Part shown: in pieces, positions 1-64,000 of the stretch
Numbering within the stretch: the first letter of the stretch is position 1
Layout of the letters: every line of letters starts with the position of its first letter
Origin: Alphaproteobacteria bacterium
Lineage (GTDB): Bacteria; Pseudomonadota; Alphaproteobacteria; RF32; CAG-239
DNA: 64,000 nt
Direction of reading: 5' to 3'
Assembly (NCBI GenBank): GCA_015062285.1
Contig: SUUY01000002.1
Coordinates: forward strand, 62,001 to 126,000
The notes under the pieces: generated by a model
Databases searched by the model: none
What the model was told of the DNA's origin: nothing
The model's input: the letters and a program-made list of their open reading frames with translations, nothing else
Program-made: the position numbers and the translations under genes

Positions 1-504
1 ACGCATTACATTTACTCTACCATCCCAATTATTGAATGCGCCAACGACACTAACTCGTTTTGCATTTGGCGCCCACACGGCAAAAGCAACACCTTTTACC
101 CCATTCATTTCCATGGGATGTGCGCCGAGTTTTTTATACATATTAAGGTGATTTCCTTCGGCCAAAAGATACACATCCATATCACCCAATGTAGCAGAAA
201 AACGATATGGGTCTTCTGCTTCATAAATATTTCCCATATCATTTTCTATGCGGAATTTGTAAGCAAAATTTTCAACTTTTCCGAGATTGATTTGGTAGAA
301 TCCGCGCTCGTCAATTTTGGTCATTTCTCCTAAGGTTTTTCCGTCATTTCCCAACAACTCAATTTTTTTGGTATGAGGTTGGTAGGTGCGGATAAATACT
401 TCTTTACTACCCTTGTTTTTGTGTATGCCGAGCACTGCAAAAACATTACCATGATCTCCGTTAATCACGGCTTCGAGTTCTTCTTTAGATAATAAATTTT
501 CCAT
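1..504 (-). CDS. glgB: 1,4-alpha-glucan branching enzyme, 5' part
   Basis: Reading leftward from ATG at 504-502 there is an open frame of 168 codons that runs off the window edge with no stop. An AAGGAT Shine-Dalgarno lies just upstream. The residues near the edge read FAVWAPNAKRVSVVGAFNNW, the hallmark of the CBM48 carbohydrate-binding domain of GlgB; the earlier part (GDHGNVFAVLG, AEDPYRFSATLGDMD) matches the GlgB N-terminal N1 module. GlgB forms alpha-1,6 branches in glycogen in the cytoplasm. The catalytic GH13 barrel is outside the window, so activity cannot be judged. Other glg genes would be expected to the left. Family assignment is secure. Confidence 0.93.
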   Translation of the reverse strand, partial: MENLLSKEELEAVINGDHGNVFAVLGIHKNKGSKEVFIRTYQPHTKKIELLGNDGKTLGEMTKIDERGFYQINLGKVENFAYKFRIENDMGNIYEAEDPYRFSATLGDMDVYLLAEGNHLNMYKKLGAHPMEMNGVKGVAFAVWAPNAKRVSVVGAFNNWDGRVNVMR

Positions 505-660
505 ATTTGCATCCTTAAAATTAACAACATAATTGACAGCGTTTTTAGGTAAAAAAGCATCTGAATATTTAATCTATAAATTCTAATGATTTTAAATGCA
601 AGTATTTTGATTCTTGAGAGAAAAATATTTAAGAAAATTATCATTTTTTTTGATTAGGTG

Positions 661-688
661 TTGACGGATAAAATTTTGATTGTATATT
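661..688 (+). promoter_or_regulatory. Sigma70-type promoter of the DUF2934 gene
   Basis: TTGACG (661-666) and TATATT (683-688) are separated by 16 bases, about 35 bases before the start codon of the DUF2934 gene. This is the best consensus-like promoter in the left part of the window and suggests strong expression of that gene. Confidence 0.55.
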
Positions 689-725
689 AGTCTTGTTTAC
701 CGAACTTTTATTTGGAGTAATGATT

Positions 726-983
726 ATGATTAAAAACAATGAAAAAGCCATTCAAGAAGCAGCTTATTTCATTTGGCAAAATGCCGGTTGCCCGCAAGGA
801 CAAGACGAGTATTTTTGGTCTATGGCTGTAGAGCAAATTAACAATAGCTGCAAAAAATCTTGCAGTTCTAAAAAGAGCTCTTCTTGCAAGGTTTCAGCAA
901 GCTCAAAAACTTCTTCTTCTAAGAAGTCTACAGCTTCTGTAAAATCTGCAAAAACAACAAAAACAGCTAAAAAATCTAAGTAG
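726..983 (+). CDS. DUF2934 protein with Lys/Ser-rich tail
   Basis: An 85-residue protein. ATG 726 is chosen because GGAG (714-717) lies eight bases upstream; an in-frame ATG at 720 would be too close to it. Residues about 1-42 (AIQEAAYFIWQNAGCPQGQDEYFW) match the small DUF2934 domain, whose function is unknown. The remainder is low complexity: Lys, Ser, Ala and Thr with several Cys (CKKSCSSKKSSSCK), like the basic tails of histone-H1-like bacterial proteins. It has its own promoter and terminator, so it is monocistronic. Binding to nucleic acid through the tail is an inference. The domain call is firm; the role is unknown. Confidence 0.8.
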   Translation: MIKNNEKAIQEAAYFIWQNAGCPQGQDEYFWSMAVEQINNSCKKSCSSKKSSSCKVSASSKTSSSKKSTASVKSAKTTKTAKKSK

Positions 984-1003
984 TTTTGGCTTTTGTAAAT
1001 TGC

Positions 1004-1032
1004 AAAAAACTCCGCTTTCTGCGGAGTTTTTT
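1004..1032. terminator. Bidirectional intrinsic terminator
   Basis: An 11-bp stem (AAAAACTCCGC at 1005-1015 with its complement at 1021-1031), a five-base loop and a T run on both strands. It serves the DUF2934 gene on the plus strand and the TPR-methyltransferase gene arriving on the minus strand, whose stop codon lies inside the stem. Confidence 0.85.
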
Positions 1033-2347
1033 ATTGCGTTTTTTTGCTGAAAATTATCCAACCTTTAACATTTTTATCGCCTTCTTTTCGTAATATACAC
1101 GGAGCAAATTTCGTGTGACAAAAACCTGTTTCAGAAAGCAGATTTTTGATATAATTCTTACTATGCAAAAAACGCCCTGACAGATGTTGTTTCCACATAG
1201 AATCTGACGTTGATAATTCACTTATGCTAAATGCGATTATGCTATCTTTTTTTAGCGAATTGTACATACCTTCAAACAATTTTTTCAGATCACCGAAATA
1301 AGTAAAAACATCTGCGGCGACAATCATTTCATATTTATTTTTTTGCTCAAATAAATATGTTTCTATGTCTGCATTTATAAGCTTTTTATATATGTTTTTT
1401 GCAGCTGCCTGTTCCAACATTTTTGATGATATATCTACACCATAAAACACAGCATTTTTGAATGTTTTTTTCATACTTTGTGCACATAGTCCGGTACCGC
1501 ATCCAAGATCCAAAATAGATATTTTTTTATCGAGGATATCCTGCATATTTATTTTTGTAATTTGAGATATTTTTGTTGGTACAATATAGTCTAAATTACG
1601 CAACACATCATCAAAAGAATCCGCAAATTCATCGAATATTTTTTTTATATACAACGAATCCGATTTACTAGAATCCGATGATGAAAAAAAACAGTTTCGC
1701 ACTTGCTGTACAATAATATTTTGTGAATATTTTTGATACCATTTTTTTAGAGTCGGAATTACACATTCTTTACCGCTTTCAACAGCAATTTCATACAATG
1801 CATATGCCATATTAAGATGCTGAGAATCTGCACCATTACTTATTTCCACAGCTTTTAATGCTGCATCTAAAGCAGATTGATAGTGTTTGTTTTTTTGCGC
1901 TGCTTGTGACAGTAAATTCCATGCCCAATAATTATCTTTTTCCAAGCTTAAAAAACGATATAAATGCTCTTCTGATAAGGCATAATTTTCTTGCGCAAAA
2001 TATAGTTTTCCCCATAAAAAATCAGCATATCGAATCGGCTCTATTTTTTTGATAACATCTTGAGCCTGAGCATATTTTTTTTGAATTATATATATATCTG
2101 CAATATTAATTCGAGCCACTAAATGTTGCGAATCAATATCTAAAACCTGATGATACAAATCGCATGCTTGAGAATAATTCTGCAGGGCATAATATATATT
2201 AGCTAACAGCAATATGGCCGGTACATTTTCGGGGGCTTTTTTTATACATTTTTGAGCATATTTTAAGGCAATGGAATATTCTTGTTTCTGATAACAATCA
2301 TAAGCCATTTCATATAAATATTTTTGAGATCTGAATGCTACTAACAA
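1031..2347 (-). CDS. TPR-repeat SAM-dependent methyltransferase
   Basis: A 438-residue protein. Residues about 1-200 are tetratricopeptide repeats (A..CY..Q.YS.AL..A..C....P pattern repeated every 34 residues); residues about 230-435 are a Rossmann-fold methyltransferase with SAM motif I ILDLGCGTG and the acidic GVDIS strand. It resembles the predicted TPR-containing methyltransferases of COG4976. The substrate is unknown; the TPR part probably recruits a partner protein. The start is TTG at 2347, eight bases after AAGG; the first in-frame ATG (residue 13) lies within the first repeat and has no ribosome-binding site. It is transcribed divergently from the MATE gene, with only about 65 bases between the two starts. 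Confidence 0.8.
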   Translation of the reverse strand: MLVAFRSQKYLYEMAYDCYQKQEYSIALKYAQKCIKKAPENVPAILLLANIYYALQNYSQACDLYHQVLDIDSQHLVARINIADIYIIQKKYAQAQDVIKKIEPIRYADFLWGKLYFAQENYALSEEHLYRFLSLEKDNYWAWNLLSQAAQKNKHYQSALDAALKAVEISNGADSQHLNMAYALYEIAVESGKECVIPTLKKWYQKYSQNIIVQQVRNCFFSSSDSSKSDSLYIKKIFDEFADSFDDVLRNLDYIVPTKISQITKINMQDILDKKISILDLGCGTGLCAQSMKKTFKNAVFYGVDISSKMLEQAAAKNIYKKLINADIETYLFEQKNKYEMIVAADVFTYFGDLKKLFEGMYNSLKKDSIIAFSISELSTSDSMWKQHLSGRFLHSKNYIKNLLSETGFCHTKFAPCILRKEGDKNVKGWIIFSKKTQ

Positions 2348-2375
2348 AAGCTTAACCTTAATTTATATATTTTAT

Positions 2376-2384
2376 TGCTATAAT
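2376..2384 (+). promoter_or_regulatory. Extended -10 promoter element for the MATE gene
   Basis: TGCTATAAT is an extended -10 element (TGn plus TATAAT) about 31 bases upstream of the chosen start codon of the MATE exporter. No good -35 is seen, as is usual for extended -10 promoters. Confidence 0.4.
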
Positions 2385-2414
2385 ATACAGATACGCGTGA
2401 ATAAGAGGTTAATA

Positions 2415-3740
2415 ATGCAATATTCTTATCGAAAAATTTTGGAGATTTCCCTGCCTATTTTGTTGGGTATGATTATCCACCAAATGGTAGGAATGACTGA
2501 TACCGCATTTTTGGGAAGAGTTGGAGCTATTGAGCTTGGAGCGTCTGCTTTGGCAGGTGTTTTTTATATAATGGTGTTTATGCTTGCGGCCGGATTTGGA
2601 ATTGGTGTGCAGATAATTATTTCTCGTCGAAACGGTGAAAAAAATTTTGAAAAAATCGGTGGTGTTGTATACCAGGGAATCAGTTTTTTATTTATTGCAG
2701 CAATTGTTATTATAGCAGCAACTTTTCTTTTTTCCCCCTATATTTTAAAACAAATAATATCATCAGATGAAGTTTTTCGAGAAACCCTTGTTTATCTTGA
2801 TGTGCGAATTTATGGATTATTATTTGCTTTTCCGATGGTAATATTCAGATCGTTTTTTATTGGCATTACACAAACAAAAGTTTTGACATATAATGCCTTT
2901 ATTATCTTAGGAATAAATATTGTTTTAGACTATCTTTTGATTTTTGGAAAATTTGGTTTTCCGGAAATGGGAATTGCAGGTGCAGCCTTGGCATCGGTTA
3001 TTGCCGAGTGTTCTGCTACTGTGTTTTTTGTAATTTATATATTACTTAATATAGACTTGAAAAAATATGGTTTCCTGAACTTTATTGTTTATAAAATAAC
3101 AATCCTCAAACAAATTTTGCGATTATCTGTTTGGACGATGTTGCAATATTTTATTTCTATGGCAACTTGGTTTTTATTTTTGATTGCGATAGAAAACTTA
3201 GGAGAAGAATCGCTTGCAATTTCCAATATACTTCGTAACGTTTCCAGTTTTCCGTTTATGATTGTGGCGGCATTGGGTGCAACTGCCAATACCATAACCG
3301 GTAATCTGATTGGCGAAGGGTTAGACTCTGAAGTAAAAAAATCATCTTTGCGAGTAGTTAAACTTACTTATATTGCAGTTCTGGGGTTAAGTGTTATTAT
3401 GTTGGCATTTCCACAAACAATTTGCCGGATATACACCGATGATTTGGAGCTGATTAAAAAAGGACTTGCCGCATATTATGCATCATTTACCACATATATA
3501 ACTTTGGTTCCGGGAATGATATTGCTAAGCGTAATTTCCGGTACAGGCAAAACTAAAGAAGCCATGTATTTAGAAATGGTATCTTTAATAGCATATACTT
3601 TAAATGTCTGGTATGTGGTGATATATTTGCGTGCTGATTTGTATATTTGTTGGACCTGTGAGCATTCTTACAATATTTTGCTAAGTATACTTACATACGT
3701 ATATTTGAAGCGAAACAAATGGTGCTGTCAAATTGTATAA
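2415..3740 (+). CDS. MATE family efflux transporter
   Basis: A 441-residue polytopic membrane protein with about twelve hydrophobic segments in two halves. The N-terminal half has the MATE/MOP signature (GMTDTAFLGRVGAIELGASALA, then a long hydrophobic run with GFGIGVQIIISRRNGE). The family exports cationic drugs or metabolites across the inner membrane in exchange for Na+ or H+. ATG 2415 is preferred over an upstream GTG at 2397 because AGAGG (2404-2408) lies six bases before it. Substrate cannot be told from sequence. The C-terminus ends shortly after the last helix. It stands alone between a divergent methyltransferase and a convergent tRNA. Confidence 0.88.
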   Translation: MQYSYRKILEISLPILLGMIIHQMVGMTDTAFLGRVGAIELGASALAGVFYIMVFMLAAGFGIGVQIIISRRNGEKNFEKIGGVVYQGISFLFIAAIVIIAATFLFSPYILKQIISSDEVFRETLVYLDVRIYGLLFAFPMVIFRSFFIGITQTKVLTYNAFIILGINIVLDYLLIFGKFGFPEMGIAGAALASVIAECSATVFFVIYILLNIDLKKYGFLNFIVYKITILKQILRLSVWTMLQYFISMATWFLFLIAIENLGEESLAISNILRNVSSFPFMIVAALGATANTITGNLIGEGLDSEVKKSSLRVVKLTYIAVLGLSVIMLAFPQTICRIYTDDLELIKKGLAAYYASFTTYITLVPGMILLSVISGTGKTKEAMYLEMVSLIAYTLNVWYVVIYLRADLYICWTCEHSYNILLSILTYVYLKRNKWCCQIV

Positions 3741-3769
3741 AAAAAAGCTCCGAATTTATTTCGGAGCTT
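3735..3769 (-). terminator. Intrinsic terminator downstream of tRNA-Leu
   Basis: Stem AAGCTCCGA (3745-3753) with TCGGAGCTT (3761-3769). Read on the minus strand the hairpin is followed by a T run, so it terminates the tRNA-Leu transcript; on the plus strand no T run follows. Confidence 0.75.
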
Positions 3770-3774
3770 ACCAA

Positions 3775-3860
3775 TGGTAGGGGTAGTCAGACTCGAACTG
3801 ACACGGCCTGAGGCCACAAGATTTTGAGTCTAGCGCGTCTACCAGTTCCGCCATACCCCC
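3775..3860 (-). tRNA. tRNA-Leu (CAA)
   Basis: An 86-base class II tRNA including encoded CCA. The acceptor stem GGGGGTA pairs with TACCCCT (one G-T pair). The D arm has GGAACTGGTAGA, the anticodon loop is CTCAAAA (anticodon CAA, leucine), there is a long variable arm (TGTGGCCTCAGGCCGTG region) and the T loop is TTCGAGT. The anticodon stem as read has one T-T mismatch at its second pair. An intrinsic terminator follows immediately. Confidence 0.95.
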
Positions 3861-3927
3861 ATCGGTCGACTAGATTGATAATATATTTAATTCTTCCAGT
3901 CAACAATTTTTTGCAAAAAAATTAAAA

Positions 3928-4305
3928 TTATTTTGCCTCTTCGCCTTCTGATCCAGACAAACCCTTGGCTATGTTCATGTTTATATTAATCAATATATCT
4001 AATTTTTGCGGTTCAGGTGTAGCCAAAATGTCCACAGTTCTTTGGAAAACAAACATTGCTAAAGATAATATATTTCTTCTGATTTCTTTAGGCTGTGGAC
4101 AATCATCTTCTTGCATGGCCGATGCTAATATTGCCCATAGTTTGCGATTTTTTTCTAATACTTCTCCCAGCTCACTTCTACGCTCATTCCAGTTTTCCTT
4201 AATTTGGTTTAGACCTGAAGCTGTACGCACTAAAGCTCTGCTCTCAAGTTCTGCTTGACCAAGTCCGGATACCTCTATTTGTGAATAGCTCTGCGAGTGA
4301 TCCAT
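3928..4305 (-). CDS. flaF: Flagellar biosynthesis regulator FlaF
   Basis: A 125-residue soluble protein matching the FlaF family in length and layout: an N-terminal region with A..L.SRAL..TA, a central NRKLWAIL, then the conserved ILSLAMFVFQRTVDI and a C-terminal LININMNIAKGL. In alphaproteobacteria such as Caulobacter, FlaF is needed for flagellin production or secretion and works against FlbT. Here it stands alone: neither flbT nor any flagellin or other flagellar gene is in the window. The ATG at 4305 is preceded by AAGGAAATAATTTCAA. Family assignment is good; whether the organism builds flagella cannot be seen. Confidence 0.82.
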   Translation of the reverse strand: MDHSQSYSQIEVSGLGQAELESRALVRTASGLNQIKENWNERRSELGEVLEKNRKLWAILASAMQEDDCPQPKEIRRNILSLAMFVFQRTVDILATPEPQKLDILININMNIAKGLSGSEGEEAK

Positions 4306-4417
4306 TTGAAATTATTTCCTTATAAAAAAATAAAAGTTTTTTTAACATAATTGCACTATTATTATAAATAGGTATGGTTACTCAATAGTAAATTTTTGTT
4401 TGTTTTAGGATCAATTA

Positions 4418-5278
4418 ATGAAAAAAAATTGTTTTTTTGCAATAATCTTGGGAATAAGTGTATTATTAACAGCTAATTCTTATGCTCTTTCGATTAGTGA
4501 ATTTCGTCCCCAAAATAAGCATAAGGAAATTATTGCAACCGGATTTACAGAATATCCGCCATTTGGATATTCTGTGAAAAATAAAAGAGGCGAAGATATC
4601 TTGGCCAGTATATTCAAACCTATTTTAGACAATATGGCAATTGATAATAACTGGACACCGACATATGTGCTTTATAAAGACTATGACAGACAAGTGTTAG
4701 AAGTTAAACGAGGTAATATTGATGTTATTCTGGGTGCGTACCATGACACAACTTTGTATGATGGTATTGAATTGGTATACCCTGCCGCGATTATAAACCC
4801 GATAACAGTATTTATGCTTCCAAACAGAATTAGTGAAGTGAAAAGCACCGAAGACTTGCAAAAATTAAAAGGGGTTAGAGTTAAACATGAAGTTTATTCA
4901 AATTTCGTTGAAAAACAACTACAATTTTATGATATCGAATCGGTAGATACTACCTATGAACTATTTGAAAGATTGTTTACAAAAAAAGCTGATTATATTC
5001 TGATTGGACAATATTATGGTTTAATTGAAGCATCAAAGCTAGGCGTGAGAAACCAAATAAGTGTAGCCAGACAAACATTGTGGCAAATGCCGATGTTTAT
5101 TGGGGTATCAAAATTATCACAGTATCGTAAAATGTTGGTGCAAAAAATCGCAAATCATTTGAATGTTCCGGCAAATATTGAAGAAATAAAACAAAAAATC
5201 ATTCAAATGGTTGATAAAGCAGAAATTGATGCTCAGGGGGTTGTTCCTCCAACCTTTGGAATGGAACAAGAACAATAA
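4418..5278 (+). CDS. Periplasmic amino-acid-type solute-binding protein
   Basis: A 286-residue exported protein. Residues 1-24 form a signal peptide (basic start, hydrophobic core, cleavage near SYALS). The mature part has the type II periplasmic binding protein pattern of the SBP_bac_3 family: FTEYPPFGYS near the N-terminus, a RGNIDVILGAYHDTT segment, and a two-lobe arrangement. No permease or ATPase gene is nearby, so it may serve a distant ABC transporter or act as a sensor. An AGGATC site lies five bases before the ATG. Ligand unknown. Confidence 0.75.
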   Translation: MKKNCFFAIILGISVLLTANSYALSISEFRPQNKHKEIIATGFTEYPPFGYSVKNKRGEDILASIFKPILDNMAIDNNWTPTYVLYKDYDRQVLEVKRGNIDVILGAYHDTTLYDGIELVYPAAIINPITVFMLPNRISEVKSTEDLQKLKGVRVKHEVYSNFVEKQLQFYDIESVDTTYELFERLFTKKADYILIGQYYGLIEASKLGVRNQISVARQTLWQMPMFIGVSKLSQYRKMLVQKIANHLNVPANIEEIKQKIIQMVDKAEIDAQGVVPPTFGMEQEQ

Positions 5279-5340
5279 CATCCTTGACCTTTGAAACGAA
5301 TCGGATATTATAAAACTATATTTCGAAAGTAAGAGTAGCC

Positions 5341-6006
5341 ATGGTTTTATTGATCCATCATCCGTCATCGCAATATTCTCGTAAAATTCGCTTGCAAATG
5401 AGTGAAAAGCGTATGTTGTTTGTTTTACGCGAAGAAGAACCTTGGAAACTGTCGGAAGACTTCTTAAAGCTGAATCCTGCCGGTGAATTTCCCGTGTTTT
5501 TGAACGATGGAAAAATAATATCGGGAAACTATGCAATTTGTGAATATTTGGAAGAAACATACACCGATGTCCCGTTGATATTCGGCGATGCAAACCAAAA
5601 GGCTGAAATTAGGCGTTTATGCGACTGGTTTGACTATAAATTCACCAGAGATGTATATAAAAATATTGTAAATGAAAAAATATACAAAAGGTTTGCCTTT
5701 GGGTATGCTCCGGATTCAAAAATATTGAAAAGCGGACTAAACAACTTAAACTATCACTTAGAATACATAGAATGGTTACTGGACAGACGACAATACTTGG
5801 CTACTGATACCATTTCTTTGGCTGACCTTTCTGCTGCTTCTCAGCTTTCGATTTTGGACTATTTAGGTTGCGTTCCTTGGGAAGATTTTAAGAGTGCAAA
5901 AATTTGGTATTCTAAAATGAAATCAAGACCATCTTTTAAGGAAATCCTAAAGGATAGCATTAAAGGTATACTACCTGCTAAGCACTACGCAAATTTGGAC
6001 TTTTGA
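5341..6006 (+). CDS. fzlA: FtsZ-binding GST-fold protein FzlA
   Basis: A 221-residue glutathione S-transferase-fold protein. The thioredoxin-like N-terminal domain (about 1-80) has LNPAGEFPVFL and the NYAICEYLEE helix; the alpha-helical C-terminal domain has LSILDYLGCVPW and ends in HYANLDF. This ending and the SRKIRLQMSEK start are characteristic of FzlA, which in Caulobacter binds FtsZ filaments and links the Z-ring to septal peptidoglycan synthesis. It is not expected to act as a detoxifying GST. The neighbour 10 bases downstream is a lipoprotein gene in the same direction. FzlA is largely confined to alphaproteobacteria, supporting that placement. Confidence 0.85.
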   Translation: MVLLIHHPSSQYSRKIRLQMSEKRMLFVLREEEPWKLSEDFLKLNPAGEFPVFLNDGKIISGNYAICEYLEETYTDVPLIFGDANQKAEIRRLCDWFDYKFTRDVYKNIVNEKIYKRFAFGYAPDSKILKSGLNNLNYHLEYIEWLLDRRQYLATDTISLADLSAASQLSILDYLGCVPWEDFKSAKIWYSKMKSRPSFKEILKDSIKGILPAKHYANLDF

Positions 6007-6016
6007 GAGAACCATC

Positions 6017-6496
6017 ATGCGAAAAAAACTTTTATTTATTGCCTCATATCTTTTTCTTTGTTCTTGCACAATGCTGTCTTTGGGACGGGGTCAAATTGTG
6101 TTTCACTGGGAAAAAACAAATACCGGTGTAGAAAAATTTTCTCGAGATCATGCTGATTGTCTTATTGTAGCAAAAGAATTTACATTTATGCCCGATTTCA
6201 GGTCTTGGTTCTATTCAGAAGAAACAAAACTCAATACTCGCGCTGATTGGAGATCTGACAAAGGTATTTGGGCTAGTTATATTCCCTATCCCGGTGCTCA
6301 GCCTTTAATTGTAAACTCACGATATGACGATAGTGATATTGACCCTGCAGATTATAGAAATTGCATGATAAAAAAAGGATACTGGAGAAGAGAACATACT
6401 ATTCCTGAAATTACAAATATAAACCTTTATCATTCTCGTTGGCCCGCATTTATACGTAATATATTCGGAACTACCGAGTATTATCAGCCTGAATAG
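6017..6496 (+). CDS. Predicted lipoprotein of unknown function
   Basis: A 159-residue protein with a short lipoprotein signal peptide (MRKKLLFIASYLFLCSC; acylated Cys about residue 17). The mature part has two Cys (DHADCLIV and DYRNCMIKKGYW) that could form a disulphide; the second sits in a C-x3-KGY pattern common in small proteobacterial envelope lipoproteins. No family is recognised. It probably shares a transcript with fzlA. Its 3' end overlaps the convergent outer-membrane channel gene by 26 bases. Confidence 0.7.
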   Translation: MRKKLLFIASYLFLCSCTMLSLGRGQIVFHWEKTNTGVEKFSRDHADCLIVAKEFTFMPDFRSWFYSEETKLNTRADWRSDKGIWASYIPYPGAQPLIVNSRYDDSDIDPADYRNCMIKKGYWRREHTIPEITNINLYHSRWPAFIRNIFGTTEYYQPE

Positions 6497-7892
6497 AGTA
6501 TCCGCCTCCAACAGCTTTATAAAAACTTATTATATTGCTTAACACCATTGCGTTGCTGACAATGTTTGCATTTTGGGCTGATAGTAAGTTTTGTTGAGAG
6601 GTTAACACATCACTAAAGGCTAACAACCCCTGCTTATATTTATCTAAACTTAAATAAGCTACTTCTTCTTGTGATTTTAGAGCCTGTAATGTAGATTGAT
6701 TACGTTCATATTCTTTTTGAACTGATGTAACCGCATTTTTTACATCGGCAACTGCAGTTATCAGACTTTCTCGGTAAACTTCCAATCGTTCGTCCTTAAG
6801 ATATTTTTGCAGCAATACGTTGTTATATAGAGCTCCCCAATGAAACAACGGCATATTTATGGCCGGAGAATAACTGTAAGCATCTTTTTTTGAGCTTATC
6901 AAATTTGATATATTTGCAGACTGCCAGCCGAAAAAGGCTTTTATGCTTACAGAAGGAAACATTGATGCAATGGCCTGCCCGATAGCTGCATTTTGAGCCA
7001 CTAAATTTGCTTCCGCGACCTTCACATCCGGACGGTTTCGGATACTACTTACCGGAAGATTATATAAATTTTCCATATCAAAAGAATATAAATTTGCAAC
7101 TATATTCTTATTAGGATTATCCAGCAACTCATCCAAATCGCCAGACAAAGATCCAACCAAGGTTGTAAGAGCATTTTTATAGGAAACTATTCCTGTTTCT
7201 AACTGTGGAATTTGACTTCGTGTATTTTCTAAAACATATTTTGCTTGCTCTAAGGATATATCATCAGCTAATCCGGCTTTGTTTTTCTGCTTTACAAGAT
7301 CAAAAATTTCTTGCTGCAACACTACGTTTTTATTTGCTATTTGCAGTTGTTGTTGAAACTGACGCAATAAGAAATAGTTATTTGCAATTTCTGCCGTTAA
7401 ACTAAGCCTGACATTATCTAAATTTGCAGCAGAAGCTACAACAAGTGCTAATGATTGCTCATTTAAACGTCGCCCACCGCCCCATATATCAATTTCCCAC
7501 GAAGCATCAAAACCAGCTTGATAGTAGTCAGTTTTTGCCAAAGCACCATAACTTATACTGTCTTTGCCGTAATTATAGCTACCTGCAGCATCTAACAACG
7601 GCAAATTTTCTGTCATGTTAATTTTAAGGTTTTGCCTTGACTGGCGAAGCTTGTAAATTGCAACATTTATGCTCGGACTATTGTTTTGACCTCTGGCAAT
7701 AAGGCTATTTAGAATTGGATCATTAAATTGAAGATACCATTCTTTGTTTATTGACGATTTAGCATCATTTAGTCCTAACCTTGCGGCAATTTGATTGTCA
7801 CTATAAAATTGTGGGCGTTTATAATCAGGGCCGACAGTACAAGATGATAGCAAAACAACAGATGTCATTAATAACACTTTATATGTTTTCAT
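6471..7892 (-). CDS. RND efflux outer-membrane channel lipoprotein (NodT family)
   Basis: A 473-residue TolC/OprM-type outer-membrane factor. The start ATG 7892 follows a near-perfect GGAGGTGATC; the longer frame upstream lies in the pump gene. A lipoprotein signal ends in LLSSC, followed by TVGPDYKRP, the usual NodT-family mature N-terminus. Two repeated OEP domains follow (the first with [19 protein letters not shown], the second with [18 protein letters not shown]). It forms the exit duct for the adaptor and pump encoded just upstream, overlapping the pump gene by 14 bases, so translation is coupled. Confidence 0.92.
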
Positions 7893-10800
7893 GATCACCT
7901 CCGTCTTTTTTATTACTTTTATTACTCCACTCTTTAATTGTTTCAAACAAAGCAAACAATGCCGGAATAAAAATTATACCAACAAATGTAGCAAATATCA
8001 TTCCATAAAAAACCGGTGTTCCAATGGCAATTTGGCTTGATGCTCCGGCACCTTTGGCAACAATCATCGGGAAAACGCCCAAAATAAATGTTAGTGCGGT
8101 CATAAGTACTGCTCTAAATCTTTCTTCTGCGCCTTTTTTAGATGCATCTAAGATAGTGTCACCTTGCTCACGATATGATTTGGTAAATTCCACAATTAAA
8201 ATAGCATTTTTGGCGGCCAGGCCTATCAACATTATCAAACCTAATTGTGCATAAATACTCAATGATTGCCCCATTACATGCAAACCGATAATTGCTCCTA
8301 AAATAGCAAATACAGTTGAAAACATAACAGCAAATGCAAGCATCCAGCTTTCATATAAAGCGACCAAAAACAAATAGCAAAACACCAAAGCTAAAGCTAT
8401 TAAGAGAACCGCCAATCCAGATGCTTCTACTTCTTGCAAACTTAATCCTGTCCAAGCAATTTCGAATATGGAAGGAAGTGAAGATTGTTTTATTTGCTCA
8501 ATATTGCCTATGGCTGTTCCCGAACTGACTTCAGGTGTTGTTTGGGCTGTAATTGCAGCTGCAGTATATTGATTATATCTTGAAATTATTTTTGGTGATA
8601 AAACAATTTTAGCGTCAGCAAAGCTTTTTACCTTTATAAGTTGGTTATCTTGAGTTCTGACATAAATGTTTTCTACGTCTTCAATACTCTGACGATAATC
8701 AGAATCTGCTTGAACAATAACCTTGTTTACCTGACCGCTTAAGGTAATATTATTTACGTAACGGGACCCAAGGTTACTAGAAAGAGCTGCAAAAAGATTA
8801 GCAACCGGTATTTTGTAACTTTCTAACTTAGTCCTATCGATATCCAAATATATGTGCGGAGTATCTGCGGTAAATGTACTGAAGGCATAGGCTAGATCAG
8901 GTGACGCGTTGAGCTTACCTAAGAATATTCCTAAGTTCTTAAACAAATCTGATGGTGTAGTTGAACCATCTGTTGCCAGTAGTTCCAAAGACAGACCATC
9001 GCTTTGACCGATACCGGGAATGGCTGGCGGTGCAAAAAAGTTTATTTTGGCAATGGACGTACCAGCAAATTTCTTTATCAATCTTTGTGATATTGCCGAT
9101 GATGACATTGATTTATCTTTACGTTCTGCCCACGGAGTTAGCCCGATTACGCCAAGAGCTACATTTTCGCCACCTCCTCCCAACATAGAGTAACCGGCAA
9201 CCGAAATAAAATATCTCACACCTTCCATTTTTAGCACTTGGGAAGATACGTCTGAAATAACCTGATTTGTTTGGTTTATAGTGGCGATATCGTCAAGTTG
9301 GATATTGGCAAATATAATACCTTGGTCTTCTTCCGGCAAAAATGAAGTTGCCGTCAGTTTAAAACTTATGCCCACAACAAAAATCGTTGCTAATACTATT
9401 ATAGCCGTACCTTTTAAGTTGGAAGAAAACCATCCGACAACAACTAAATATTTTTGCTTAAAATAATCTATTGTTTCATCAAACCACCTAAAAAAACCTC
9501 GAGGTTGTTGCTGCTTGTCTTTTTCTAACAGCACCGAACATAATGCCGGACTTAAGGTTAGAGCATTAAAAGCAGAAAACACAACCGACGTTGCTATTGT
9601 TACGGCAAACTGTTGATATATCTTTCCTGTAATACCAGCCATGAGTCCTACGGGAATGAAAATTGATAACAAAACAAATGTTGTGGCAATAATGGCACTA
9701 GCAATTTGTTGCATAGCTTTGACCGAGGCTTCTTTGGAGTTTAGCCCTTCATTTGCCATTAAATACTCTACTCGCTCGACCACAATAATCGCATCATCTA
9801 CTACCAAACCGATTGCTAAAATCATGGCAAATAAGGTCAATATATTTATATCAAATCCCAAAGCATAAATAACAGCAAATGTAGCAATTAAAGATACCGG
9901 AATAGTAATTAGAGGTATTAAGGTAGTATGCACTTTTTGCAAAAACACGTAGGTTATCAGTACAACCAAAGAAAATGTAATAACCAAAGTTTCAATAATA
10001 CTCTCTATTGAAGCCCGCACAAAATCGGTAGAATCGTATGCAACCTTAAACTCAATATCTGCAGGAAATGTTTTACTTAGTTTTGTTATCTCTTTTTTGA
10101 CATTGTCCATTGTGTGCAAAGAATTTGATCCAGGAGTTTGACTAAGCCCGATAATTACAGATGGTGTATCATTATATCCTGCCTGCATTTGATATGTATC
10201 AGCACCAAGCTCAACTCTGGCAACATCTTTTAATCTTACAATTCCTCCGTTGGCAGATGTTGTTATTGCAATATTCTTAAAATCTTCGACTTTGTTTAAC
10301 AAACCTTTTGCAGTTAAAGACAGTACAACAGATGTGCTTTTAGAACTGGGAGCGCTACCTATTGTTCCTATTGATGCTTGGACGTTTTGTTGTGATATGG
10401 CATTTATAATGTCGTTACTGTTCAAACCTAATGATGCTAATTTTTCCGGATTTATCCAAATACGCATTGAATATTGGGGGCCATATATAGAAACATCGCC
10501 TACCCCTTCTATACGGCTTAAGGGATTTTGAATATTGGTATATGCAAAGTTACTCAAAAACAAATCATCATATGTATTGTTTGGAGAGCGAACAACTAGC
10601 ATACCCAAAATATTTGACATTTGTGTGGTTACTTCAAGGCCTTCTTTATTTACAATATCGGGTAATTGTGATGTTACTTGTTGCAAGCGATTTTGAACTT
10701 TTACCTGAGCAATATCAGGATCTGTTCCGATATTAAAAGTTATGGTTAATTCATAAGAACCATTGTCATCTGATGTCGAAGACATATATAGCATATCTTC

Positions 10801-11022
10801 CACACCGTTAATTTGATTTTCTATCGGGATTGCAACCGTATCTACCAAAACTTGAGCATTTGCACCGGGATATGTGGTTTTAACAACAATTTGCGGTGGA
10901 GTAATTTGAGGATATTGTGAAACCGGAAGCACAATTATTGCTAATAAACCAAGCAATATCATTATAATTGATATTACTCCGGCAAAACGAGGTCTGCTAA
11001 TGAAATATTCTGAAAACATCAA
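7879..11022 (-). CDS. RND multidrug efflux pump, inner-membrane subunit (AcrB/MexB-like)
   Basis: A 1047-residue HAE1-type RND transporter of full length, with one N-terminal helix, two large periplasmic loops and two groups of transmembrane segments. It begins [14 protein letters not shown], typical of the family. The proton-relay residues are visible: paired Asp in [12 protein letters not shown], Lys in [13 protein letters not shown] and Arg in [13 protein letters not shown]. It exports drugs or other amphiphiles in exchange for protons. It is the middle gene of the adaptor-pump-channel operon, overlapping the adaptor by four bases (ATGA). No regulator is adjacent. Substrate range cannot be deduced. 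Confidence 0.95.
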
Positions 11023-12167
11023 TTATTATCTCCCGAATTTATTTTGAATTTAATTCTTGTGTCAGACGGAAGATTGTTTACTTTATCAATAACCAAATAT
11101 TCGTTTGGGCCAAAATTGTCAGACAGCAAATATTTACCGTCTTTTTCACTTATAATTTTAACCGGCATTTTCACTAATTGTGAATTACGAATTATATAGA
11201 CATAAGTTTCTTTGGGTGTCAGATATACGTAGTTTTGCTTTACCCAAAATCCGTTCTTAAATTCTTTGCTAACAAGCACATTTACATATGAGCCAGAGAC
11301 TAAATCTCCTTTCGGATTGGCAAAATCGGCATAAACAGAAATTGATCCCGTTGACTTATCAACCATATTGTCCGTAAACTTAAATTTTCCTGTCTGAGTA
11401 TATATATTGCCATTAGCTAATTGCAGCTTAATTTTGCTATCGGAAAATAAATTATTCTTTCCTTGATTATATACAGCATCTAAATATTCTTTATCTGAAA
11501 TAGAAAAAACAACACGGATAGGATCTGTTTGAACTATCGAAAAGAGAGCTCCTCCCGAAGGAGATACATAATTTCCTGGTGTTAGATCAACATTACCGAC
11601 AACCCCATCTATGGTCGATTGCAACACAGTATAATCATAGATAACTTGTGCTTTGTTTTGTTCTGCTTTGGCTTGCTCAAGTGAGGCTAAAGCACTTAAA
11701 TATGATGCTTTAGCTTTATCTAAATCTGTGGCAGAAATAGCTTTACTGCCTGCTTTTTTTATTCGTTGGTAATAAATATCGGCATTATTAAGATCAGCTT
11801 GTGCTTTTGCAGTAGTAGCTTTTGCTGCTTTTAGTACTGCATCATATTCCTGCTGATCGATTATTGCCAGAATATCTCCTATTTTTACATTTTGCCCACC
11901 CTCTACTAAAACATCTTGAACATATCCACTTACATTAGGAAGTACATTAACCGATTTGATAGGTGTTATATAACCGATATGTGTTCTGGTAATTTCTGTA
12001 TTCCTCGGTATAATGGGAATTACATTAAGTATTGTTTCTTGGTCAGATGGTACACTATTGGATTGGGCTCTCTTTATGCCCATGATTATTAATAACACCA
12101 TCGCAACCAGCACGGCAAACAGTATATTGATGATTTTGTTTTCTTTATTTTTTACCGATAATACCAT
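11019..12167 (-). CDS. RND efflux periplasmic adaptor (membrane fusion protein)
   Basis: A 382-residue membrane fusion protein. ATG 12167 is chosen because GGAGGCTAAA precedes it; an upstream TTG would cover this site. Residues about 9-32 form an uncleaved membrane anchor. Then come the biotinyl-lipoyl halves ([19 protein letters not shown] and [21 protein letters not shown]) either side of an alpha-helical hairpin rich in Ala and Lys, and a beta-barrel domain ([14 protein letters not shown]). It bridges the pump and the outer-membrane channel. It is the first gene of the operon and is divergent from the glycosyltransferase gene. Confidence 0.93.
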
Positions 12168-12323
12168 TTTAGCCTCCAAACTATATTAAAATTTAAATAA
12201 TTAGTATTTGGGCTTATTCAATATTGTTAATGTTGTTTATGCTTGGTTCTTTTTACTTGGAGGTTATTTTTTTTTGTTGTATGGTGGACTTAATTGCGTA
12301 TAAACAGATTAGAGGATAATAAT

Positions 12324-13484
12324 ATGACTAAAAAACAAGCTTCCGAACCCGTTATTTTGCAAGTTTTGCCGGAATTGGAAATGGGAGGAGTTGAACTTGG
12401 AACAATAGAAATTGCTTCAGAACTGCAAAAACAAGGCATCAAAAACTTTGTGGCTTCTCAAGGCGGTCGTTTGGTAAATGATTTGAATAAGATGGGGGTA
12501 CCTCACCTTACATTACCTCTTAAAACTAAAAATATATTCAAAATGCGCAAAAATGCCGATGCTTTGGCAAAATTCATTAAGGAAAACGGCATTAATATCG
12601 TGCATGCTCGTTCCAGAGCTCCGGCTTGGAGTGCTTACTGGGCTGCAAAAAAAGCCGGTGTGCACTATATGACAACTTTTCATGGGACATATGGCTTGGG
12701 TCCTTGGGGTATCAAAAAAGTATATAACAAAATTATGACGTATGGAGAGCGTGTGATTGTGATTTCTAATCATATCAAAAATCATGTTCTTAAAAATTAT
12801 GCTGCAGATGAAAACAAGCTTCGTTTAGTGCATCGTTGTGTCGATGTAGAAAAATTTAATCCTGACCTGGTATCACAGCAACGAGTTATAAAGGCAACAA
12901 ATGAATATAACATTCCGGAAGACAAACCTGTTATAACTCTAATCGGACGTGTAACACGTTGGAAAGGACAACACTTGTTGGTAGAAGCATTGTCTAAAAT
13001 GAAAAATAAAAATTATTACTGTGTTATTGCCGGTGATGATCAAGGGCGTGTAAACTATGTTAAGGAAATTAGGGATTTGGCTCAAAAATATAGATTAAAA
13101 AACAGAATAGGTTTTTATGGAAAGGTACTGGATCCGCAAGCTTTGATGCAAGTTTCTAATGTGATTCTTTCAACTGCTATTGAGCCGGAAGCTTTTGGCA
13201 GAATATCTGTTGAAGGACAAGCAATGGGAAAAATTGTTGTTGCCTCTAACATCGGGGGCTCACTTGATACCATTAAAGATGGTGTTAATGGAAAGCTTTT
13301 TGATAGCGGAAATCCCTATTCTTTGGCCGCTGCTCTGGATTGGGCATTAACCTTAAACGAAGAAGAAAAGCAAAAAATTGCAAAAGCAGCACAAAAAAAC
13401 GCAAAAGATAACTTCACAAAACAAATTATGTGTGATAAGACTATTGCGGTCTACCGTGAATTAGCGGCGGAAAAATTAAAATAA
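12324..13484 (+). CDS. Glycosyltransferase family 4 protein
   Basis: A 386-residue GT-B fold glycosyltransferase. ATG 12324 is preferred over an upstream TTG because AGAGGATA lies just before it. The N-terminal acceptor domain carries PELEMGGVELGTIEIA and GINIVHARSR; the C-terminal nucleotide-sugar domain has VITLIGRVTRWKGQHLLVEAL and the catalytic E-x7-E type motif (EPEAFGRISVEGQAMG). This layout fits enzymes of LPS core or other surface glycan synthesis acting on the cytoplasmic face of the membrane; donor and acceptor cannot be told. thrS follows 25 bases downstream in the same direction. Confidence 0.87.
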   Translation: MTKKQASEPVILQVLPELEMGGVELGTIEIASELQKQGIKNFVASQGGRLVNDLNKMGVPHLTLPLKTKNIFKMRKNADALAKFIKENGINIVHARSRAPAWSAYWAAKKAGVHYMTTFHGTYGLGPWGIKKVYNKIMTYGERVIVISNHIKNHVLKNYAADENKLRLVHRCVDVEKFNPDLVSQQRVIKATNEYNIPEDKPVITLIGRVTRWKGQHLLVEALSKMKNKNYYCVIAGDDQGRVNYVKEIRDLAQKYRLKNRIGFYGKVLDPQALMQVSNVILSTAIEPEAFGRISVEGQAMGKIVVASNIGGSLDTIKDGVNGKLFDSGNPYSLAAALDWALTLNEEEKQKIAKAAQKNAKDNFTKQIMCDKTIAVYRELAAEKLK

Positions 13485-13509
13485 TACAATAATAAAAAGG
13501 ATATTTAAT

Positions 13510-15435
13510 ATGGTTGCGATTAAATTGCCTGATGGCAGTGTGATGGAAATGGAGAGCGGTGTCTGCGGTTTAGACATTGCAAATAAGATTAGTGCCGGCT
13601 TGGCTAAAGCCGCTTTGGCTGTTAAAGTAAATGAGACATTAATGGATTTGACTACCCCCATCACTACCGACGCAACCGTGACTATTATCACCGGTAAAGA
13701 TGCCGAAGGGTTACATATAATCCGCCACTCATGTTCTCATATTATGGCTGAAGCTGTTAAAGAGCTATGGCCTAATGTGCAGGTCACAATCGGCCCTGCT
13801 ATTGATAATGGTTTTTATTATGACTTTGCTCGCAAAGAACCTTTTACAACAGAAGACTTTGCTAAAATTGAAGCAAAAATGCACGAAATCGTAAAACGTG
13901 ATGAAAAAGTTACTCGCAAGGTTATGCCTCGCGCAGAAGCAATTAAGTTCTTCAAAGATATGGGCGAAAACTACAAAGCTGAAATTATTGAGGATTTACC
14001 GGAAAGCGAAACAATTTCACTTTACACCCAAGGTAATTTTACTGATTTGTGTCGTGGTCCTCATGTTCCTTCAACCGGAAAAGTAGGCGATGCTTTTAAG
14101 TTGATGAAAGTTGCCGGAGCTTATTGGCGTGGAGATTCAACAAAAGAAATGTTGCAAAGAATTTATGCTACTGCTTGGGCAAACAAGAAAGATTTAGACG
14201 CATATCTGCAAATGTTGGAAGAAGCAGCTAAAAGAGACCACCGCAAACTTGGAAGAGAAATGGACTTGTTCCATTTTGAACCGGAATATGCTCCCGGTGC
14301 AGTATTTTGGCACGATAAGGGGTATAAAGTTTATCGCAGACTCATTGAATATATGCGTAAACGTCAAGAAAATAACGGTTATGTAGAAATTTGCACTCCG
14401 CAAGTTATGGATAGATGCTTGTGGGAAACTTCAGGTCACTGGGAAAAATATGGAGCTCATAACTATTCCGGTCAAACCGAAGATAATAAGTGGTTTTGCA
14501 TAAAGCCAATGAACTGCCCCGGTGGTTTGTTGGTATATAAACAAGGAATCCGTTCATATCGTGATCTTCCTTTACGAATGGCTGAATTTGGTAAAGTTAA
14601 CCGTTATGAAGCTTCAGGATCATTGATGGGATTGATGCGTGTGCGTGAATTTACTCAAGATGATGCTCATATCTTCTGCACACCGGAACAAATGGAAGAT
14701 GAATGTATCACGACTTTGAAGCTGATTTTGGATATTTATAAGGACTTTGGATTTGATACTATCAAAATTTATCTTTCAACTCGTCCGGAAAAGAGAATCG
14801 GCTCTGATGAAATTTGGGACTTGTGTGAAAAATCTTTGGCTAATGCCCTGACCAATCATGGTTATGAATTTGAAATCAATGAGGGTGAAGGTGCTTTCTA
14901 TGGTCCGAAATTAGAGTTCATATTAAAAGATGCAATCGGTCGTGAATGGCAATGCGGAACAATTCAGGTTGATATGAACCTCCCTCAACGCTTTGACATC
15001 AGCTATATTGGTGAAGACGGCGAAAAACACCAACCGGTAATGTTGCACCGTGCTTTGTTTGGGTCAATTGAACGTTTCTTGGGGATATTGATTGAACACC
15101 ATGCCGGAAAATTGCCATTGTGGTTATCGCCCGAACAAGTTGTGGTAGCTCCGATTGTTAGCGAATTTAATGACTATGCCGAAGAAGTGGCTGCCAAATT
15201 ACGTGCGGCAGGAATCTATGCCAAAACCGATTTACGTAATGAAAAAATTAACTACAAAGTACGTGAACACTCTGTAAGTAAGATTCCGGTGATTGCTGTT
15301 GTTGGAGCAAAAGAAAAAGAAAATCGCACTGTTACATTGCGTCGTTTAGGATCTGAAAAACAAGAATTAATGAAACTTGATGACTTTATAACCGCAATGG
15401 TACAGGAATCGCAAATGCCGAGTATCAGTCATTAG
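13510..15435 (+). CDS. thrS: Threonyl-tRNA synthetase
   Basis: A full-length 641-residue enzyme. Domains in order: TGS (about 1-60), editing domain with the four zinc-type residues (HSCSH near 73 and LCRGPH near 180), class II catalytic core (about 240-530) and anticodon-binding domain. The catalytic zinc ligands are present: Cys in MNCPG, His in QDDAHIF and His in MLHRALFGS. The motif 2 Arg-Glu pair is in NRYE. The residue after MNCPG, usually His (MNCPGH), reads Gly here. An AAAGGATATTTA site precedes the ATG. A strong terminator follows. Confidence 0.97.
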   Translation: MVAIKLPDGSVMEMESGVCGLDIANKISAGLAKAALAVKVNETLMDLTTPITTDATVTIITGKDAEGLHIIRHSCSHIMAEAVKELWPNVQVTIGPAIDNGFYYDFARKEPFTTEDFAKIEAKMHEIVKRDEKVTRKVMPRAEAIKFFKDMGENYKAEIIEDLPESETISLYTQGNFTDLCRGPHVPSTGKVGDAFKLMKVAGAYWRGDSTKEMLQRIYATAWANKKDLDAYLQMLEEAAKRDHRKLGREMDLFHFEPEYAPGAVFWHDKGYKVYRRLIEYMRKRQENNGYVEICTPQVMDRCLWETSGHWEKYGAHNYSGQTEDNKWFCIKPMNCPGGLLVYKQGIRSYRDLPLRMAEFGKVNRYEASGSLMGLMRVREFTQDDAHIFCTPEQMEDECITTLKLILDIYKDFGFDTIKIYLSTRPEKRIGSDEIWDLCEKSLANALTNHGYEFEINEGEGAFYGPKLEFILKDAIGREWQCGTIQVDMNLPQRFDISYIGEDGEKHQPVMLHRALFGSIERFLGILIEHHAGKLPLWLSPEQVVVAPIVSEFNDYAEEVAAKLRAAGIYAKTDLRNEKINYKVREHSVSKIPVIAVVGAKEKENRTVTLRRLGSEKQELMKLDDFITAMVQESQMPSISH

Positions 15436-15456
15436 GCGTAAGTCATTAGTGAATAG

Positions 15457-15482
15457 AGGGGGCGATTGCCCCCCTTTTTTTG
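15457..15482 (+). terminator. Intrinsic terminator of thrS
   Basis: GGGGGC (15458-15463) pairs with GCCCCC (15468-15473) around a GATT loop and is followed by seven or more T residues. Confidence 0.9.
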
Positions 15483-15498
15483 ATTATACAAAATATTC

Positions 15499-15526
15499 TT
15501 GCTTTATATTTGTTTTTTGCTAAAGT
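15499..15526 (+). promoter_or_regulatory. Promoter-like sequence before the structured RNA
   Basis: TTGCTT (15499-15504) and TAAAGT (15521-15526) with a 16-base spacer lie after the thrS terminator and just before the paired region at 15533. The -10 is imperfect, so this is tentative. Confidence 0.35.
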
Positions 15527-15532
15527 TATCGT

Positions 15533-15770
15533 GTACCTTAGATGGTACGGAGCTGTCGAAAGCTCTTATTGCACACGGTGTTAGGATATAACATCGACAT
15601 ATTGTTATCTGCAATTATAGATGACAATAAATATATCCCCGATTCATAGCAATATGGTCGGGGAGCTTTTAGCGTATGTTCAGAGGTTATTCTCAAAGGC
15701 TAAAAGAGTCATTTTGTGCAATATGATTTTCGAACTCTCCGACCACCTTAAGTTTTTAAGGTGGTTTTTT
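15533..15770 (+). ncRNA. Candidate structured non-coding RNA, class not recognised
   Basis: About 240 bases with no open frame, bounded by the thrS terminator and its own terminator. The two ends pair over a long distance: TGGT-a-CGGAG (15543-15552) with CTCCGACCA (15737-15745), TCGAAA (15556-15561) with TTTCGA (15728-15733), and TATTGCACA (15567-15575) with TGTGCAATA (15715-15723). Inside lie hairpins GTGTTA/TAACAT (15579-15594), ATTGTTATCT/AGATGACAAT (15601-15628), CCCCGA/TCGGGG (15637-15663) and CTTTTAGC/GCTAAAAG (15666-15705). The set looks like a multibranched RNA closed by an irregular stem. It lacks tmRNA tag, RNase P and SRP signatures; a divergent 6S-type RNA is possible but unproven. 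It could instead be a leader of the next gene, but the terminator argues for a separate transcript. Confidence 0.55.
15743..15770 (+). terminator. Intrinsic terminator of the structured RNA
   Basis: Perfect 9-bp stem CCACCTTAA (15743-15751) with TTAAGGTGG (15756-15764), loop GTTT, then six T. Its 5' arm competes with the long-range closing stem for bases 15743-15745. Confidence 0.88.
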
Positions 15771-15795
15771 ATAATAACTTAAGGAGAAAGAAATC

Positions 15796-16203
15796 ATGAC
15801 TAAATTTTATATATTAATACTTGCTTGCTTAATTTCAGCGTGCACCACATTAACCCGCCAAGAGCAAAACGAATTAAGAAATCTTAAAGCTCAAGGAATA
15901 ACCATTGATAAACCTGTTGGATCATACGAAAAACCGGCAAGTCCTGGTTTTGCAGGAGCCTTAAACCTACTCCCCGGTATCGGAAACTTTTATTTAGCCA
16001 GCGGAAATGCTGCTGATAGTTCCCAATGGTTATACGGAACCCTAAATTTATTAACTTGGCCGATCTCTATATTATGGGGTGTTCCTGAAGCGGCCATTGA
16101 TGCTAATCGCATAAATGAGAGAGAATTAATTTATTATTATCAGTATGATAAACTAGGACAAAAAGAACTTGAAAAACATGGAGCATCATTGATCAAAAAC
16201 TAA
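15796..16203 (+). CDS. Small lipoprotein of unknown function
   Basis: A 135-residue protein with a lipoprotein signal (lipobox LISAC, Cys about residue 16) and an AAGGAG site before the ATG. The mature part contains a glycine-rich hydrophobic stretch, GALNLLPGIGNFYLASGN, and a second one (GTLNLLTWPISILWG), followed by a polar C-terminal tail. The LLPG-G-FYL pattern recalls TM2-like membrane domains found in several proteobacterial lipoproteins. No function is known. It lies between two terminators, so it is probably monocistronic. Confidence 0.72.
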   Translation: MTKFYILILACLISACTTLTRQEQNELRNLKAQGITIDKPVGSYEKPASPGFAGALNLLPGIGNFYLASGNAADSSQWLYGTLNLLTWPISILWGVPEAAIDANRINERELIYYYQYDKLGQKELEKHGASLIKN

Positions 16204-16208
16204 AAAAC

Positions 16209-16233
16209 GGGCGGAAAAAACTCCGCCCTTATT
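16209..16233 (+). terminator. Intrinsic terminator of the lipoprotein gene
   Basis: GGGCGGA (16209-16215) pairs with TCCGCCC (16222-16228), followed by a short T-rich tract. The 200 bases after it, up to the FadL gene, are AT-rich and show no gene. Confidence 0.75.
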
Positions 16234-16441
16234 ATAATTCAGACATAAATACTTTTATCATAATTTCAAATATATATTTTTACACACCATATTTTACGGT
16301 TAGCTCCGCTAATACATTGATTCCATCAATAGTATCTTTATGGAAACTATGGTGCAAAAAGGTGCTTACTTTACAAATCTCAATATAAGTTATAGCAATA
16401 TACTATAATCAAAAAATATTAACATAAATAGGACTTTTATC

Positions 16442-17704
16442 ATGAAAAAATTACTTGCTACAACTGCTTTGTGTGCTGTTTGTGTTTGGAGTGCGCAAGC
16501 CAATGCATCAGGATATCAACTCAATGAATATTCAATTACCAATTTAGGACGCTCTTTTGCCGGTGCCGGCGTGGTTGGTGATGATTATTCGGCCATTGCT
16601 TATAACCCTGCCGGTATGACATTGAAGAAAACCGGTGCGCAGTTGAGTATGACTGTTGCCGAGGTGGCTTCGGAAATGAAAGGGCAAAACAATAAAGCCG
16701 GCCAACAAACTGAGATGGACTTTGGAGTACCTCTGCCGGCAGCATATGGACAATATCAAATCAATGATAAATGGTTTGTCGGTGCCGGTATCTATGCTCC
16801 TTACGGCTTGGCTACAAAATATAAAAATGACAGTTATATTTCCGATAAGGCTATGAAGTCAATCTTAGAGGTGGTTGATTATAATGTATCTGCAGCATAT
16901 AAACTAAACTCAAAATGGTCTTTTGGTGCAAGCTTTATAGCTCGCTATATTTATGGCAAGATGACAAATAATATTAACGGAGCTGCTTTCGAAGCTGGCA
17001 ATACCAATATTGGTCGCAGTAAATTTGAGCTTGACGGTTGGACATATACCGGAACGTTGGGTGTTATGTATGAACATAGCGAAAACACTCGCTTTGGTTT
17101 ATCATATAAACCAAAATCAGTACAAAGAGTAAAAGGTGATCACACTGTTTCATTAAACTCTCCTTATAGTATGCACCCCGTTTTAGGTGCTTATGCTGGT
17201 GTTTATCCTGATGGAAAAGCATCTCCTGATTTGCCGGAAACCGTTTTATTATCTGCATATCACAAACCATTTGAAAAAGTTGCATTTACCGGTTCAGTAC
17301 GTTTTACTCGTTGGGGTGATTCCTTTAAGGATTTTGATATGACATCTAGCTTCACCAAAGGATTGAGATTAAAACCGGTTGATTATTCTTGGCAAGATAC
17401 ATGGACAATTTCTGCAGGTACTGAATATTACCTAAATGATAATTGGACATTGCGTTTTGGTACGGCGTGGGATCAATCACCTACTCCGGATAATGAACAT
17501 CGTACGCATCGTATTCCGGATTCAGACAGAATTTGGGCATCTGCCGGTGTGAGCTATCGTTATGAGAATATGCAATTTGATTTAGGATATGCTCATCTGT
17601 TTATGAAAAAATCGCATATTAGAAATAGTGTAAACGGAGATTATGACACCAAATATCGTGCTTATAGCAATATGTTTGGTTTAGGTTTCCAATACGACTT
17701 TTAA
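16442..17704 (+). CDS. FadL/TodX-family outer-membrane transport protein
   Basis: A 420-residue beta-barrel protein with a signal peptide (cleavage near ANASG). Mature residues begin SGYQLNEYSITNLGRSFAGAGV, followed by DYSAIAYNPAGMTL, the classic FadL N-terminal hatch with the NPAG motif. The remainder alternates polar and hydrophobic residues and ends in an aromatic, GLGFQYDF, as an outer-membrane barrel should. FadL proteins admit long-chain fatty acids or other hydrophobic molecules. The gene stands alone between terminators, with an intrinsic terminator just after it. Confidence 0.9.
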   Translation: MKKLLATTALCAVCVWSAQANASGYQLNEYSITNLGRSFAGAGVVGDDYSAIAYNPAGMTLKKTGAQLSMTVAEVASEMKGQNNKAGQQTEMDFGVPLPAAYGQYQINDKWFVGAGIYAPYGLATKYKNDSYISDKAMKSILEVVDYNVSAAYKLNSKWSFGASFIARYIYGKMTNNINGAAFEAGNTNIGRSKFELDGWTYTGTLGVMYEHSENTRFGLSYKPKSVQRVKGDHTVSLNSPYSMHPVLGAYAGVYPDGKASPDLPETVLLSAYHKPFEKVAFTGSVRFTRWGDSFKDFDMTSSFTKGLRLKPVDYSWQDTWTISAGTEYYLNDNWTLRFGTAWDQSPTPDNEHRTHRIPDSDRIWASAGVSYRYENMQFDLGYAHLFMKKSHIRNSVNGDYDTKYRAYSNMFGLGFQYDF

Positions 17705-17733
17705 GAAACCAATACCGTATATTAGACAACAAT

Positions 17734-17765
17734 ACAGCCGCCCATTCGGGCGGTTGTCTTGTTTT
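17734..17765 (+). terminator. Intrinsic terminator of the FadL gene
   Basis: ACAGCCGCCC (17734-17743) pairs with GGGCGGTTGT (17748-17757), with one G-T pair; loop ATTC, then a T-rich tail. Confidence 0.85.
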
Positions 17766-17856
17766 GATTGGCAGAAAAATAAAAAATTTAATCACAATGC
17801 AATTTTTAGCTGGACATATAAAAAATTATCAGCTATAAACCTTTTCGATGGTTGAT

Positions 17857-17932
<76 letters not shown>

Positions 17933-17936
17933 TTTC

Positions 17937-17965
17937 AAACCCTAGGGAAACCTAGGGTTTTGTTG
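17937..17965 (+). terminator. Intrinsic terminator of tRNA-Phe
   Basis: Perfect 10-bp stem AAACCCTAGG (17937-17946) with CCTAGGGTTT (17951-17960) closed by a GAAA tetraloop, then a T-rich tail. Confidence 0.85.
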
Positions 17966-18081
17966 TATCTGAGCATTTTATTTTTTCACTCTCTGATTTT
18001 ACCGGTAAGCAAATAGTAAGCACAAACACTGTAATCTACTGTAAACAGTTATAATAATTTGTTAGTTTTTTGTAAAGTATA

Positions 18082-18127
18082 AAGAAGCTGTTTATGGAGC
18101 CTACAAAACTCAAATAAACAGCTTCTT
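18082..18127 (-). terminator. Inverted repeat, likely terminator of the acidic-protein gene
   Basis: A 14-bp perfect inverted repeat, AAGAAGCTGTTTAT (18082-18095) and its complement (18114-18127), with an 18-base loop. It begins ten bases past the stop codon of the minus-strand gene at 18137-18505. The T run after it on that strand is weak. Confidence 0.6.
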
Positions 18128-18136
18128 TCGTCATTA

Positions 18137-18505
18137 TCATATAGAAAAACAAACAACTCTTTCATCTTTGTTAAGATAAAAGACATTATCTGCGACTCTT
18201 TTGATAAAATCCTCATCTGTTTCAAATTTTTGTTTGTAATCGTCAAAATCTCCCCAATCTCCATTGATTATTGCATTATCGGCTACAATATCAGGTCGAT
18301 TGTTGCCATAAACTCCCATATCTTTTATGCATTCGCAGAAATATTCCCATAAACAATCAGGAATATGCCAATTATAATGATTTTCTACAAAATTTCGGCG
18401 GTTATCGAGTAAATATATGTAATCTTCAATATCCATCTCTATTTTGATAGTGTTTGGTTGGTATAAATCACTACTGAAACATCTGTTTGTATTATATTCT
18501 GTCAT
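18137..18505 (-). CDS. Small acidic protein of unknown function
   Basis: A 122-residue soluble protein with no signal peptide or membrane segment. It is strongly acidic: about 25 Asp/Glu against about 12 Lys/Arg, including GDFDDY and ETDEDF near the C-terminus. The N-terminal part is rich in aromatics and Cys (DYIYLLD, LWEYFCECIKD). AAGGATTAAAATC precedes the ATG. No family is recognised. It lies between tRNA-Phe and the restriction operon and is transcribed away from hsdR. A DNA-mimic or antirestriction role would fit its position and charge but is only a guess. Confidence 0.6.
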   Translation of the reverse strand: MTEYNTNRCFSSDLYQPNTIKIEMDIEDYIYLLDNRRNFVENHYNWHIPDCLWEYFCECIKDMGVYGNNRPDIVADNAIINGDWGDFDDYKQKFETDEDFIKRVADNVFYLNKDERVVCFSI

Positions 18506-19045
18506 GATTTTAATCCTTGAGAATAACAGTTAATCCATGACATTTCCTTATAGAAATATCACAAATCACTTAAAAAATCCGCAAGGCAGACGATTTTTGC
18601 AGAACAATAATAACACTTAACACAGGTAATATATTGATTTTACACAACATTCTAAAAATGATGTGTTATTATTTATGCAAACATATATATTTACTGAAAA
18701 TTTATAGCATATCTGCTGTTCCGGTTAGCTTTATTCATATAAAAACATGTAACGATAACTATCCTAAAATAATAGTAATACTCCCCCCACTATTTCCCAA
18801 AACGGGGGTTAATCTGCTTTAATAACCTTATATGACATCAATCACGCATTTTTTTTCGCATATATAATACTTGTCCACTTACTTATATATGAAAGTAAGT
18901 GGACAGAGGTATAATAGCTTCTGCTCCTTTTAGAATAAATATAAAATTGAAAGTGTATTTTACCCAACTTGTTAGAAGATTCAGCTTGATTTTCAAAGAA
19001 TTGAGTATAAAATTGCTGCCATATTGTAACTTTTGGAACTTTCAA
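18506..19045. other. 540-base non-coding stretch before hsdR
   Basis: AT-rich DNA between the divergent acidic-protein gene and hsdR. It holds an imperfect hairpin AAAAATC/GATTTTT near 18570-18597, two TATAAT sequences (18863-18868 and 18910-18915) and the palindrome at 18872-18905 between them. The open frame upstream of the hsdR start runs through the palindrome and shows no protein-like signal. No integrase or its remains could be recognised. Confidence 0.5.
18872..18905. repeat. Palindrome upstream of hsdR, probable operator
   Basis: A 13-bp perfect inverted repeat, TGTCCACTTACTT (18872-18884) and its complement (18893-18905), with an eight-base spacer ATATATGA. It sits between two TATAAT boxes, covering the -35/spacer region of the downstream one (18910-18915), as an operator would. 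A relative with the same TGTCCA arms and TATATA centre lies at 27289-27323. Confidence 0.6.
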
Positions 19046-21766
19046 ATGACCTCAACGCCTGAAGAAAAAGCAAGAAAAATTATAGACGAACAACTAATCA
19101 ATGCTGGCTGGATTATTCAAGACCGAAATGATTTTGATCGCACAGCTGGTATCGGAGTTGCTGTGCGTGAATTTTTGATGGATGACAATACCGAAGCCGA
19201 CTATCTTTTGTTTGTTGATGGTAAAGCTTGCGGTATCATTGAAGCTAAAAAAGCCGGAGTTGCCCTTAGTGGTGTTGAAAATCAATCCCATGGTTATGCT
19301 TGCCATTTACCAGAATATGTAAAAAACTGGCTGATGCCACTTCCCTTTGTTTATGAAAGTACCGGTGATGAAACATTTTTCTGTGACGGACGCGATAAAA
19401 TTTGCCGTTCTCGTCGCATTTTTGCTTTTCACTCCCCACAATCATTATATGAAATGTTGCAAGATAATGGTACTTTGCGCAATCGCTTACAAAATATGCC
19501 TGTATTAGAAAAAGGCTGCTTGCGTGACTGTCAATTTGAAGCAATTCAAGGTTTAGAAACTTCTTTAGCTCAAAATAATAAAAAAGCTCTTATTCAAATG
19601 GCTACAGGAGCAGGTAAAACCTTCACAGCTTGCAATTTTTCATATCGTTTGCTCAAATACGCAGGCGCAAAACGTATTTTATTTCTTGTTGACCGCAATA
19701 ATCTTGGAAAACAAACAAAAAAAGAATTTGAAAATTTTCGCCTTCCTGATGAAAATCGTTTATTTCCGGAAGTTTATATTGCTCAACACCTCCAACAAAA
19801 CCAAGTTGATAAAGACGCTAAGATTGTTATTACAACTATCCAACGTCTTTACTCCATGCTTAAAGGTGATGAAACTTATGATGAAGCCGATGAAGAAGTT
19901 TCTGCATATGAATTAGGTTCATTAGGCAAACCTAAAGAGATTGCTTATAACCCTAAAGTAACTCCGGATTTCTTTGATTTTATCATAACTGATGAGTGTC
20001 ACCGTAGTATTTATGGTGATTGGCGCCAAGTTTTGGAGTATTTTGATGCATTTATTATCGGTTTAACTGCCACACCGTCAAAACAAACTTTTGGTTATTT
20101 TAATCGCAATATTGTGGCTGAATATCCTTATGAACGCTCGGTCGCCGACGGTGTTAATGTAGATTATCAAGTTTTGCGTATCAAAACAGCCATTAGTGAA
20201 AACGGTGGTAAATTGGATAAAGATTTCCCTGTTCCTGTCCGTGATAAGAAAACTCGCAAAATCACTTATGAGCAGTTGGATGAGGATTTAGAATACAGCA
20301 AAAATGACTTGGATCGCTCGGTTTTAGCAAAAAATCAAATCCGCACAATTATTGAATGCTATAAAAACTCGCTTTATACCGATTTGTTTCCCAATCGTGA
20401 ACCAAATTTTGCGTGGACACCAAAAACGCTTATTTTTGCCAAAGATGACCATCATGCTGAAGAGATTGTCCGCATTGTTCGCGAAGTCTTTAACCAAGGT
20501 AACGATTTTTGCAAAAAAATCACTTATAATATTACCGGAGAAAAACCTGAGGAGCTGATTAAGCAGTTTAGAATTTCTCCGCAACCGCGTATTGCTGTTA
20601 CCGTTGATATGATTGCCACCGGAACGGATATTAAACCTTTGGAAGTTGTCATGTTTTTGCGAGATGTCCGTTCTTCGCTGTATTATGAGCAAATGAAAGG
20701 TCGAGGCGTTCGCTCGATTAATGAAACTGATCTCAAACAAGTTACACCAAATGCTGAAGGCAAAGGTTTCTTTTATCTGATTGATGCGGTCGGTGTAACC
20801 GAAAGTAAAAAAACGGCTGCTCAACCTTTGGAGCGTAAACGTTCGGTTCCGTTGAAGAAAATGCTTGAACAAATTGCCCAAGGCAAAACAGATGATGATA
20901 CTTTGAGCTCTGTTGCCAGTCGACTGGTTAATATTGAACGCAAGCTAAACGAAGCAGAAAAGCATAAAATTAAAGAATCAGCTGGTGGTTTATCTCTTCA
21001 CGAGATTTCAGGGCAATTACTTAATGCGATTGATCCGGACAAACAAGAAGGAAAATCAGCTTCCGAAATTGAACAGATTAAAGAAAATGCTGTTAAACCT
21101 TTCAACAAACCGAGTTTTCGCAACATTTTAATGGATATGAGCGCTAAGACTGGCATTTATATTGATGAATTATCGCAAGATGAAGTAATTTCTGCAGATA
21201 TCAATAGCGAAAAAGCTCATCATGTGGTTGAATCATTCAAAGAATTTATTGAAACCAACAAAGATGAAATTGATGCACTTTCTATCATTTACAACACGCA
21301 ATATAGCAAACGAAAGTTGACTTATCAAAATATCCATGAGCTGGCAGATAAAATGCGTGAGGCACGACCACCGCTTGCTCCGATTGAAATTTGGCGAGCA
21401 TTTGAACAGTTAGAAAAAGATAAGGTTCAGCATGTTAAAGATCCATCACGTTTATTGACTAATTTGGTGCAACTGGTGCGTTTTGCTATCGGTCAAGATG
21501 ATCGGTTAGAAGAATTTGATAAAGTCGCCAACCAACGTTTTAACCTTTGGAAAGGTCGCCAGCTCAAAAAAGGCATAACCTTTACCGATGAACAAAACGA
21601 GTGGCTGGAAAGAATCAAAGACTACATTGTTGCCAATGTCAGTATGGATAAAGACGATATTCAAGAAGCTATGGACGATAAAGGGGGCATCCTCCGAGCT
21701 CGCGCCATTTTCGGATCCAATCTTGAACCTTTGTTAGCTGATTTAAGCTTGAGTCTGGTGGCATAA
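19046..21766 (+). CDS. hsdR: Type I restriction enzyme, R subunit
   Basis: A 906-residue protein. The N-terminal PD-(D/E)xK nuclease is seen in EADYLLFVDGKACGIIEAKK; the helicase motor follows with Walker A MATGAGKT, motif II DECH, motif III GLTATP and motif VI-like YYEQMKGRG. The C-terminal part (SRLVNIERKLNEAEKHKI onward) resembles the EcoEI-type R-protein C-terminal domain. HsdR translocates DNA and cleaves it when the HsdM/HsdS complex meets an unmodified site. ATG 19046 is chosen: the family start TPEEKARKIIDEQL follows it and a weak GGAA precedes it. It is the first gene of the operon and appears intact. Confidence 0.93.
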   Translation: MTSTPEEKARKIIDEQLINAGWIIQDRNDFDRTAGIGVAVREFLMDDNTEADYLLFVDGKACGIIEAKKAGVALSGVENQSHGYACHLPEYVKNWLMPLPFVYESTGDETFFCDGRDKICRSRRIFAFHSPQSLYEMLQDNGTLRNRLQNMPVLEKGCLRDCQFEAIQGLETSLAQNNKKALIQMATGAGKTFTACNFSYRLLKYAGAKRILFLVDRNNLGKQTKKEFENFRLPDENRLFPEVYIAQHLQQNQVDKDAKIVITTIQRLYSMLKGDETYDEADEEVSAYELGSLGKPKEIAYNPKVTPDFFDFIITDECHRSIYGDWRQVLEYFDAFIIGLTATPSKQTFGYFNRNIVAEYPYERSVADGVNVDYQVLRIKTAISENGGKLDKDFPVPVRDKKTRKITYEQLDEDLEYSKNDLDRSVLAKNQIRTIIECYKNSLYTDLFPNREPNFAWTPKTLIFAKDDHHAEEIVRIVREVFNQGNDFCKKITYNITGEKPEELIKQFRISPQPRIAVTVDMIATGTDIKPLEVVMFLRDVRSSLYYEQMKGRGVRSINETDLKQVTPNAEGKGFFYLIDAVGVTESKKTAAQPLERKRSVPLKKMLEQIAQGKTDDDTLSSVASRLVNIERKLNEAEKHKIKESAGGLSLHEISGQLLNAIDPDKQEGKSASEIEQIKENAVKPFNKPSFRNILMDMSAKTGIYIDELSQDEVISADINSEKAHHVVESFKEFIETNKDEIDALSIIYNTQYSKRKLTYQNIHELADKMREARPPLAPIEIWRAFEQLEKDKVQHVKDPSRLLTNLVQLVRFAIGQDDRLEEFDKVANQRFNLWKGRQLKKGITFTDEQNEWLERIKDYIVANVSMDKDDIQEAMDDKGGILRARAIFGSNLEPLLADLSLSLVA

Positions 21767-21785
21767 AGGATAAGGAGTAGAGAAG

Positions 21786-22637
21786 ATGGAAGAAGGGACA
21801 AAAATGGAAAGTATCCCACAGATAAAAAGATTGTTGTCTAACATACAAAAAAATTTGTCAGAACGTGGTTTCATGGCAAATAATGAATTTATTCAGGAGT
21901 GTCTTAACAATAAACAATTTATAAATTTTGTCAGAATTGATACAGGTGAGTATACAGATTTAAAAAAGGCATTTAGTTTGTACAAAGAAAATCCCTCAAT
22001 GAGTGCCCATAATGCTCTTATTGCTCAATTGAAAAAACTCTGGAGTAATTTTGAGGTTTTTAATGAAGTGCTTAATACAACGATGCAACGTCTTGGCAAT
22101 CAATATGAAAATATAGCACAGGAAAAAATTCAGCAATTAGAAAACAATATAACAAAATCTAGGGAAATGCTTGGTGAGCAGGCAGGAAATGCCAATGCAA
22201 AAAAATATCAAGCTTATGCTGAAAAAAATAGAAAATCTGCATTTTGGTTATTTTGGTTTTCGGTTGCTATAATGGGTAGTTTAGCTATTTTTTCTGCATT
22301 TGCTTTGTATTTTACAGAAATAACCTCTAAAGATTTATTCGTTAGAATTTCACTTTTCTTTGCAATTTTACTGCCTGCTTTTTTTATGATGAGAGAATCG
22401 AAAAAGCTCAAAGATAAAGAGTTTCAATACACAGATATGGCTTATCGCATTATGACCTCGACCCCTTATATTGATGGATTATACATTTCAGAAGAAGAAA
22501 AAGCAAAACTTAAAGCTGAATTGGTCAAAGATTTCTTCGGGCGACCGATTGAATGTCGTGATGATGGAGGTTTGCCTCCTATTGAAAATATTTGTGAAAT
22601 TATCAAGGCTTGTTTGAGCAATTGCAGAAGAGACTAA
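21786..22637 (+). CDS. Unknown membrane protein with coiled coil, in the hsd operon
   Basis: A 283-residue protein; AAGGAG lies eight bases before ATG 21786. Residues about 100-160 are a predicted coiled coil (NIAQEKIQQLENNITKSREM). Two adjacent transmembrane segments follow (about 154-176, FWLFWFSVAIMGSLAIFSAF, and about 186-203, ISLFFAILLPAFFMM), then a charged cytoplasmic-looking C-terminal region with late Cys residues. No family is recognised. It is 19 bases after hsdR and 13 before another membrane gene, so it is co-transcribed with the restriction system. It may be an accessory or independent defence component; this is inference from position. Confidence 0.7.
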   Translation: MEEGTKMESIPQIKRLLSNIQKNLSERGFMANNEFIQECLNNKQFINFVRIDTGEYTDLKKAFSLYKENPSMSAHNALIAQLKKLWSNFEVFNEVLNTTMQRLGNQYENIAQEKIQQLENNITKSREMLGEQAGNANAKKYQAYAEKNRKSAFWLFWFSVAIMGSLAIFSAFALYFTEITSKDLFVRISLFFAILLPAFFMMRESKKLKDKEFQYTDMAYRIMTSTPYIDGLYISEEEKAKLKAELVKDFFGRPIECRDDGGLPPIENICEIIKACLSNCRRD

Positions 22638-22650
22638 GGAGACTAAAGGA

Positions 22651-24117
22651 ATGAACTACAAGATAAGAGATTTTTTGTTATTGGCAGGATTGTGGAGTAT
22701 TTTCCTTATAACACCTTATATTATATCTTTTTGGGATATAAGTTATAAAGATCTTCTCGTGAGGTCGTGGTATATATATGCCGGTTTATCAATATTAACA
22801 ATATTTTATCTGTTATATCCAGAAATCTTAAGAGGATTTTGCCAAAAGATATGTGACAGACAGATTGAGAATTTCGTTGGAGTATCTCCCGAAAATTCAA
22901 ATACTGAGGAAGTAAACAAAATCAGAAATGATTTAAGAAATGAAAAATTAATTAGACCATCTACCAAAACTATTTCGGATGATCATAAAAAAAATATTAA
23001 AAAAGACTCTAAACTTAGAGAATTATACAATTCTTTTAATAATGAAAAATATGAGAAAGTTATCTTAGATTCATTAAACTATATGAAAGAAATTAGCATA
23101 GATAAGAAAAAAGTTCCGTATGCTGTGTTAGCTGAAATGGCTTACTCTATGATAGAAGAGGAAAAAGATTACAATAAAGAAGATAGAATCTCTGTATTAA
23201 GAATTATTATAAATCATTATGATGCTGTTACTCCAGAAATTTATGTAAATGGTTTGCTAAATTTAGCCTCTATATACAGCGATACAGACAATAATGATGC
23301 TGTATTAAAATTAACATATAAAGCTATATATATATCAAAGCAAAATAAATTGGATTCCTCGTTGCTTAGTTATGCATACTATATACAAACTTTTGTTTTT
23401 TTAGTACAAAAAAAACTATCACAGGCGCTAGCAGCAGCTAAAGAAGGATTGAAATATGCTGATGAAACTAAAGAAGCATTATTCTACTACCTGGAAGCAA
23501 TCATCTATTTTAATTTTTATAATAATACAGAAATGGCAGAACAGTATGCAAAATTAAGTTGGAGTAAATTAACATCGGCTGACACATTTAGTGGTTTATT
23601 GGTTCAAATATATTATTTTTCATTGTTTTTTAACCATAAATATGATGAGGCTTGTGAATTTTTAAGCATTTACTGTAATTCAGATACAAGTTCGACACAG
23701 ATTAGAAATCTCCCTTATTTATTAGTTAAGTGCAATCGAATTGAAGAGGCTGAAAAGTTAGCAGAAGAATATAAGAAACAACATGAAAATCAGCAATTAG
23801 ATTCCATAAATAACGCTCTAGCTATGATAGCAATGCGTAATAGTGATTATGAAAAAGCTATATATTTATTTACAGAAATATTACCATCATTTGAAAGTGG
23901 TGATACCAACTATGAAAAATATTTTTATGCTGAAATATTATATAATCGCGGGATTTGTTATTTAAAATTAAATAATTTTGCTAAAGCAAAAATTGATATT
24001 AATAAAGCTATGGAATTAAATTTTGATGATGTTGATAGCGATGTTTTAGAAAATTTATTTAATTACGACATCCAAAATAGTGCAAAAATGGAATTGAAAG
24101 CTATAGAAGATGCCTAA
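22651..24117 (+). CDS. Unknown membrane-anchored TPR protein, in the hsd operon
   Basis: A 488-residue protein. Two transmembrane segments at the N-terminus (about 8-27 and 40-60) are followed by a polar linker and then a long helical-repeat region (about 115-480) with TPR-like units, for example DYEKAIYLFTEILPSFESG and NRGICYLKLNNFAKAKIDINKAM. The repeats probably lie in the cytoplasm and bind a partner. It is very AT-rich, with ATA codons frequent compared with flanking hsd genes, suggesting separate origin. It overlaps hsdS by eight bases, so expression is coupled with the specificity subunit. No known family beyond the repeats. Confidence 0.72.
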   Translation: MNYKIRDFLLLAGLWSIFLITPYIISFWDISYKDLLVRSWYIYAGLSILTIFYLLYPEILRGFCQKICDRQIENFVGVSPENSNTEEVNKIRNDLRNEKLIRPSTKTISDDHKKNIKKDSKLRELYNSFNNEKYEKVILDSLNYMKEISIDKKKVPYAVLAEMAYSMIEEEKDYNKEDRISVLRIIINHYDAVTPEIYVNGLLNLASIYSDTDNNDAVLKLTYKAIYISKQNKLDSSLLSYAYYIQTFVFLVQKKLSQALAAAKEGLKYADETKEALFYYLEAIIYFNFYNNTEMAEQYAKLSWSKLTSADTFSGLLVQIYYFSLFFNHKYDEACEFLSIYCNSDTSSTQIRNLPYLLVKCNRIEEAEKLAEEYKKQHENQQLDSINNALAMIAMRNSDYEKAIYLFTEILPSFESGDTNYEKYFYAEILYNRGICYLKLNNFAKAKIDINKAMELNFDDVDSDVLENLFNYDIQNSAKMELKAIEDA

Positions 24118-25378
24118 TAAACTTCCGTTAAATTGGTGTGAGTGTAAATTTGAGGATGTTCTAGATTATGAACAGCCGACAAAATACATTGTGGAAAATA
24201 CAGATTATCAAGACCATGGAACTGCCGTATTAACAGCAGGAAAAAGCTTTATTCTCGGTTATACAAACGAAAAAGAGGGAATATTTGATGCATCAAAAGA
24301 GCCTGTTATTATATTTGATGATTTTACCACAGCTTCAAAAATCGTAAAATTTCCATTTAAGGTAAAATCATCGGCGATGAAAATTCTACATCCAAAAACG
24401 AATATTAATATTGATTATATTTATTATTTGATGCAAACAATTCACTACGAAAATGATACTCATAAACGATACTGGATTTCTGAATATGCAAAGCAATTTA
24501 TTGCTTTACCACCGCTTAGAGAACAAGAAAGGATTGTTGAGAAGATTGAGGCTTTATTTGCGGATATTGACGAAGGAATGGAAAATCTTAAAACAGCACA
24601 AGCTCAAATCAAACAGTATCGCCAATCCGTCCTCAAATCTGCTTTTGAAGGAAAACTTTACAAAACCACCGAATGGAAAGAAGTTGACATAACAAAAATA
24701 ATTGCAAAAGAAAAGAATGCATTGAAAGCAGGTCCGTTTGGTAGTGCGTTAAAAAAAGAAATTTATGTTGAAAAAGGATATAAAATATACGGTCAGGAAC
24801 AAGTTATTGCACAAGATCCGTTTTATGGAGATTATTATATCGATAAAAATAAATATGAACAATTAATATCTTGTAAAATTAAACCACATGATATTTTGAT
24901 TAGTTTAGTTGGAACTATTGGAAAAGTTCTAATTTTACCTAATAATATAGAAGAAGGCATTATTAATCCACGATTGTTAAAAGTAACCTTAGATTTTGAT
25001 CAATATTTGCCAGAATTTTTTAAATTCTATTTTGAAAGCCAATATTTACGCAGTTTATTTAAGATGAAAGCTCATGGAGCAACAATGGATGTACTAAATT
25101 TAAGTATCTTAAAAGAACTACCTTTTCCTCTTCCAACACTCCCTGAACAAAAACGCATTGTTGAAGAGATTGAAAAACGCTTTGCTGTGGCAGATAAATT
25201 GGAAAAAGCGGTTAATGAGGGTTTAGAAAAAGCTGATAAACTTAAACAATCTATCTTAAAAAAAGCCTTTGAGGGCAAACTCGTTGCACAAAACCCTAAC
25301 GACGAACCAGCCTCCATCCTCCTCGCCCGCATCAAAAAAGAAAACCAATCCCACCCCAAAGGAAAGAAAAAATGTTAA
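24110..25378 (+). CDS. hsdS: Type I restriction-modification specificity subunit
   Basis: A 422-residue HsdS with two target-recognition domains (about 1-140 and 190-345). Each is followed by a conserved coiled-coil spacer: LPPLREQERIVEKIEALFADID and LPTLPEQKRIVEEIEKRFAVAD. After the second spacer comes LKQSILKKAFEGKLV, matching LKSAFEGKLY after the first. The domains recognise the two halves of a bipartite DNA site and dock HsdM and HsdR. The start overlaps the preceding TPR gene by eight bases. Both halves look intact. The recognised sequence cannot be predicted. Confidence 0.93.
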   Translation: MPNKLPLNWCECKFEDVLDYEQPTKYIVENTDYQDHGTAVLTAGKSFILGYTNEKEGIFDASKEPVIIFDDFTTASKIVKFPFKVKSSAMKILHPKTNINIDYIYYLMQTIHYENDTHKRYWISEYAKQFIALPPLREQERIVEKIEALFADIDEGMENLKTAQAQIKQYRQSVLKSAFEGKLYKTTEWKEVDITKIIAKEKNALKAGPFGSALKKEIYVEKGYKIYGQEQVIAQDPFYGDYYIDKNKYEQLISCKIKPHDILISLVGTIGKVLILPNNIEEGIINPRLLKVTLDFDQYLPEFFKFYFESQYLRSLFKMKAHGATMDVLNLSILKELPFPLPTLPEQKRIVEEIEKRFAVADKLEKAVNEGLEKADKLKQSILKKAFEGKLVAQNPNDEPASILLARIKKENQSHPKGKKKC

Positions 25379-25710
25379 AAACAATAAAGACTATAAAAGA
25401 AAACATAGAGACTGCTATTGAAATAGCAGATAAACTTAAAGATTTAGAATTAAAAGAAACTGTTTTAAACCTTAAAGAACAAATTCTCAGTATTAGAGAA
25501 GAGAATATTTCTCTGAAAGAACTGATAGCTTCAAATAATCAAAAAGAAAATTTAATCTATAAAAATAATATGTATTGGAAAAAATTAGATGATGGCTCAG
25601 AAGATGGTCCGTATTGCTCAGGGTGTTATGATACCAAAAAGACTTTAGTTCGTATGCATGTTCACCCACGTGGAAACATTTGTCCTTCATGTAAACAAAC
25701 AATATATTAG
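25372..25710 (+). CDS. Small coiled-coil zinc-ribbon protein
   Basis: A 112-residue protein inserted between hsdS and hsdM, overlapping hsdS by seven bases, with AAGGAAAGAAAA before the ATG. Residues about 1-60 form an amphipathic helix or coiled coil rich in Lys and Glu (LKDLELKETVLNLKEQI). Residues about 66-112 form a compact zinc-ribbon-like domain: YWKKLDDGSEDGPYCSGC, then CPSC near the C-terminus, giving a CxxC...CxxC metal site. Similar small proteins occur beside mobile and defence genes, but no defined function is known to me. Complete and plausibly expressed with the RM genes. Confidence 0.72.
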   Translation: MLKTIKTIKENIETAIEIADKLKDLELKETVLNLKEQILSIREENISLKELIASNNQKENLIYKNNMYWKKLDDGSEDGPYCSGCYDTKKTLVRMHVHPRGNICPSCKQTIY

Positions 25711-25721
25711 GTAAAAATAAA

Positions 25722-27173
25722 ATGACTGAAAATAACCTCGTAACCAAAGTTTGGAATTATGCAACCATCTTAAAAGATGCCGGTGTCGTTTATATGGATT
25801 ATGTCGCTCAGTTGACTTATCTGTTGTTCTTAAAAATGGATGACGAACGCACCACACTTCTTGGTGAAAAATCTTTACTTCCTGAGAAATATCGTTGGAA
25901 TAAACTCAAGTCTCTTTCTGGTATTGATTTAGAAACACAATATTCCGAAACCTTGACCGCTCTTTCTAAGATGAATGGTATTATCGGAGCTATTTATACC
26001 AAAGCATCTAACAAAATCAATGAACCATCAAAATTACAAAGACTGGTATCATTAATTGATGGTGAAAACTGGCTCGGACTTGATGTTGATGTTAAAGGTG
26101 CTGTTTATGAAGGTTTGTTAGAGAAAAATGCAACCGAAACCAAAGCCGGAGCCGGTCAATATTTTACACCACGCCCGTTAATTAAGGCTATGGTTGAGGT
26201 TATGCGTCCGACACCTGAAACGACGGTTACCGATCCGGCATGCGGAACCGGTGGATTTTTGCTTGCAGCTTATGATTATATGCGCTCTCAAACTAGCGAT
26301 AAACTGAAAATAAAAGAGTTGAAAGAAAATAAACTTTCCGGAAATGATATTACACCGCTTGTTGTCAGCCTTTGCACCATGAATTTGTATCTGCGTGGTA
26401 TCGGTGGAAACAAAGCTCCTATTAGAGAGTGTGATTCTTTAATGAATGCCGGTGATAAACGTTACGATATGGTACTGACCAATCCACCGTTTGGCAAAAA
26501 AGGTTCTCTTAAAATTATGGGAGAAGATGGGTCAGTTACCACAGAAAAAGAAGAATACAATCGAGAAGACTTTATTGCCTCAACGTCAAATAAGCAAATC
26601 AACTTCGTGCAACATATTATGACTATCTTAAATTCTCATGGTCGTGCTGCGGTGGTTGTTCCTGACAATGTATTATTTGAAGGTGGTGCCGGAGAAAAAG
26701 TTCGCCGTCGTTTACTCAATGAATTTAATTTACATACTATCTTGCGATTACCTACCGGTATTTTTTACGCGCAAGGAGTCAAAGCTAATGTGTTATTCTT
26801 TGATAAATACCCACCACTTGATAATGGTCATCGTACACAAGACGTTTGGTTTTATGATTTGCGTACTAATATAAATTTGAGTTTAGTAACCAATCCGCTT
26901 AGTGATGTACATTTGGCTAATTTTATTAAATGCTATAACGCAGATAATATTGCTAAACGCGATGAAAGTGAACGTTTTAAGAAGTTTTCTTATGATGAGA
27001 TTATTAATCGTGACAAGGTTAGCCTTGATATTACTTGGCTTAAAGATGAAAGTTTAGAAAATCTTGAAAATCTACCTGATCCGGAAATTTTAGCTGATGA
27101 AATCATTGAGAATTTAGAAACAGCACTAAATTCATTCAAAGATGTTATGATTGAATTACAAAAGGCAGAATAA
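25722..27173 (+). CDS. hsdM: Type I restriction-modification DNA methyltransferase subunit
   Basis: A 483-residue N6-adenine methyltransferase. The N-terminal HsdM helical domain (about 1-130) is followed by the catalytic domain with GQYFTPRPLIKAM, SAM motif I DPACGTGGFL and catalytic motif IV NPPF. With HsdS it methylates the recognition site and protects host DNA. It is the last gene of the operon (order R, X, Y, S, Z, M), 11 bases after the zinc-ribbon gene. The putative start has an AGGT site. It is followed by two hairpins. Confidence 0.94.
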   Translation: MTENNLVTKVWNYATILKDAGVVYMDYVAQLTYLLFLKMDDERTTLLGEKSLLPEKYRWNKLKSLSGIDLETQYSETLTALSKMNGIIGAIYTKASNKINEPSKLQRLVSLIDGENWLGLDVDVKGAVYEGLLEKNATETKAGAGQYFTPRPLIKAMVEVMRPTPETTVTDPACGTGGFLLAAYDYMRSQTSDKLKIKELKENKLSGNDITPLVVSLCTMNLYLRGIGGNKAPIRECDSLMNAGDKRYDMVLTNPPFGKKGSLKIMGEDGSVTTEKEEYNREDFIASTSNKQINFVQHIMTILNSHGRAAVVVPDNVLFEGGAGEKVRRRLLNEFNLHTILRLPTGIFYAQGVKANVLFFDKYPPLDNGHRTQDVWFYDLRTNINLSLVTNPLSDVHLANFIKCYNADNIAKRDESERFKKFSYDEIINRDKVSLDITWLKDESLENLENLPDPEILADEIIENLETALNSFKDVMIELQKAE

Positions 27174-27202
27174 TTTTTTATAACTTAAGTACAACACTTA
27201 AA

Positions 27203-27251
27203 CCCGAGTAAACTCGGGAAGTCTTTTCATAATCAAACCTTACAGGTTTGA
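27203..27251 (+). terminator. Tandem hairpins after hsdM
   Basis: CCCGAG (27203-27208) pairs with CTCGGG (27213-27218), followed by a short T tract, and TCAAACCT (27233-27240) pairs with AGGTTTGA (27244-27251). The first probably ends the hsd operon transcript; neither has a long T run. Confidence 0.5.
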
Positions 27252-27288
27252 CATGCTTCGCGTGAGGGTATTTTTCATAATACTTTAT

Positions 27289-27323
27289 CTGTCCAATACT
27301 TTCTATATATAAGTATTGGACAG
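27289..27323. repeat. Palindrome between hsdM and RhuM-Fic, related to the one before hsdR
   Basis: A 13-bp perfect inverted repeat, CTGTCCAATACTT (27289-27301) and its complement (27311-27323), with a nine-base spacer TCTATATAT. It shares TGTCCA arms, the ACTT inner arm end and a TATATA centre with 18872-18905. It lies between two convergent genes, 12 bases past the RhuM-Fic stop codon. It lacks a T run, so it is not a standard terminator. Confidence 0.55.
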
Positions 27324-27334
27324 ACATATAAGTA

Positions 27335-28312
27335 TTAATAATTGTTTGTTCCACTATTCAAAACACTCAAAATCACTTGCTTCATCGTGTCTTTTTCTTC
27401 CGGTTTGCTTGAAGCAATAAGAAGTGTTAAAGCAAAAAGAGTAGCATTATCTAATATTGGAGCTCCATTTTGATAAAGCATGTTGTTTTTTTCCAAGAAA
27501 TGAATAAAACATGCAGCTCCGATACGTTTATTGCCATCTGTAAAACTATGATTTTTAACCAACATGTATAAAAGCATAGCTGCCTTTTCCTCTAATGTCG
27601 GATAACAATCTTCTCCATCAAAGGTTTGATAGATCTGATTTATTGAACTATCAAAGCTGTCATCTTTAGGATTAGCAAAAACATCTGAACCAAATTCCGG
27701 TTTCATCTTAGAAATAAGTTCTAAATATTCTTCTCTAGTTATTTTAACAGCTTCTCGCTTGGTTAAACCTTTGGTTGCAAGGGTTCTATTGTCATAATCA
27801 TCCAATAGACCTAAGCCTTTAGCAAAAACTTCTAATACTTTTGCCAAATTTTGAGCATCATCAATATTTTTTGCCTGAGATGTAATAGAACGAGTGAGCA
27901 AATTGAGTGAATTTCTTAAAACTTCGATTTGTTCTTGTTTTTCGGCTAGTCTTTTTTCGTTAATAGCATAACCGGATACCAAATATTGCTTCAAAACATT
28001 TGTTGCCCACCTACGAAATCTACTTGCTTCTGTAGAATTTGCTCGATATCCTACTGCTAAAACAACATCTAAATTAAAAAATTCAACTGGCTTATCGGAA
28101 TTTGCAATGTGCATTTTTTGCACATTGCTTTTTTGTTCAAGCTCGCCAGTCTTAAAAATATTATTGATGTGCCTTGATACACCGGATCGATCAATACGAA
28201 ACAACTTAGCAATTTCTTTTTTATTAAGCCAAATTGTATCTGTTTGATAATCTATTTGAACATCAATATCACCATGTGGGGTATAATAGATTTCTAAACT
28301 GTTGGTTGTCAT
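27335..28312 (-). CDS. RhuM-family protein with C-terminal Fic/DOC domain
   Basis: A 325-residue protein. Residues about 10-115 are the RhuM domain (DTIWLNKKEIAKLFRIDRSGVSRHINNIF, a helix-turn-helix-like region, then FFNLDVVLAVGYRANS and FRRWATNVLKQYLVSGYAINE). A linker helix (about 118-165) leads to a Fic/DOC domain with HSFTDGNKRIGA, which fits the Fic motif HxFx(D/E)GNxR in its DOC-like form. Fic proteins transfer AMP or phosphate to protein targets; RhuM-Fic genes are common next to type I RM systems. It is convergent to hsdM and probably belongs to the same accessory module. Catalytic residues look intact. Confidence 0.85.
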   Translation of the reverse strand: MTTNSLEIYYTPHGDIDVQIDYQTDTIWLNKKEIAKLFRIDRSGVSRHINNIFKTGELEQKSNVQKMHIANSDKPVEFFNLDVVLAVGYRANSTEASRFRRWATNVLKQYLVSGYAINEKRLAEKQEQIEVLRNSLNLLTRSITSQAKNIDDAQNLAKVLEVFAKGLGLLDDYDNRTLATKGLTKREAVKITREEYLELISKMKPEFGSDVFANPKDDSFDSSINQIYQTFDGEDCYPTLEEKAAMLLYMLVKNHSFTDGNKRIGAACFIHFLEKNNMLYQNGAPILDNATLFALTLLIASSKPEEKDTMKQVILSVLNSGTNNY

Positions 28313-28489
28313 ATTCTACATCTTCTAATTACTTATATCATTTACATTAGAATATTTACAAACATTTTAAGTGTCAAAAGCTTTCTAGAGATTTACCCCG
28401 AAAACAAGATGATAACAATGTGTCAGTATAAAACCAGAGCAATGGTTGTTTTTGCTTAGCAATCCCTACTCGCACCACTTGTTTTAAAT

Positions 28490-28512
28490 GCACTCGGTAG
28501 AGTGCTTTTTTT
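28490..28512 (+). terminator. Orphan intrinsic terminator
   Basis: GCACTC (28490-28495), loop GGTA, GAGTGC (28500-28505), then seven T. It points along the plus strand, but no plus-strand gene lies upstream before hsdM. The stretch 28380-28490 also holds small hairpins (AACCA/TGGTT near 28435; TTGC/GCAA near 28455), so it could end a small RNA, though nothing recognisable is seen. Confidence 0.6.
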
Positions 28513-28570
28513 ATGCTCTCGCCATTCAGGCGGCGCTTCAGGTTCATCGTCAATGTTGGAGGAATATACA

Positions 28571-28609
28571 AAAGAGCCAATGTATGCATTCCGCATACAT
28601 TGGCTCTTT
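28571..28609. terminator. Long bidirectional terminator hairpin
   Basis: A perfect 17-bp stem, AAAGAGCCAATGTATGC (28571-28587) and its complement (28593-28609), with a five-base loop and T tracts on both strands. It lies just past the stop codon of the minus-strand membrane-protein gene and probably terminates it. Confidence 0.8.
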
Positions 28610-28615
28610 CTTTTT

Positions 28616-28900
28616 CTATATCTTATTCCATAATCTGCCTATGAACAAGATAATCACATAAACAGGATATCCCCATAGGATGTATCCTGTAAATAAACTA
28701 AGGCACCTAAATACCTTAGAATTTCTACGATTTCTTAAAGATGGGAGGAACACGTGCTTAAAGCTATATGCACTAACGTATTTCCCCATCTTTGGGCTCC
28801 AAACCTTTGTGCGATTTAGATTCCTTGAAGCAAGTATTATTGCTCCAATTACACCCCATAGCAGCACGAGGGCTGCAATAATGATTAAAATTGTTTTCAT
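28616..28900 (-). CDS. Small two-helix membrane protein, unknown
   Basis: A 94-residue protein with a hydrophobic N-terminal segment (MKTILIIIAALVLLWGVIGAIILA) and a second one near the C-terminus (FTGYILWGYPVYVIILFIG), separated by a basic loop (NRTKVWSPKMGKYV, LRNRRNSKVF). No Shine-Dalgarno is visible before the ATG, only A/T. The strong terminator right after the stop supports a real gene. No family is recognised. Position in the accessory region suggests a mobile or defence-associated small membrane protein, but that is weak. Confidence 0.55.
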   Translation of the reverse strand: MKTILIIIAALVLLWGVIGAIILASRNLNRTKVWSPKMGKYVSAYSFKHVFLPSLRNRRNSKVFRCLSLFTGYILWGYPVYVIILFIGRLWNKI

Positions 28901-28919
28901 TTTTATTTTTTTTTATTTT

Positions 28920-29150
28920 GTTAAACTTCATATTATGTCTATTAATTCTCAAGAAATTCATAGTTTGAAGTTTAACCTCAAAACAAATATGAAAACTAAA
29001 AAAAATAATAGACCATAAAACTTATTTACTCTTTTAATATACCATATTTCTGCTATCAAATCAATATAAAATCACATAGTGTTGTCAAAAATTTTGAAAC
29101 ACACTTAATTTTTGTCTTGATTTTTTGTCTAGATGTGATTATATAATCAC
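28920..29150. promoter_or_regulatory. Intergenic region with three palindromes
   Basis: Between two divergent small genes lie: GTTAAACTTCA (28920-28930) repeated inverted at 28966-28976; a nearly perfect palindrome at 29079-29102 (GTGTT-g-TCAAAA-a-TTTTGA-AACAC); and a perfect 16-base palindrome GTGATTATATAATCAC at 29135-29150, which contains the TATAAT (29142-29147) of a likely promoter for the gene at 29173. The last overlaps the -10 and would suit a repressor site. Confidence 0.5.
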
Positions 29151-29172
29151 AAAACCCAATTAAATATATATT

Positions 29173-29382
29173 ATGATTTGTGCTGTAATTAAGAGTGTCA
29201 CTGAGTGCAATGGTACTTACACACTGAAGTTTTATGAAAATGAATTCCTCGTATCGTTAAGAGTTGAAAAGTCCGCTCTTAAAGGCCGACCAAAACCCAA
29301 AAGGGGAGATGTCATCGAAGCAACCGTTGAAGACAGAAAGCTTATTTTCTACTTTAACGGAGAACTTCTGCAAGGAAAGTAG
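29173..29382 (+). CDS. Small beta-rich protein, unknown
   Basis: A 69-residue protein with alternating hydrophobic residues suggesting a small beta barrel (GTYTLKFYENEFLVSLRVEK, then GDVIEATVEDRKLIFYFNGEL), separated by a basic loop KGRPKPKRG. No Shine-Dalgarno is seen; the likely -10 box ends 25 bases before the ATG, so the leader is very short. A terminator follows directly, making it a monocistronic unit. No family is recognised. An OB-like or SH3-like nucleic-acid-binding fold would fit but is inference. Confidence 0.6.
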   Translation: MICAVIKSVTECNGTYTLKFYENEFLVSLRVEKSALKGRPKPKRGDVIEATVEDRKLIFYFNGELLQGK

Positions 29383-29390
29383 CAATTTAT

Positions 29391-29427
29391 ACCCTGAGAC
29401 CTAAAAGTTTCAGGGTTATTATTTTTT
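29391..29427 (+). terminator. Intrinsic terminator of the small beta-rich gene
   Basis: ACCCTGA (29391-29397) pairs with TCAGGGT (29410-29416), followed by TATTATTTTTT. Confidence 0.75.
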
Positions 29428-29496
29428 AAAAGGCTTGATATTTAGATAAATAATCCTTAAATTTATGTAGGTGTTTTTAACTGGAGCAAAACTATT

Positions 29497-29949
29497 ATGC
29501 CGGATAATCTGCCAGAGCTTAGAGATATTCACTTGCCTGATGGTGTGTCTGCTTTTCCGCCTGCTTATGGTTGGTGGGTTATCTTAGCAACAATTATTGC
29601 TTTGGTAGCTTTGATTTATATGATTAGCATTATTCGACGCAAGTCAAAAAAGCTATATGCTTTGCACCTATTACAAAATATTTATTGCAATAATACTATT
29701 GCTTCAGCCGTTGAAATGTCCGGCTTGTTACGGAGAATATGCATATTTAAATATAAAGAAGCAATAACCTTAAGCGGTATCAATTGGATAAATTTTCTTA
29801 ACTCAAAAACAAAAAAACCTCTTGCTGATAAAACTGCCGAACTTTTGCTTAATGCACCATATATCCCTCAAAACAGCAAAGGATTTGCCCAGTCTGATGT
29901 AATTGCTCTTCGACAATTTTGCAAAAATTGGATAGGAGAAAATTTATGA
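29497..29949 (+). CDS. DUF4381 domain protein of the Bat operon
   Basis: A 150-residue membrane protein. It begins with the DUF4381 pattern (LPELRDIHLPDGVSAFPPAYGWW), then one transmembrane helix (about 27-47) and a cytoplasmic helical part with LLRRICI and ITLSGINWINFLNSK. DUF4381 proteins are regular partners of VWA-domain Bat proteins. GGAG lies ten bases before the ATG, and the next gene overlaps by four bases. The MoxR ATPase and DUF58 genes that normally precede it are missing from this locus. Confidence 0.85.
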   Translation: MPDNLPELRDIHLPDGVSAFPPAYGWWVILATIIALVALIYMISIIRRKSKKLYALHLLQNIYCNNTIASAVEMSGLLRRICIFKYKEAITLSGINWINFLNSKTKKPLADKTAELLLNAPYIPQNSKGFAQSDVIALRQFCKNWIGENL

Positions 29950-30941
29950 ATCATTTTGCTTATCCTTGGGTTTTTGTGTTGTTATTGATGCCATTTATAT
30001 GGCGCAGATTTATTCCGGCAATTAAAGGACTACATGGTGATGCACTGAGGATACCATTTATTGCAGATTTGGAAAAAATATCTATCAAATCAGGCGGAAT
30101 ATGGAAAATTAATGATCTTGCAGATGGTGCCGGTTTTTCACGAATGTTTTGGTTGTTGTATGTGGTTTGGACTTTTTTGGTTGTTGCTGCTGCTCGCCCG
30201 CAGTGGCTGGGTGAGCCGGTACGTCTCAAAAATGAGAGCAGAGATATTATGCTGGTGCTTGATATATCTACATCCATGCTAAATCAAGACTTTTTTATAA
30301 ATCAACAACGTATAGATCGCCTGACTGCCGTAAAAAAAACCGCATCTGATTTTATCAAAAAAAGAGCCAATGACCGAATCGGGCTAGTATTGTTTGGCAC
30401 TCGAGCATATTTACAATCCCCTCTAACTCATGACAAACAAGCCGTATATAATATTTTATGGTCTATGGAAGCCGGTATGGCAGGAGATTCTACAAGTATC
30501 GGCGATGCAATGGGAATTGCCCTAAAAAATTTGAAAAATCAAAACAAATCTCAAAAAGTAATTGTTATTCTTACCGACGGTGAAAACAATGACGGAAGCT
30601 TGTCTATGCCTCAAGCAATAAAGCTTGCCGCTGATGAAGGGATTAAAACATATACAATAGGCGTAGGATCGCAAAGGTCTTTTTGGGGAGCTTTTAGCAC
30701 TCAGATTGCCGGTGTTGATGAAAAATCTCTGAATGACTTAGCACAAGCAACAAAAGGGCAGTACTTTAGAGCCGAAAGCTCTTATGATTTGCAGAAGATA
30801 TACGATTTGATTGATCAGCTTGAAGCTGATATTAATGAAAACAGATTTGTGAGGGAAACAAAGGAATTGTTTTACATTCCTTTAATTGCAGCTATTTTTA
30901 TGTGTTTAGCTCTAATAATTACATTGCGAAGGGCTGAATGA
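29946..30941 (+). CDS. BatA-like VWA domain protein
   Basis: A 331-residue inner-membrane protein: N-terminal helix (about 4-16) and helix about 64-81, a von Willebrand factor A domain (about 95-290) and a C-terminal helix (about 308-327). The metal-ion-dependent adhesion site is complete: MLVLDISTSM (DxSxS), with TDGENNDG later. ATG 29946 is chosen for its GGAG site and the four-base overlap with DUF4381. Bat proteins are linked to stress tolerance and envelope integrity in bacteria such as Bacteroides and Leptospira; the exact role is unsettled. Confidence 0.9.
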   Translation: MNHFAYPWVFVLLLMPFIWRRFIPAIKGLHGDALRIPFIADLEKISIKSGGIWKINDLADGAGFSRMFWLLYVVWTFLVVAAARPQWLGEPVRLKNESRDIMLVLDISTSMLNQDFFINQQRIDRLTAVKKTASDFIKKRANDRIGLVLFGTRAYLQSPLTHDKQAVYNILWSMEAGMAGDSTSIGDAMGIALKNLKNQNKSQKVIVILTDGENNDGSLSMPQAIKLAADEGIKTYTIGVGSQRSFWGAFSTQIAGVDEKSLNDLAQATKGQYFRAESSYDLQKIYDLIDQLEADINENRFVRETKELFYIPLIAAIFMCLALIITLRRAE

Positions 30942-32656
30942 TGACAGAATGGTATACGACATTTCATTTTTTGCGTCCGTGGTGGCTATTATTAGCTCTT
31001 GTTCCTTTATGGTGGCTATTTAAAAGTTTTAAAAGTGGAACAAATAAATCTTCTTGGGAAAAAATAGTTGATGCCAGATTATTGAAATATTTATTGGTTA
31101 AAGGATCTTCTAAACAACGACAGATAACATCTTGGCTTGCAGGCATAGGAATGTTGTTTGCAATTGTTGCCGTTGCGGGACCAAGTTGGGTAAAAGAAGA
31201 AATACCGGCTTTGGAGGCTGAAAACCCATTAATGATTGCATTAAACTTATCTTCGGATATGCAAGAAAAAGACGTTACTCCCAGTCGTTTGAACAGAGCA
31301 AAGTTTAAGATTAAGGATATTGTATCATCATTAAAAAATTCACAAATTGGTTTTATGGTTTACAGTGGAGAACCTTTTATAATATCTCCTTTTAGCGATG
31401 ACGGACAAATAATCAGCAATCTGTTGTCTGCTATATCGTATAATATTATGCCGATAAATGGGGACAGAATCGACAGAGCCATTGATTTGGCTGTGAGCTC
31501 TTTTGCTGCCTCTGGATATATTAAGGGAGAAATTTTACTTATCACTTCTGATGCCGGACAAGGATTAGAACAAGCAATTACGAGTGCAAAAAAAGCTTTG
31601 GCGAATGGATATAAGACTAATGTTTTTGTAATTAACTCACAAAATGTAGAAAAGCTAAAAATGATTTCAGATGCCGGTGGAGGAAAATATATTCAGCTAA
31701 GCGGTGACGACAACGATGTTAGTGAAATTATCGGTTTGGTAGATAAACCAAGTTCTGATTTTAAGCAGAGCAAAAATTGGCAGTCGGTTTGGCTTGATTA
31801 CGGATATTATTTGTTGTTTGTTCCTCTTCTTTGTTGTTTGTATTTCTTCCGCAAAGGAATTTTGGTTATCGGATTTTTGTTTTGGACAACATCTGCCAAT
31901 GCAAGCTTCTTTTTGAATGACAATCAGGAAGGTTTAATGGCTTTTAATAATTCTGATTTTGCTACGGCATCACAAAAATTTAAGGATAGCGAATGGAAAG
32001 GTGCCAGCGATTATCGGCAAGGAAATTTTGAAACCGCATACAAAGAATTTGCAAAAAAATCTGATGTAAGGTCACTATACAACCAAGGAAATGCTTTGGC
32101 AAAGGGTGGAAAAATTGATGAGGCAATAGCAAAATACGAGGAAGTGCTGAAGGTTGATGACAAACACGAAGACGCGAAGTTTAATTTGGAATATTTAAAA
32201 CAACAGAAAAAACAACAAGAACAACAGCAAAATCAGCAACAACAAGAACAAAAAGAGCAACAACAAAATCAGGATCAACAATCCGGTGCTTCCGGCAGCC
32301 CGCAAGATAATACAGACCAACAAAACCAGGAAAAACCGCAAGATGACAGTAAGTCGGGCAAGCAAAATCAAGAGCAAGAACAAAATTCTGACAGTAACAA
32401 TGACACTAAGGAAGATGAAAATAAAAACAGCCAAAATCGCCCGCAACCGGTAGGTGAAGATAAATCAGACAACAAAAATGAGCAAGAAAAACCGCAGACC
32501 GGAGGGACAATCCAGCAAGGAAATGAAAAAGACAAAGAATATGATGAAGAAATACAAGCAAGAGCACAACAATATCGAGAAATTCCGGAAGACCCCGGCG
32601 GACTATTGCGTGCATTTATACGCAGAGAATATGAACGCAATAGATATAATAATTAA
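30938..32656 (+). CDS. BatB-BatC fusion: VWA domain plus TPR and Q-rich tail
   Basis: A 572-residue protein overlapping BatA by four bases. Two N-terminal helices (about 12-25 and 65-80) are followed by a VWA domain (about 90-270), a transmembrane pair near 285-325, a TPR region (about 340-415, YNQGNALAKGGKIDEAIAKYEEVLKVD), a low-complexity Gln/Asn/Asp/Lys tail (about 420-535) and a conserved end (DPGGLLRAFIRREYERNRY). The order is that of BatB joined to BatC. The metal site reads ALNLSSDM rather than DLSxSM, so Asp is replaced by Asn. The tail is likely periplasmic and disordered. Confidence 0.87.
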   Translation: MMTEWYTTFHFLRPWWLLLALVPLWWLFKSFKSGTNKSSWEKIVDARLLKYLLVKGSSKQRQITSWLAGIGMLFAIVAVAGPSWVKEEIPALEAENPLMIALNLSSDMQEKDVTPSRLNRAKFKIKDIVSSLKNSQIGFMVYSGEPFIISPFSDDGQIISNLLSAISYNIMPINGDRIDRAIDLAVSSFAASGYIKGEILLITSDAGQGLEQAITSAKKALANGYKTNVFVINSQNVEKLKMISDAGGGKYIQLSGDDNDVSEIIGLVDKPSSDFKQSKNWQSVWLDYGYYLLFVPLLCCLYFFRKGILVIGFLFWTTSANASFFLNDNQEGLMAFNNSDFATASQKFKDSEWKGASDYRQGNFETAYKEFAKKSDVRSLYNQGNALAKGGKIDEAIAKYEEVLKVDDKHEDAKFNLEYLKQQKKQQEQQQNQQQQEQKEQQQNQDQQSGASGSPQDNTDQQNQEKPQDDSKSGKQNQEQEQNSDSNNDTKEDENKNSQNRPQPVGEDKSDNKNEQEKPQTGGTIQQGNEKDKEYDEEIQARAQQYREIPEDPGGLLRAFIRREYERNRYNN

Positions 32657-32667
32657 GAGGTGAAAAT

Positions 32668-34389
32668 ATGAGAAAAATATTTTTTGTATTTGTTTTTTTT
32701 GTGTTTGCATATAGTGCCACAGCTCAAACCTTTGAAGCTCGTGTAAATCGGAGTTCTGTTCCTGAAGGAGAAACTTTTTTGCTAACCTTAGAACTCAATG
32801 GTGCCAAAACAAATCAAACTCCGAATTTTTCACCTCTTGATATTGATTTTACAACATACTCTATTGCCCAATCTCATAGAACAAATATTGTTAATGGTAA
32901 TGTCAGCCAATCACAGCAATGGAATTTAGTTTTGATGCCAAATAAAATCGGAAAAATCGTAATTCCGGCAATTGAATTGGATAAATATAAGACCACACCT
33001 ATTGAAATTTATGTTGGTGAACAAAATGCAAAAGACATATCAGATCAATCTCAAATAAAACCTGTTCGCTTTAAGATAAACGGTTCTATAGATAATACAA
33101 AACCCTATGTACAACAGCAAATAAACTATACCCTGACACTATATGATGCCGGCGGACTGCAAGGAGATGCTCCGTTTTTTGTTAATAATGATGAAAATAA
33201 CTGGATCATAAAAAGCTTAGGTGAGCCACAAATTCAAACCAAGTTAGATAATGGAAAAACATATCGCGAGATCACGTTTAAATATGCCTTATTTGCTCAG
33301 AAAAGCGGAGAAATTGAAATTCCTCCTGTAAGATTTAATGGTTTTTATCTGACAAAAGACCAACGAACAGATCCTTTTGCTAACCTGTTTGCCGATAGTG
33401 CTTTTTCCGGAGGTTTTGGGTTTAGTGATGTTTTTGCAACAAGAAATCCGGTGATATTAAATACTAAACCGATAAAAGTTAATGTGCAACCGGCTCCTGC
33501 AGAAAATGGAAGGGATTGGTGGTTGCCGGCAGAAAATGTAAAGCTTTATGCAGAATTTGTTTCACAACCGCCAAGATTTAAGGTAGGAGATGCAGTCAGC
33601 AGAAATATATATTTGCAGGCTACCGGTGTTATCGATTCACAACTACCGGACATTACATTCTCTGCAACCCCAAATTTGAAACAATATCCGGAAAAGCCGC
33701 AATTTGAAGCAAAGCTGCAAAACGGTAAAATTATTGCAACTAAAAAAATCACCAATGTTTATATCCCGACCAAAGCAGGAGAACTGATATTACCGGAAAT
33801 TTCGGTTGACTGGTTTAATACAAAAACAAAAACCATGGAAACAGCTACTCTGCCGGAAATGAAGGTGTTGGTTGCCGAAAATCCTAATATGCAAAAAAAC
33901 AATAATCAACCTTCTGCAATAGCAAAACAGGAGAATAATTTTATTGAATCACAAAATAACCAACCCCCTAAACCCGTAATTCCTGAAACGTCGGTTTGGA
34001 AAATGAATATATTGGCTTTCGGCTTGGGAATAATTATTTGTTTGATAATTATCAAACTTGTTTCATTGGCTCGCTCAATTAAATCAGGATATTCCAAACA
34101 AGTAATCAGTGCTGCAAAAAACAGAGACTTTAGAACTTTACGTGATGCAATATTGGCTTGGGCTCAAAATAAATGGCCAGATAAAAAGATTATAAGTCTA
34201 CAAGACGTTGATGAAATAGTTGAAAATAAAGAATTCCGGTGCGAGCTTGACAAGCTGTCTGAAGTTTTATATTCACAAAATGAAAAAGAATGGAATGAAT
34301 TTTTGTTTATTAAAACATTTAAAAAAATTAATAAAAAGCACAGAAAAATAGGAAAATATAATGAACCACTCCCAAAATTATATAAGTAG
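32668..34389 (+). CDS. BatD (oxygen tolerance) protein
   Basis: A 573-residue exported membrane protein. A signal peptide (cleavage near YSATAQ) is followed by repeated immunoglobulin-like periplasmic domains (FEARVNRSSVPEGETFLLTLEL; PYVQQQINYTLTLYDAGGLQGD), a single transmembrane helix (about 448-468) and a helical cytoplasmic end. This is the BatD architecture of the Bat aerotolerance operon. It starts 11 bases after the BatB-BatC gene with AGAGG before the ATG. Its 3' end overlaps the next gene by 29 bases. Confidence 0.88.
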   Translation: MRKIFFVFVFFVFAYSATAQTFEARVNRSSVPEGETFLLTLELNGAKTNQTPNFSPLDIDFTTYSIAQSHRTNIVNGNVSQSQQWNLVLMPNKIGKIVIPAIELDKYKTTPIEIYVGEQNAKDISDQSQIKPVRFKINGSIDNTKPYVQQQINYTLTLYDAGGLQGDAPFFVNNDENNWIIKSLGEPQIQTKLDNGKTYREITFKYALFAQKSGEIEIPPVRFNGFYLTKDQRTDPFANLFADSAFSGGFGFSDVFATRNPVILNTKPIKVNVQPAPAENGRDWWLPAENVKLYAEFVSQPPRFKVGDAVSRNIYLQATGVIDSQLPDITFSATPNLKQYPEKPQFEAKLQNGKIIATKKITNVYIPTKAGELILPEISVDWFNTKTKTMETATLPEMKVLVAENPNMQKNNNQPSAIAKQENNFIESQNNQPPKPVIPETSVWKMNILAFGLGIIICLIIIKLVSLARSIKSGYSKQVISAAKNRDFRTLRDAILAWAQNKWPDKKIISLQDVDEIVENKEFRCELDKLSEVLYSQNEKEWNEFLFIKTFKKINKKHRKIGKYNEPLPKLYK

Positions 34390-35221
34390 GAAAATTTATC
34401 TTCATAAAGATTGTTATGATTGTTATAATGTTCCGGTTTATAGTCTTATGGCCGAAGAAGTATCAAGTGTTTCTGATGAAGAATTTTTGCCGGAAATTTA
34501 TATAGATGAATTAGATGCGACGGACAAACCGAAAATAGCAGTAATCTTAGCGCAAGATAAGCATGTGTTGCGACAAGAGAAGGATTTTACAATGCATCCG
34601 GCTTATGTTGAAGCAATTGTAAATGCCGGCGGATATCCTGTTTTTTTCAGTTATGATAAAGTAGACGAAGTTTTAGATATGTACCAACCTCATGCAATTA
34701 TGCTAATCGGTGGCTTTTTTGATTTGCCACCAAATTGGTATGTACATAAAAAAGAACACGATATCAATAAACGCTGTAAGGCATATATAGATGCTCTTAA
34801 TTATGCTAAAAATAAAAAAACACCTCTGCTGGGAATTTGTGCCGGAATGCAAATGCTTGGTGGATTTTGTGGTGCAAAACTTAATAACGGTTATAAAAAC
34901 CATTTGATCGGGGGTGATGTTGAAGCTCATAGTATCAACATTGTTCCCAACACAAAATTGGCACAAATTGCAAAAAGCGATAAGTTGAGTGTAAATTCTC
35001 ATCATAGTGAAGCTATATGCAAGGAACAACTCGGAGAATGTGTTGTTTCTGCACTGGCTGCTGACGGATTGGTAGAAGCAATTGAACTAAAAGATCCTTG
35101 GAATGAATTTGTTGTAGGTGTACAATGGCATCCGGAGAGAAACTTTCCTAATAGTTCGGAATTTAGAAACAGCCTGTTTAAAAGTTTTGTTGATGCGGCC
35201 AAAAACTATCGAGAATTATAA
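34361..35221 (+). CDS. Gamma-glutamyl peptidase, class I amidotransferase-like (C26/PuuD family)
   Basis: A 286-residue cytoplasmic protein. The catalytic triad of class I glutamine amidotransferase-like hydrolases is visible: nucleophile Cys in LGICAGMQMLGG, His and Glu in VQWHPERN. The region HAIMLIGGFFDLPP fits the oxyanion-strand Gly-Gly of the C26 family, where PuuD hydrolyses gamma-glutamyl-GABA. The first 35 residues are an extra segment with Cys and Tyr. ATG 34361 has AGGA seven bases upstream; ATG 34448 has no site and would drop the extension. It overlaps batD, so co-transcribed with the Bat operon. Substrate not determined. Confidence 0.82.
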   Translation: MNHSQNYISRKIYLHKDCYDCYNVPVYSLMAEEVSSVSDEEFLPEIYIDELDATDKPKIAVILAQDKHVLRQEKDFTMHPAYVEAIVNAGGYPVFFSYDKVDEVLDMYQPHAIMLIGGFFDLPPNWYVHKKEHDINKRCKAYIDALNYAKNKKTPLLGICAGMQMLGGFCGAKLNNGYKNHLIGGDVEAHSINIVPNTKLAQIAKSDKLSVNSHHSEAICKEQLGECVVSALAADGLVEAIELKDPWNEFVVGVQWHPERNFPNSSEFRNSLFKSFVDAAKNYREL

Positions 35222-35391
35222 CTCCTGCTTATCTTATAGTGAGGTTATTGGAGTATGGAGGCCACTAAACAACTCACAACCATTTTTAGGCGAAAAAGGA
35301 AAAACAAGTCAAGAAACTAAATTAAAAATTGAAGTTCGTATTTTATATGAAAAATTAAATGAAACAATTTATTAAATGAAGAATAAATAAT

Positions 35392-35892
35392 ATGCAGTCA
35401 TATTTAATAATAGGAAATATATTCTCTTTATTATCGGCATTTTGTATTGCAATATCCGTAATTAAGAAAAATAAGAATGATTTGATATGGTGGCAAATTT
35501 TAGATATAATATTTTGTATTTTATCTAATATTTCTTTGTTTGCTTATGCTGCTTTGACAACAAACTCTATTGCACTAATTCGAAATGTTTGGGCCTATAA
35601 AAATAAACTAACCAAAAATAAGACTTTAATTTTATTTGTTTTATGTATTGTTGCAGGACTATGGGCAAATAATCGCGGAATTATCGGTTTATTCCCCATT
35701 ATTGCTTCAACAACTTATACAATATTTATGTATACAACAAAAAATGAACAACAAATGCGTTGGGCATTGGTTTCTAACTTAATGTTATGGTTTGTTCATG
35801 ATGTTTATGTTCAAGCATATCCTTCTGCTTTGACAGATATGGCTTTAGGCATTTGGACTTTAGTTCAAATATACAAAAACAAGGCATCATAA
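35392..35892 (+). CDS. YgjV-family inner-membrane protein
   Basis: A 166-residue protein with five or six short hydrophobic segments. It matches the YgjV family by length and landmarks: an early LLSAFCIAISV helix, LIWWQILDIIFCILSN, the SIALIRNVWAYK segment, and a MRWALVSNLMLWFVHD region near the C-terminus. The function of the family is unknown. The 170 bases upstream, after the peptidase gene, hold no convincing gene. A weak terminator (35881-35906) follows. Confidence 0.75.
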   Translation: MQSYLIIGNIFSLLSAFCIAISVIKKNKNDLIWWQILDIIFCILSNISLFAYAALTTNSIALIRNVWAYKNKLTKNKTLILFVLCIVAGLWANNRGIIGLFPIIASTTYTIFMYTTKNEQQMRWALVSNLMLWFVHDVYVQAYPSALTDMALGIWTLVQIYKNKAS

Positions 35893-35906
35893 ACGATGCC
35901 TTGTTA
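35881..35906 (+). terminator. Hairpin terminator at the end of the YgjV gene
   Basis: AAGGCATC (35881-35888) pairs with GATGCCTT (35895-35902) and is followed by TGTTA. The hairpin overlaps the stop codon; the T run is weak. Confidence 0.5.
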
Positions 35907-35929
35907 CGTATAACCAATACCCTTAAATT

Positions 35930-36373
35930 TTATTTTGTTTCAGACTTTTTGTTAGCATGATACATTGCTACAAAATCTATCGGATTTAGCATCAATGGTG
36001 GCAATCCGGCATCCATCAAAACACCGCTAATTGCCTGACGAGCATATGGGAACAACATATGAGGGACCTCTATTTTGAGAACGGCATCTACATGTTCCTC
36101 AGGAATATTAAGGCTAACAACGCCACAATAATCCAGCTCAACAATAAAGAATTTTTCCTCTTTAACATCGCCATCAATACGGAAGGATAAGGATACATTA
36201 TATATATTCTCATCAACAACTTCAGAACGGATTTGAGCATCTATTTTAATTTGAGGCTGAATATCAATCTTGGTAAAAATTTGAGGAGCATGAGGTATCT
36301 CTAAGGACAAATCTTTTATATATTGATTCAATATTGTAATTGGAGCCACTTGTTTTTCGTTTTGGTTTTCCAT
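35930..36373 (-). CDS. secB: Protein-export chaperone SecB
   Basis: A 147-residue protein of standard SecB length. Landmarks include ITILNQYIKDLSLEIPHAP at the N-terminus, LDYCGVVSL in the centre and PHMLFPYARQAISGVLMDAGLPPLMLNPIDFVAMY near the C-terminus. The tetramer keeps secretory precursors unfolded and hands them to SecA. An AGGAGATTTTAG site precedes the ATG. It is divergent from the Tim44-like gene, an arrangement typical of alphaproteobacteria. Confidence 0.96.
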   Translation of the reverse strand: MENQNEKQVAPITILNQYIKDLSLEIPHAPQIFTKIDIQPQIKIDAQIRSEVVDENIYNVSLSFRIDGDVKEEKFFIVELDYCGVVSLNIPEEHVDAVLKIEVPHMLFPYARQAISGVLMDAGLPPLMLNPIDFVAMYHANKKSETK

Positions 36374-36503
36374 CTAAAATCTCCTGAAGTTAATCTTTAT
36401 TGTTTCTGTTTTACACTCAAATTTGCAAACGGTCAATAATAACAGTTGATTAACTCAATAAATACGTTATATTTAAAAATATAATAAATAAGGAAAAGAT
36501 ATT

Positions 36504-37172
36504 ATGGCTGCATATTTAGATATTTTAGTTTTGTTAGTTGTCGTTGTGTTGATTTTTTATAGGTTACGAAACATTTTGGGAACCCAACCGATTGAAGAAA
36601 AAAGAATTAAGCTTTCAAAAGAAAATGCTGAGAAGCTTTACAATATATTGAAAAATGAGGCAGACAAAATGCAAACAGCTGTGGCGAGCGAATCTCCCGA
36701 AGAGCTTTTGCCTATGGATGATAATGAACTTAGCGAGACAGACAAAATTCTGCGCCAAATTCCCAATTTTAATAAAAATAAGTTTTTAAGGAGCGCGGAG
36801 CAGGCTTTTCGAATTATCACTACTGCATTTAACAATTCTGATACAGAAACGTTAGAAATGTTGCTCAACAACAAACTGTTCAAAAAGTTTTCTGAAATTA
36901 TTGAAAATAGAAAAGCTGAAAAAATATCCGCTGAAACAGACTTTATCGGTTTTGATAGTGTAGAAATTGTTAAGGCAACAATTAAGGCCGATAAAGTGGC
37001 GCAAATTTCAGTGGAGTTTGTATCCCAACAAGTGAATATATTGCGAGATGCTGAAGGTAATGTTATCAAAGGTGATGAAAATTATATTCAGACAATTACC
37101 GATGTTTGGACTTTTGAAAAAGCAATATCTTCTGTTTCTCCCAATTGGATTTTGGTATCGACTAAAAAATAA
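36504..37172 (+). CDS. Tim44-like domain membrane protein
   Basis: A 222-residue protein with one N-terminal membrane helix (about 5-19, LDILVLLVVVVLIFYRLRNILG), a charged linker and a C-terminal Tim44-like domain (about 85-222: FLRSAEQAFRIITTAFNNSDTETLEMLLN, then the beta-rich DFIGFDSVEIVKATI and a final VWTFEKA...NWILVSTKK). Tim44 is the mitochondrial import-motor anchor; bacterial relatives occur mainly in alphaproteobacteria and are membrane-associated, with a proposed but unproven role in protein translocation. It overlaps mltA by one base. Confidence 0.85.
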   Translation: MAAYLDILVLLVVVVLIFYRLRNILGTQPIEEKRIKLSKENAEKLYNILKNEADKMQTAVASESPEELLPMDDNELSETDKILRQIPNFNKNKFLRSAEQAFRIITTAFNNSDTETLEMLLNNKLFKKFSEIIENRKAEKISAETDFIGFDSVEIVKATIKADKVAQISVEFVSQQVNILRDAEGNVIKGDENYIQTITDVWTFEKAISSVSPNWILVSTKK

Positions 37173-38311
37173 TGCATAAGAACTTTATAAAAATTCTACT
37201 TCTTGCCATAACCTTGGTTTCTTGCGGAAAAAAAGAAACTAAACAAGTTTCTGACCTTGAACTTAAAAAAGTAAGTTTTGAGCAAATTGAAGGTTGGAAT
37301 ACAGATAATCATGAGGAGGCATTTGATGCATTTTTGCAAAGTTGCGAACGTTTAAAAAACAGAAACGGCACCTTTATTGCAAATTCGGAAATAAAAATAC
37401 CAACCACGGATTTTTTAAGTGTATGCAAAAAAGCACATGACATAGAAGCTACACAATTTAAAAATTTTGTTGAAGCCAATTTTGAACCAAACTTGGTGGT
37501 GTATAAAAATAATCACATTGGAAAATTTACATCTTATTACGAGCCTAAAATAAAAGTCTCTTACAAAAAAAATGAAACATTTAAATTTCCTATTCATGCC
37601 AAACCTTTGGATTTGATAGAATTTAATCCTCATGACTTTGATAATAACCTACCGTCAAAACGTTTGGTAGGACGGATTGAAGATCAAAAACTAATACCTT
37701 ATTACACAAGAGATGAAATCTATAAAGGTAAAGGACAAATACCTGTCTTGCTGTGGGCTGATAGTTTTGTTGATGTTTATATTATGCATATTCAGGGACC
37801 GGCCTTGGCTGAATTACCTGACGGATCTCAAATCAGAATATCTTATGCTGATACTAACGGCTTAAAGTTTAGCGGTATCGGTAGTATCTTACTCGATAAT
37901 AATGAGTTAAAAAAAGGTAAAGCCACAATGATTGATATCAAAAATTGGCTACTCAATAATACAGAAAAAGCCTTATCTTATATGAATCAAAACAAAAGAT
38001 ATGTATTTCATCAATTGATTGGAGCTACCGGACCTTTAGGTGCTATGGGTATTCCTTTGACAGCAGGCAGATCATTAGCTATTGATCCGAGATTTATACC
38101 TCTTGGTGCTTTAATGTGGCTTGATACTACAGCGCCTGATGGCAAAAAAATACAAAAGCTGATTAGTGCCCAAGATGTTGGGGGCGCAATTAAAGGTGCT
38201 ATCAGAGGAGATTATTTTTGGGGCAGCGGCGGAGATGAAATTTTGGCTCTTGCCGGAAAAATGAACTCAGAAGGAAGTTATTATATTTTTATACCAAAAT
38301 CAGGAGAATAG
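37172..38311 (+). CDS. mltA: Membrane-bound lytic murein transglycosylase A
   Basis: A 379-residue lipoprotein (signal ends in LVSC, Cys about residue 15). The MltA domain (about 100-270, KFTSYYEPKI and DSFVDVYIMHIQGPA) is followed by the 3D domain (about 285-375) with AGRSLAIDPRFIPLGALMWLD and QDVGGAIKGAIRGDYFWG, which hold the conserved Asp residues including the catalytic one. It cleaves glycan strands of peptidoglycan from the inner face of the outer membrane. It sits between the Tim44-like gene and a small membrane-protein gene in one operon. Confidence 0.93.
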   Translation: MHKNFIKILLLAITLVSCGKKETKQVSDLELKKVSFEQIEGWNTDNHEEAFDAFLQSCERLKNRNGTFIANSEIKIPTTDFLSVCKKAHDIEATQFKNFVEANFEPNLVVYKNNHIGKFTSYYEPKIKVSYKKNETFKFPIHAKPLDLIEFNPHDFDNNLPSKRLVGRIEDQKLIPYYTRDEIYKGKGQIPVLLWADSFVDVYIMHIQGPALAELPDGSQIRISYADTNGLKFSGIGSILLDNNELKKGKATMIDIKNWLLNNTEKALSYMNQNKRYVFHQLIGATGPLGAMGIPLTAGRSLAIDPRFIPLGALMWLDTTAPDGKKIQKLISAQDVGGAIKGAIRGDYFWGSGGDEILALAGKMNSEGSYYIFIPKSGE

Positions 38312-38314
38312 CTT

Positions 38315-38857
38315 ATGGGAAAGAAGATATGCAATCGTGCTGATGAAATGGCATTCAAAGCTCTAAAAAAAGCCCTTGAAGAAGATAAATTGCATCTTTG
38401 TTTGGTTGAGAGCAAAGTTAACCGTCCGACATCTCCGGTATACAATCCCTGGGAAGCTTTATTGCCGATGTTAATTCCCGTGATCTTGGGTTTGATCCTA
38501 ATTATTGCAGTCGGACCTATTTTCGGTTTAGTATTTATGATTGCCGCAATATTTGTTTCTTCTAACATAGTAAAGAAAAAATTAGAAAACAGACTTCTTG
38601 ATCGAACAAAAAAATTCTTTGTTTCTTCATATGCAAATTGTTGCGCATTGTGGGATTTTGGCGGACTGGTTTTGGTAAAATCAGATGATACTAAAAAAGG
38701 ATGCATTGCACCTGATGCTGACTGGAAAGATTTTGTAATCCAAAATTATGCCGATTTGATGATCGAAAAGAAAATTGAAGAAAATATAAACATTGAAACA
38801 GAAAAGACCCCCGAAAATGAAACGCCTAGACAAAGACGTCGCACCCGCAGACAATGA
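38315..38857 (+). CDS. Membrane protein of unknown function
   Basis: A 180-residue protein with AGGAGAATAGCTT before the ATG. It has a polar N-terminus (about 1-45), two close transmembrane helices (about 49-67 and 69-86, LLPMLIPVILGLILIIAV and IFGLVFMIAAIFVSS), a cytoplasmic domain with Cys-Cys-Ala-Leu-Trp, and an Arg-rich C-terminal tail (RQRRRTRRQ). No family is recognised. It lies three bases after mltA and overlaps the Smr gene by 41 bases, so it is part of the same operon. Confidence 0.7.
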   Translation: MGKKICNRADEMAFKALKKALEEDKLHLCLVESKVNRPTSPVYNPWEALLPMLIPVILGLILIIAVGPIFGLVFMIAAIFVSSNIVKKKLENRLLDRTKKFFVSSYANCCALWDFGGLVLVKSDDTKKGCIAPDADWKDFVIQNYADLMIEKKIEENINIETEKTPENETPRQRRRTRRQ

Positions 38858-39362
38858 TCCCGACTGGTTGGAGATTATTAAAAGCGTAAAAAAAATACCG
38901 CAAAGCGAAGAAAAACCAACTGCTCCTTTGATTATTAACGAACCCGAAGATAATATTCACTATTCAGAGGTATATAATGGTGATACCTTACGTCGTTTAG
39001 AAGTTGGTTGTGTTGATAATATTGACCGACGTACTGCAGAAAAATTTAAGAAGGGAAATTTTAAGATTGAGGCTCGCCTTGATTTGCACGGGAAAACCGA
39101 AAAGCAAGCATTTGAAGCCGTTGAAGATTTTGTAAAAAAGTCATATTTGAAAAAACTACGTTGCATATTAATCATTACCGGCAAAGGATTTAACAAAGAA
39201 GATGATCTCTGGTATGAGAAAAAAGGAATATTAAAAGAGGCCGTACCGTCTTGGCTAAACAGAACGGAACTACGCCCTTTGATTTTGAGCTTTAGTTATG
39301 CCAATCAAGAAGATGGTGGTAGTGGAGCCCTTTATGTATTGTTAAGAAGAAAAAGGGCATAA
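38817..39362 (+). CDS. Smr domain protein
   Basis: A 181-residue protein. An unstructured N-terminal part is followed by an Smr domain (about 85-181) with all three landmarks: RLDLHGKTEKQA, ILIITGKG and GGSGALYVLLRR. Smr domains bind or nick nucleic acids; alphaproteobacterial members next to mltA are standard but uncharacterised. ATG 38817 is chosen because downstream frames would truncate the N-terminal extension and an earlier ATG lies deep in the preceding gene; the ribosome site is weak, so coupling by the 41-base overlap is likely. Confidence 0.87.
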   Translation: MKRLDKDVAPADNDPDWLEIIKSVKKIPQSEEKPTAPLIINEPEDNIHYSEVYNGDTLRRLEVGCVDNIDRRTAEKFKKGNFKIEARLDLHGKTEKQAFEAVEDFVKKSYLKKLRCILIITGKGFNKEDDLWYEKKGILKEAVPSWLNRTELRPLILSFSYANQEDGGSGALYVLLRRKRA

Positions 39363-41135
39363 CTATTTCTTAAATTGTGCATTATAAAGAGCTTTATATG
39401 CGCCGTTTTCGAGCTTAAGTAATTTATTATGCGATCCTTGCTCAACTATTTGCCCATCATTTATAACAACAATTTCATCTGCATTTTGAATAGTTGAAAG
39501 ACGGTGAGCAATCACAAACACTGTACGATCTTGCATCAAATTATCTATGGCTTTTTGCACAACCGCCTCAGATTTATTATCAAGAGCCGATGTAGCTTCA
39601 TCAAGAACAACTATCGGAGCATTTTTAATAAAGGCACGAGCAATAGCCAAGCGTTGTCTCTGTCCGCCGGAAAGAAGGCCGCCCCTTTCACCGATATCGG
39701 TATCCAAACCTTTTTCTTGTTCATCAACAAAGTCTTTCAGATATGCCATTTCTAAAGCTTTATTAATTTCTTCTTCTGTTGCATCGGGTTTACCCATAAG
39801 AATATTATCGCGAATTGTCCCGGAAAAAAGGAAGTTGTCCTGGAACACAACAGCAATTTTATCGCGTAAACTTTCGAGGGTAAGGTTACGAATATCTTGT
39901 CCATCGATTGTGATTTTGCCACCGACAACATCATAAAATCTCGGCAACAAACTCACAATTGTTGATTTTCCGCCACCGGAATTTCCTACTAAAGCAACTG
40001 TTGTGCCGGATTTTATTTGTAGGTTTATATTCTTCAGAATCGGTGTATCCGGATTGTAGGCAAAATCGACATTTTCAAAACGAATCTCTTTTTGAATACC
40101 ACCTAATGTAATAGCATTCTTGGAATTACATATTTGAGGCTTTATATCCAAAATATCTGCGATTCTTTCGATAGCTAAAAATGAAACTTGCACAGCACTA
40201 AAGTTTTTGCCTATGTTTTTGATTGGAGTATAAAGCAAAATCAAAGCCGTGATAAATGAAACAAAGTTACCTGATGTTATAGTGCCATTAACAATAAGAT
40301 AGCTGCCAAAACCAATAACAGCACCTATTCCGACAGATGCCACAATATGTAACATCGGCGTCATCCATGCTGTACGCTGAACCATCTTAATTGAAAGCTT
40401 AAATAATTTACCTATTACTTTGGAATAAGCTTTATATGTTTGGTTCTGTAAATTATACGCGGCAATAGTTTTGCTTCCGTGATAGGTCTCATTGTAGTTG
40501 GTTAGAATAGTAGAATTTTCTTGAACTGTTTTATAGATAACACCTTTGAGCATGCGACGTAAGCGAGCCAACGGCATCAATGCGAAGACCAACACCAAAA
40601 TAGCAATTATGGAAAGTTGCCAAGAATTGTATATTAGTACGCAAATAAGTGATAATGATGAAAAAATTCGTGAAACAAACAAACGAATATTATCAATCAA
40701 ACCATTACAAGCAACATCAACATCAGCTGAAAATCGTTGAATAATATGACCTGAATCATTTTTATCATAATATGCCGGCTCTAAGAGAAGAAGTTTTTTA
40801 AACAAGGCTCTTTTAACATCGGTGGTTATTTTACCGCCAACCCAAGCATTAAGGTAGGTTGCACTATAATTAAATGCACCTTGCACTACTGTAAATGCAA
40901 CGATAAGCAACGGAATATAAGCCGGAGATTGGTCTGTTTTATCAACCAGCACTACATCCATATAAGGCTTGAGAGCCAATGCCACAACAGCATCTAATGC
41001 ACCTATCGGTATGCACAGTGCAATCGCAAGAATAGCCCTAAACATATATGGTTTTATAAATGGAAACATAATTTTGTAATGTTGCCAAAATGGTAGTTTA
41101 GGAGACTCTTGTATTTTTTTATCCTTTTTAGCCAT
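39363..41135 (-). CDS. MsbA-like ABC exporter (fused permease and ATPase)
   Basis: A 590-residue type I ABC half-transporter. The N-terminal membrane domain (about 20-320) has six helices; the nucleotide-binding domain has Walker A GNSGGGKST, signature LSGGQRQRLAIARA, Walker B IVVLDEATSALD and a switch His in VIAHRLST. It resembles MsbA-type flippases that move lipid A core or other lipids across the inner membrane. Substrate is inferred from family similarity only. The ATG follows AGGACTTATT. It is eight bases downstream of the DUF1294 gene, so the two are probably co-transcribed. It is convergent with the Smr gene and abuts it. Confidence 0.88.
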   Translation of the reverse strand: MAKKDKKIQESPKLPFWQHYKIMFPFIKPYMFRAILAIALCIPIGALDAVVALALKPYMDVVLVDKTDQSPAYIPLLIVAFTVVQGAFNYSATYLNAWVGGKITTDVKRALFKKLLLLEPAYYDKNDSGHIIQRFSADVDVACNGLIDNIRLFVSRIFSSLSLICVLIYNSWQLSIIAILVLVFALMPLARLRRMLKGVIYKTVQENSTILTNYNETYHGSKTIAAYNLQNQTYKAYSKVIGKLFKLSIKMVQRTAWMTPMLHIVASVGIGAVIGFGSYLIVNGTITSGNFVSFITALILLYTPIKNIGKNFSAVQVSFLAIERIADILDIKPQICNSKNAITLGGIQKEIRFENVDFAYNPDTPILKNINLQIKSGTTVALVGNSGGGKSTIVSLLPRFYDVVGGKITIDGQDIRNLTLESLRDKIAVVFQDNFLFSGTIRDNILMGKPDATEEEINKALEMAYLKDFVDEQEKGLDTDIGERGGLLSGGQRQRLAIARAFIKNAPIVVLDEATSALDNKSEAVVQKAIDNLMQDRTVFVIAHRLSTIQNADEIVVINDGQIVEQGSHNKLLKLENGAYKALYNAQFKK

Positions 41136-41143
41136 AATAAGTC

Positions 41144-41581
41144 CTATATCAAATTTAGAAATTTCAATATTATATAAACAGCAGCAAACTCCATGATTAT
41201 CATGAGTTTGTACATTGATTGGTAGCTTTTTTTAGAGGTTTTATGATGAAAAATCTTTTGTCCTAACAAAGCTCCTATCCACCCGCCCAAAAACTCCAAC
41301 ATGTGTAAATCGTTTTCTCTGACACGCCATTGATGTTTTTGAGCGGCCCTTTTATCAAACCAGTATGCAATAAAAGTGCTGATATTGATACAAATTATAT
41401 GAAATACCAAAAACAATAACATTGTCTTATAGGTAAATATACTGGTACGAAAATGATGAGTTTCTATGTAGTAGGCAGAACCTATAACCATTGCAGAGCT
41501 CAATATATAAAATGCATTACGTCGCAGAGGGTATATAATGGCTGCCAAGCCTAACAATATTGCTGTAAATGTAATTACCAT
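41144..41581 (-). CDS. DUF1294 inner-membrane protein
   Basis: A 145-residue protein with four hydrophobic segments. The C-terminal half carries the DUF1294 signature: YWFDKRAAQKHQWRVREND, then LEFLGGWIGALLGQKIFHHKTSK. The family is widespread and uncharacterised; some members are fused to cold-shock domains, but not this one. It is the first gene of a two-gene unit with the ABC exporter and divergent from the lipoprotein gene at 41731. Confidence 0.85.
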   Translation of the reverse strand: MVITFTAILLGLAAIIYPLRRNAFYILSSAMVIGSAYYIETHHFRTSIFTYKTMLLFLVFHIICINISTFIAYWFDKRAAQKHQWRVRENDLHMLEFLGGWIGALLGQKIFHHKTSKKSYQSMYKLMIIMEFAAVYIILKFLNLI

Positions 41582-41730
41582 CTAAAAAAATTCTTTCATT
41601 ATTTATAAAACGGTTTGAAGTTTATTATAATTTTTTTTAAATTGCAAATGGTGAATAAGTAAAAAATTATAATTTGAATTTATAAAATTGGCTCTATAAT
41701 TGTTATTATTTTTTTTGACGAGGAAACGAT

Positions 41731-42369
41731 ATGAGAAATAAATTTTTAGCGGCCAGCGCTATGTTGATATTAAGTGCATGTGCTCACGGAGAAGATTCAA
41801 CATTGCAAGATATTCTTTTTGAAGATCCATATGATCAAGAATTTATCAAAATAGGGACTCATGAAGAACAGCCGGTTAAAAAAGCTGAACATATTGAATA
41901 TGTTGCAGAAGATCGAAAAGAAACCATTATTTATGAACCGGCAACATATCAACTTCCGACTAGAGAAGAGCGATATGCGAACTATACTCCAACAGCTGAA
42001 ATTTATGCCATTCCGGCCACAAGAGCAACAAACAAAATGCTTGATGAAACCAGAGAATTTTATGAACAAAACGGTGATGTGTTTTTGTTTATTGCATCTT
42101 TGAAAAAAGCCGACCGAAAACTTCCTGACGGAGTATATAAAGCAGAACAGGTAACAAAAAAAATCATTGAAGGGTCTGACACCTTTAAAGTTGTCGGGGA
42201 TAAAGAAGAAGCAGATTATATCTTGGAAACAATTATTGAGAATAACGGAACTCCTGAGGAGCCTATCTTAACTTATCGCATGATTTTAAGCGATATGGAA
42301 AACAACAAAATCAATGAATGGTCTGAAACTGTACGTCGTTTGCAAAATGATGATCGTAGTTGGTGGTAA
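41731..42369 (+). CDS. Lipoprotein resembling LpoB
   Basis: A 212-residue lipoprotein (lipobox ILSAC, Cys about residue 16), with GAGGAAACGAT before the ATG. A polar linker (about 20-90) is followed by an alpha/beta domain: VFLFIASLKKADRKLPDGVYKAEQVTKKIIEGSDTFKVV, DYILETIIE and a closing LTYRMILSDMENNKINEWSE. This order resembles LpoB-type activators of penicillin-binding proteins, in which a short disordered stretch precedes a TolB-N-like fold. The match is by pattern only. It is coupled to the next exported-protein gene by a TAATG overlap. Confidence 0.6.
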   Translation: MRNKFLAASAMLILSACAHGEDSTLQDILFEDPYDQEFIKIGTHEEQPVKKAEHIEYVAEDRKETIIYEPATYQLPTREERYANYTPTAEIYAIPATRATNKMLDETREFYEQNGDVFLFIASLKKADRKLPDGVYKAEQVTKKIIEGSDTFKVVGDKEEADYILETIIENNGTPEEPILTYRMILSDMENNKINEWSETVRRLQNDDRSWW

Positions 42370-43376
42370 TGCGTAAACTATTATTGATAACATATACCTT
42401 ATTAACGTTATCTTTTGTTGCTAAGGCTGAAGAATTTGACGTTAGTAATCACAATATTCAAACTATTTATGCCACTTTGTGCGAGAATATTCGCCCCGAA
42501 GAATCTAAATCTGCGACCAGAGCAAGAGCATCTGATATGGCCTGTTATAAGGCCTTGGAAAATATTTCCGCATTAAGCAATATAAAAGAAAAATATGATG
42601 ATCATGATTTTAAGGTTTTGATATATTCACTCATAGATAATTATTTGGAAGACTTGACAGTTAGAACAATTTCGCAGGATCAATCACAAATATGTATAGA
42701 ACTTACGGGATATTTAAATAAAGACAACATTGAAACGGCAATTCAGGAAATTGCCAGAGATCATGAAGAGAAATATCCTGAAGAATTAATGATTGAAAAA
42801 GAGGCCTTAACACAACCATCTCCCAATAATATGCCTCCCAAACCTGATATTAAAATCAGCAGTAAAATTGCTATGGAACATATTTTTGATGAAACTCCCA
42901 ACGAAGTGAAAAAAAAGCAAATAAATACCGCAACAGATATTCCTAATATTTTTATCGAGCGTACAAATTTTTTCAATAATACCTCGACAAATGCTTTTTA
43001 TGGTGATATGGCCCAAATCATAAGCACAGAAACAACGGCAAACATCACAAGTAGTCTGTCTGATGCGACATATATTATTAGAAGTCGAATTTTGCGAGCT
43101 AAAGTAGAGCCGTTAAATAAAAAGACAAACAGAATGCAGATGGTGGTGGCTGTTGAACTGGAAAATGTAAAACAAAAAACAACTATCAAAGAACACCAAA
43201 ATAGGTTTATTTTGTTTGAAACTGATGAAAATGAACAAAGTGTAGCAACAAATTTATTAAAGAAGCTTTTGCGCAAAGCAATGCAACTGGTTGTATCTAA
43301 ACTTCAGGAAGAAATCTCTGTATCAAATAGCATGATTACACCTCAAGCATCAAAACATAAGCCGTCGGCAAACTAA
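42369..43376 (+). CDS. Exported protein of unknown function, partner of the LpoB-like lipoprotein
   Basis: A 335-residue periplasmic protein. ATG 42369 overlaps the stop of the preceding gene (TAATG), so the longer GTG frame is rejected. The signal peptide is cleaved near SFVAKAEE. Residues about 30-125 have SATRARASDMACYKALENISAL and ICIELTGYLN, a pattern like the ARxxAxxDAxxxA segment of LPP20/FlgT-type proteins. Residues about 200-320 form a second alpha/beta domain similar in layout to the partner lipoprotein (ATYIIRSRILRAK, MQMVVAVELENVK). The family is not known to me; a complex with the lipoprotein is likely from gene coupling. Confidence 0.65.
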   Translation: MRKLLLITYTLLTLSFVAKAEEFDVSNHNIQTIYATLCENIRPEESKSATRARASDMACYKALENISALSNIKEKYDDHDFKVLIYSLIDNYLEDLTVRTISQDQSQICIELTGYLNKDNIETAIQEIARDHEEKYPEELMIEKEALTQPSPNNMPPKPDIKISSKIAMEHIFDETPNEVKKKQINTATDIPNIFIERTNFFNNTSTNAFYGDMAQIISTETTANITSSLSDATYIIRSRILRAKVEPLNKKTNRMQMVVAVELENVKQKTTIKEHQNRFILFETDENEQSVATNLLKKLLRKAMQLVVSKLQEEISVSNSMITPQASKHKPSAN

Positions 43377-43378
43377 AA

Positions 43379-44140
43379 TTATTCAGAACTTATCCAACTA
43401 CCGTATTGTTGAATATTTCTAATGCTTACACTATAATTATATAATCTATCTTTACCGCAAGATATCCAATATGCATCTATTTTTTTATTAATGTCTCTTT
43501 CTTTTTGAGCACATGCTTCTCCATCAAGAGTTGTATATACTACAACTTCAAGTTCTGACAGTCCTCTATCATTATATAACTCGTATTCATAAGCACACAT
43601 TTTGTCAGCTATATTTTCTAATACCAATTTTTGCAAGTCTTTAAATTGAGAGCTACATTCTGTCTCCTTAAATATTGAGATAAAATCAAACAACATTTTA
43701 TCTCTATCATCGTCAATCTCAAACATAGATAGTTTTTCAATGAGAATTGTGCTTCCGGTCATAACAGCGAACTTAGACAATACAGGGTAAAAATCATCTA
43801 TATATTTTTTCAGGTTTTCAAATTTGGGTTTTATCATTATTGCTACTTTATCCAACAACCCTAAGCCTAATAGAATTTCAATATATATACTTTCAAATTC
43901 CGGTGTTAATTCCCCGCCAATTTCCCATATTGTATTAGCAGTTGATTTAGCTGTTTCTTTTTTTCCTTGCATAAACTGAGCAAACATTAGAGTTATAAGC
44001 CCGTAAATATTGCCATTGTATTTTCCTAAGTAATTATATGTTTCTTTCTCTAGCTGAATAATACGGGAAGAGTTGTTAAACTTAGTTTCAAATAATTCAT
44101 TTAGCAAATCACTAAAAATATCTACAGCATCATTTTCCAT
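43379..44140 (-). CDS. Hypothetical soluble protein
   Basis: A 253-residue cytoplasmic protein; ATG 44140 is chosen because TAAGGAGGCAACA directly precedes it, and a longer frame would overlap dtd. The sequence is mostly helical, with a region suggesting helical repeats (YNGNIYGLITLMFAQFMQGKKETAKSTANTIWEIGGELTPEF) and a C-terminal part with TTLDGEACAQKERDINKKIDAYWISCGKDRLYNYSV. No signal peptide. No family is recognised. Last gene of the long minus-strand operon; only ten bases from dtd. Confidence 0.65.
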   Translation of the reverse strand: MENDAVDIFSDLLNELFETKFNNSSRIIQLEKETYNYLGKYNGNIYGLITLMFAQFMQGKKETAKSTANTIWEIGGELTPEFESIYIEILLGLGLLDKVAIMIKPKFENLKKYIDDFYPVLSKFAVMTGSTILIEKLSMFEIDDDRDKMLFDFISIFKETECSSQFKDLQKLVLENIADKMCAYEYELYNDRGLSELEVVVYTTLDGEACAQKERDINKKIDAYWISCGKDRLYNYSVSIRNIQQYGSWISSE

Positions 44141-44150
44141 TGTTGCCTCC

Positions 44151-44588
44151 TTATTTTTGCAGCATGAATGTAGCAGGACCGTCATTTACCAATGATACTT
44201 GCATATCTGCCTGAAATATACCTTTTTTAACCTGTTTCCAATTACTACTTATGTAATCACAAAAATATTCATATAACTCTTTTGCCTCTTGCGGACATGC
44301 AGCATTACTGAATCCGGGACGATTTCCTTGAGAAGTATTGGCTGCCAGAGTAAACTGAGATATGATTAACATTTCACCATTTATATCTTTAATTGACAAA
44401 TTCATTTTTCCGGAATTGTCTTCAAAAATGCGAAGTGCAACCACTTTCTTTGCTAAATATTCGGCCTCTAGTTTTGAATCGCCATGCTCTACGCCCACAA
44501 AAAGCAAAATCCCTTTGCCTATTGATGATATCTCTTTTTGAGCGACCTTTACATCTGCTTGTATAACTCTTTGAACTAATATTTTCAT
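44151..44588 (-). CDS. dtd: D-aminoacyl-tRNA deacylase
   Basis: A 145-residue enzyme, the family's usual length. It begins [11 protein letters not shown] 44588 is preferred over GTG 44594 because AGAGGTGAAT precedes it. Both catalytic signatures are present: SQFTLAA and the cross-subunit NDGPAT near the C-terminus. It removes D-amino acids and glycine wrongly attached to tRNA. It follows the SpmAB gene in the argS operon, a sensible partner for an aminoacyl-tRNA synthetase. Confidence 0.95.
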
Positions 44589-44611
44589 ATTCACCTCTAT
44601 ATTCTACACTA

Positions 44612-45838
44612 TCAGAAAAAAATATATGAAAAGTAAATAGCAGCAATAATTCCGGCTAAATCGGCCAATAAAGCACAGGGTAATGCAGCTCCAACCTTAT
44701 TTATTCTTACTACGCCAAAATATACAGCCAAAACATAAAATGTTGTTTCTGTTGATCCTTGAATAACCGATGAAACAAACCCCTGAAAACTATCAGCCCC
44801 ATATGTGCGAAGTGTTTCTATCATCATCGCTCTTGCTCCGCTGCCGGACAAAGGTTTGAGAATCGCTGTCGGCATGGCTGCAACAAAATCCGTATCCATT
44901 CCTAAATAAGAGAACAGATTATTAAACCCCAAGGTAATTATATCTAAAACGCCGCTCGATTGCAAAGCTGATATAGCAACAAGCATTGCAACTAAATATG
45001 GTATAATCTTTATAGCAACAAAAAAGCCTTCTTTTGCACCTTCTATAAATTGCTCATAAACGTTTATTCTGGCAAACAAACCACAAACGATAAAGCCAAT
45101 AATAAACATAAACAGTGTAAAATTTCCAACCGTGGCGGCTCTGATTGTTCGCAGTTCCGGCGGCAACGAAATAAAATACCAAGCAACCAATCCGACAAAT
45201 GCAAATATTGCAACCAGATATGCTAATACTACTCTATTAAAAATGTTTAATTTTTGAACCAAAGCTATACTCAGAAAACCAACCATAGTTGAAACAAATG
45301 TTGCTAATAATATTGGGATAAATACAGCAGCAGGATTACTCGCTCCAAGTTCTGAGCGATACATTAGAATTGTGATTGGAATTAGTGTTACTGAAGATGC
45401 ATTAATAACCATAAACAACTGTTGAGCCTTGGAGGCTGTATCAGATGAAGGGTTGATTTCTTGCAATTGCTCCATTGCTTTTAAGCCCATTGGTGTTGCT
45501 GCATTATCAAGCCCGAGAATATTTGCTGCAATATTCATAACTATTGAGCCTAAAGCCGGACTGTCTGAAGGAACTTCCGGCATAATTTTTTTGAATAATG
45601 GCATAAGCAAGCGAGATAAGACACCAGTCAAACCTGAAACTTCAGCGATTTTTAATAGTCCCAACCATAAACATAAAATCCCTGTTAAATTTATGCATAT
45701 ATTAAAAGCAGATTTGGCACTATCAAAAATTGAAACTACCATTTTGCCCCATATTGCAACATCACCTAAATAATAACTGTTAAAACAAGCAAACATAAAT
45801 GATACAATAAAAAATCCGGCCCATATAATATTTAACAT
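44612..45838 (-). CDS. Fused spore-maturation proteins SpmA-SpmB (nucleoside-recognition domain)
   Basis: A 408-residue membrane protein made of two Gate/nucleoside-recognition halves. The first half (about 1-200) is SpmA-like: LTGILCLWLGLLKIAEVSGL, and the NIAANILGLDNAATPMGLKAM motif. The second (about 215-408) is SpmB-like: EGAKEGFFVAIKIIPYLVAMLV and RTYGADSFQGFVSSVIQGSTETTFY. In Bacillus separate SpmA and SpmB act in spore-core dehydration; fused forms occur in many non-spore-forming Gram-negatives with unknown function. It sits three bases from the MFS gene upstream. Confidence 0.87.
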   Translation of the reverse strand: MLNIIWAGFFIVSFMFACFNSYYLGDVAIWGKMVVSIFDSAKSAFNICINLTGILCLWLGLLKIAEVSGLTGVLSRLLMPLFKKIMPEVPSDSPALGSIVMNIAANILGLDNAATPMGLKAMEQLQEINPSSDTASKAQQLFMVINASSVTLIPITILMYRSELGASNPAAVFIPILLATFVSTMVGFLSIALVQKLNIFNRVVLAYLVAIFAFVGLVAWYFISLPPELRTIRAATVGNFTLFMFIIGFIVCGLFARINVYEQFIEGAKEGFFVAIKIIPYLVAMLVAISALQSSGVLDIITLGFNNLFSYLGMDTDFVAAMPTAILKPLSGSGARAMMIETLRTYGADSFQGFVSSVIQGSTETTFYVLAVYFGVVRINKVGAALPCALLADLAGIIAAIYFSYIFF

Positions 45839-45840
45839 TA

Positions 45841-47031
45841 TTATCTCTCCATGTTTAGCAATCGGTTTAACTTAACACTAAGCAAACCTAATAAAACAAC
45901 AAACAGATTAAGGGTTAATAATACAAATTTTAAATCATCGGGTGAAAGATATAAGGAAACGACAATCGTTAGGCCAAATCCTAAGCTTCTTCCGCTATTT
46001 AAAAATATTTCTCGCAATGCAATGTATTCGCTTCTATATAATGAGACGACACTTTTGTTTTTAGATACACGATATATATTTATGGCACTTATAATCGGGA
46101 ATAGCAGCGTAACACTTGCATATATAAAATTATATATTATAAACGAAAACTTATCGCCGCTTATAACAAAATATGATGAGCCAATTATGGTGAGAAAACA
46201 ACATATGACAAGCAAAACAGTTAAATTGCTATAACGACAATAGCGTCCAAATACAGCATTTGACACAACACTGCAAATAGCAAATATTGATGTAAAAATT
46301 CCCAGATTCATATTGGTCTTAAACATATATACTACATATAGTACAATCAGAAGATCTAAGGTTTCAAAAATAAAACCACGTACGAAGTCTACCGATAAAG
46401 ACAGCTTTATGAGTGGGCGTTTACGAGCCAGAGCAATAAGATATTTGATCTTAAAAGCTTTACATGAGCTTTTGATATGTCTTAAAAATAAAGATAAGAT
46501 CCAACTTATTACAGACAAAATCAATACGACAAACGTCGTTCTAATAAAGCTTTCTACTGAAATGAGCCAGCCAAACAACAACGGAATAAGAATTTTTGTA
46601 ATTCCTGACCACGCATAAGTATATCCGTTAAACTTGATCATTTTTTTGTTGCTGACTTCTTGCGAGGTCATAACATTAAGCGGATAATAAAAAAAGGCTT
46701 TTTCTAATGCAATAATTACGCCCAACAGCCAAATATAACGAATTATATTTTCTTGAAGATATAAAATTAATAGCAACGCAGCAAAATTGACAATAAAACT
46801 TAAGCGGAATAGTCGTAGTTTGTTGCCACATTTTACTATCGGCCCTAAAGCAACAAATAAAATGGCAGATATTGCATATGAATATATGTAAAACCAACAT
46901 GCGGGTACAATATCATTACCGGTTATGTCAAAGAACCATGCAACCATAAAGGTATTAATAAAAATCCCAATTGCAGTATGTAGAGTATTTATTGCCAGCA
47001 ATAATAACGGGTTATATTCTTGTTTTGACAT
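45841..47031 (-). CDS. Major facilitator superfamily transporter
   Basis: A 396-residue protein with about twelve hydrophobic segments in two halves of six, with a basic central loop (LRHIKSSCKAFKIKYLIALARKRP). The first loop shows VALGPIVKCGNKLRLFR, a modified form of the MFS motif between helices 2 and 3. It is AT-rich and poorly conserved, so no substrate can be given. It follows the YcaD-like transporter by 22 bases in the argS operon. Confidence 0.75.
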   Translation of the reverse strand: MSKQEYNPLLLLAINTLHTAIGIFINTFMVAWFFDITGNDIVPACWFYIYSYAISAILFVALGPIVKCGNKLRLFRLSFIVNFAALLLILYLQENIIRYIWLLGVIIALEKAFFYYPLNVMTSQEVSNKKMIKFNGYTYAWSGITKILIPLLFGWLISVESFIRTTFVVLILSVISWILSLFLRHIKSSCKAFKIKYLIALARKRPLIKLSLSVDFVRGFIFETLDLLIVLYVVYMFKTNMNLGIFTSIFAICSVVSNAVFGRYCRYSNLTVLLVICCFLTIIGSSYFVISGDKFSFIIYNFIYASVTLLFPIISAINIYRVSKNKSVVSLYRSEYIALREIFLNSGRSLGFGLTIVVSLYLSPDDLKFVLLTLNLFVVLLGLLSVKLNRLLNMER

Positions 47032-47053
47032 TTTAGAGTTCTCTATATTTATA

Positions 47054-48352
47054 TTATTCTTCGTTTTTATTTTTATGCATAAATAAATTGGCGGCTCTAT
47101 CTAGCAAGCTATCACTTTTGGCAATTTCAGGATAAATATGAGTCGGATTTAGCGGCATAGGATCTGTTTTAGTAATATTAATATAATTTACATCGGGCTT
47201 AAATGAAATATGTTTAAACGCAAACAATACAAAAAATCCGTTGGAAACAGAAAAAGATATTAAAAAGCTTATTGCCCCAAATATCTGCATAAGGTATGAA
47301 ACAACTATCGGTCCGATTATCATACCAAAGCTTTGAAGCATAATCAACAAACCACTGGCCTCAACCCTCTCTTCGTCATCAATCTTGTCATTTACATGAG
47401 AAACACATATCGGATATAAAATAAAAGATCCTGCCCCTAAAAGAAGTGCTGCTCCGGCCAACTCAATTATACTTCCGTCAATAAACATATGAATCCATGG
47501 AGCAATGAAAAATAGGCAACTTCCACACCACATCATGATAAAACGCCGATCCATAATGTCTGATAATCTACCAATGGGAATCTGAGCAGACATTCCACCA
47601 AAAATGCAAAAAAACATAAATAATGATATATGATATAGTGAAAGTCCTGCTGCTTCAGCATAAATAGCACCTAAAGTATAAATATTGCCAACCAATACAC
47701 CGCTAATTATACATCCGATCACACCAACCGGAGCTATTTTATAAAGTTGCTTAATTGACATTTGTTTGTGCTTACTGATATCAGGAGAAGGTAGCGCTGT
47801 AAGTGAAACCGGAATTAAAGCTACAGAAAATAATACAGAAATCAAAATTAAAGTTACAACATTTTGATTATCTGGAACATTGAGCATAAGTTGCCCAAAA
47901 GCTGCTCCGATATATGTGGTTACCATATATAAAGACATAACCATTCCGCGATTTTGGTTGTTTGACCTTGTATTGAGCCAACTCTCTAAACAGATAAATG
48001 CTGAAGCCATGCAATATCCTTCAATAAGTCTTAATATTCCCCAATATAAAGGATTAAACCATATGATGTGAAGCAAGATAAGCGCTGAAAGCAATGATAT
48101 GTAGCTGGAAAAAGCTCTAATATGCCCTACTCGGTTAATAATCTTATGCGCACTCAAAGTTGCGAATATATATCCAAGATAATAAACTGAAAGCACAATT
48201 CCTACATAGGAAGTTGGAACTTTAGCGCTATTTAAGCGAATAGCCAAATATGATGATAGCAAGCTGTATGCTGCACTGGTAAGCATTGTACCTGCAAAAA
48301 ACGCAGTAAGAGGAGACATTAGTGCTTTTAATGATTTTAATTTTTCCAGCAT
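47054..48352 (-). CDS. MFS transporter, YcaD-like
   Basis: A 432-residue protein with twelve predicted helices and a cytoplasmic tail. Features of the YcaD/CynX-like group: LAIRLNSAKVPTSYVGIVLSVYYLGYI, the helix 2-3 loop with INRVGHIRAF, GYCMASAFICLESWLN, and QIPIGRLSDIMDRR in the second half. Substrate unknown. It lies 18 bases after argS in the same direction; two adjacent different MFS genes in a synthetase operon is unusual. Confidence 0.83.
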   Translation of the reverse strand: MLEKLKSLKALMSPLTAFFAGTMLTSAAYSLLSSYLAIRLNSAKVPTSYVGIVLSVYYLGYIFATLSAHKIINRVGHIRAFSSYISLLSALILLHIIWFNPLYWGILRLIEGYCMASAFICLESWLNTRSNNQNRGMVMSLYMVTTYIGAAFGQLMLNVPDNQNVVTLILISVLFSVALIPVSLTALPSPDISKHKQMSIKQLYKIAPVGVIGCIISGVLVGNIYTLGAIYAEAAGLSLYHISLFMFFCIFGGMSAQIPIGRLSDIMDRRFIMMWCGSCLFFIAPWIHMFIDGSIIELAGAALLLGAGSFILYPICVSHVNDKIDDEERVEASGLLIMLQSFGMIIGPIVVSYLMQIFGAISFLISFSVSNGFFVLFAFKHISFKPDVNYINITKTDPMPLNPTHIYPEIAKSDSLLDRAANLFMHKNKNEE

Positions 48353-48370
48353 TTTGCCTCCTCTATTATA

Positions 48371-50080
48371 TTATTTTTTAAGCATCGCCTCCGGTGCTTC
48401 AATACCCATAAGATACAGATTAAGTCTTAAAATATCTCTAACCAATTTGGCTAATCTGATACGTGAAGCAGCTTTTTCGACATTGGTTTCATTCATAATC
48501 GGAGATGCATTATAAAAACTCGAAAATACTTGTGCCAAACTATATGTATATTCTGCAATTACACTAGGTTCTTTTTCTGCTTCGGCACGATTAATTACAG
48601 CTCCAAGTTGATCAATTTTTAATGCTAAATCTCTTTCTTCTTTGTTAGTGATACGAATATTACCACCATTCATTTTTGACTTACGCAAAATGGAGTTAAT
48701 ACGAGCAATGGCATATTGAATATAAGGACCGGTTTTACCTTCAAATTTGGCAAAATCTTCCAATTCAAATATATAACCGGATGCCGTGTTGTTTTTAAGG
48801 TCTTGAAATTTAATAGCACCAATGGCAATTTGTTTTGCCATTTTTTCAATATCTTCTGCTGTGTATCCGTCGGCTGTTTCAGGTAAAGACTCTTTTACCT
48901 TATCTAAAGACATGGTAATCAAATCTTCTAAATTCATAACACCGCCGTCTCTAGTTTTAAATGGTTTACCGTCTGCTCCGTTTACGGTTCCAAAACCAAT
49001 GTGTTTAAACTTCACATTTGGAGCTAATCCTAATTTTTCGACAACTTCAAACACTTGCTCAAAGTGCAATGACTGACGCTTGTCTACAACATACAAAATT
49101 TCTTGTGCTTTAAGATCTTCATAACGCATTTTGATTGTAGCAATATCTGTTACCTGATAACCAAACCCTCCGTCACTTTTTACCAAAATTACCGGAGGTT
49201 TAGAATCATCAGCCAAGCGGATAATTGTAGCACCGGCATCAACCTCAGATGCTCCTTGTTCTTTAGCAAGTTTGACAACTTCTTCACTGGCTTTGTGTGC
49301 ATCACTCTCGCCCAACCACAAGTCAAAATGGGCATCTAAAACTTCGTAATTTTTCTTAATAGCTTCCAGAGAAACTTTGCGTAAATGTTGCCAAGCATTA
49401 TAGTATTCCTCGTGTCCGCTCTGAAGTTCGGCGGTTATACGTCTTGCTTCTTCTTTAGCTTTTTCATCTTCTTTACAACGAGCATTGGCTTGCTTATAGA
49501 AATTGGAAATTTCATCTATATTATAACTTGTGGTCTTAGCAAGATTACCGTCCTGCAAAATAATTTCGCCCAAAATCATTCCCATTTGGGTTCCCCAATC
49601 GCCAAAATGGACATCGGAAATGACATCGTGTCCGGCAAAAACCTCTATACGACGAATCGATTCACCTATAACAGCAGAACGAAGATGTCCGACATGAAGA
49701 GCCTTAGCAACATTTGGCCCTCCAAAATCCATAACAATACGACGCGGATGCGATGTTTTTTCAACACCAAACCTTTCATCATCAGCTGCCACATCCATAC
49801 TGTTGGCTATAAAATCATCGGATAAAGTCAGGTTCAAAAAACCGGGGCCATCTACTGATATTTTGCTAAAATCATTATCTTTTTCCAGTTCTGATGCAAT
49901 ATTAGCAGCTATTTCTCGGGGATTTTTACGTTCAGCCTTAGCCAAAGCTAAAGCACCGTTGCATTGGAAATCGCTTAAATCAGGGCGATCTGAAACTTTT
50001 ACAAAAGCAAATTTGCTGTCTAACCCCAAATTATTAAACACTGTTTGAAGTTTTTTATTTAAAATATTTTCTAAAGACAT
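48371..50080 (-). CDS. argS: Arginyl-tRNA synthetase
   Basis: A 569-residue class I synthetase. The N-terminal additional domain (about 1-105) is followed by the HIGH-type motif HVGHLRSAVIG, the catalytic Rossmann fold, the KMSK-equivalent region KPFKTRDGG and the DALR anticodon-binding domain (about 450-569), ending in the typical hydrophobic helix. Length and motifs are normal. It starts 14 bases after a small lipoprotein gene and heads the downstream transporters and dtd. Confidence 0.97.
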   Translation of the reverse strand: MSLENILNKKLQTVFNNLGLDSKFAFVKVSDRPDLSDFQCNGALALAKAERKNPREIAANIASELEKDNDFSKISVDGPGFLNLTLSDDFIANSMDVAADDERFGVEKTSHPRRIVMDFGGPNVAKALHVGHLRSAVIGESIRRIEVFAGHDVISDVHFGDWGTQMGMILGEIILQDGNLAKTTSYNIDEISNFYKQANARCKEDEKAKEEARRITAELQSGHEEYYNAWQHLRKVSLEAIKKNYEVLDAHFDLWLGESDAHKASEEVVKLAKEQGASEVDAGATIIRLADDSKPPVILVKSDGGFGYQVTDIATIKMRYEDLKAQEILYVVDKRQSLHFEQVFEVVEKLGLAPNVKFKHIGFGTVNGADGKPFKTRDGGVMNLEDLITMSLDKVKESLPETADGYTAEDIEKMAKQIAIGAIKFQDLKNNTASGYIFELEDFAKFEGKTGPYIQYAIARINSILRKSKMNGGNIRITNKEERDLALKIDQLGAVINRAEAEKEPSVIAEYTYSLAQVFSSFYNASPIMNETNVEKAASRIRLAKLVRDILRLNLYLMGIEAPEAMLKK

Positions 50081-50094
50081 AGTATTTCCTCAAA

Positions 50095-50412
50095 TTATTT
50101 TTCACATTTAAAATATAAATGATTGGGAACTAAAACCCGACAGGTAAAAATCGTTTGCTTAACAGAAACTGCATGAGTACCGGTACCTTCTTTGATACAA
50201 ACCTCATCTGCCAATTTTTTTACATCTTCATATGGCGTATAAATACTGTTGTAACAAACGGCCGGATTTTTTGGAGTTGACTTGCCCACATACAGACTTG
50301 CCGGTGTTTTAGCTCCTGCTTCTCGTCGTCGATCTACAAACGGGCGAAATTGCGAACAAGAGCAAAGAAACACTATAAGCACAATGGCATTTATTATTTT
50401 TAATCTAGACAA
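50095..50412 (-). CDS. Small lipoprotein upstream of argS
   Basis: A 105-residue protein with a lipoprotein signal (IVLIVFLCSC, Cys about residue 19). The mature part has four more Cys (VCYNS, EVCIKEGTG, FTCRVLVP, YFKCEK), enough for two disulphides. The start is TTG 50412 with GGAG nine bases upstream; no ATG is available before the signal peptide. The pattern DEVCIKEGTG...FTCRVLVPNHLYFKC recalls other small alphaproteobacterial outer-membrane lipoproteins. Function unknown. Confidence 0.65.
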   Translation of the reverse strand: MSRLKIINAIVLIVFLCSCSQFRPFVDRRREAGAKTPASLYVGKSTPKNPAVCYNSIYTPYEDVKKLADEVCIKEGTGTHAVSVKQTIFTCRVLVPNHLYFKCEK

Positions 50413-50472
50413 TTAAAAAAACTCCGTTACATTAATTATAATTTTATAACACTATAAACAAAGAAGCGTAAA

Positions 50473-51066
50473 ATGCAAGAAAACAAATATATCGGCGATG
50501 AAAAAATGAACAAGCTGTTGGAGCATTATAGTTGCCCAACACCATTGGAAATTGTAAAAATGAGATTTATCGGAGCAATATGCAGCCCTAATTTAGAATT
50601 GCGTCCGACAGATGTTATATCTTCATTTTGGCCGGCCGGACAATCTCCACGCCTACAAACCAAAGAAGAAGCTGATTTATTTTTTAAGTTTTTTATGGGG
50701 CTTTGGGACGAGGTTTTTGCAAAAATAAAAAACAACAAAATTAAACTCGAAAAACTTCCTTTCAAAAACTTGGAATATTATTGCCAACGCCGTTTTGCAG
50801 AAGTTGAACAGGGTTTTGTTGAAGGTTTTTGGGGAGGTCAAACTGATATTAAATTACCGGCATATTTGGCCGAGATAATAGACTCACTTTCTGATCTTGC
50901 CGGTGTATATGCCAGTCTGGAGCAAAAAATTACTAAAGGTTCCGATAAAGATGAAGTTATAAATGCTATAAATTCTGCAGATGGAATGGTAGAAAAAGCC
51001 ATTGCATTTCTAATAGAAAATTCAGTTTTACCGCGAATTGAAAGTTTGCAAAGAACAGTAAACTAA
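50473..51066 (+). CDS. Hypothetical protein next to phoB
   Basis: A 197-residue soluble protein, helical throughout. Landmarks are ELRPTDVISSFWPAGQSPRLQTKEEADLFFKFFMGLW and a FAEVEQGFVEGFWGG segment, which recalls YecA/UPF0149 helical proteins, but the match is weak. No signal peptide or metal-binding tail. It is convergent with phoB (nine bases between stops) and divergent from the argS operon. Function unknown. Confidence 0.65.
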   Translation: MQENKYIGDEKMNKLLEHYSCPTPLEIVKMRFIGAICSPNLELRPTDVISSFWPAGQSPRLQTKEEADLFFKFFMGLWDEVFAKIKNNKIKLEKLPFKNLEYYCQRRFAEVEQGFVEGFWGGQTDIKLPAYLAEIIDSLSDLAGVYASLEQKITKGSDKDEVINAINSADGMVEKAIAFLIENSVLPRIESLQRTVN

Positions 51067-51075
51067 AAGCAATAT

Positions 51076-51774
51076 TTATTCTTCACTTTGCGGATTTACA
51101 TCTATGGAATATCCTGTTGCCCTTACCGTGCGGATATAGTCAGGACCATAGTCGTTTAGGGCTCGACGCAGTCGCCTTATATGCACGTCTACAGTACGAG
51201 ATTCTACATAAATGTTATCTCCCCACACATTTTTGAGCAAATATTCTCGAGAAAATACTTTTCCCGGAGTCTCAATCAACATTTTTAGCAACCTAAACTC
51301 AGTTGGTCCCAGATGAATATAGTTATCTCCACGGAAAACTTTTTTCTCTACCATATCCATACGTATGTCCTCAAATACCAGTTCTTTTTCAGAACTTGGT
51401 TCCGGAGCGTGGCGAAGTTGGGTTTTTACCCGAGCCATAAGTTCTGGAACAGAAAAAGGTTTAGTCACATAATCATCAGCACCTGCCGTCAATCCCTTTA
51501 CTTTATCTTCTTCTTCACCCTTAGCTGTAAGCATAATAATAGGTATAGTTTTAATGTCTGGTTTAGAGCGAATCAGTTTGCAAATTTCAACACCTGATAT
51601 CTCAGGCAACATCCAATCCAACAATATTACCGAAGGATGATTCCTTTCAACTTCAGCTAATGCCTTGCTTCCTCTTGATTCTACAATGACATTATAGCCT
51701 TCTTTTTCAAGATTATAACGCAGCATAAGTGCTATTGCCTCTTCATCTTCAATTATCATTACTGTATGTTGCAT
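51076..51774 (-). CDS. phoB: PhoB-like response regulator
   Basis: A 232-residue OmpR-family regulator. The receiver domain (about 1-120) has the acidic pair EDEE, phosphoacceptor Asp in VILLDWMLPE, and the conserved Thr and Lys (MLTAKGEE, TKPFS). The winged-helix domain (about 130-228) has GPTEFRLLKMLIETPGKVFSREYLL and RTVDVHIRRLRRAL, typical of PhoB. It would control phosphate-starvation genes. The partner kinase PhoR, usually adjacent, is not here; instead the gene is coupled to rpe by a one-base overlap (TAATG). Confidence 0.88.
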   Translation of the reverse strand: MQHTVMIIEDEEAIALMLRYNLEKEGYNVIVESRGSKALAEVERNHPSVILLDWMLPEISGVEICKLIRSKPDIKTIPIIMLTAKGEEEDKVKGLTAGADDYVTKPFSVPELMARVKTQLRHAPEPSSEKELVFEDIRMDMVEKKVFRGDNYIHLGPTEFRLLKMLIETPGKVFSREYLLKNVWGDNIYVESRTVDVHIRRLRRALNDYGPDYIRTVRATGYSIDVNPQSEE

Positions 51775-52427
51775 TATCTTTCTCCTATTGCTTGCTGTAT
51801 AGCTATGATATTTTCTTGATATTTGCCGTCCTTAAAAATTGCTGTTCCTGCCACCAAAATATCTGCTCCGGCTTGAACTGCCATTGGTGCTGTTTGCAAG
51901 TTTATGCCTCCATCTATTTCAATTTCGATATTTTTTGAACCGATAATTTGTTTTAATTGTGAAACCTTGTTTAATTGATCGTCCATAAATTTTTGTCCGC
52001 CAAATCCCGGTTCCACACTCATAATCAAAACCATGTCAATGTCATTGTACAGATTTTCTATAGCAGATAGCGGCGTTTGAGGCTTGAGAGAAACCGCGGA
52101 TTTACAACCTAAATAACGTATCTTTTGTAGTGTTTCTCTCAAATTGTTGCAAGCCTCGGCATGAACTGTGATTATATCAGATCCTGCAGTGGAAAACCAA
52201 TCTATTTTATTATCCGGATCATTTATCATTAAATGGACATCAAACGGGAGAGATGTCGTATTTCTCACACTTTTGATAAATTGTGCTCCAAATGTAAGAT
52301 TAGGAACAAAACAACCATCCATAACATCAAAATGCAATAAATCCGCTCCTGCTTTTTCGAGTTTTTTAATCTCAGAAGCCAAATTAGAAAAATCTGATGA
52401 TAGTAAGCTGGGGGCTATTTTGACCAT
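51774..52427 (-). CDS. rpe: Ribulose-phosphate 3-epimerase
   Basis: A 217-residue TIM-barrel enzyme of the pentose phosphate pathway, interconverting ribulose-5-phosphate and xylulose-5-phosphate. Motifs include KIAPSLLSSDFSNL, LHFDVMDGCFVPN (metal-binding His and catalytic Asp), HLMI, SVEPGFGGQKF and EIDGGINLQTA. ATG 52427 is chosen because GGAGGAGATA precedes it; a TTG further up covers the site. It is upstream of phoB and only about 2 kb from fba and tkt, grouping sugar-phosphate genes. Confidence 0.96.
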   Translation of the reverse strand: MVKIAPSLLSSDFSNLASEIKKLEKAGADLLHFDVMDGCFVPNLTFGAQFIKSVRNTTSLPFDVHLMINDPDNKIDWFSTAGSDIITVHAEACNNLRETLQKIRYLGCKSAVSLKPQTPLSAIENLYNDIDMVLIMSVEPGFGGQKFMDDQLNKVSQLKQIIGSKNIEIEIDGGINLQTAPMAVQAGADILVAGTAIFKDGKYQENIIAIQQAIGER

Positions 52428-52556
52428 TATCTCCTCCAATATATATAATATTACATCATACTGCTTATTTTTTAAAAGCCGGTTAATAAACCCTTGAATT
52501 TTTATCTTTTGTAATTATCTGAAATTCAACTCAACAATAAACACAGGAGATATACT

Positions 52557-53057
52557 ATGGGTGAAATGGCGCAAAAAATTGTAGACCTTAATCGTGAAGA
52601 ATTAATCAAAGAGCTTAATGTAGCTTTTGCGGAAGAATGGCTTGCATATTATCAATATTGGATTGGAGCAAAAGTTGCTGTTGGCATAATGCGGCCATCT
52701 ATCATTGAGGAATTTATTGAACATGCAAATGAAGAATTAAAACACGCAGAATGGATAAGTGATAGGATTGTTCAGCTTGGCGGAACTCCCGTTCTCGATC
52801 CGCAAGATTGGAAAAGTGTTGCACAATGTAAATATGATCCTCCGCTTGATCCGTACGTTTTGACATTGATTGATCAGAATCTTAATGCTGAACGCTGTGC
52901 AATTTCCCGTTATCAAAAAATATGTGATATGACACACGGAAAAGATTATGAAACATTTAGAATATCTGAAAAAATCCTAAAAGAAGAGATTGAGCATGAA
53001 CAGGAAATCGGTGATTTGGGCGAAGACATCAGAACAACAATAGAAATGGTAAAATAA
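52557..53057 (+). CDS. Bacterioferritin-like diiron ferritin
   Basis: A 166-residue four-helix-bundle protein of the ferritin superfamily, with AGGAGATATACT before the ATG. The ferroxidase ligands are visible: Glu in FAEEWLAYYQY, Glu-x-x-His in NEELKHAEW, Glu in NAERCAI and Glu-x-x-His in EEIEHEQE. The methionine that binds haem in bacterioferritin, just before the first Lys-His pair (usually EMKHA), is Leu here (ELKHA), so this is probably a non-haem form. The role would be iron storage or oxidative-stress protection. Monocistronic, with a terminator. Confidence 0.85.
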   Translation: MGEMAQKIVDLNREELIKELNVAFAEEWLAYYQYWIGAKVAVGIMRPSIIEEFIEHANEELKHAEWISDRIVQLGGTPVLDPQDWKSVAQCKYDPPLDPYVLTLIDQNLNAERCAISRYQKICDMTHGKDYETFRISEKILKEEIEHEQEIGDLGEDIRTTIEMVK

Positions 53058-53090
53058 AATTTATATTCTAAATCTTTGTTTTGGAATCAT

Positions 53091-53125
53091 AAAACCGCTT
53101 AGTATAAAATTAGGCGGTTTTATTT
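53091..53125 (+). terminator. Intrinsic terminator of the ferritin-like gene
   Basis: AAAACCGC (53091-53098) pairs with GCGGTTTT (53114-53121), with a 15-base loop and a T-rich tail. Confidence 0.7.
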
Positions 53126-53283
53126 ATTGACATATTAGCCGAAATATTTAAAATAATGACAAATTGTAGAGTCGCATAAGACAAAATATGGGTTTTATCT
53201 GATAAATTGTGTCAAAGAAAACAAGCCATAATCAATCTCCAAATAATTGTCCGGTTTGTTTTTAGTTTGCAATTTGCAGATAA

Positions 53284-53315
53284 AAAAGGCCTGAAACGCA
53301 CGTTTCAGGCCTTTT
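53284..53315. terminator. Strong terminator of fba
   Basis: A perfect 14-bp stem, AAAAGGCCTGAAAC (53284-53297) with its complement (53302-53315), loop GCAC. Read on the minus strand it is followed by six T, so it ends the fba transcript. Confidence 0.9.
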
Positions 53316-53332
53316 CTTATTTTTTGCTTAAA

Positions 53333-54382
53333 TTAGATTTCACCTGTAGCGTAGCGTTTAGCCATTTCAGATAGTGTAACCGGCTTAATCTTATCGGCAT
53401 TGCCGGCAGCTCCAAAAGCAATGAAGCGGGCTTCACATACTTTTTGCATCTCTTCAATTGCAGGTTTAAGATATTTGCGAGGATCAAACTCTTTCGGGTT
53501 CTCAGCAAAAATTTTGCGAATCGCACCAGTGATAGCCATACGGCAGTCAGTGTCTACATTCACTTTGCGAACTCCTGATTTGATTCCACGAACAATTTCT
53601 TCTACCGGAACACCGTATGTTTGCGGAATTGCACCACCATATGCATTAATAAGATCTTGTAATTCTTGCGGAACAGATGATGATCCGTGCATAACCATAT
53701 GAGTATTTGGTAATTTCTTATGAATTTTTTCAATGGTTTCGATGGAAAGAATTTCTCCGTCAGGCTTACGAGTAAATTTATATGCACCATGAGATGTACC
53801 TACGGCAACAGCCAAAGCATCAAGCTTGGTTTCTTCTACAAAACGAGCAGCTTCATCAGGATCTGTCACCAAGCGTTTTTTATCAATCACGCCTTCTGCA
53901 CCATGTCCGTCTTCTTTGTCGCCTTTTCCGGTTTCTAAAGATCCGATAACACCGAGTTCTCCTTCGACCGAAGCGCCGACAGCATGAGCTCTGGCAACAA
54001 CTTCTTTCGTTACCTTTACGTTATATTCAAAAGATGAAGGAGTTTTACCGTCAGCCTCAAGAGAACCGTCCATCATTACGGAAGAATAACCATTAACAAT
54101 AGCAGACTGGCAAATATCAACCGAAGATCCATGATCTTGGTGCAAACAAATCGGCAATTCGGGAAACATTTCTATTCCGGCAGCTACCATGTGACGAATC
54201 ATCGGGTCGCCGGCAAATTTTCTGGCACCGGTTGATGTTTGCAAAATTACCGGAGCATTAACTTTGCGAGCGGCTTGCAAAACAGCAATTACTTGTTCCA
54301 TATCATTGAAGTTAAAAGCAGGAACACCATAATTGTTCTCTGCCGCATGGTCAAGAATTTGACGCATTGAAACTAAAGGCAT
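53333..54382 (-). CDS. fba: Class II fructose-bisphosphate aldolase
   Basis: A 349-residue TIM-barrel zinc enzyme that splits or forms fructose-1,6-bisphosphate. It begins MPLVSMRQILDHAAENNYGVPAFN. Zinc-binding and catalytic segments are ICLHQDHGSS, VEGELG, and VMHGSSSVP; KVNVDTDCR and HGAYKF complete the active site. The pattern is that of the Calvin-cycle-type class II aldolases usual in alphaproteobacteria. It lies 90 bases after tkt in the same direction and ends in a strong terminator. Confidence 0.96.
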   Translation of the reverse strand: MPLVSMRQILDHAAENNYGVPAFNFNDMEQVIAVLQAARKVNAPVILQTSTGARKFAGDPMIRHMVAAGIEMFPELPICLHQDHGSSVDICQSAIVNGYSSVMMDGSLEADGKTPSSFEYNVKVTKEVVARAHAVGASVEGELGVIGSLETGKGDKEDGHGAEGVIDKKRLVTDPDEAARFVEETKLDALAVAVGTSHGAYKFTRKPDGEILSIETIEKIHKKLPNTHMVMHGSSSVPQELQDLINAYGGAIPQTYGVPVEEIVRGIKSGVRKVNVDTDCRMAITGAIRKIFAENPKEFDPRKYLKPAIEEMQKVCEARFIAFGAAGNADKIKPVTLSEMAKRYATGEI

Positions 54383-54472
54383 TTCTTTCTCCTAGATTTA
54401 TAATTAACTGTGGCAAATATATTACACCAACCAACTTGTTGGCAAGATATTTTTGCAGTTTATAATATTTTG

Positions 54473-56449
54473 TTATTTAAGACTGTTTTTAACAGAATCG
54501 ACAACCTCTTCCACCGTAATACCAAAATACTTGAACAATTCTCCGGCCGGACCAGATGCGCCAAAACCATCCATTCCGATTATATCGCCATCGCAACCGA
54601 CATAACGCTCCCAGCCATATTTGGCTCCGGCCTCAACGGCAACTCTTGGAGCAGTTCCTAAAACTTCGGCACGATATGGCTCCGGTTGAGCATCAAACAA
54701 CTCACAACAAGGCATTGATACTACGACAACTTCAATTCCTTCTTTAGCCAGTTGCTCTCTTGCTTCTATTGCCAAGGACACTTCCGAACCGGTGGCAATA
54801 ATTGTAGCTTGACGCTTTTTAGCATCACCGGCCAAGATATATCCGCCTTTTGCAGTAAGGTTTTCTTTAGCAGATGTTCTTAGCAAGGGCAAGTTTTGAC
54901 GAGTGAGAGCCAATATACTTGGTGTTTTTTCACTCTCAACGGCAATTTGCCATGCCTCTGCAGTCTCAACAACATCGCAAGGACGAAATGTTAAAATATT
55001 AGGCATACAGCGATACGATGCCAAATGCTCAATCGGCTGGTGAGTGGGGCCATCTTCGCCAACACCGATAGAATCATGGGTTAAAACATAGATTACTCTC
55101 GTACCCATTAGTGCAGCCAAGCGCATAGACGGACGCATATAATCAGAGAAAACAAAGAATGTTCCGCCAAAAGGAATAACACCTCCATGAAGCGACATTC
55201 CGTTCATGATTGCAGCCATGGCATGCTCTCTAATTCCATACATTATATTATTTCCGTTATAATCTTGAGAAGTTATGGTTTTAGATGTTTTAGATAAGGT
55301 TAAGTTTGATGCAGCCAAATCTGCTGAGCCACCGACAATTTGCGGAATATTTGGCACTATCGCCTCTAAGCACATCTGCGAAGATTTGCGAGTAGCAACC
55401 TTGGTTTGCTCTTTAATTGCGGTTTCCTTAAGTTTATTCAGATCTTTATCCCATCCTTTGGGGAGCTTGCCGGAAATTACATTTTCAAACTCTTTGCCCT
55501 TGGCTTTTGCTGCTTGTTTCCATTCTTTATATTGAATTTCTGACCTTTTACCGGCTTTTTTCCATGCATCTAGTATTTCTGTGGGAATTTCAAACGGAGC
55601 ATAATTCCACCCAAGAGCCTTTCGCATGGCTGATGTTTCTTCTGTTCCCAACGGAGAACCATGGCATTTTGAAGTACCGCATTTGGACGGAGCCCCATAA
55701 CCAATAGTCGTTTTGCAAGCAATGAGTGTCGGTTTTTTGGATTTTTGTGCTTTTTTTATAGCTTTCTCAATTGCACAATAATTATGCCCGTTAATGCTTA
55801 TCGTATTCCAACCGCAAGCTTCAAAACGCTTAATTTGGTTTGTTGAGTTAGCTAAATCTACATTACCGTCGATAGTAATATTATTGTTATCCCACAATAC
55901 AATTAACTTGTTTAATTTAAGATGTCCGGCAAGAGATATTGCTTCTTCAGAAATTCCTTCCATTAAACAACCGTCTCCGGCAATAACGTAGGTGTAGTGA
56001 TTACATACATCTGAGCCATATTTGGCAGCAATAATTCTTTCAGCCAGCGCCATACCCACAGCTGATGTAATACCCTGCCCCAATGGTCCGGTCGTCATAT
56101 CTATTCCTTCCAGATGCCCATATTCAGGGTGGCCGGCAGTTTTAGATCCCAACTGACGAAAATTTTTAATATCATTGATATTTATATCTTTATACCCCAA
56201 TAAATATAGCAATGAATACATCAGCATTGAGCCATGGCCGGCAGAAAGAACAAACCTGTCGCGATCAAACCACTTGGGTTCAGCCGGGTTAAGCTTTATA
56301 AATTTGGAGAACAATACTGTTGCTACGTCGGCCATTCCTAAAGGCATACCGGGGTGACCCGAATTTGCCTTGTCTATAGCATCGGCAGACAAAAATCGAA
56401 TCGCATTAGACATTTGTTTTTCTTGAGCATGACATTTACAAAAACACAT
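54473..56449 (-). CDS. tkt: Transketolase
   Basis: A 658-residue thiamine-diphosphate enzyme. ATG 56449 is chosen because AAGGAGAAAATAT precedes it; the longer frame has no site. The N-terminal domain has DAIDKANSGHPGMPLGMAD, GHGSMLMYSLLYLLGY, and the cofactor-binding GDGCLMEG with a following Asn. The central domain has GIREHAM and HDSIGVGEDGPTHQP. The first ten residues contain CFCKCH, an unusual Cys-rich start not seen in most transketolases. It transfers two-carbon units in the pentose phosphate pathway and works alongside the rpe and fba products encoded nearby. Confidence 0.95.
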   Translation of the reverse strand: MCFCKCHAQEKQMSNAIRFLSADAIDKANSGHPGMPLGMADVATVLFSKFIKLNPAEPKWFDRDRFVLSAGHGSMLMYSLLYLLGYKDININDIKNFRQLGSKTAGHPEYGHLEGIDMTTGPLGQGITSAVGMALAERIIAAKYGSDVCNHYTYVIAGDGCLMEGISEEAISLAGHLKLNKLIVLWDNNNITIDGNVDLANSTNQIKRFEACGWNTISINGHNYCAIEKAIKKAQKSKKPTLIACKTTIGYGAPSKCGTSKCHGSPLGTEETSAMRKALGWNYAPFEIPTEILDAWKKAGKRSEIQYKEWKQAAKAKGKEFENVISGKLPKGWDKDLNKLKETAIKEQTKVATRKSSQMCLEAIVPNIPQIVGGSADLAASNLTLSKTSKTITSQDYNGNNIMYGIREHAMAAIMNGMSLHGGVIPFGGTFFVFSDYMRPSMRLAALMGTRVIYVLTHDSIGVGEDGPTHQPIEHLASYRCMPNILTFRPCDVVETAEAWQIAVESEKTPSILALTRQNLPLLRTSAKENLTAKGGYILAGDAKKRQATIIATGSEVSLAIEAREQLAKEGIEVVVVSMPCCELFDAQPEPYRAEVLGTAPRVAVEAGAKYGWERYVGCDGDIIGMDGFGASGPAGELFKYFGITVEEVVDSVKNSLK

Positions 56450-56469
56450 ATATTTTCTCCTTTTGGTTA

Positions 56470-57039
56470 TTACATACCACAGCCACAACTTGATGTTGTT
56501 TTCTGATTACATGTTTGTTCTTGAGAGGTATCTTTTTTAAAATATCTGGTATCAAAATGACGATCTCTGTACGTTCTTTCTGCAGGTGTCATATCCAATC
56601 CTATCGTGATTTTAAAATCACTTGAATATGGTGGAATTTTAACTTTAACAGTTTCCCCCTCAAATTCAAAATTTTCCGCCCCGTCAGGAAGATTTACATT
56701 AACAAAATAACTTTGTTTGCCTAAATATTCCGGCGGACCTTGTTCTGTATTGGTATAAAAAGTAAAGTCAACAACACTTTCATCATGGGGACGAAGGCGT
56801 GTTACTCGGTATTTTGGGGTTATCACGGAATAACGGCGAGTTACAGTTTCCATAGAGTAACAATAATGCTTGAAACCGATAAGCTCAATTTGAAAATTTC
56901 TATTTTGATTATCCCCCTTAATAAAAAATGATGCATCATCAACAATGGAAACACCGGGACAATCAAAAGCTGCTTCCTGATTATAAGAAGCACAAGAAAC
57001 AACTAAAAGAGACATAAACAAGTAAACATATTTTTTCAT
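56470..57039 (-). CDS. Lipoprotein of unknown function
   Basis: A 189-residue lipoprotein (lipobox LVVSC, Cys about residue 16). The mature protein is beta-rich with DCPGVSIVDDASFFIKG and YSVITPKYRVTRLRPHDESVVDFTFYTNT; it ends in CNQKTTSSCGCGM, a Cys-rich tail. No family is recognised with confidence. It lies 20 bases before tkt in the same direction, so it may be co-transcribed. Confidence 0.68.
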   Translation of the reverse strand: MKKYVYLFMSLLVVSCASYNQEAAFDCPGVSIVDDASFFIKGDNQNRNFQIELIGFKHYCYSMETVTRRYSVITPKYRVTRLRPHDESVVDFTFYTNTEQGPPEYLGKQSYFVNVNLPDGAENFEFEGETVKVKIPPYSSDFKITIGLDMTPAERTYRDRHFDTRYFKKDTSQEQTCNQKTTSSCGCGM

Positions 57040-57062
57040 TGTAATACTACCCTACTGCAAAA

Positions 57063-58196
57063 TTATGAATTTGTAAACAAGGCAACTAATTCGTTGTGAT
57101 TAGAATAAACAAACTGGTCAACCATATTAATTGTTTTTAAAATATATCCACCAGCAATAAGAATGTTCGCATCAGAAACAAAACTATGAGGATTACAAGA
57201 AATCATGATAATTCGTTGCGGACGCTCTTTCTCATCCATGGCAGATATTAATTTAACTTGCGCTTGCGCTCCGGCACGAGGAGGATCAATAACCACAGCA
57301 GATGCACCCCTTAATTCCGTCTCATCAAACGGATATTTAAATAAATTGCGGCATAAAACCTCTATATTGGTAATTTGATTGCGATTTATGGTCTCCTGAA
57401 AACCGGATAACAATTCTTTAGAAGAATCTGAAGCAACTATTTTACAATTTGGCATTGACGAAAGCGAATAAGAAAATGTACCAACGCCGCAGAACAAATC
57501 AAATATTTTTCCTTTTGTTGAAACAAGGTGTTTTTTTACTAAATCTCTCAAGACCTTTTCGCCCTCTGCAGATGGTTGTAAAAATGTTCCGGCCGGAATA
57601 TATACAAAATAATCTCCTATTTTAATATACGGCTTAGCTTTCTCAATTATAGGTTCAGGAGCATCAGAATTTTTACGCCGATGAGATAATCTTATGATGT
57701 CTTTGACAGGTGATATTTTTTCAAAAATGACCATACGATGCTCCAACTCCAAAGGAGCATCATATTCTAAAACCACATCAATTCCGTTTTCTGCTTCGCA
57801 TAGCCATACATCACCCTCTGATATATTTGCAGATATGTTCTTTTTACCTTTTTTATGTAGATAAGGAATCGAGCAAATCTCTTTAAGTAAATCCTTTATA
57901 TCAGGTATAACATTATTTAATCTTTGGGTTAGCATAGGACAATAAGAAATATCTTCAATTACACTGCTTGATTTTTGATTAAAACCCAAAATTATTTTTT
58001 TACTACTATACTTAAATGCCATAGAAGCTCTACGTCTGGATCCATCGGCAATAAATATGGGATTTCCTATCTCACATGAAGTATTCAGCCCTTCCATTAT
58101 TTTAAGAAACCATGCTTTTTTATACTCTTGGTATTCTTCCAAAGTTTTTCCTCTTTGCGGACAACCGCCACAAACAGTTTCTTTATCACATTTCAT
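57063..58196 (-). CDS. TrmA/RumA-family RNA (uracil-5) methyltransferase
   Basis: A 377-residue enzyme. The N-terminus carries iron-sulphur cluster cysteines (CDKETVCGGCPQRG, with a later one in YCPML). The C-terminal SAM domain has FDLFCGVGTFSYSL (motif I), VVIDPPRAGA and ISCNP with the catalytic cysteine. COG2265 members methylate uridine in tRNA or 23S rRNA; sequence alone does not separate RlmD, RlmC or TrmA types. ATG 58196 is preferred because the cysteine motif begins directly after it; it lies inside the 3' end of the diguanylate cyclase gene by 11 bases, and no strong ribosome site is seen. Confidence 0.85.
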   Translation of the reverse strand: MKCDKETVCGGCPQRGKTLEEYQEYKKAWFLKIMEGLNTSCEIGNPIFIADGSRRRASMAFKYSSKKIILGFNQKSSSVIEDISYCPMLTQRLNNVIPDIKDLLKEICSIPYLHKKGKKNISANISEGDVWLCEAENGIDVVLEYDAPLELEHRMVIFEKISPVKDIIRLSHRRKNSDAPEPIIEKAKPYIKIGDYFVYIPAGTFLQPSAEGEKVLRDLVKKHLVSTKGKIFDLFCGVGTFSYSLSSMPNCKIVASDSSKELLSGFQETINRNQITNIEVLCRNLFKYPFDETELRGASAVVIDPPRAGAQAQVKLISAMDEKERPQRIIMISCNPHSFVSDANILIAGGYILKTINMVDQFVYSNHNELVALFTNS

Positions 58197-59886
58197 AGTC
58201 TGTATTTTTCTCCGTTGAATCTTCCAGTATGACATCAGGTACTGTTTCAATTAATGAAATTTCGCCACTTTCTTCTTTATCAAAAACAGGATGATGATTA
58301 TCTTCTTCGTTTTTATGTGGAGTTAATTTACTAATATTTTCAGTGTCTGTTGATGAGAACACCTCAACACGGTTGCGCCCGTTCTGTTTTGCTTGGTATA
58401 AAGCTTCATCTGCTGTTTTTATTAAAATTTCCACATTATCAGAAACAACCGACGAAGAAACTCCTATCGAAACCGTGAAATGTATTATATCTCCATTATC
58501 AGATAATACTTCTATTTCAGAAATGCTTTGACGCAAACGTTCTGCCACGATAGCACTTTGTTGCACATCAACCCCCGGCAAAAATACGACAAATTCCTCG
58601 CCACCATAACGAGCCACAATGTCTTTATCCCTTAATGCTTTTTCGGTTGTTAATGCTAGTTCTATAAGAACTTTATCGCCAATCTTATGACCATATGCAT
58701 CGTTGATATTTTTGAAGTTATCCGCATCAATCATCATAATTGTATAAGGTATATTTGCTTCTTGCAATTGTAATATTTGTTTTGACACTTCATCTTCAAA
58801 ATAACGACGATTGTACAAAGTGGTCAGAGGATCTTTGGAGGCCTGATTTTTAAGCAGATTTTCTCTGTTTTTTTGCGACGTGATATCTTGAAATGCGGCA
58901 TACATGGCAACATCATAATTATAATCTATTATGTTTACGGAGGCCAGCAACCAGAATGGCGCATCTGAAATTGATGTTTTAATTAAAACCTCAAAATCTT
59001 GTACTTCTTTTTCTCTTTCTATACGTTCAGCCAGAAGTTTTCTGTTTTCTTGATCTACAAAAAAATCTTTTATTCGATATCTTTCGATTTCTTTTGCATT
59101 AATTCCGAAAAGTTTAAGCGCATTATTGTTTGCCAATATTATTTTATCATCACTCAAACGCGAAATAATAATCGGAAACGGAGATAGCCTGATTATGTCT
59201 TCTATTTTCTTATGATATTTTTTAATATCCGCTTCTTGTTTTTCAACTTGCATTTGCAGTATATTACTTTTGATAATTAAAAAAGATAATGACAATATTG
59301 TATAACAAATAAAACCTAAAAACCAGTTTGTCGTAACAATGTCAAAACACTTCAGAATCATATAAAGTGATATTGCACTCATCAAAAATGCAGATATTAT
59401 AAAACCGTTTTTATGCTTTCCTGATGTTTCTGACCACAGACCTATTGACAAACAAACTGAACCGGCAATCGGAAATATTTGTCGCATGTTATTTATTATA
59501 TCACCATCAGGAAACCAATATACAAACAGCCCTATGGCTAGCAACCCTAATACTCCTAAGCTGATATTAACCCATGTATACGCCCCACCTGCAATTAGAA
59601 AATGCATTGATGCCATAACTAAAAATAACATTGCAAATAAAGAAAATGACAATTCCCAAAACACATAGAAGTTTATACTTTCGCCGGAATTATACGCATT
59701 GGTAGCAAAATACGCTACGGCATTTGCTCCAAAATCGAATATCACCCCAATAAAGATCAACCATAATGGTGCAAAAAACTTTTCTTGTTGTGAGGTAGCA
59801 TACAAACACGAAAAGAATAGTGTAAGCAATGAAAAAATCGTTGTAAACAAATATATTTGTTGTGAAAATATATCAATATTTCCCAT
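58186..59886 (-). CDS. Membrane diguanylate cyclase with PAS domain
   Basis: A 566-residue protein. About seven transmembrane helices (residues about 10-210) form a sensor region; a PAS domain follows (about 228-345, KIEDIIRLSPFPIIISRLSDDKI), then the GGDEF domain (about 350-510) with DPLTTLYNRRYFED, DADNFKNINDAYGH and the active-site ARYGGEEF. The product-binding I-site RxxD (RDKD) lies five residues before it, so feedback inhibition is likely. An acidic tail of 60 residues ends the protein. It makes c-di-GMP. GAGGAATATTAA precedes the ATG. It overlaps the RNA methyltransferase gene by 11 bases. Confidence 0.9.
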   Translation of the reverse strand: MGNIDIFSQQIYLFTTIFSLLTLFFSCLYATSQQEKFFAPLWLIFIGVIFDFGANAVAYFATNAYNSGESINFYVFWELSFSLFAMLFLVMASMHFLIAGGAYTWVNISLGVLGLLAIGLFVYWFPDGDIINNMRQIFPIAGSVCLSIGLWSETSGKHKNGFIISAFLMSAISLYMILKCFDIVTTNWFLGFICYTILSLSFLIIKSNILQMQVEKQEADIKKYHKKIEDIIRLSPFPIIISRLSDDKIILANNNALKLFGINAKEIERYRIKDFFVDQENRKLLAERIEREKEVQDFEVLIKTSISDAPFWLLASVNIIDYNYDVAMYAAFQDITSQKNRENLLKNQASKDPLTTLYNRRYFEDEVSKQILQLQEANIPYTIMMIDADNFKNINDAYGHKIGDKVLIELALTTEKALRDKDIVARYGGEEFVVFLPGVDVQQSAIVAERLRQSISEIEVLSDNGDIIHFTVSIGVSSSVVSDNVEILIKTADEALYQAKQNGRNRVEVFSSTDTENISKLTPHKNEEDNHHPVFDKEESGEISLIETVPDVILEDSTEKNTDYEM

Positions 59887-60022
59887 TTAATATTCCTCTT
59901 TTTTGCTATTTTGCTCAATTTTAGAAAAAGATTATTAAAATAAATTAAAAAATTGATGATTATTTAAAAGTTTTGGAATATGATATGGTTGTTTGTTGAT
60001 AATAAATAACGAGGAATTATTT

Positions 60023-61201
60023 ATGAACGAAAACATAACCAATTACTTTAGCCATAAACTTGAGTTTAACCTTAATCGAAATCCTGCTAAGATTTCTGAT
60101 CGCACCAACTGGTGCTTTTTGCTTCCAGGAATGATATTCGGAGGGCTGTTATTTTTACTCGGATTATATGAGATGTTAAACGGGTTCAAATATACAAACC
60201 CCAATGTTTCTGTTGTAGCACCGATTGAAGAAAACTTTTCGTTTGATCCTTTAATAAATCCACTCTTTTTTGATATCGTATTTATGATAATCGGATTGGG
60301 AATGATTGTTTCAGGTGTTTTCTCTTATTTAAGATATCGCAAATTCATATTTGACGGTAAAAAAATGTTTATCGGGTATCGTCCTGTTTTTGGCACCAAA
60401 CGAATCGTAAATGAACCCATTAAAAACTATTTGGGAGTTCGTTTCAGAATCGCTTTTTATCAATTCGGCTTAATAAATTCCAATAAGTACATTATTGAGC
60501 TATATCACAAGGATCCTCGTAAAATTGTTCCGTTATATGTTTCTACTTCTCCCGTGAGCATTCGTAAAAAATGGAAAGAATATGCTCGTTTCTTTAACTT
60601 GCCAGCCTTGATAAATACTGATGAAGGTCTCATATCAAGAGATTTGAAAAATTTGGATAAATCAGTTAAAGAAATGTCTAAAATGGGTTTTGTCATTGAT
60701 AATTACGATACATATGAAGAAATTCCTTCTCCCTTAACTTATGCCAGAAGAAAAGACAAAATCGTTATTAAACGCAAAATTATTTGGGACATATATAACA
60801 TTATTGTATGGTTCTTTATTTTCTCTTTAGTCGCCGCAGTCAGCGCTGTTGTTGCCAAATATAATTTTGAATTTGCAACAATGCCAACTCCGACGTACGG
60901 ATTTTTGGGTACTTGCATTGCTCTAATCTTAGTTGCGGTATTTATCTTGTTCAGAAAAGAAAAACTTGTAATAAAAAAACACAAATTGGTTCATACTCAC
61001 AAATATATGTTATTTTCGACTAAGCATAATGAAATGTTGAAAGAAGACATAGAGTCTATTGAAGTATCAGAAAATCCGGCAACAGGAAGATATTTTGTTT
61101 CAATTATATCAGATAACAACACTATAGCTTTTGGAGCAAAATTGCCCAGTGAAAGTCTTAGATGGATAAAACGTTTCTTGATACACGAGGTTATTAAATA
61201 A
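60023..61201 (+). CDS. Membrane protein of unknown function
   Basis: A 392-residue protein; ATG 60023 is preferred over an upstream ATG because GAGGAATTATTT precedes it. Two transmembrane helices near the N-terminus (about 26-48 and 82-102, LLPGMIFGGLLFLLGLYEML and FDIVFMIIGLGMIVSGVFSYL), then a beta-rich soluble part, and two further helices (about 252-275 and 288-308). The C-terminal part resembles a PH-like bacterial domain (KLVHTHKYMLFSTKHNEMLKEDIESIEV). No family is assigned. Alone, divergent from the diguanylate cyclase gene. Confidence 0.65.
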   Translation: MNENITNYFSHKLEFNLNRNPAKISDRTNWCFLLPGMIFGGLLFLLGLYEMLNGFKYTNPNVSVVAPIEENFSFDPLINPLFFDIVFMIIGLGMIVSGVFSYLRYRKFIFDGKKMFIGYRPVFGTKRIVNEPIKNYLGVRFRIAFYQFGLINSNKYIIELYHKDPRKIVPLYVSTSPVSIRKKWKEYARFFNLPALINTDEGLISRDLKNLDKSVKEMSKMGFVIDNYDTYEEIPSPLTYARRKDKIVIKRKIIWDIYNIIVWFFIFSLVAAVSAVVAKYNFEFATMPTPTYGFLGTCIALILVAVFILFRKEKLVIKKHKLVHTHKYMLFSTKHNEMLKEDIESIEVSENPATGRYFVSIISDNNTIAFGAKLPSESLRWIKRFLIHEVIK

Positions 61202-61272
61202 TTCATAATTCGTTTGAAATTTGCTAAATTTATATATAACATGCAAATATATTTGCAATTGAGGAGACTATA

Positions 61273-61953
61273 ATGAAGAAAAAAAGCAAAGATACTCTTG
61301 CTGAAGATGCTTTGATTAATGAAGTAAGCGAAGAAGTAAAAAATGACCAAATGAAACAGTTATGGAATAAATACGGTTTATTTGTAATCATCTTTGTGGC
61401 TTTAGCTTTAACTGTTGCTGTCAGTTTTGAAACGTTTAAGAGCTGGATAAATAAAAAGAATGAAGAAATTTCCAATGCATACGCTGTAGCTGTTTCTTTG
61501 CAAATTCAAGGTCGCACAGAAGAAAGTCTGAAAATATTTGAGACAATTTCACAGAAATCAAACCTATATAGTGATATTGCAAAATTACAAATGGCGAATA
61601 TCTATCTGGAGCAAGAAAAAAATGATAAGGCTATAGAAATATTGGAATTTCTATCTCAAGGTAAAGGCGATAACGAACAAATGCAAGAAATTGCCATTCT
61701 TAAATTGGCCGGACTAAAACTAGAAGCAGGATCTCCGGCAGAAGAAATAAAACATCTTCTCAGTCCTTTAATCCAAAGCGACGGACGCAATTACACTGTT
61801 GCACATGAATTGTTGGCAATGCTCGCAATCAGAGATAAGAACTTTAATGAAGCAAAACAGGAATATGAATATATACTTGCATCTGCCAATAGCTCTGACA
61901 CATTAAAGTCCAGAGCTCAAGATATGATAACCATTCTTGAAGACCAAGAATAA
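61273..61953 (+). CDS. YfgM-like TPR membrane protein
   Basis: A 226-residue protein with a cytoplasmic N-terminus, one transmembrane helix (about 34-56, YGLFVIIFVALALTVAVSF) and periplasmic TPR-like repeats (YAVAVSLQIQGRTEESLKIFE; LQMANIYLEQEKNDKAIEIL). This is the YfgM architecture; in E. coli YfgM works with PpiD at the SecYEG translocon to help outer-membrane protein folding. In alphaproteobacteria the gene is regularly followed by bamB and der, as here. GAGGAGACTATA precedes the ATG. Confidence 0.85.
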   Translation: MKKKSKDTLAEDALINEVSEEVKNDQMKQLWNKYGLFVIIFVALALTVAVSFETFKSWINKKNEEISNAYAVAVSLQIQGRTEESLKIFETISQKSNLYSDIAKLQMANIYLEQEKNDKAIEILEFLSQGKGDNEQMQEIAILKLAGLKLEAGSPAEEIKHLLSPLIQSDGRNYTVAHELLAMLAIRDKNFNEAKQEYEYILASANSSDTLKSRAQDMITILEDQE

Positions 61954-61969
61954 TAAACGGAGTTATTTA

Positions 61970-63301
61970 ATGCAAAATAGATTAGTTAGTGTTTCTTTGT
62001 GTTGTTTAGCTATTTCTGCTTTATCGGGGTGTGGTCTATTTGGAAAAGAACCGTTAGATATCGATGGAGACAGAATTAATGTAATTATGGAAAATAAATC
62101 TCTTGCTCCTGATATTGAAGTTGCAAACACAAAGATAAAACTACCGCCTCCTTATGTTAACAAGAGCTGGAATCAAAATGGCGGAAGTTCAACACATTTT
62201 ATGGGACATTTGCAATCAGCGCCAAAACTTAAAAAATTGTGGAATACTGATTTTGGTAAAGGCAGTTCTAAAAGAAATCATCTAATAGCATCTCCAATTA
62301 GTGCTTATGGTGCGGTTTTTGCAATTGATGCCGAAGGTGTGGTTACTGCACGCCGATTGGATAATGGTAAAGAAATATGGAAAAAACGCCTAAAACCTCT
62401 GAATAAAAAAGAAAAATCATCTTCGCTTAAAGGTGCCGGTTTAGCAGAATATAATCAAAAAATATATGCCACTACCGGATTTGGCACAGTATTTTGTCTT
62501 GATATGAAAACCGGAAAAATAGAATGGCGAAAAGATATAGGCACACCTATTCGTATAGCTCCTACTGTGGCAGCAGGAAAACTATTGGTACAGACTTTTG
62601 ATAATACCTTATATGCACTAAATATAAATAATGGAGAAGAATTGTGGAAAAACCAAACAAATAGTGAGGAAACGACTTTGGTTGGAGGTGCATCTCCGGC
62701 ATATGCTCCTATTCACGATCTTGTAGTTGCTGCATTCTCAAATGGTGAATTAAGGGCTTTTAAAGCTAGTACAGGAACACCTTTGTGGGGAGATATGTTA
62801 AGCTCAAAGAAAAGAACAAACTCTCTAGCAGCAATAGAAACCATTAAAGCAAATCCTATAATTGAAGGTGATGTGGTTTATGCGGTCGGGTATAATAGCG
62901 TGTTAACGGCTATTGATATAAGAACAGGTAGTAGAATTTGGGAAAGAGAGCTAGGAACCACAAGTCAGCCATGGGTTGCCGGAAATTATTTGTATGTCTT
63001 AACAAATGATTTTGAATTATTGGCTATGGATAAAAACAGCGGGAAAATTATTTGGAATACCTCCATACCGAAAGGTGATGACAATGACGATAAAAATGGT
63101 GTTTTTGCAAGTGGTCCTCTCTTAACAGATAATCGTTTGTTGGTTACAACATCTAACGGATATATCTTCTCAATATCGCCATATACCGGAAGAATTATGG
63201 GCTATGTGTCAATTGATGAAGGTATTGAGTTGTCTCCGATAATGGCAAAAGGTATTGGAATATTTGTAAATAATGATGCAGAAATGACTGCATATAAATA
63301 G
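61970..63301 (+). CDS. bamB: Outer-membrane assembly lipoprotein BamB
   Basis: A 443-residue lipoprotein; ATG 61970 is chosen because CGGAGTTATTTA precedes it. Lipobox ALSGC puts the acylated Cys near residue 21. The mature part is an eight-bladed PQQ-type beta propeller with repeated blades such as VTARRLDNGKEIWKKRL, MKTGKIEWRKDIGTP, NNGEELWKNQT and RTGSRIWERELGT. BamB is a scaffold of the BAM complex that inserts beta-barrel proteins into the outer membrane. It lies between yfgM-like and der, the usual order. Confidence 0.93.
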   Translation: MQNRLVSVSLCCLAISALSGCGLFGKEPLDIDGDRINVIMENKSLAPDIEVANTKIKLPPPYVNKSWNQNGGSSTHFMGHLQSAPKLKKLWNTDFGKGSSKRNHLIASPISAYGAVFAIDAEGVVTARRLDNGKEIWKKRLKPLNKKEKSSSLKGAGLAEYNQKIYATTGFGTVFCLDMKTGKIEWRKDIGTPIRIAPTVAAGKLLVQTFDNTLYALNINNGEELWKNQTNSEETTLVGGASPAYAPIHDLVVAAFSNGELRAFKASTGTPLWGDMLSSKKRTNSLAAIETIKANPIIEGDVVYAVGYNSVLTAIDIRTGSRIWERELGTTSQPWVAGNYLYVLTNDFELLAMDKNSGKIIWNTSIPKGDDNDDKNGVFASGPLLTDNRLLVTTSNGYIFSISPYTGRIMGYVSIDEGIELSPIMAKGIGIFVNNDAEMTAYK

Positions 63302-63312
63302 GACTACATCAA

Positions 63313-64000
63313 ATGTTTAAAGTTGCAATTATCGGAAGGCCAAATGTTGGAAAGTCTACCTTGTTTAATCGTTTGGTAGGTCGTAAGTTAGCCATTGTGC
63401 ATGATAAGCCTGGAGTAACTCGAGACAGAAAAGAAGCAGATGCAAAATTAAATGATTTGTCATTTGTGGTTATAGATACTGCTGGGTATGAATATTCTAA
63501 AACAGATTCTTTGGAAAAAAGAATGTGGATTCAAACATCTCGCGCCATTGAAGATTCCGATGTATGTTTATTTTTATTTGATGCTCGCGAAGGAATACAG
63601 CCCTATGATGAGCACTTAGCCGGATTAGTAAGACAAAGCAACAAGCCTGTTATTCTGCTGGCTAATAAATGCGAAGGAAAATTGCATGAAGACAGTATTC
63701 ATGAAGCATATAAATTAGGACTTGGAGAACCGATACCATTCTCTGCAGAACATGGACTTGGTCTTTTGGATTTATATGAATTATTAAAAGAAGAAAAGCC
63801 AAACATTTCCTTTGCGAACGAAGATTATGATGATAATAATGAGAATAACAGCGATACAGATATTGAGAAAGAAAAACCTATTAAATTAGCGATTGTCGGC
63901 AGACCAAACGTTGGGAAATCCACTCTTGTAAATGCTCTGCTGAAAGATGAAAGAATGCTTACCGGGCCAGAGGCTGGTGTAACCAGAGATGCTATTACAT
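63313..64000 (+). CDS. der: GTPase Der (EngA), 5' part
   Basis: An open frame of 229 codons from ATG 63313 runs off the window edge. It has the two GTPase domains that define Der. The first carries G1 GRPNVGKST, G3 DTAGYE and G4 NKCE (the usual Asp of NKxD is Glu); an acidic linker (about 163-190) leads to the second domain, which begins KLAIVGRPNVGKST and continues GVTRDA. Der assists assembly of the 50S ribosomal subunit. The KH-like C-terminal domain is outside the window. Confidence 0.95.
   Translation, partial: MFKVAIIGRPNVGKSTLFNRLVGRKLAIVHDKPGVTRDRKEADAKLNDLSFVVIDTAGYEYSKTDSLEKRMWIQTSRAIEDSDVCLFLFDAREGIQPYDEHLAGLVRQSNKPVILLANKCEGKLHEDSIHEAYKLGLGEPIPFSAEHGLGLLDLYELLKEEKPNISFANEDYDDNNENNSDTDIEKEKPIKLAIVGRPNVGKSTLVNALLKDERMLTGPEAGVTRDAIT

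Follow-up and report, generated by a model that had tools for sequence, protein, structure and literature searches.

The window, that is, the whole 64,000-nucleotide stretch of DNA that was analysed, contains a gap between a 641-aa open reading frame and a small gene for a predicted lipoprotein in which an initial annotation had noticed a structured RNA of unknown class, possibly a lineage-specific housekeeping or regulatory RNA. This locus raises the question of whether the RNA is real, how widely it occurs, and whether it acts as a free transcript or controls the gene that follows it.

The locus and its features

The 641-aa frame upstream of the RNA, which we take to be thrS from the initial annotation and from the protein sequence, ends in its own intrinsic terminator, which suggests that the RNA is a unit of its own (Table 1). 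The gap had been described as free of open frames, a fair description given that only 52- and 53-codon ORFs overlap the RNA, and the promoter-like sequence and strong terminator reported for it are present in the sequence (15499-15526 and 15741-15770). The TAAAGT of the promoter-like site ends 6 nt 5' of the first stem, and a TANNNT motif ending 4-10 nt 5' of the first hairpin was found in 63 of 153 other copies of the RNA. This motif alone is unspecific, occurring at the same frequency 29-35 nt upstream; a -35 element at a distance of 16-18 nt accompanied it in 25 of those 63 copies, compared with 2 at control spacing. The 135-aa product of the downstream gene, called a lipoprotein here from its lipobox-like N-terminus, gave zero matches in a Pfam search up to E 10. 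Elsewhere in the window, a GGDEF domain is encoded at 58369-58839 on the minus strand, inside a 566-aa open frame; the genome has three.

Table 1. Features of the RNA locus (positions in the window).
Feature	Position	Strand	Basis or remark
thrS, gene 5' of the RNA	13510-15435	+	641-aa ORF
Intrinsic terminator of thrS	15458-15481	+	GGGGGC-GATT-GCCCCC, then C and T7
Promoter-like site	15499-15526	+	TTGCTT 15499-15504, 16-nt spacer, TAAAGT 15521-15526
Structured RNA, candidate leader	15533-15770	+	Fold z = -9.98; model R1, 221 bits; homologues
P1, 5' hairpin GUACC/GGUAC	15533-15548	+	MFE; swapped-partner test
P2 hairpin GAGCU/AGCUC, loop is PK1 5' strand	15550-15565	+	4/5 pairs change two-sidedly
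PK1 5' strand UCGAA, partner 15729-15733	15556-15560	+	5/5 pairs with two-sided changes, 100% paired
PK2 5' strand (J2/3) UAUUGCACA, partner 15715-15723	15567-15575	+	8/9 pairs with two-sided changes
P3 hairpin CGGUGUUA/UAACAUCG	15576-15596	+	4/7 pairs with two-sided changes
Variable-length hairpin	15600-15629	+	MFE; copies differ in its length
P4 hairpin	15636-15664	+	UCCCCGAU 15636-15643 with GUCGGGGA 15657-15664
P5 5' strand GGUCGGGGAG	15656-15665	+	Near-invariant
P5a, conserved internal loop GUAUGUUCA (15674-15682)/AAAG (15695-15698)	15666-15706	+	
PK2 3' strand (P6 loop)	15715-15723	+	Swapped-partner test, covariation
PK1 3' strand UUCGA	15729-15733	+	Swapped-partner test, covariation
P5 3' strand CUCUCCGACC	15735-15744	+	Last four bases double as terminator base
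Intrinsic terminator of the RNA	15741-15770	+	Sequence
Shine-Dalgarno (SD) AAGGAG	15781-15786	+	Sequence; ten bases after the terminator
Small predicted lipoprotein gene, 135 aa	15796-16203	+	ATG at 15796

Fold and covariation of the RNA

The stretch 15533-15770 had a minimum free energy (MFE) of -96.6 kcal/mol, compared with -50.6 +/- 4.6 kcal/mol for 200 dinucleotide shuffles (z = -9.98), 0 of which folded as well, and the four internal hairpins that had been proposed were all in the MFE structure. Relatives were first sought by a DNA search over 58 genomes, the own genome and related ones, which matched 33 of them, many with several copies. Alignment A1 and the model R1 were made from 31 sequences, comprising 30 of these finds and one fecal 'phage' scaffold; one locus (L027), whose 5' part failed to align, was excluded. 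The R1 score of the window RNA, 221 bits, is high by construction.

The structure tested on A1 comprised P2, P3, P5, P5a, P5b and two pseudoknots. Pairing was found in 95.7% of 1509 cells, and sliding the partners by 1-3 columns as a control lowered this to 36-44%. Two-sided changes occurred in 33 of 49 pairs, a measure on which 0 of 500 shuffles were as good, whereas a fifth measure, covering further pair types, was unremarkable (66 of 500). Together with the fold statistics, this strong covariation shows that the structured RNA downstream of thrS is real. Since R1 had been built with the long-range pairs included, the pairings were examined again in an alignment-free test, in which the best pairing of each copy's own two strands was compared with that of swapped partners. 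For this, 276 model matches were reduced to 206 distinct parsed copies and to 187 after removal of near-duplicates (169 from R1 and 18 from R2, a second model described below), 183 of them with a recognised P2. In these 183 copies the values for own and swapped partners were 6.32 and 3.65 +/- 0.07 for PK1 and 7.88 and 4.59 +/- 0.06 for PK2. Copies obtained from a pattern search only (n=62) gave 6.19 vs 3.67 for PK1 and 7.56 vs 4.62 for PK2, and those obtained from BLAST only (n=28) gave 6.48 vs 3.98 and 9.14 vs 4.74; both pseudoknots hold in sets collected without a structure model.

Two of the long-range pairings that had been drawn between the ends of the RNA were thereby upheld, 15556-15560 with 15729-15733 (UCGAA/UUCGA) and 15567-15575 with 15715-15723, both of which covary strongly. 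The pairing of the first arm of P1 with the 3' arm of the terminator, also considered as an antitermination pairing, was not, own and swapped partners both scoring 3.61 (n=109, terminator class); the other P1 arm with the 5' arm of the terminator was slightly raised (4.38 vs 4.10 +/- 0.06). The P1 arms with each other gave 4.93 vs 4.32 +/- 0.09 in the same 109 copies. The P5a stem showed two-sided changes in 8/8 pairs, with loop bases mostly at least 90% conserved. P4 and P5 compete for one G-strand. P5 is nearly invariant, one pair changing from A-U to U-A in 7/187 copies and to G-C in 2/187, and P4 was 98.8% paired in A1 with so little variation that covariation barely tests it. In GC-rich members an extra hairpin with an invariant core, P7, follows.

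A tRNA-like 3' end (UUCGAAC...CCACC) was rejected, since its bases covary with those of the P2 loop. In the GC-rich members (alignments A4 and A5), ACG is invariant in the P1 loop and GRCGNACC is conserved in the P7 loop. The Y/R match between the two loops suggested a kissing contact, which was weak in the swapped-partner test (4.05 vs 3.80 +/- 0.07, n=42) and was not adopted.

Comparison with known RNA families

An Rfam scan of the window at gathering thresholds returned two tRNAs and nothing over the RNA, and Rfam 15 at gathering thresholds gave zero families over the RNA in 36 distant loci. Three copies were searched against Rfam up to E 10, and besides chance matches only RF02221, the family of sRNA-Xcc1, came up, in one of them at 17 bits; PyrR, SraG and the other five Rfam matches near the RNA had E values of at least 0.3 and were taken as chance. 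The view that no Rfam family names the class therefore stands at threshold in covariance-model searches: the RNA, which has dozens of near-invariant bases, is absent from Rfam save for a short distant piece. The literature covered, outside which lay most subscription papers and preprints, contained no description of the RNA apart from sRNA-Xcc1. Two outcomes had been named beforehand as speaking against the RNA, a lack of conservation or covariation in relatives and a significant match to a known Rfam family; homologues and compensatory changes were found and no family matched, so the RNA survived both.

Housekeeping RNAs (6S, tmRNA, RNase P and SRP RNA) gave no Rfam match, and ARAGORN found no tmRNA. 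R1 matched 33 of the 35 genomes of the genus with 1-9 copies each, unlike a single-copy housekeeping RNA, and that suggestion was dropped. One of the 33 (G003) was included on a weak R1 match alone (E 0.0033), and in two genus genomes (G009 and G021) R1 found no copy.

Distribution of relatives

R1 matched 25 of 289 genomes and 19 of 223 genera in a sample of the class. A 27-position core pattern, run on GTDB species genomes, gave at least 112 matching stretches; the 80 listed include Rhizobium, Agrobacterium, Shinella, Devosia, Methylobacterium, Sphingomonadales and Roseovarius, as well as Acidobacteria, for example Granulicella rosea. The pattern also matched 6 viral contigs. All 86 pattern-derived loci were matched by R1, 84 of them at full length (L096 was partial and L111 was cut at its end). 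R2, built from 33 GC-rich members (alignment A5), matched 51 of 385 genomes and 41 of 276 genera in the class, and 25 of 299 genomes in a sample of the phylum, 10 of which lay outside the class and were found by partial matches. Genome counts from both models are lower bounds because the filters were strict. Relatives of the copy in Agrobacterium vitis were found on 246 plasmid records, 207 of them typed as conjugative, and S. meliloti pSymA is among the rhizobial plasmids that carry a relative. Contrary to what had been suggested, the RNA is not lineage-specific, being found in many alphaproteobacterial genera, in Acidobacteria, on rhizobial plasmids and, by the partial matches, in other Pseudomonadota.

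Tandem copies on the same strand, 101-274 nt apart, were seen at L260 (653-843 and 983-1172), L299 (684-867 and 1142-1332) and L300 (696-871 and 973-1153), an arrangement known for some riboswitches. A phage origin based on the record MT835859.1 was not accepted, the record being unverified and unannotated; the RNA there precedes an apparently XRE-like gene.

That the RNA is a mobile or recombination element, such as an integron-cassette-like site or a selfish RNA travelling with accessory genes, appears highly improbable. Its multiple copies, the many conjugative plasmids, its varied neighbours and its patchy occurrence in the class would suit such an element, and one study describes the most widespread integron cassette of Xanthomonas in its collection as containing symE with sRNA-Xcc1 upstream (PMC12444791). 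Against this, the covariation argues for function as an RNA, and RNA and lipoprotein gene occur together elsewhere: tblastn, run over the already collected RNA-bearing loci only, found homologues of the lipoprotein at such loci in 8 other genus genomes, once with thrS again upstream of the RNA (L031).

Genes downstream of the RNA

The position of the RNA relative to genes was examined in 161 non-redundant copies with enough flanking sequence, using crude ORF calls. In 152 of them an ORF in the same direction, 80 aa or longer, started no more than 240 nt from the P5 3' strand, at a median distance of 59 nt, 9 copies being without one; in the divergent mirror control an ORF was found in 73/161 (45%), and with a cut-off of 150 aa the counts were 110 co-directional vs 38 control. 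This placement points to a cis-regulatory leader. In copies with a terminator, U-tract and start codon lay a median of 24 nt apart, and at most 45 nt in 75 of the 96 copies with an ORF (109 in total), which leaves little room for a second promoter. As for what is expected of a riboswitch, location in a 5' UTR is indicated by position (the 152/161 copies, and the promoter-like site, SD and ATG), and a structured core is conserved across distant species.

A family scan of the 136 downstream proteins that were 100 aa or longer gave, among the 25 of 83 Pfam families listed, HTH_3 (15), glycosyltransferase family 2 (8), OMP beta-barrel (7), RgpF (5) and GGDEF (2). By Pfam and NCBIfam the downstream genes are mixed, without one common pathway, which is unusual for a metabolite riboswitch and counts against reading the RNA as a leader. 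A metabolite riboswitch proper, which might sense a c-di-GMP-like second messenger in a putative pocket formed by the P5a internal loop, seems improbable to us. It would agree with strongly conserved loop bases, with the many envelope, polysaccharide and regulator genes in the downstream set and with GGDEF proteins in 35/35 genus genomes; however, besides the mixed regulon, G009 and G021 have GGDEF proteins yet no RNA was found there by R1, and GGDEF is common in any case, being present in 8/14 control genomes.

A putative switch between P5, terminator and SD

We lean towards reading the RNA as a cis-acting leader, an attenuator of the lipoprotein gene, within a large pseudoknotted superfamily that includes sRNA-Xcc1. 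Structure, conservation and position enter this reading as observations, and from them we infer common descent and regulation. Judging from the promoter-like site, the transcript would start near 15533. The 5' half (P1-P2-J2/3-P3-P4) would be made first and the 3' half (P5-P5a-P6) after it, and the halves would dock through the two pseudoknots, one between the P2 loop and the linker that precedes CUCUCC, the other between J2/3 and the P6 loop. The strand that closes P5, CUCYCCGAYC, has several possible partners; in the MFE structure of the window RNA its CUCC is paired with GGAG of the P2 5' arm and not in P5. We propose CUCUCCGACC as the decision point: when paired with GGUCGGGGAG in full P5, it could not also supply the base of the terminator, whereas with GGUCGGGG kept in P4 the terminator would form and the gene would stay off. 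Anything that stabilised P5, be it a ligand in the GUAUGUYCA/UAAAG loop, a protein or another RNA, would turn the gene on.

The terminator was present in 104/128 copies from loci below 50% GC and in 5/59 from GC-richer loci. Its stem began at GACC of the P5 3' strand in 88 of the 109 terminator-bearing copies. Among the P7-bearing copies, 21/42 had a downstream stretch of at least 6 nt complementary to CUCCCCGA, the other half (21/42) lacking it; among control ORF starts the figure was 18/289 (Fisher 1.2e-11). The stretch is SD-like, and a start codon (ATG, GTG or TTG) stood 5-9 nt past it in 20 of these 21 copies; in this half of the GC-rich relatives, P5 would free the SD from the complementary strand. 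Terminator overlap and SD complementarity taken together imply that formation of P5 would favour expression in both layouts.

With nested folding, which leaves pseudoknots outside the model, the full-P5 state of the 60 of 109 terminator-class copies folded was less stable than the MFE structure by a median of 18 kcal/mol, and P5 pairs were absent from the MFE structure of all 60; the P5 state would need the pseudoknots. In the window RNA, full P5 breaks only 4 of the 11 terminator pairs. As modelled, nested energies give no support for a balanced switch between P5 and the terminator.

Relation to sRNA-Xcc1

A 2011 paper in RNA Biology reportedly describes sRNA-Xcc1 as a trans-acting sRNA, going by its title as cited elsewhere. 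In five relatives of the window RNA, the RF02221 model aligned at its full length of 87 positions to the 3' half, with a best score of 36.6 bits (E 0.0086); the relatives scored 17-37 bits, all below the gathering threshold of 53 bits. In sRNA-Xcc1 and the relatives alike, the 3' half runs in the order P5, P5a, P6 hairpin, linker and P5 3' strand, the order of P5, P5a and P6 being the same in alignments A1, A4 and A9, and sRNA-Xcc1 has an AUACAA...GGGGAA internal loop region in P5a of the same layout. Many RF02221 loci likewise carry a 5' half (P2-like hairpin, J2/3 and P3), which lies outside the Rfam model. RF02221 matched 54 of the 299 phylum genomes, 35 above threshold. From 69 RF02221-type loci, 65 were retained (L352 and L361 had wrong offsets, L392 and L400 short flanks), and 45 of these, with the 5' half included, were used to build a third model, R3 (alignment A9).

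Of 67 sources with RF02221 loci, 10 had an R2 match to the RNA in place, the R2 matches at L374 and one of two at L360 lying away from the RF02221 match of the locus. R3 matched in place in 17/65 sources at E <=0.01, that is, at 16 distinct places (L082 and L222 are one place), 15 of them in the class, an 18th match (L099) being off target. The window RNA itself was matched neither by RF02221 up to E 10 nor by R3 up to E 0.1. Another copy in the same genome, its third, which the R1 genome scan had missed (L412 706-859, on G000:C10), scored 32.4 bits with RF02221, 40.1 with R1 and 21.0 with R3, and precedes another lipoprotein-like ORF. Cross-detection is reciprocal though sub-threshold, and we take the relation to sRNA-Xcc1 to be distant homology rather than membership in RF02221.

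In the 65 RF02221-type loci, the PK1 strand paired with the upstream segment at 7.84 vs 5.78 for swapped partners (z 14.7) and the P6 loop at 6.37 vs 5.59 (z 6.5). Both strands also fitted the region of the ribosome-binding site (RBS) of the next gene, the P6 loop at 6.65 vs 5.40 (z 11.2) and the PK1 strand at 6.35 vs 5.68 (z 5.8), whereas the middle-region controls had z values of 0.2 and 3.0, of which the second is not negligible. Values of at least 6 at the RBS were reached by both strands in 38/65 loci; with swapped partners this happened in 8.5 loci on average and, over 1000 shuffles, in no more than 17. The clearest RBSs read [P2 loop copy]-GGAG-[J2/3 copy]-ATG, for example at L357, L358, L368 and L390.

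These fits bear on a rather unlikely reading, in which the RNA acts in trans as a small RNA, either as a free transcript of about 240 nt or as a processed 3' half like sRNA-Xcc1. Its P6 loop and PK1 strand would then, with equally little probability in our estimate, pair with the RBSs of mRNAs, the downstream gene being a neighbour or an autoregulated target. The promoter-like site, the strong terminator and the several copies in most genus genomes agree with this, as does sRNA-Xcc1 itself, whose transcript measured 88 nt by RACE and about 100 nt on Northern blots and is described as a discrete sRNA (PMC2996969). For Xylella, one study lists seven sRNA-Xcc1 homologues in one strain, five of them clustered, that are visible in RNA (PMC12189769). 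In the alphaproteobacterial sets, however, P6 against the RBS was flat (6.49 vs 6.32 in the terminator class, n=108; 6.20 vs 6.18 in the P7 class, n=42; 6.46 vs 6.33 in the rest, n=34) and the PK1 strand was slightly raised in the terminator class only (5.73 vs 5.37 +/- 0.09), so that mimicry of the RBS was not seen there save for this small PK1 excess. The 152/161 copies directly before a co-directional ORF, with a short gap past the terminator, likewise speak for the leader rather than for a free sRNA.

Several genes behind the RF02221-type RNAs of L343-L372 look like prophage antirepressors or regulators of the BRO, KilA-N and Rha kinds. A conserved U-run, UUUUUUGUGCC, follows P3 at about columns 71-107 of A9, and the 5' half may end in a terminator of its own there. 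At L252, a Type II hammerhead ribozyme (2890-2954, minus strand; 66.4 bits, gathering 37) lies in one locus with an RF02221-type RNA.

Comparison with known systems

GEMM-I and GEMM-II c-di-GMP riboswitches resemble this RNA in their mixed envelope and regulator genes, their several copies and their tandems, and differ from it in that Rfam scans of the window and of relatives were without a match. In ON riboswitches of the pbuE type, a strand of a core helix overlaps the terminator, as we propose for this RNA, so that a folded core would promote read-through; the two are unlike in size, in pseudoknots and in gene set, and there is no Rfam match.

The closest comparison is with sRNA-Xcc1, whose Rfam model covers 87 nt only; the window RNA adds a terminator before its gene, and its class is without a clear guide-strand copy at the RBS, unlike the RF02221-type set. 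Tentatively, the two may be branches of one uncatalogued, multi-phylum class of gene-control RNAs, built of a 3' domain, which carries two guide strands, and a 5' domain, which mimics their target and holds the 3' domain. The target in the sRNA-Xcc1 branch would be the RBS of the RNA's own gene, where copies of both 5' segments flank the SD, the architecture in Alphaproteobacteria would instead act through a terminator or a strand complementary to the SD after rewiring, and sRNA-Xcc1 would be the 3' domain of a leader and not a stand-alone sRNA. For annotators, the RNA is a new candidate control element before surface-structure genes and regulators, and its occurrence in tractable soil bacteria makes the switching hypothesis testable. 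The comparison also calls for a fresh look at sRNA-Xcc1 as a possible piece of a larger leader.
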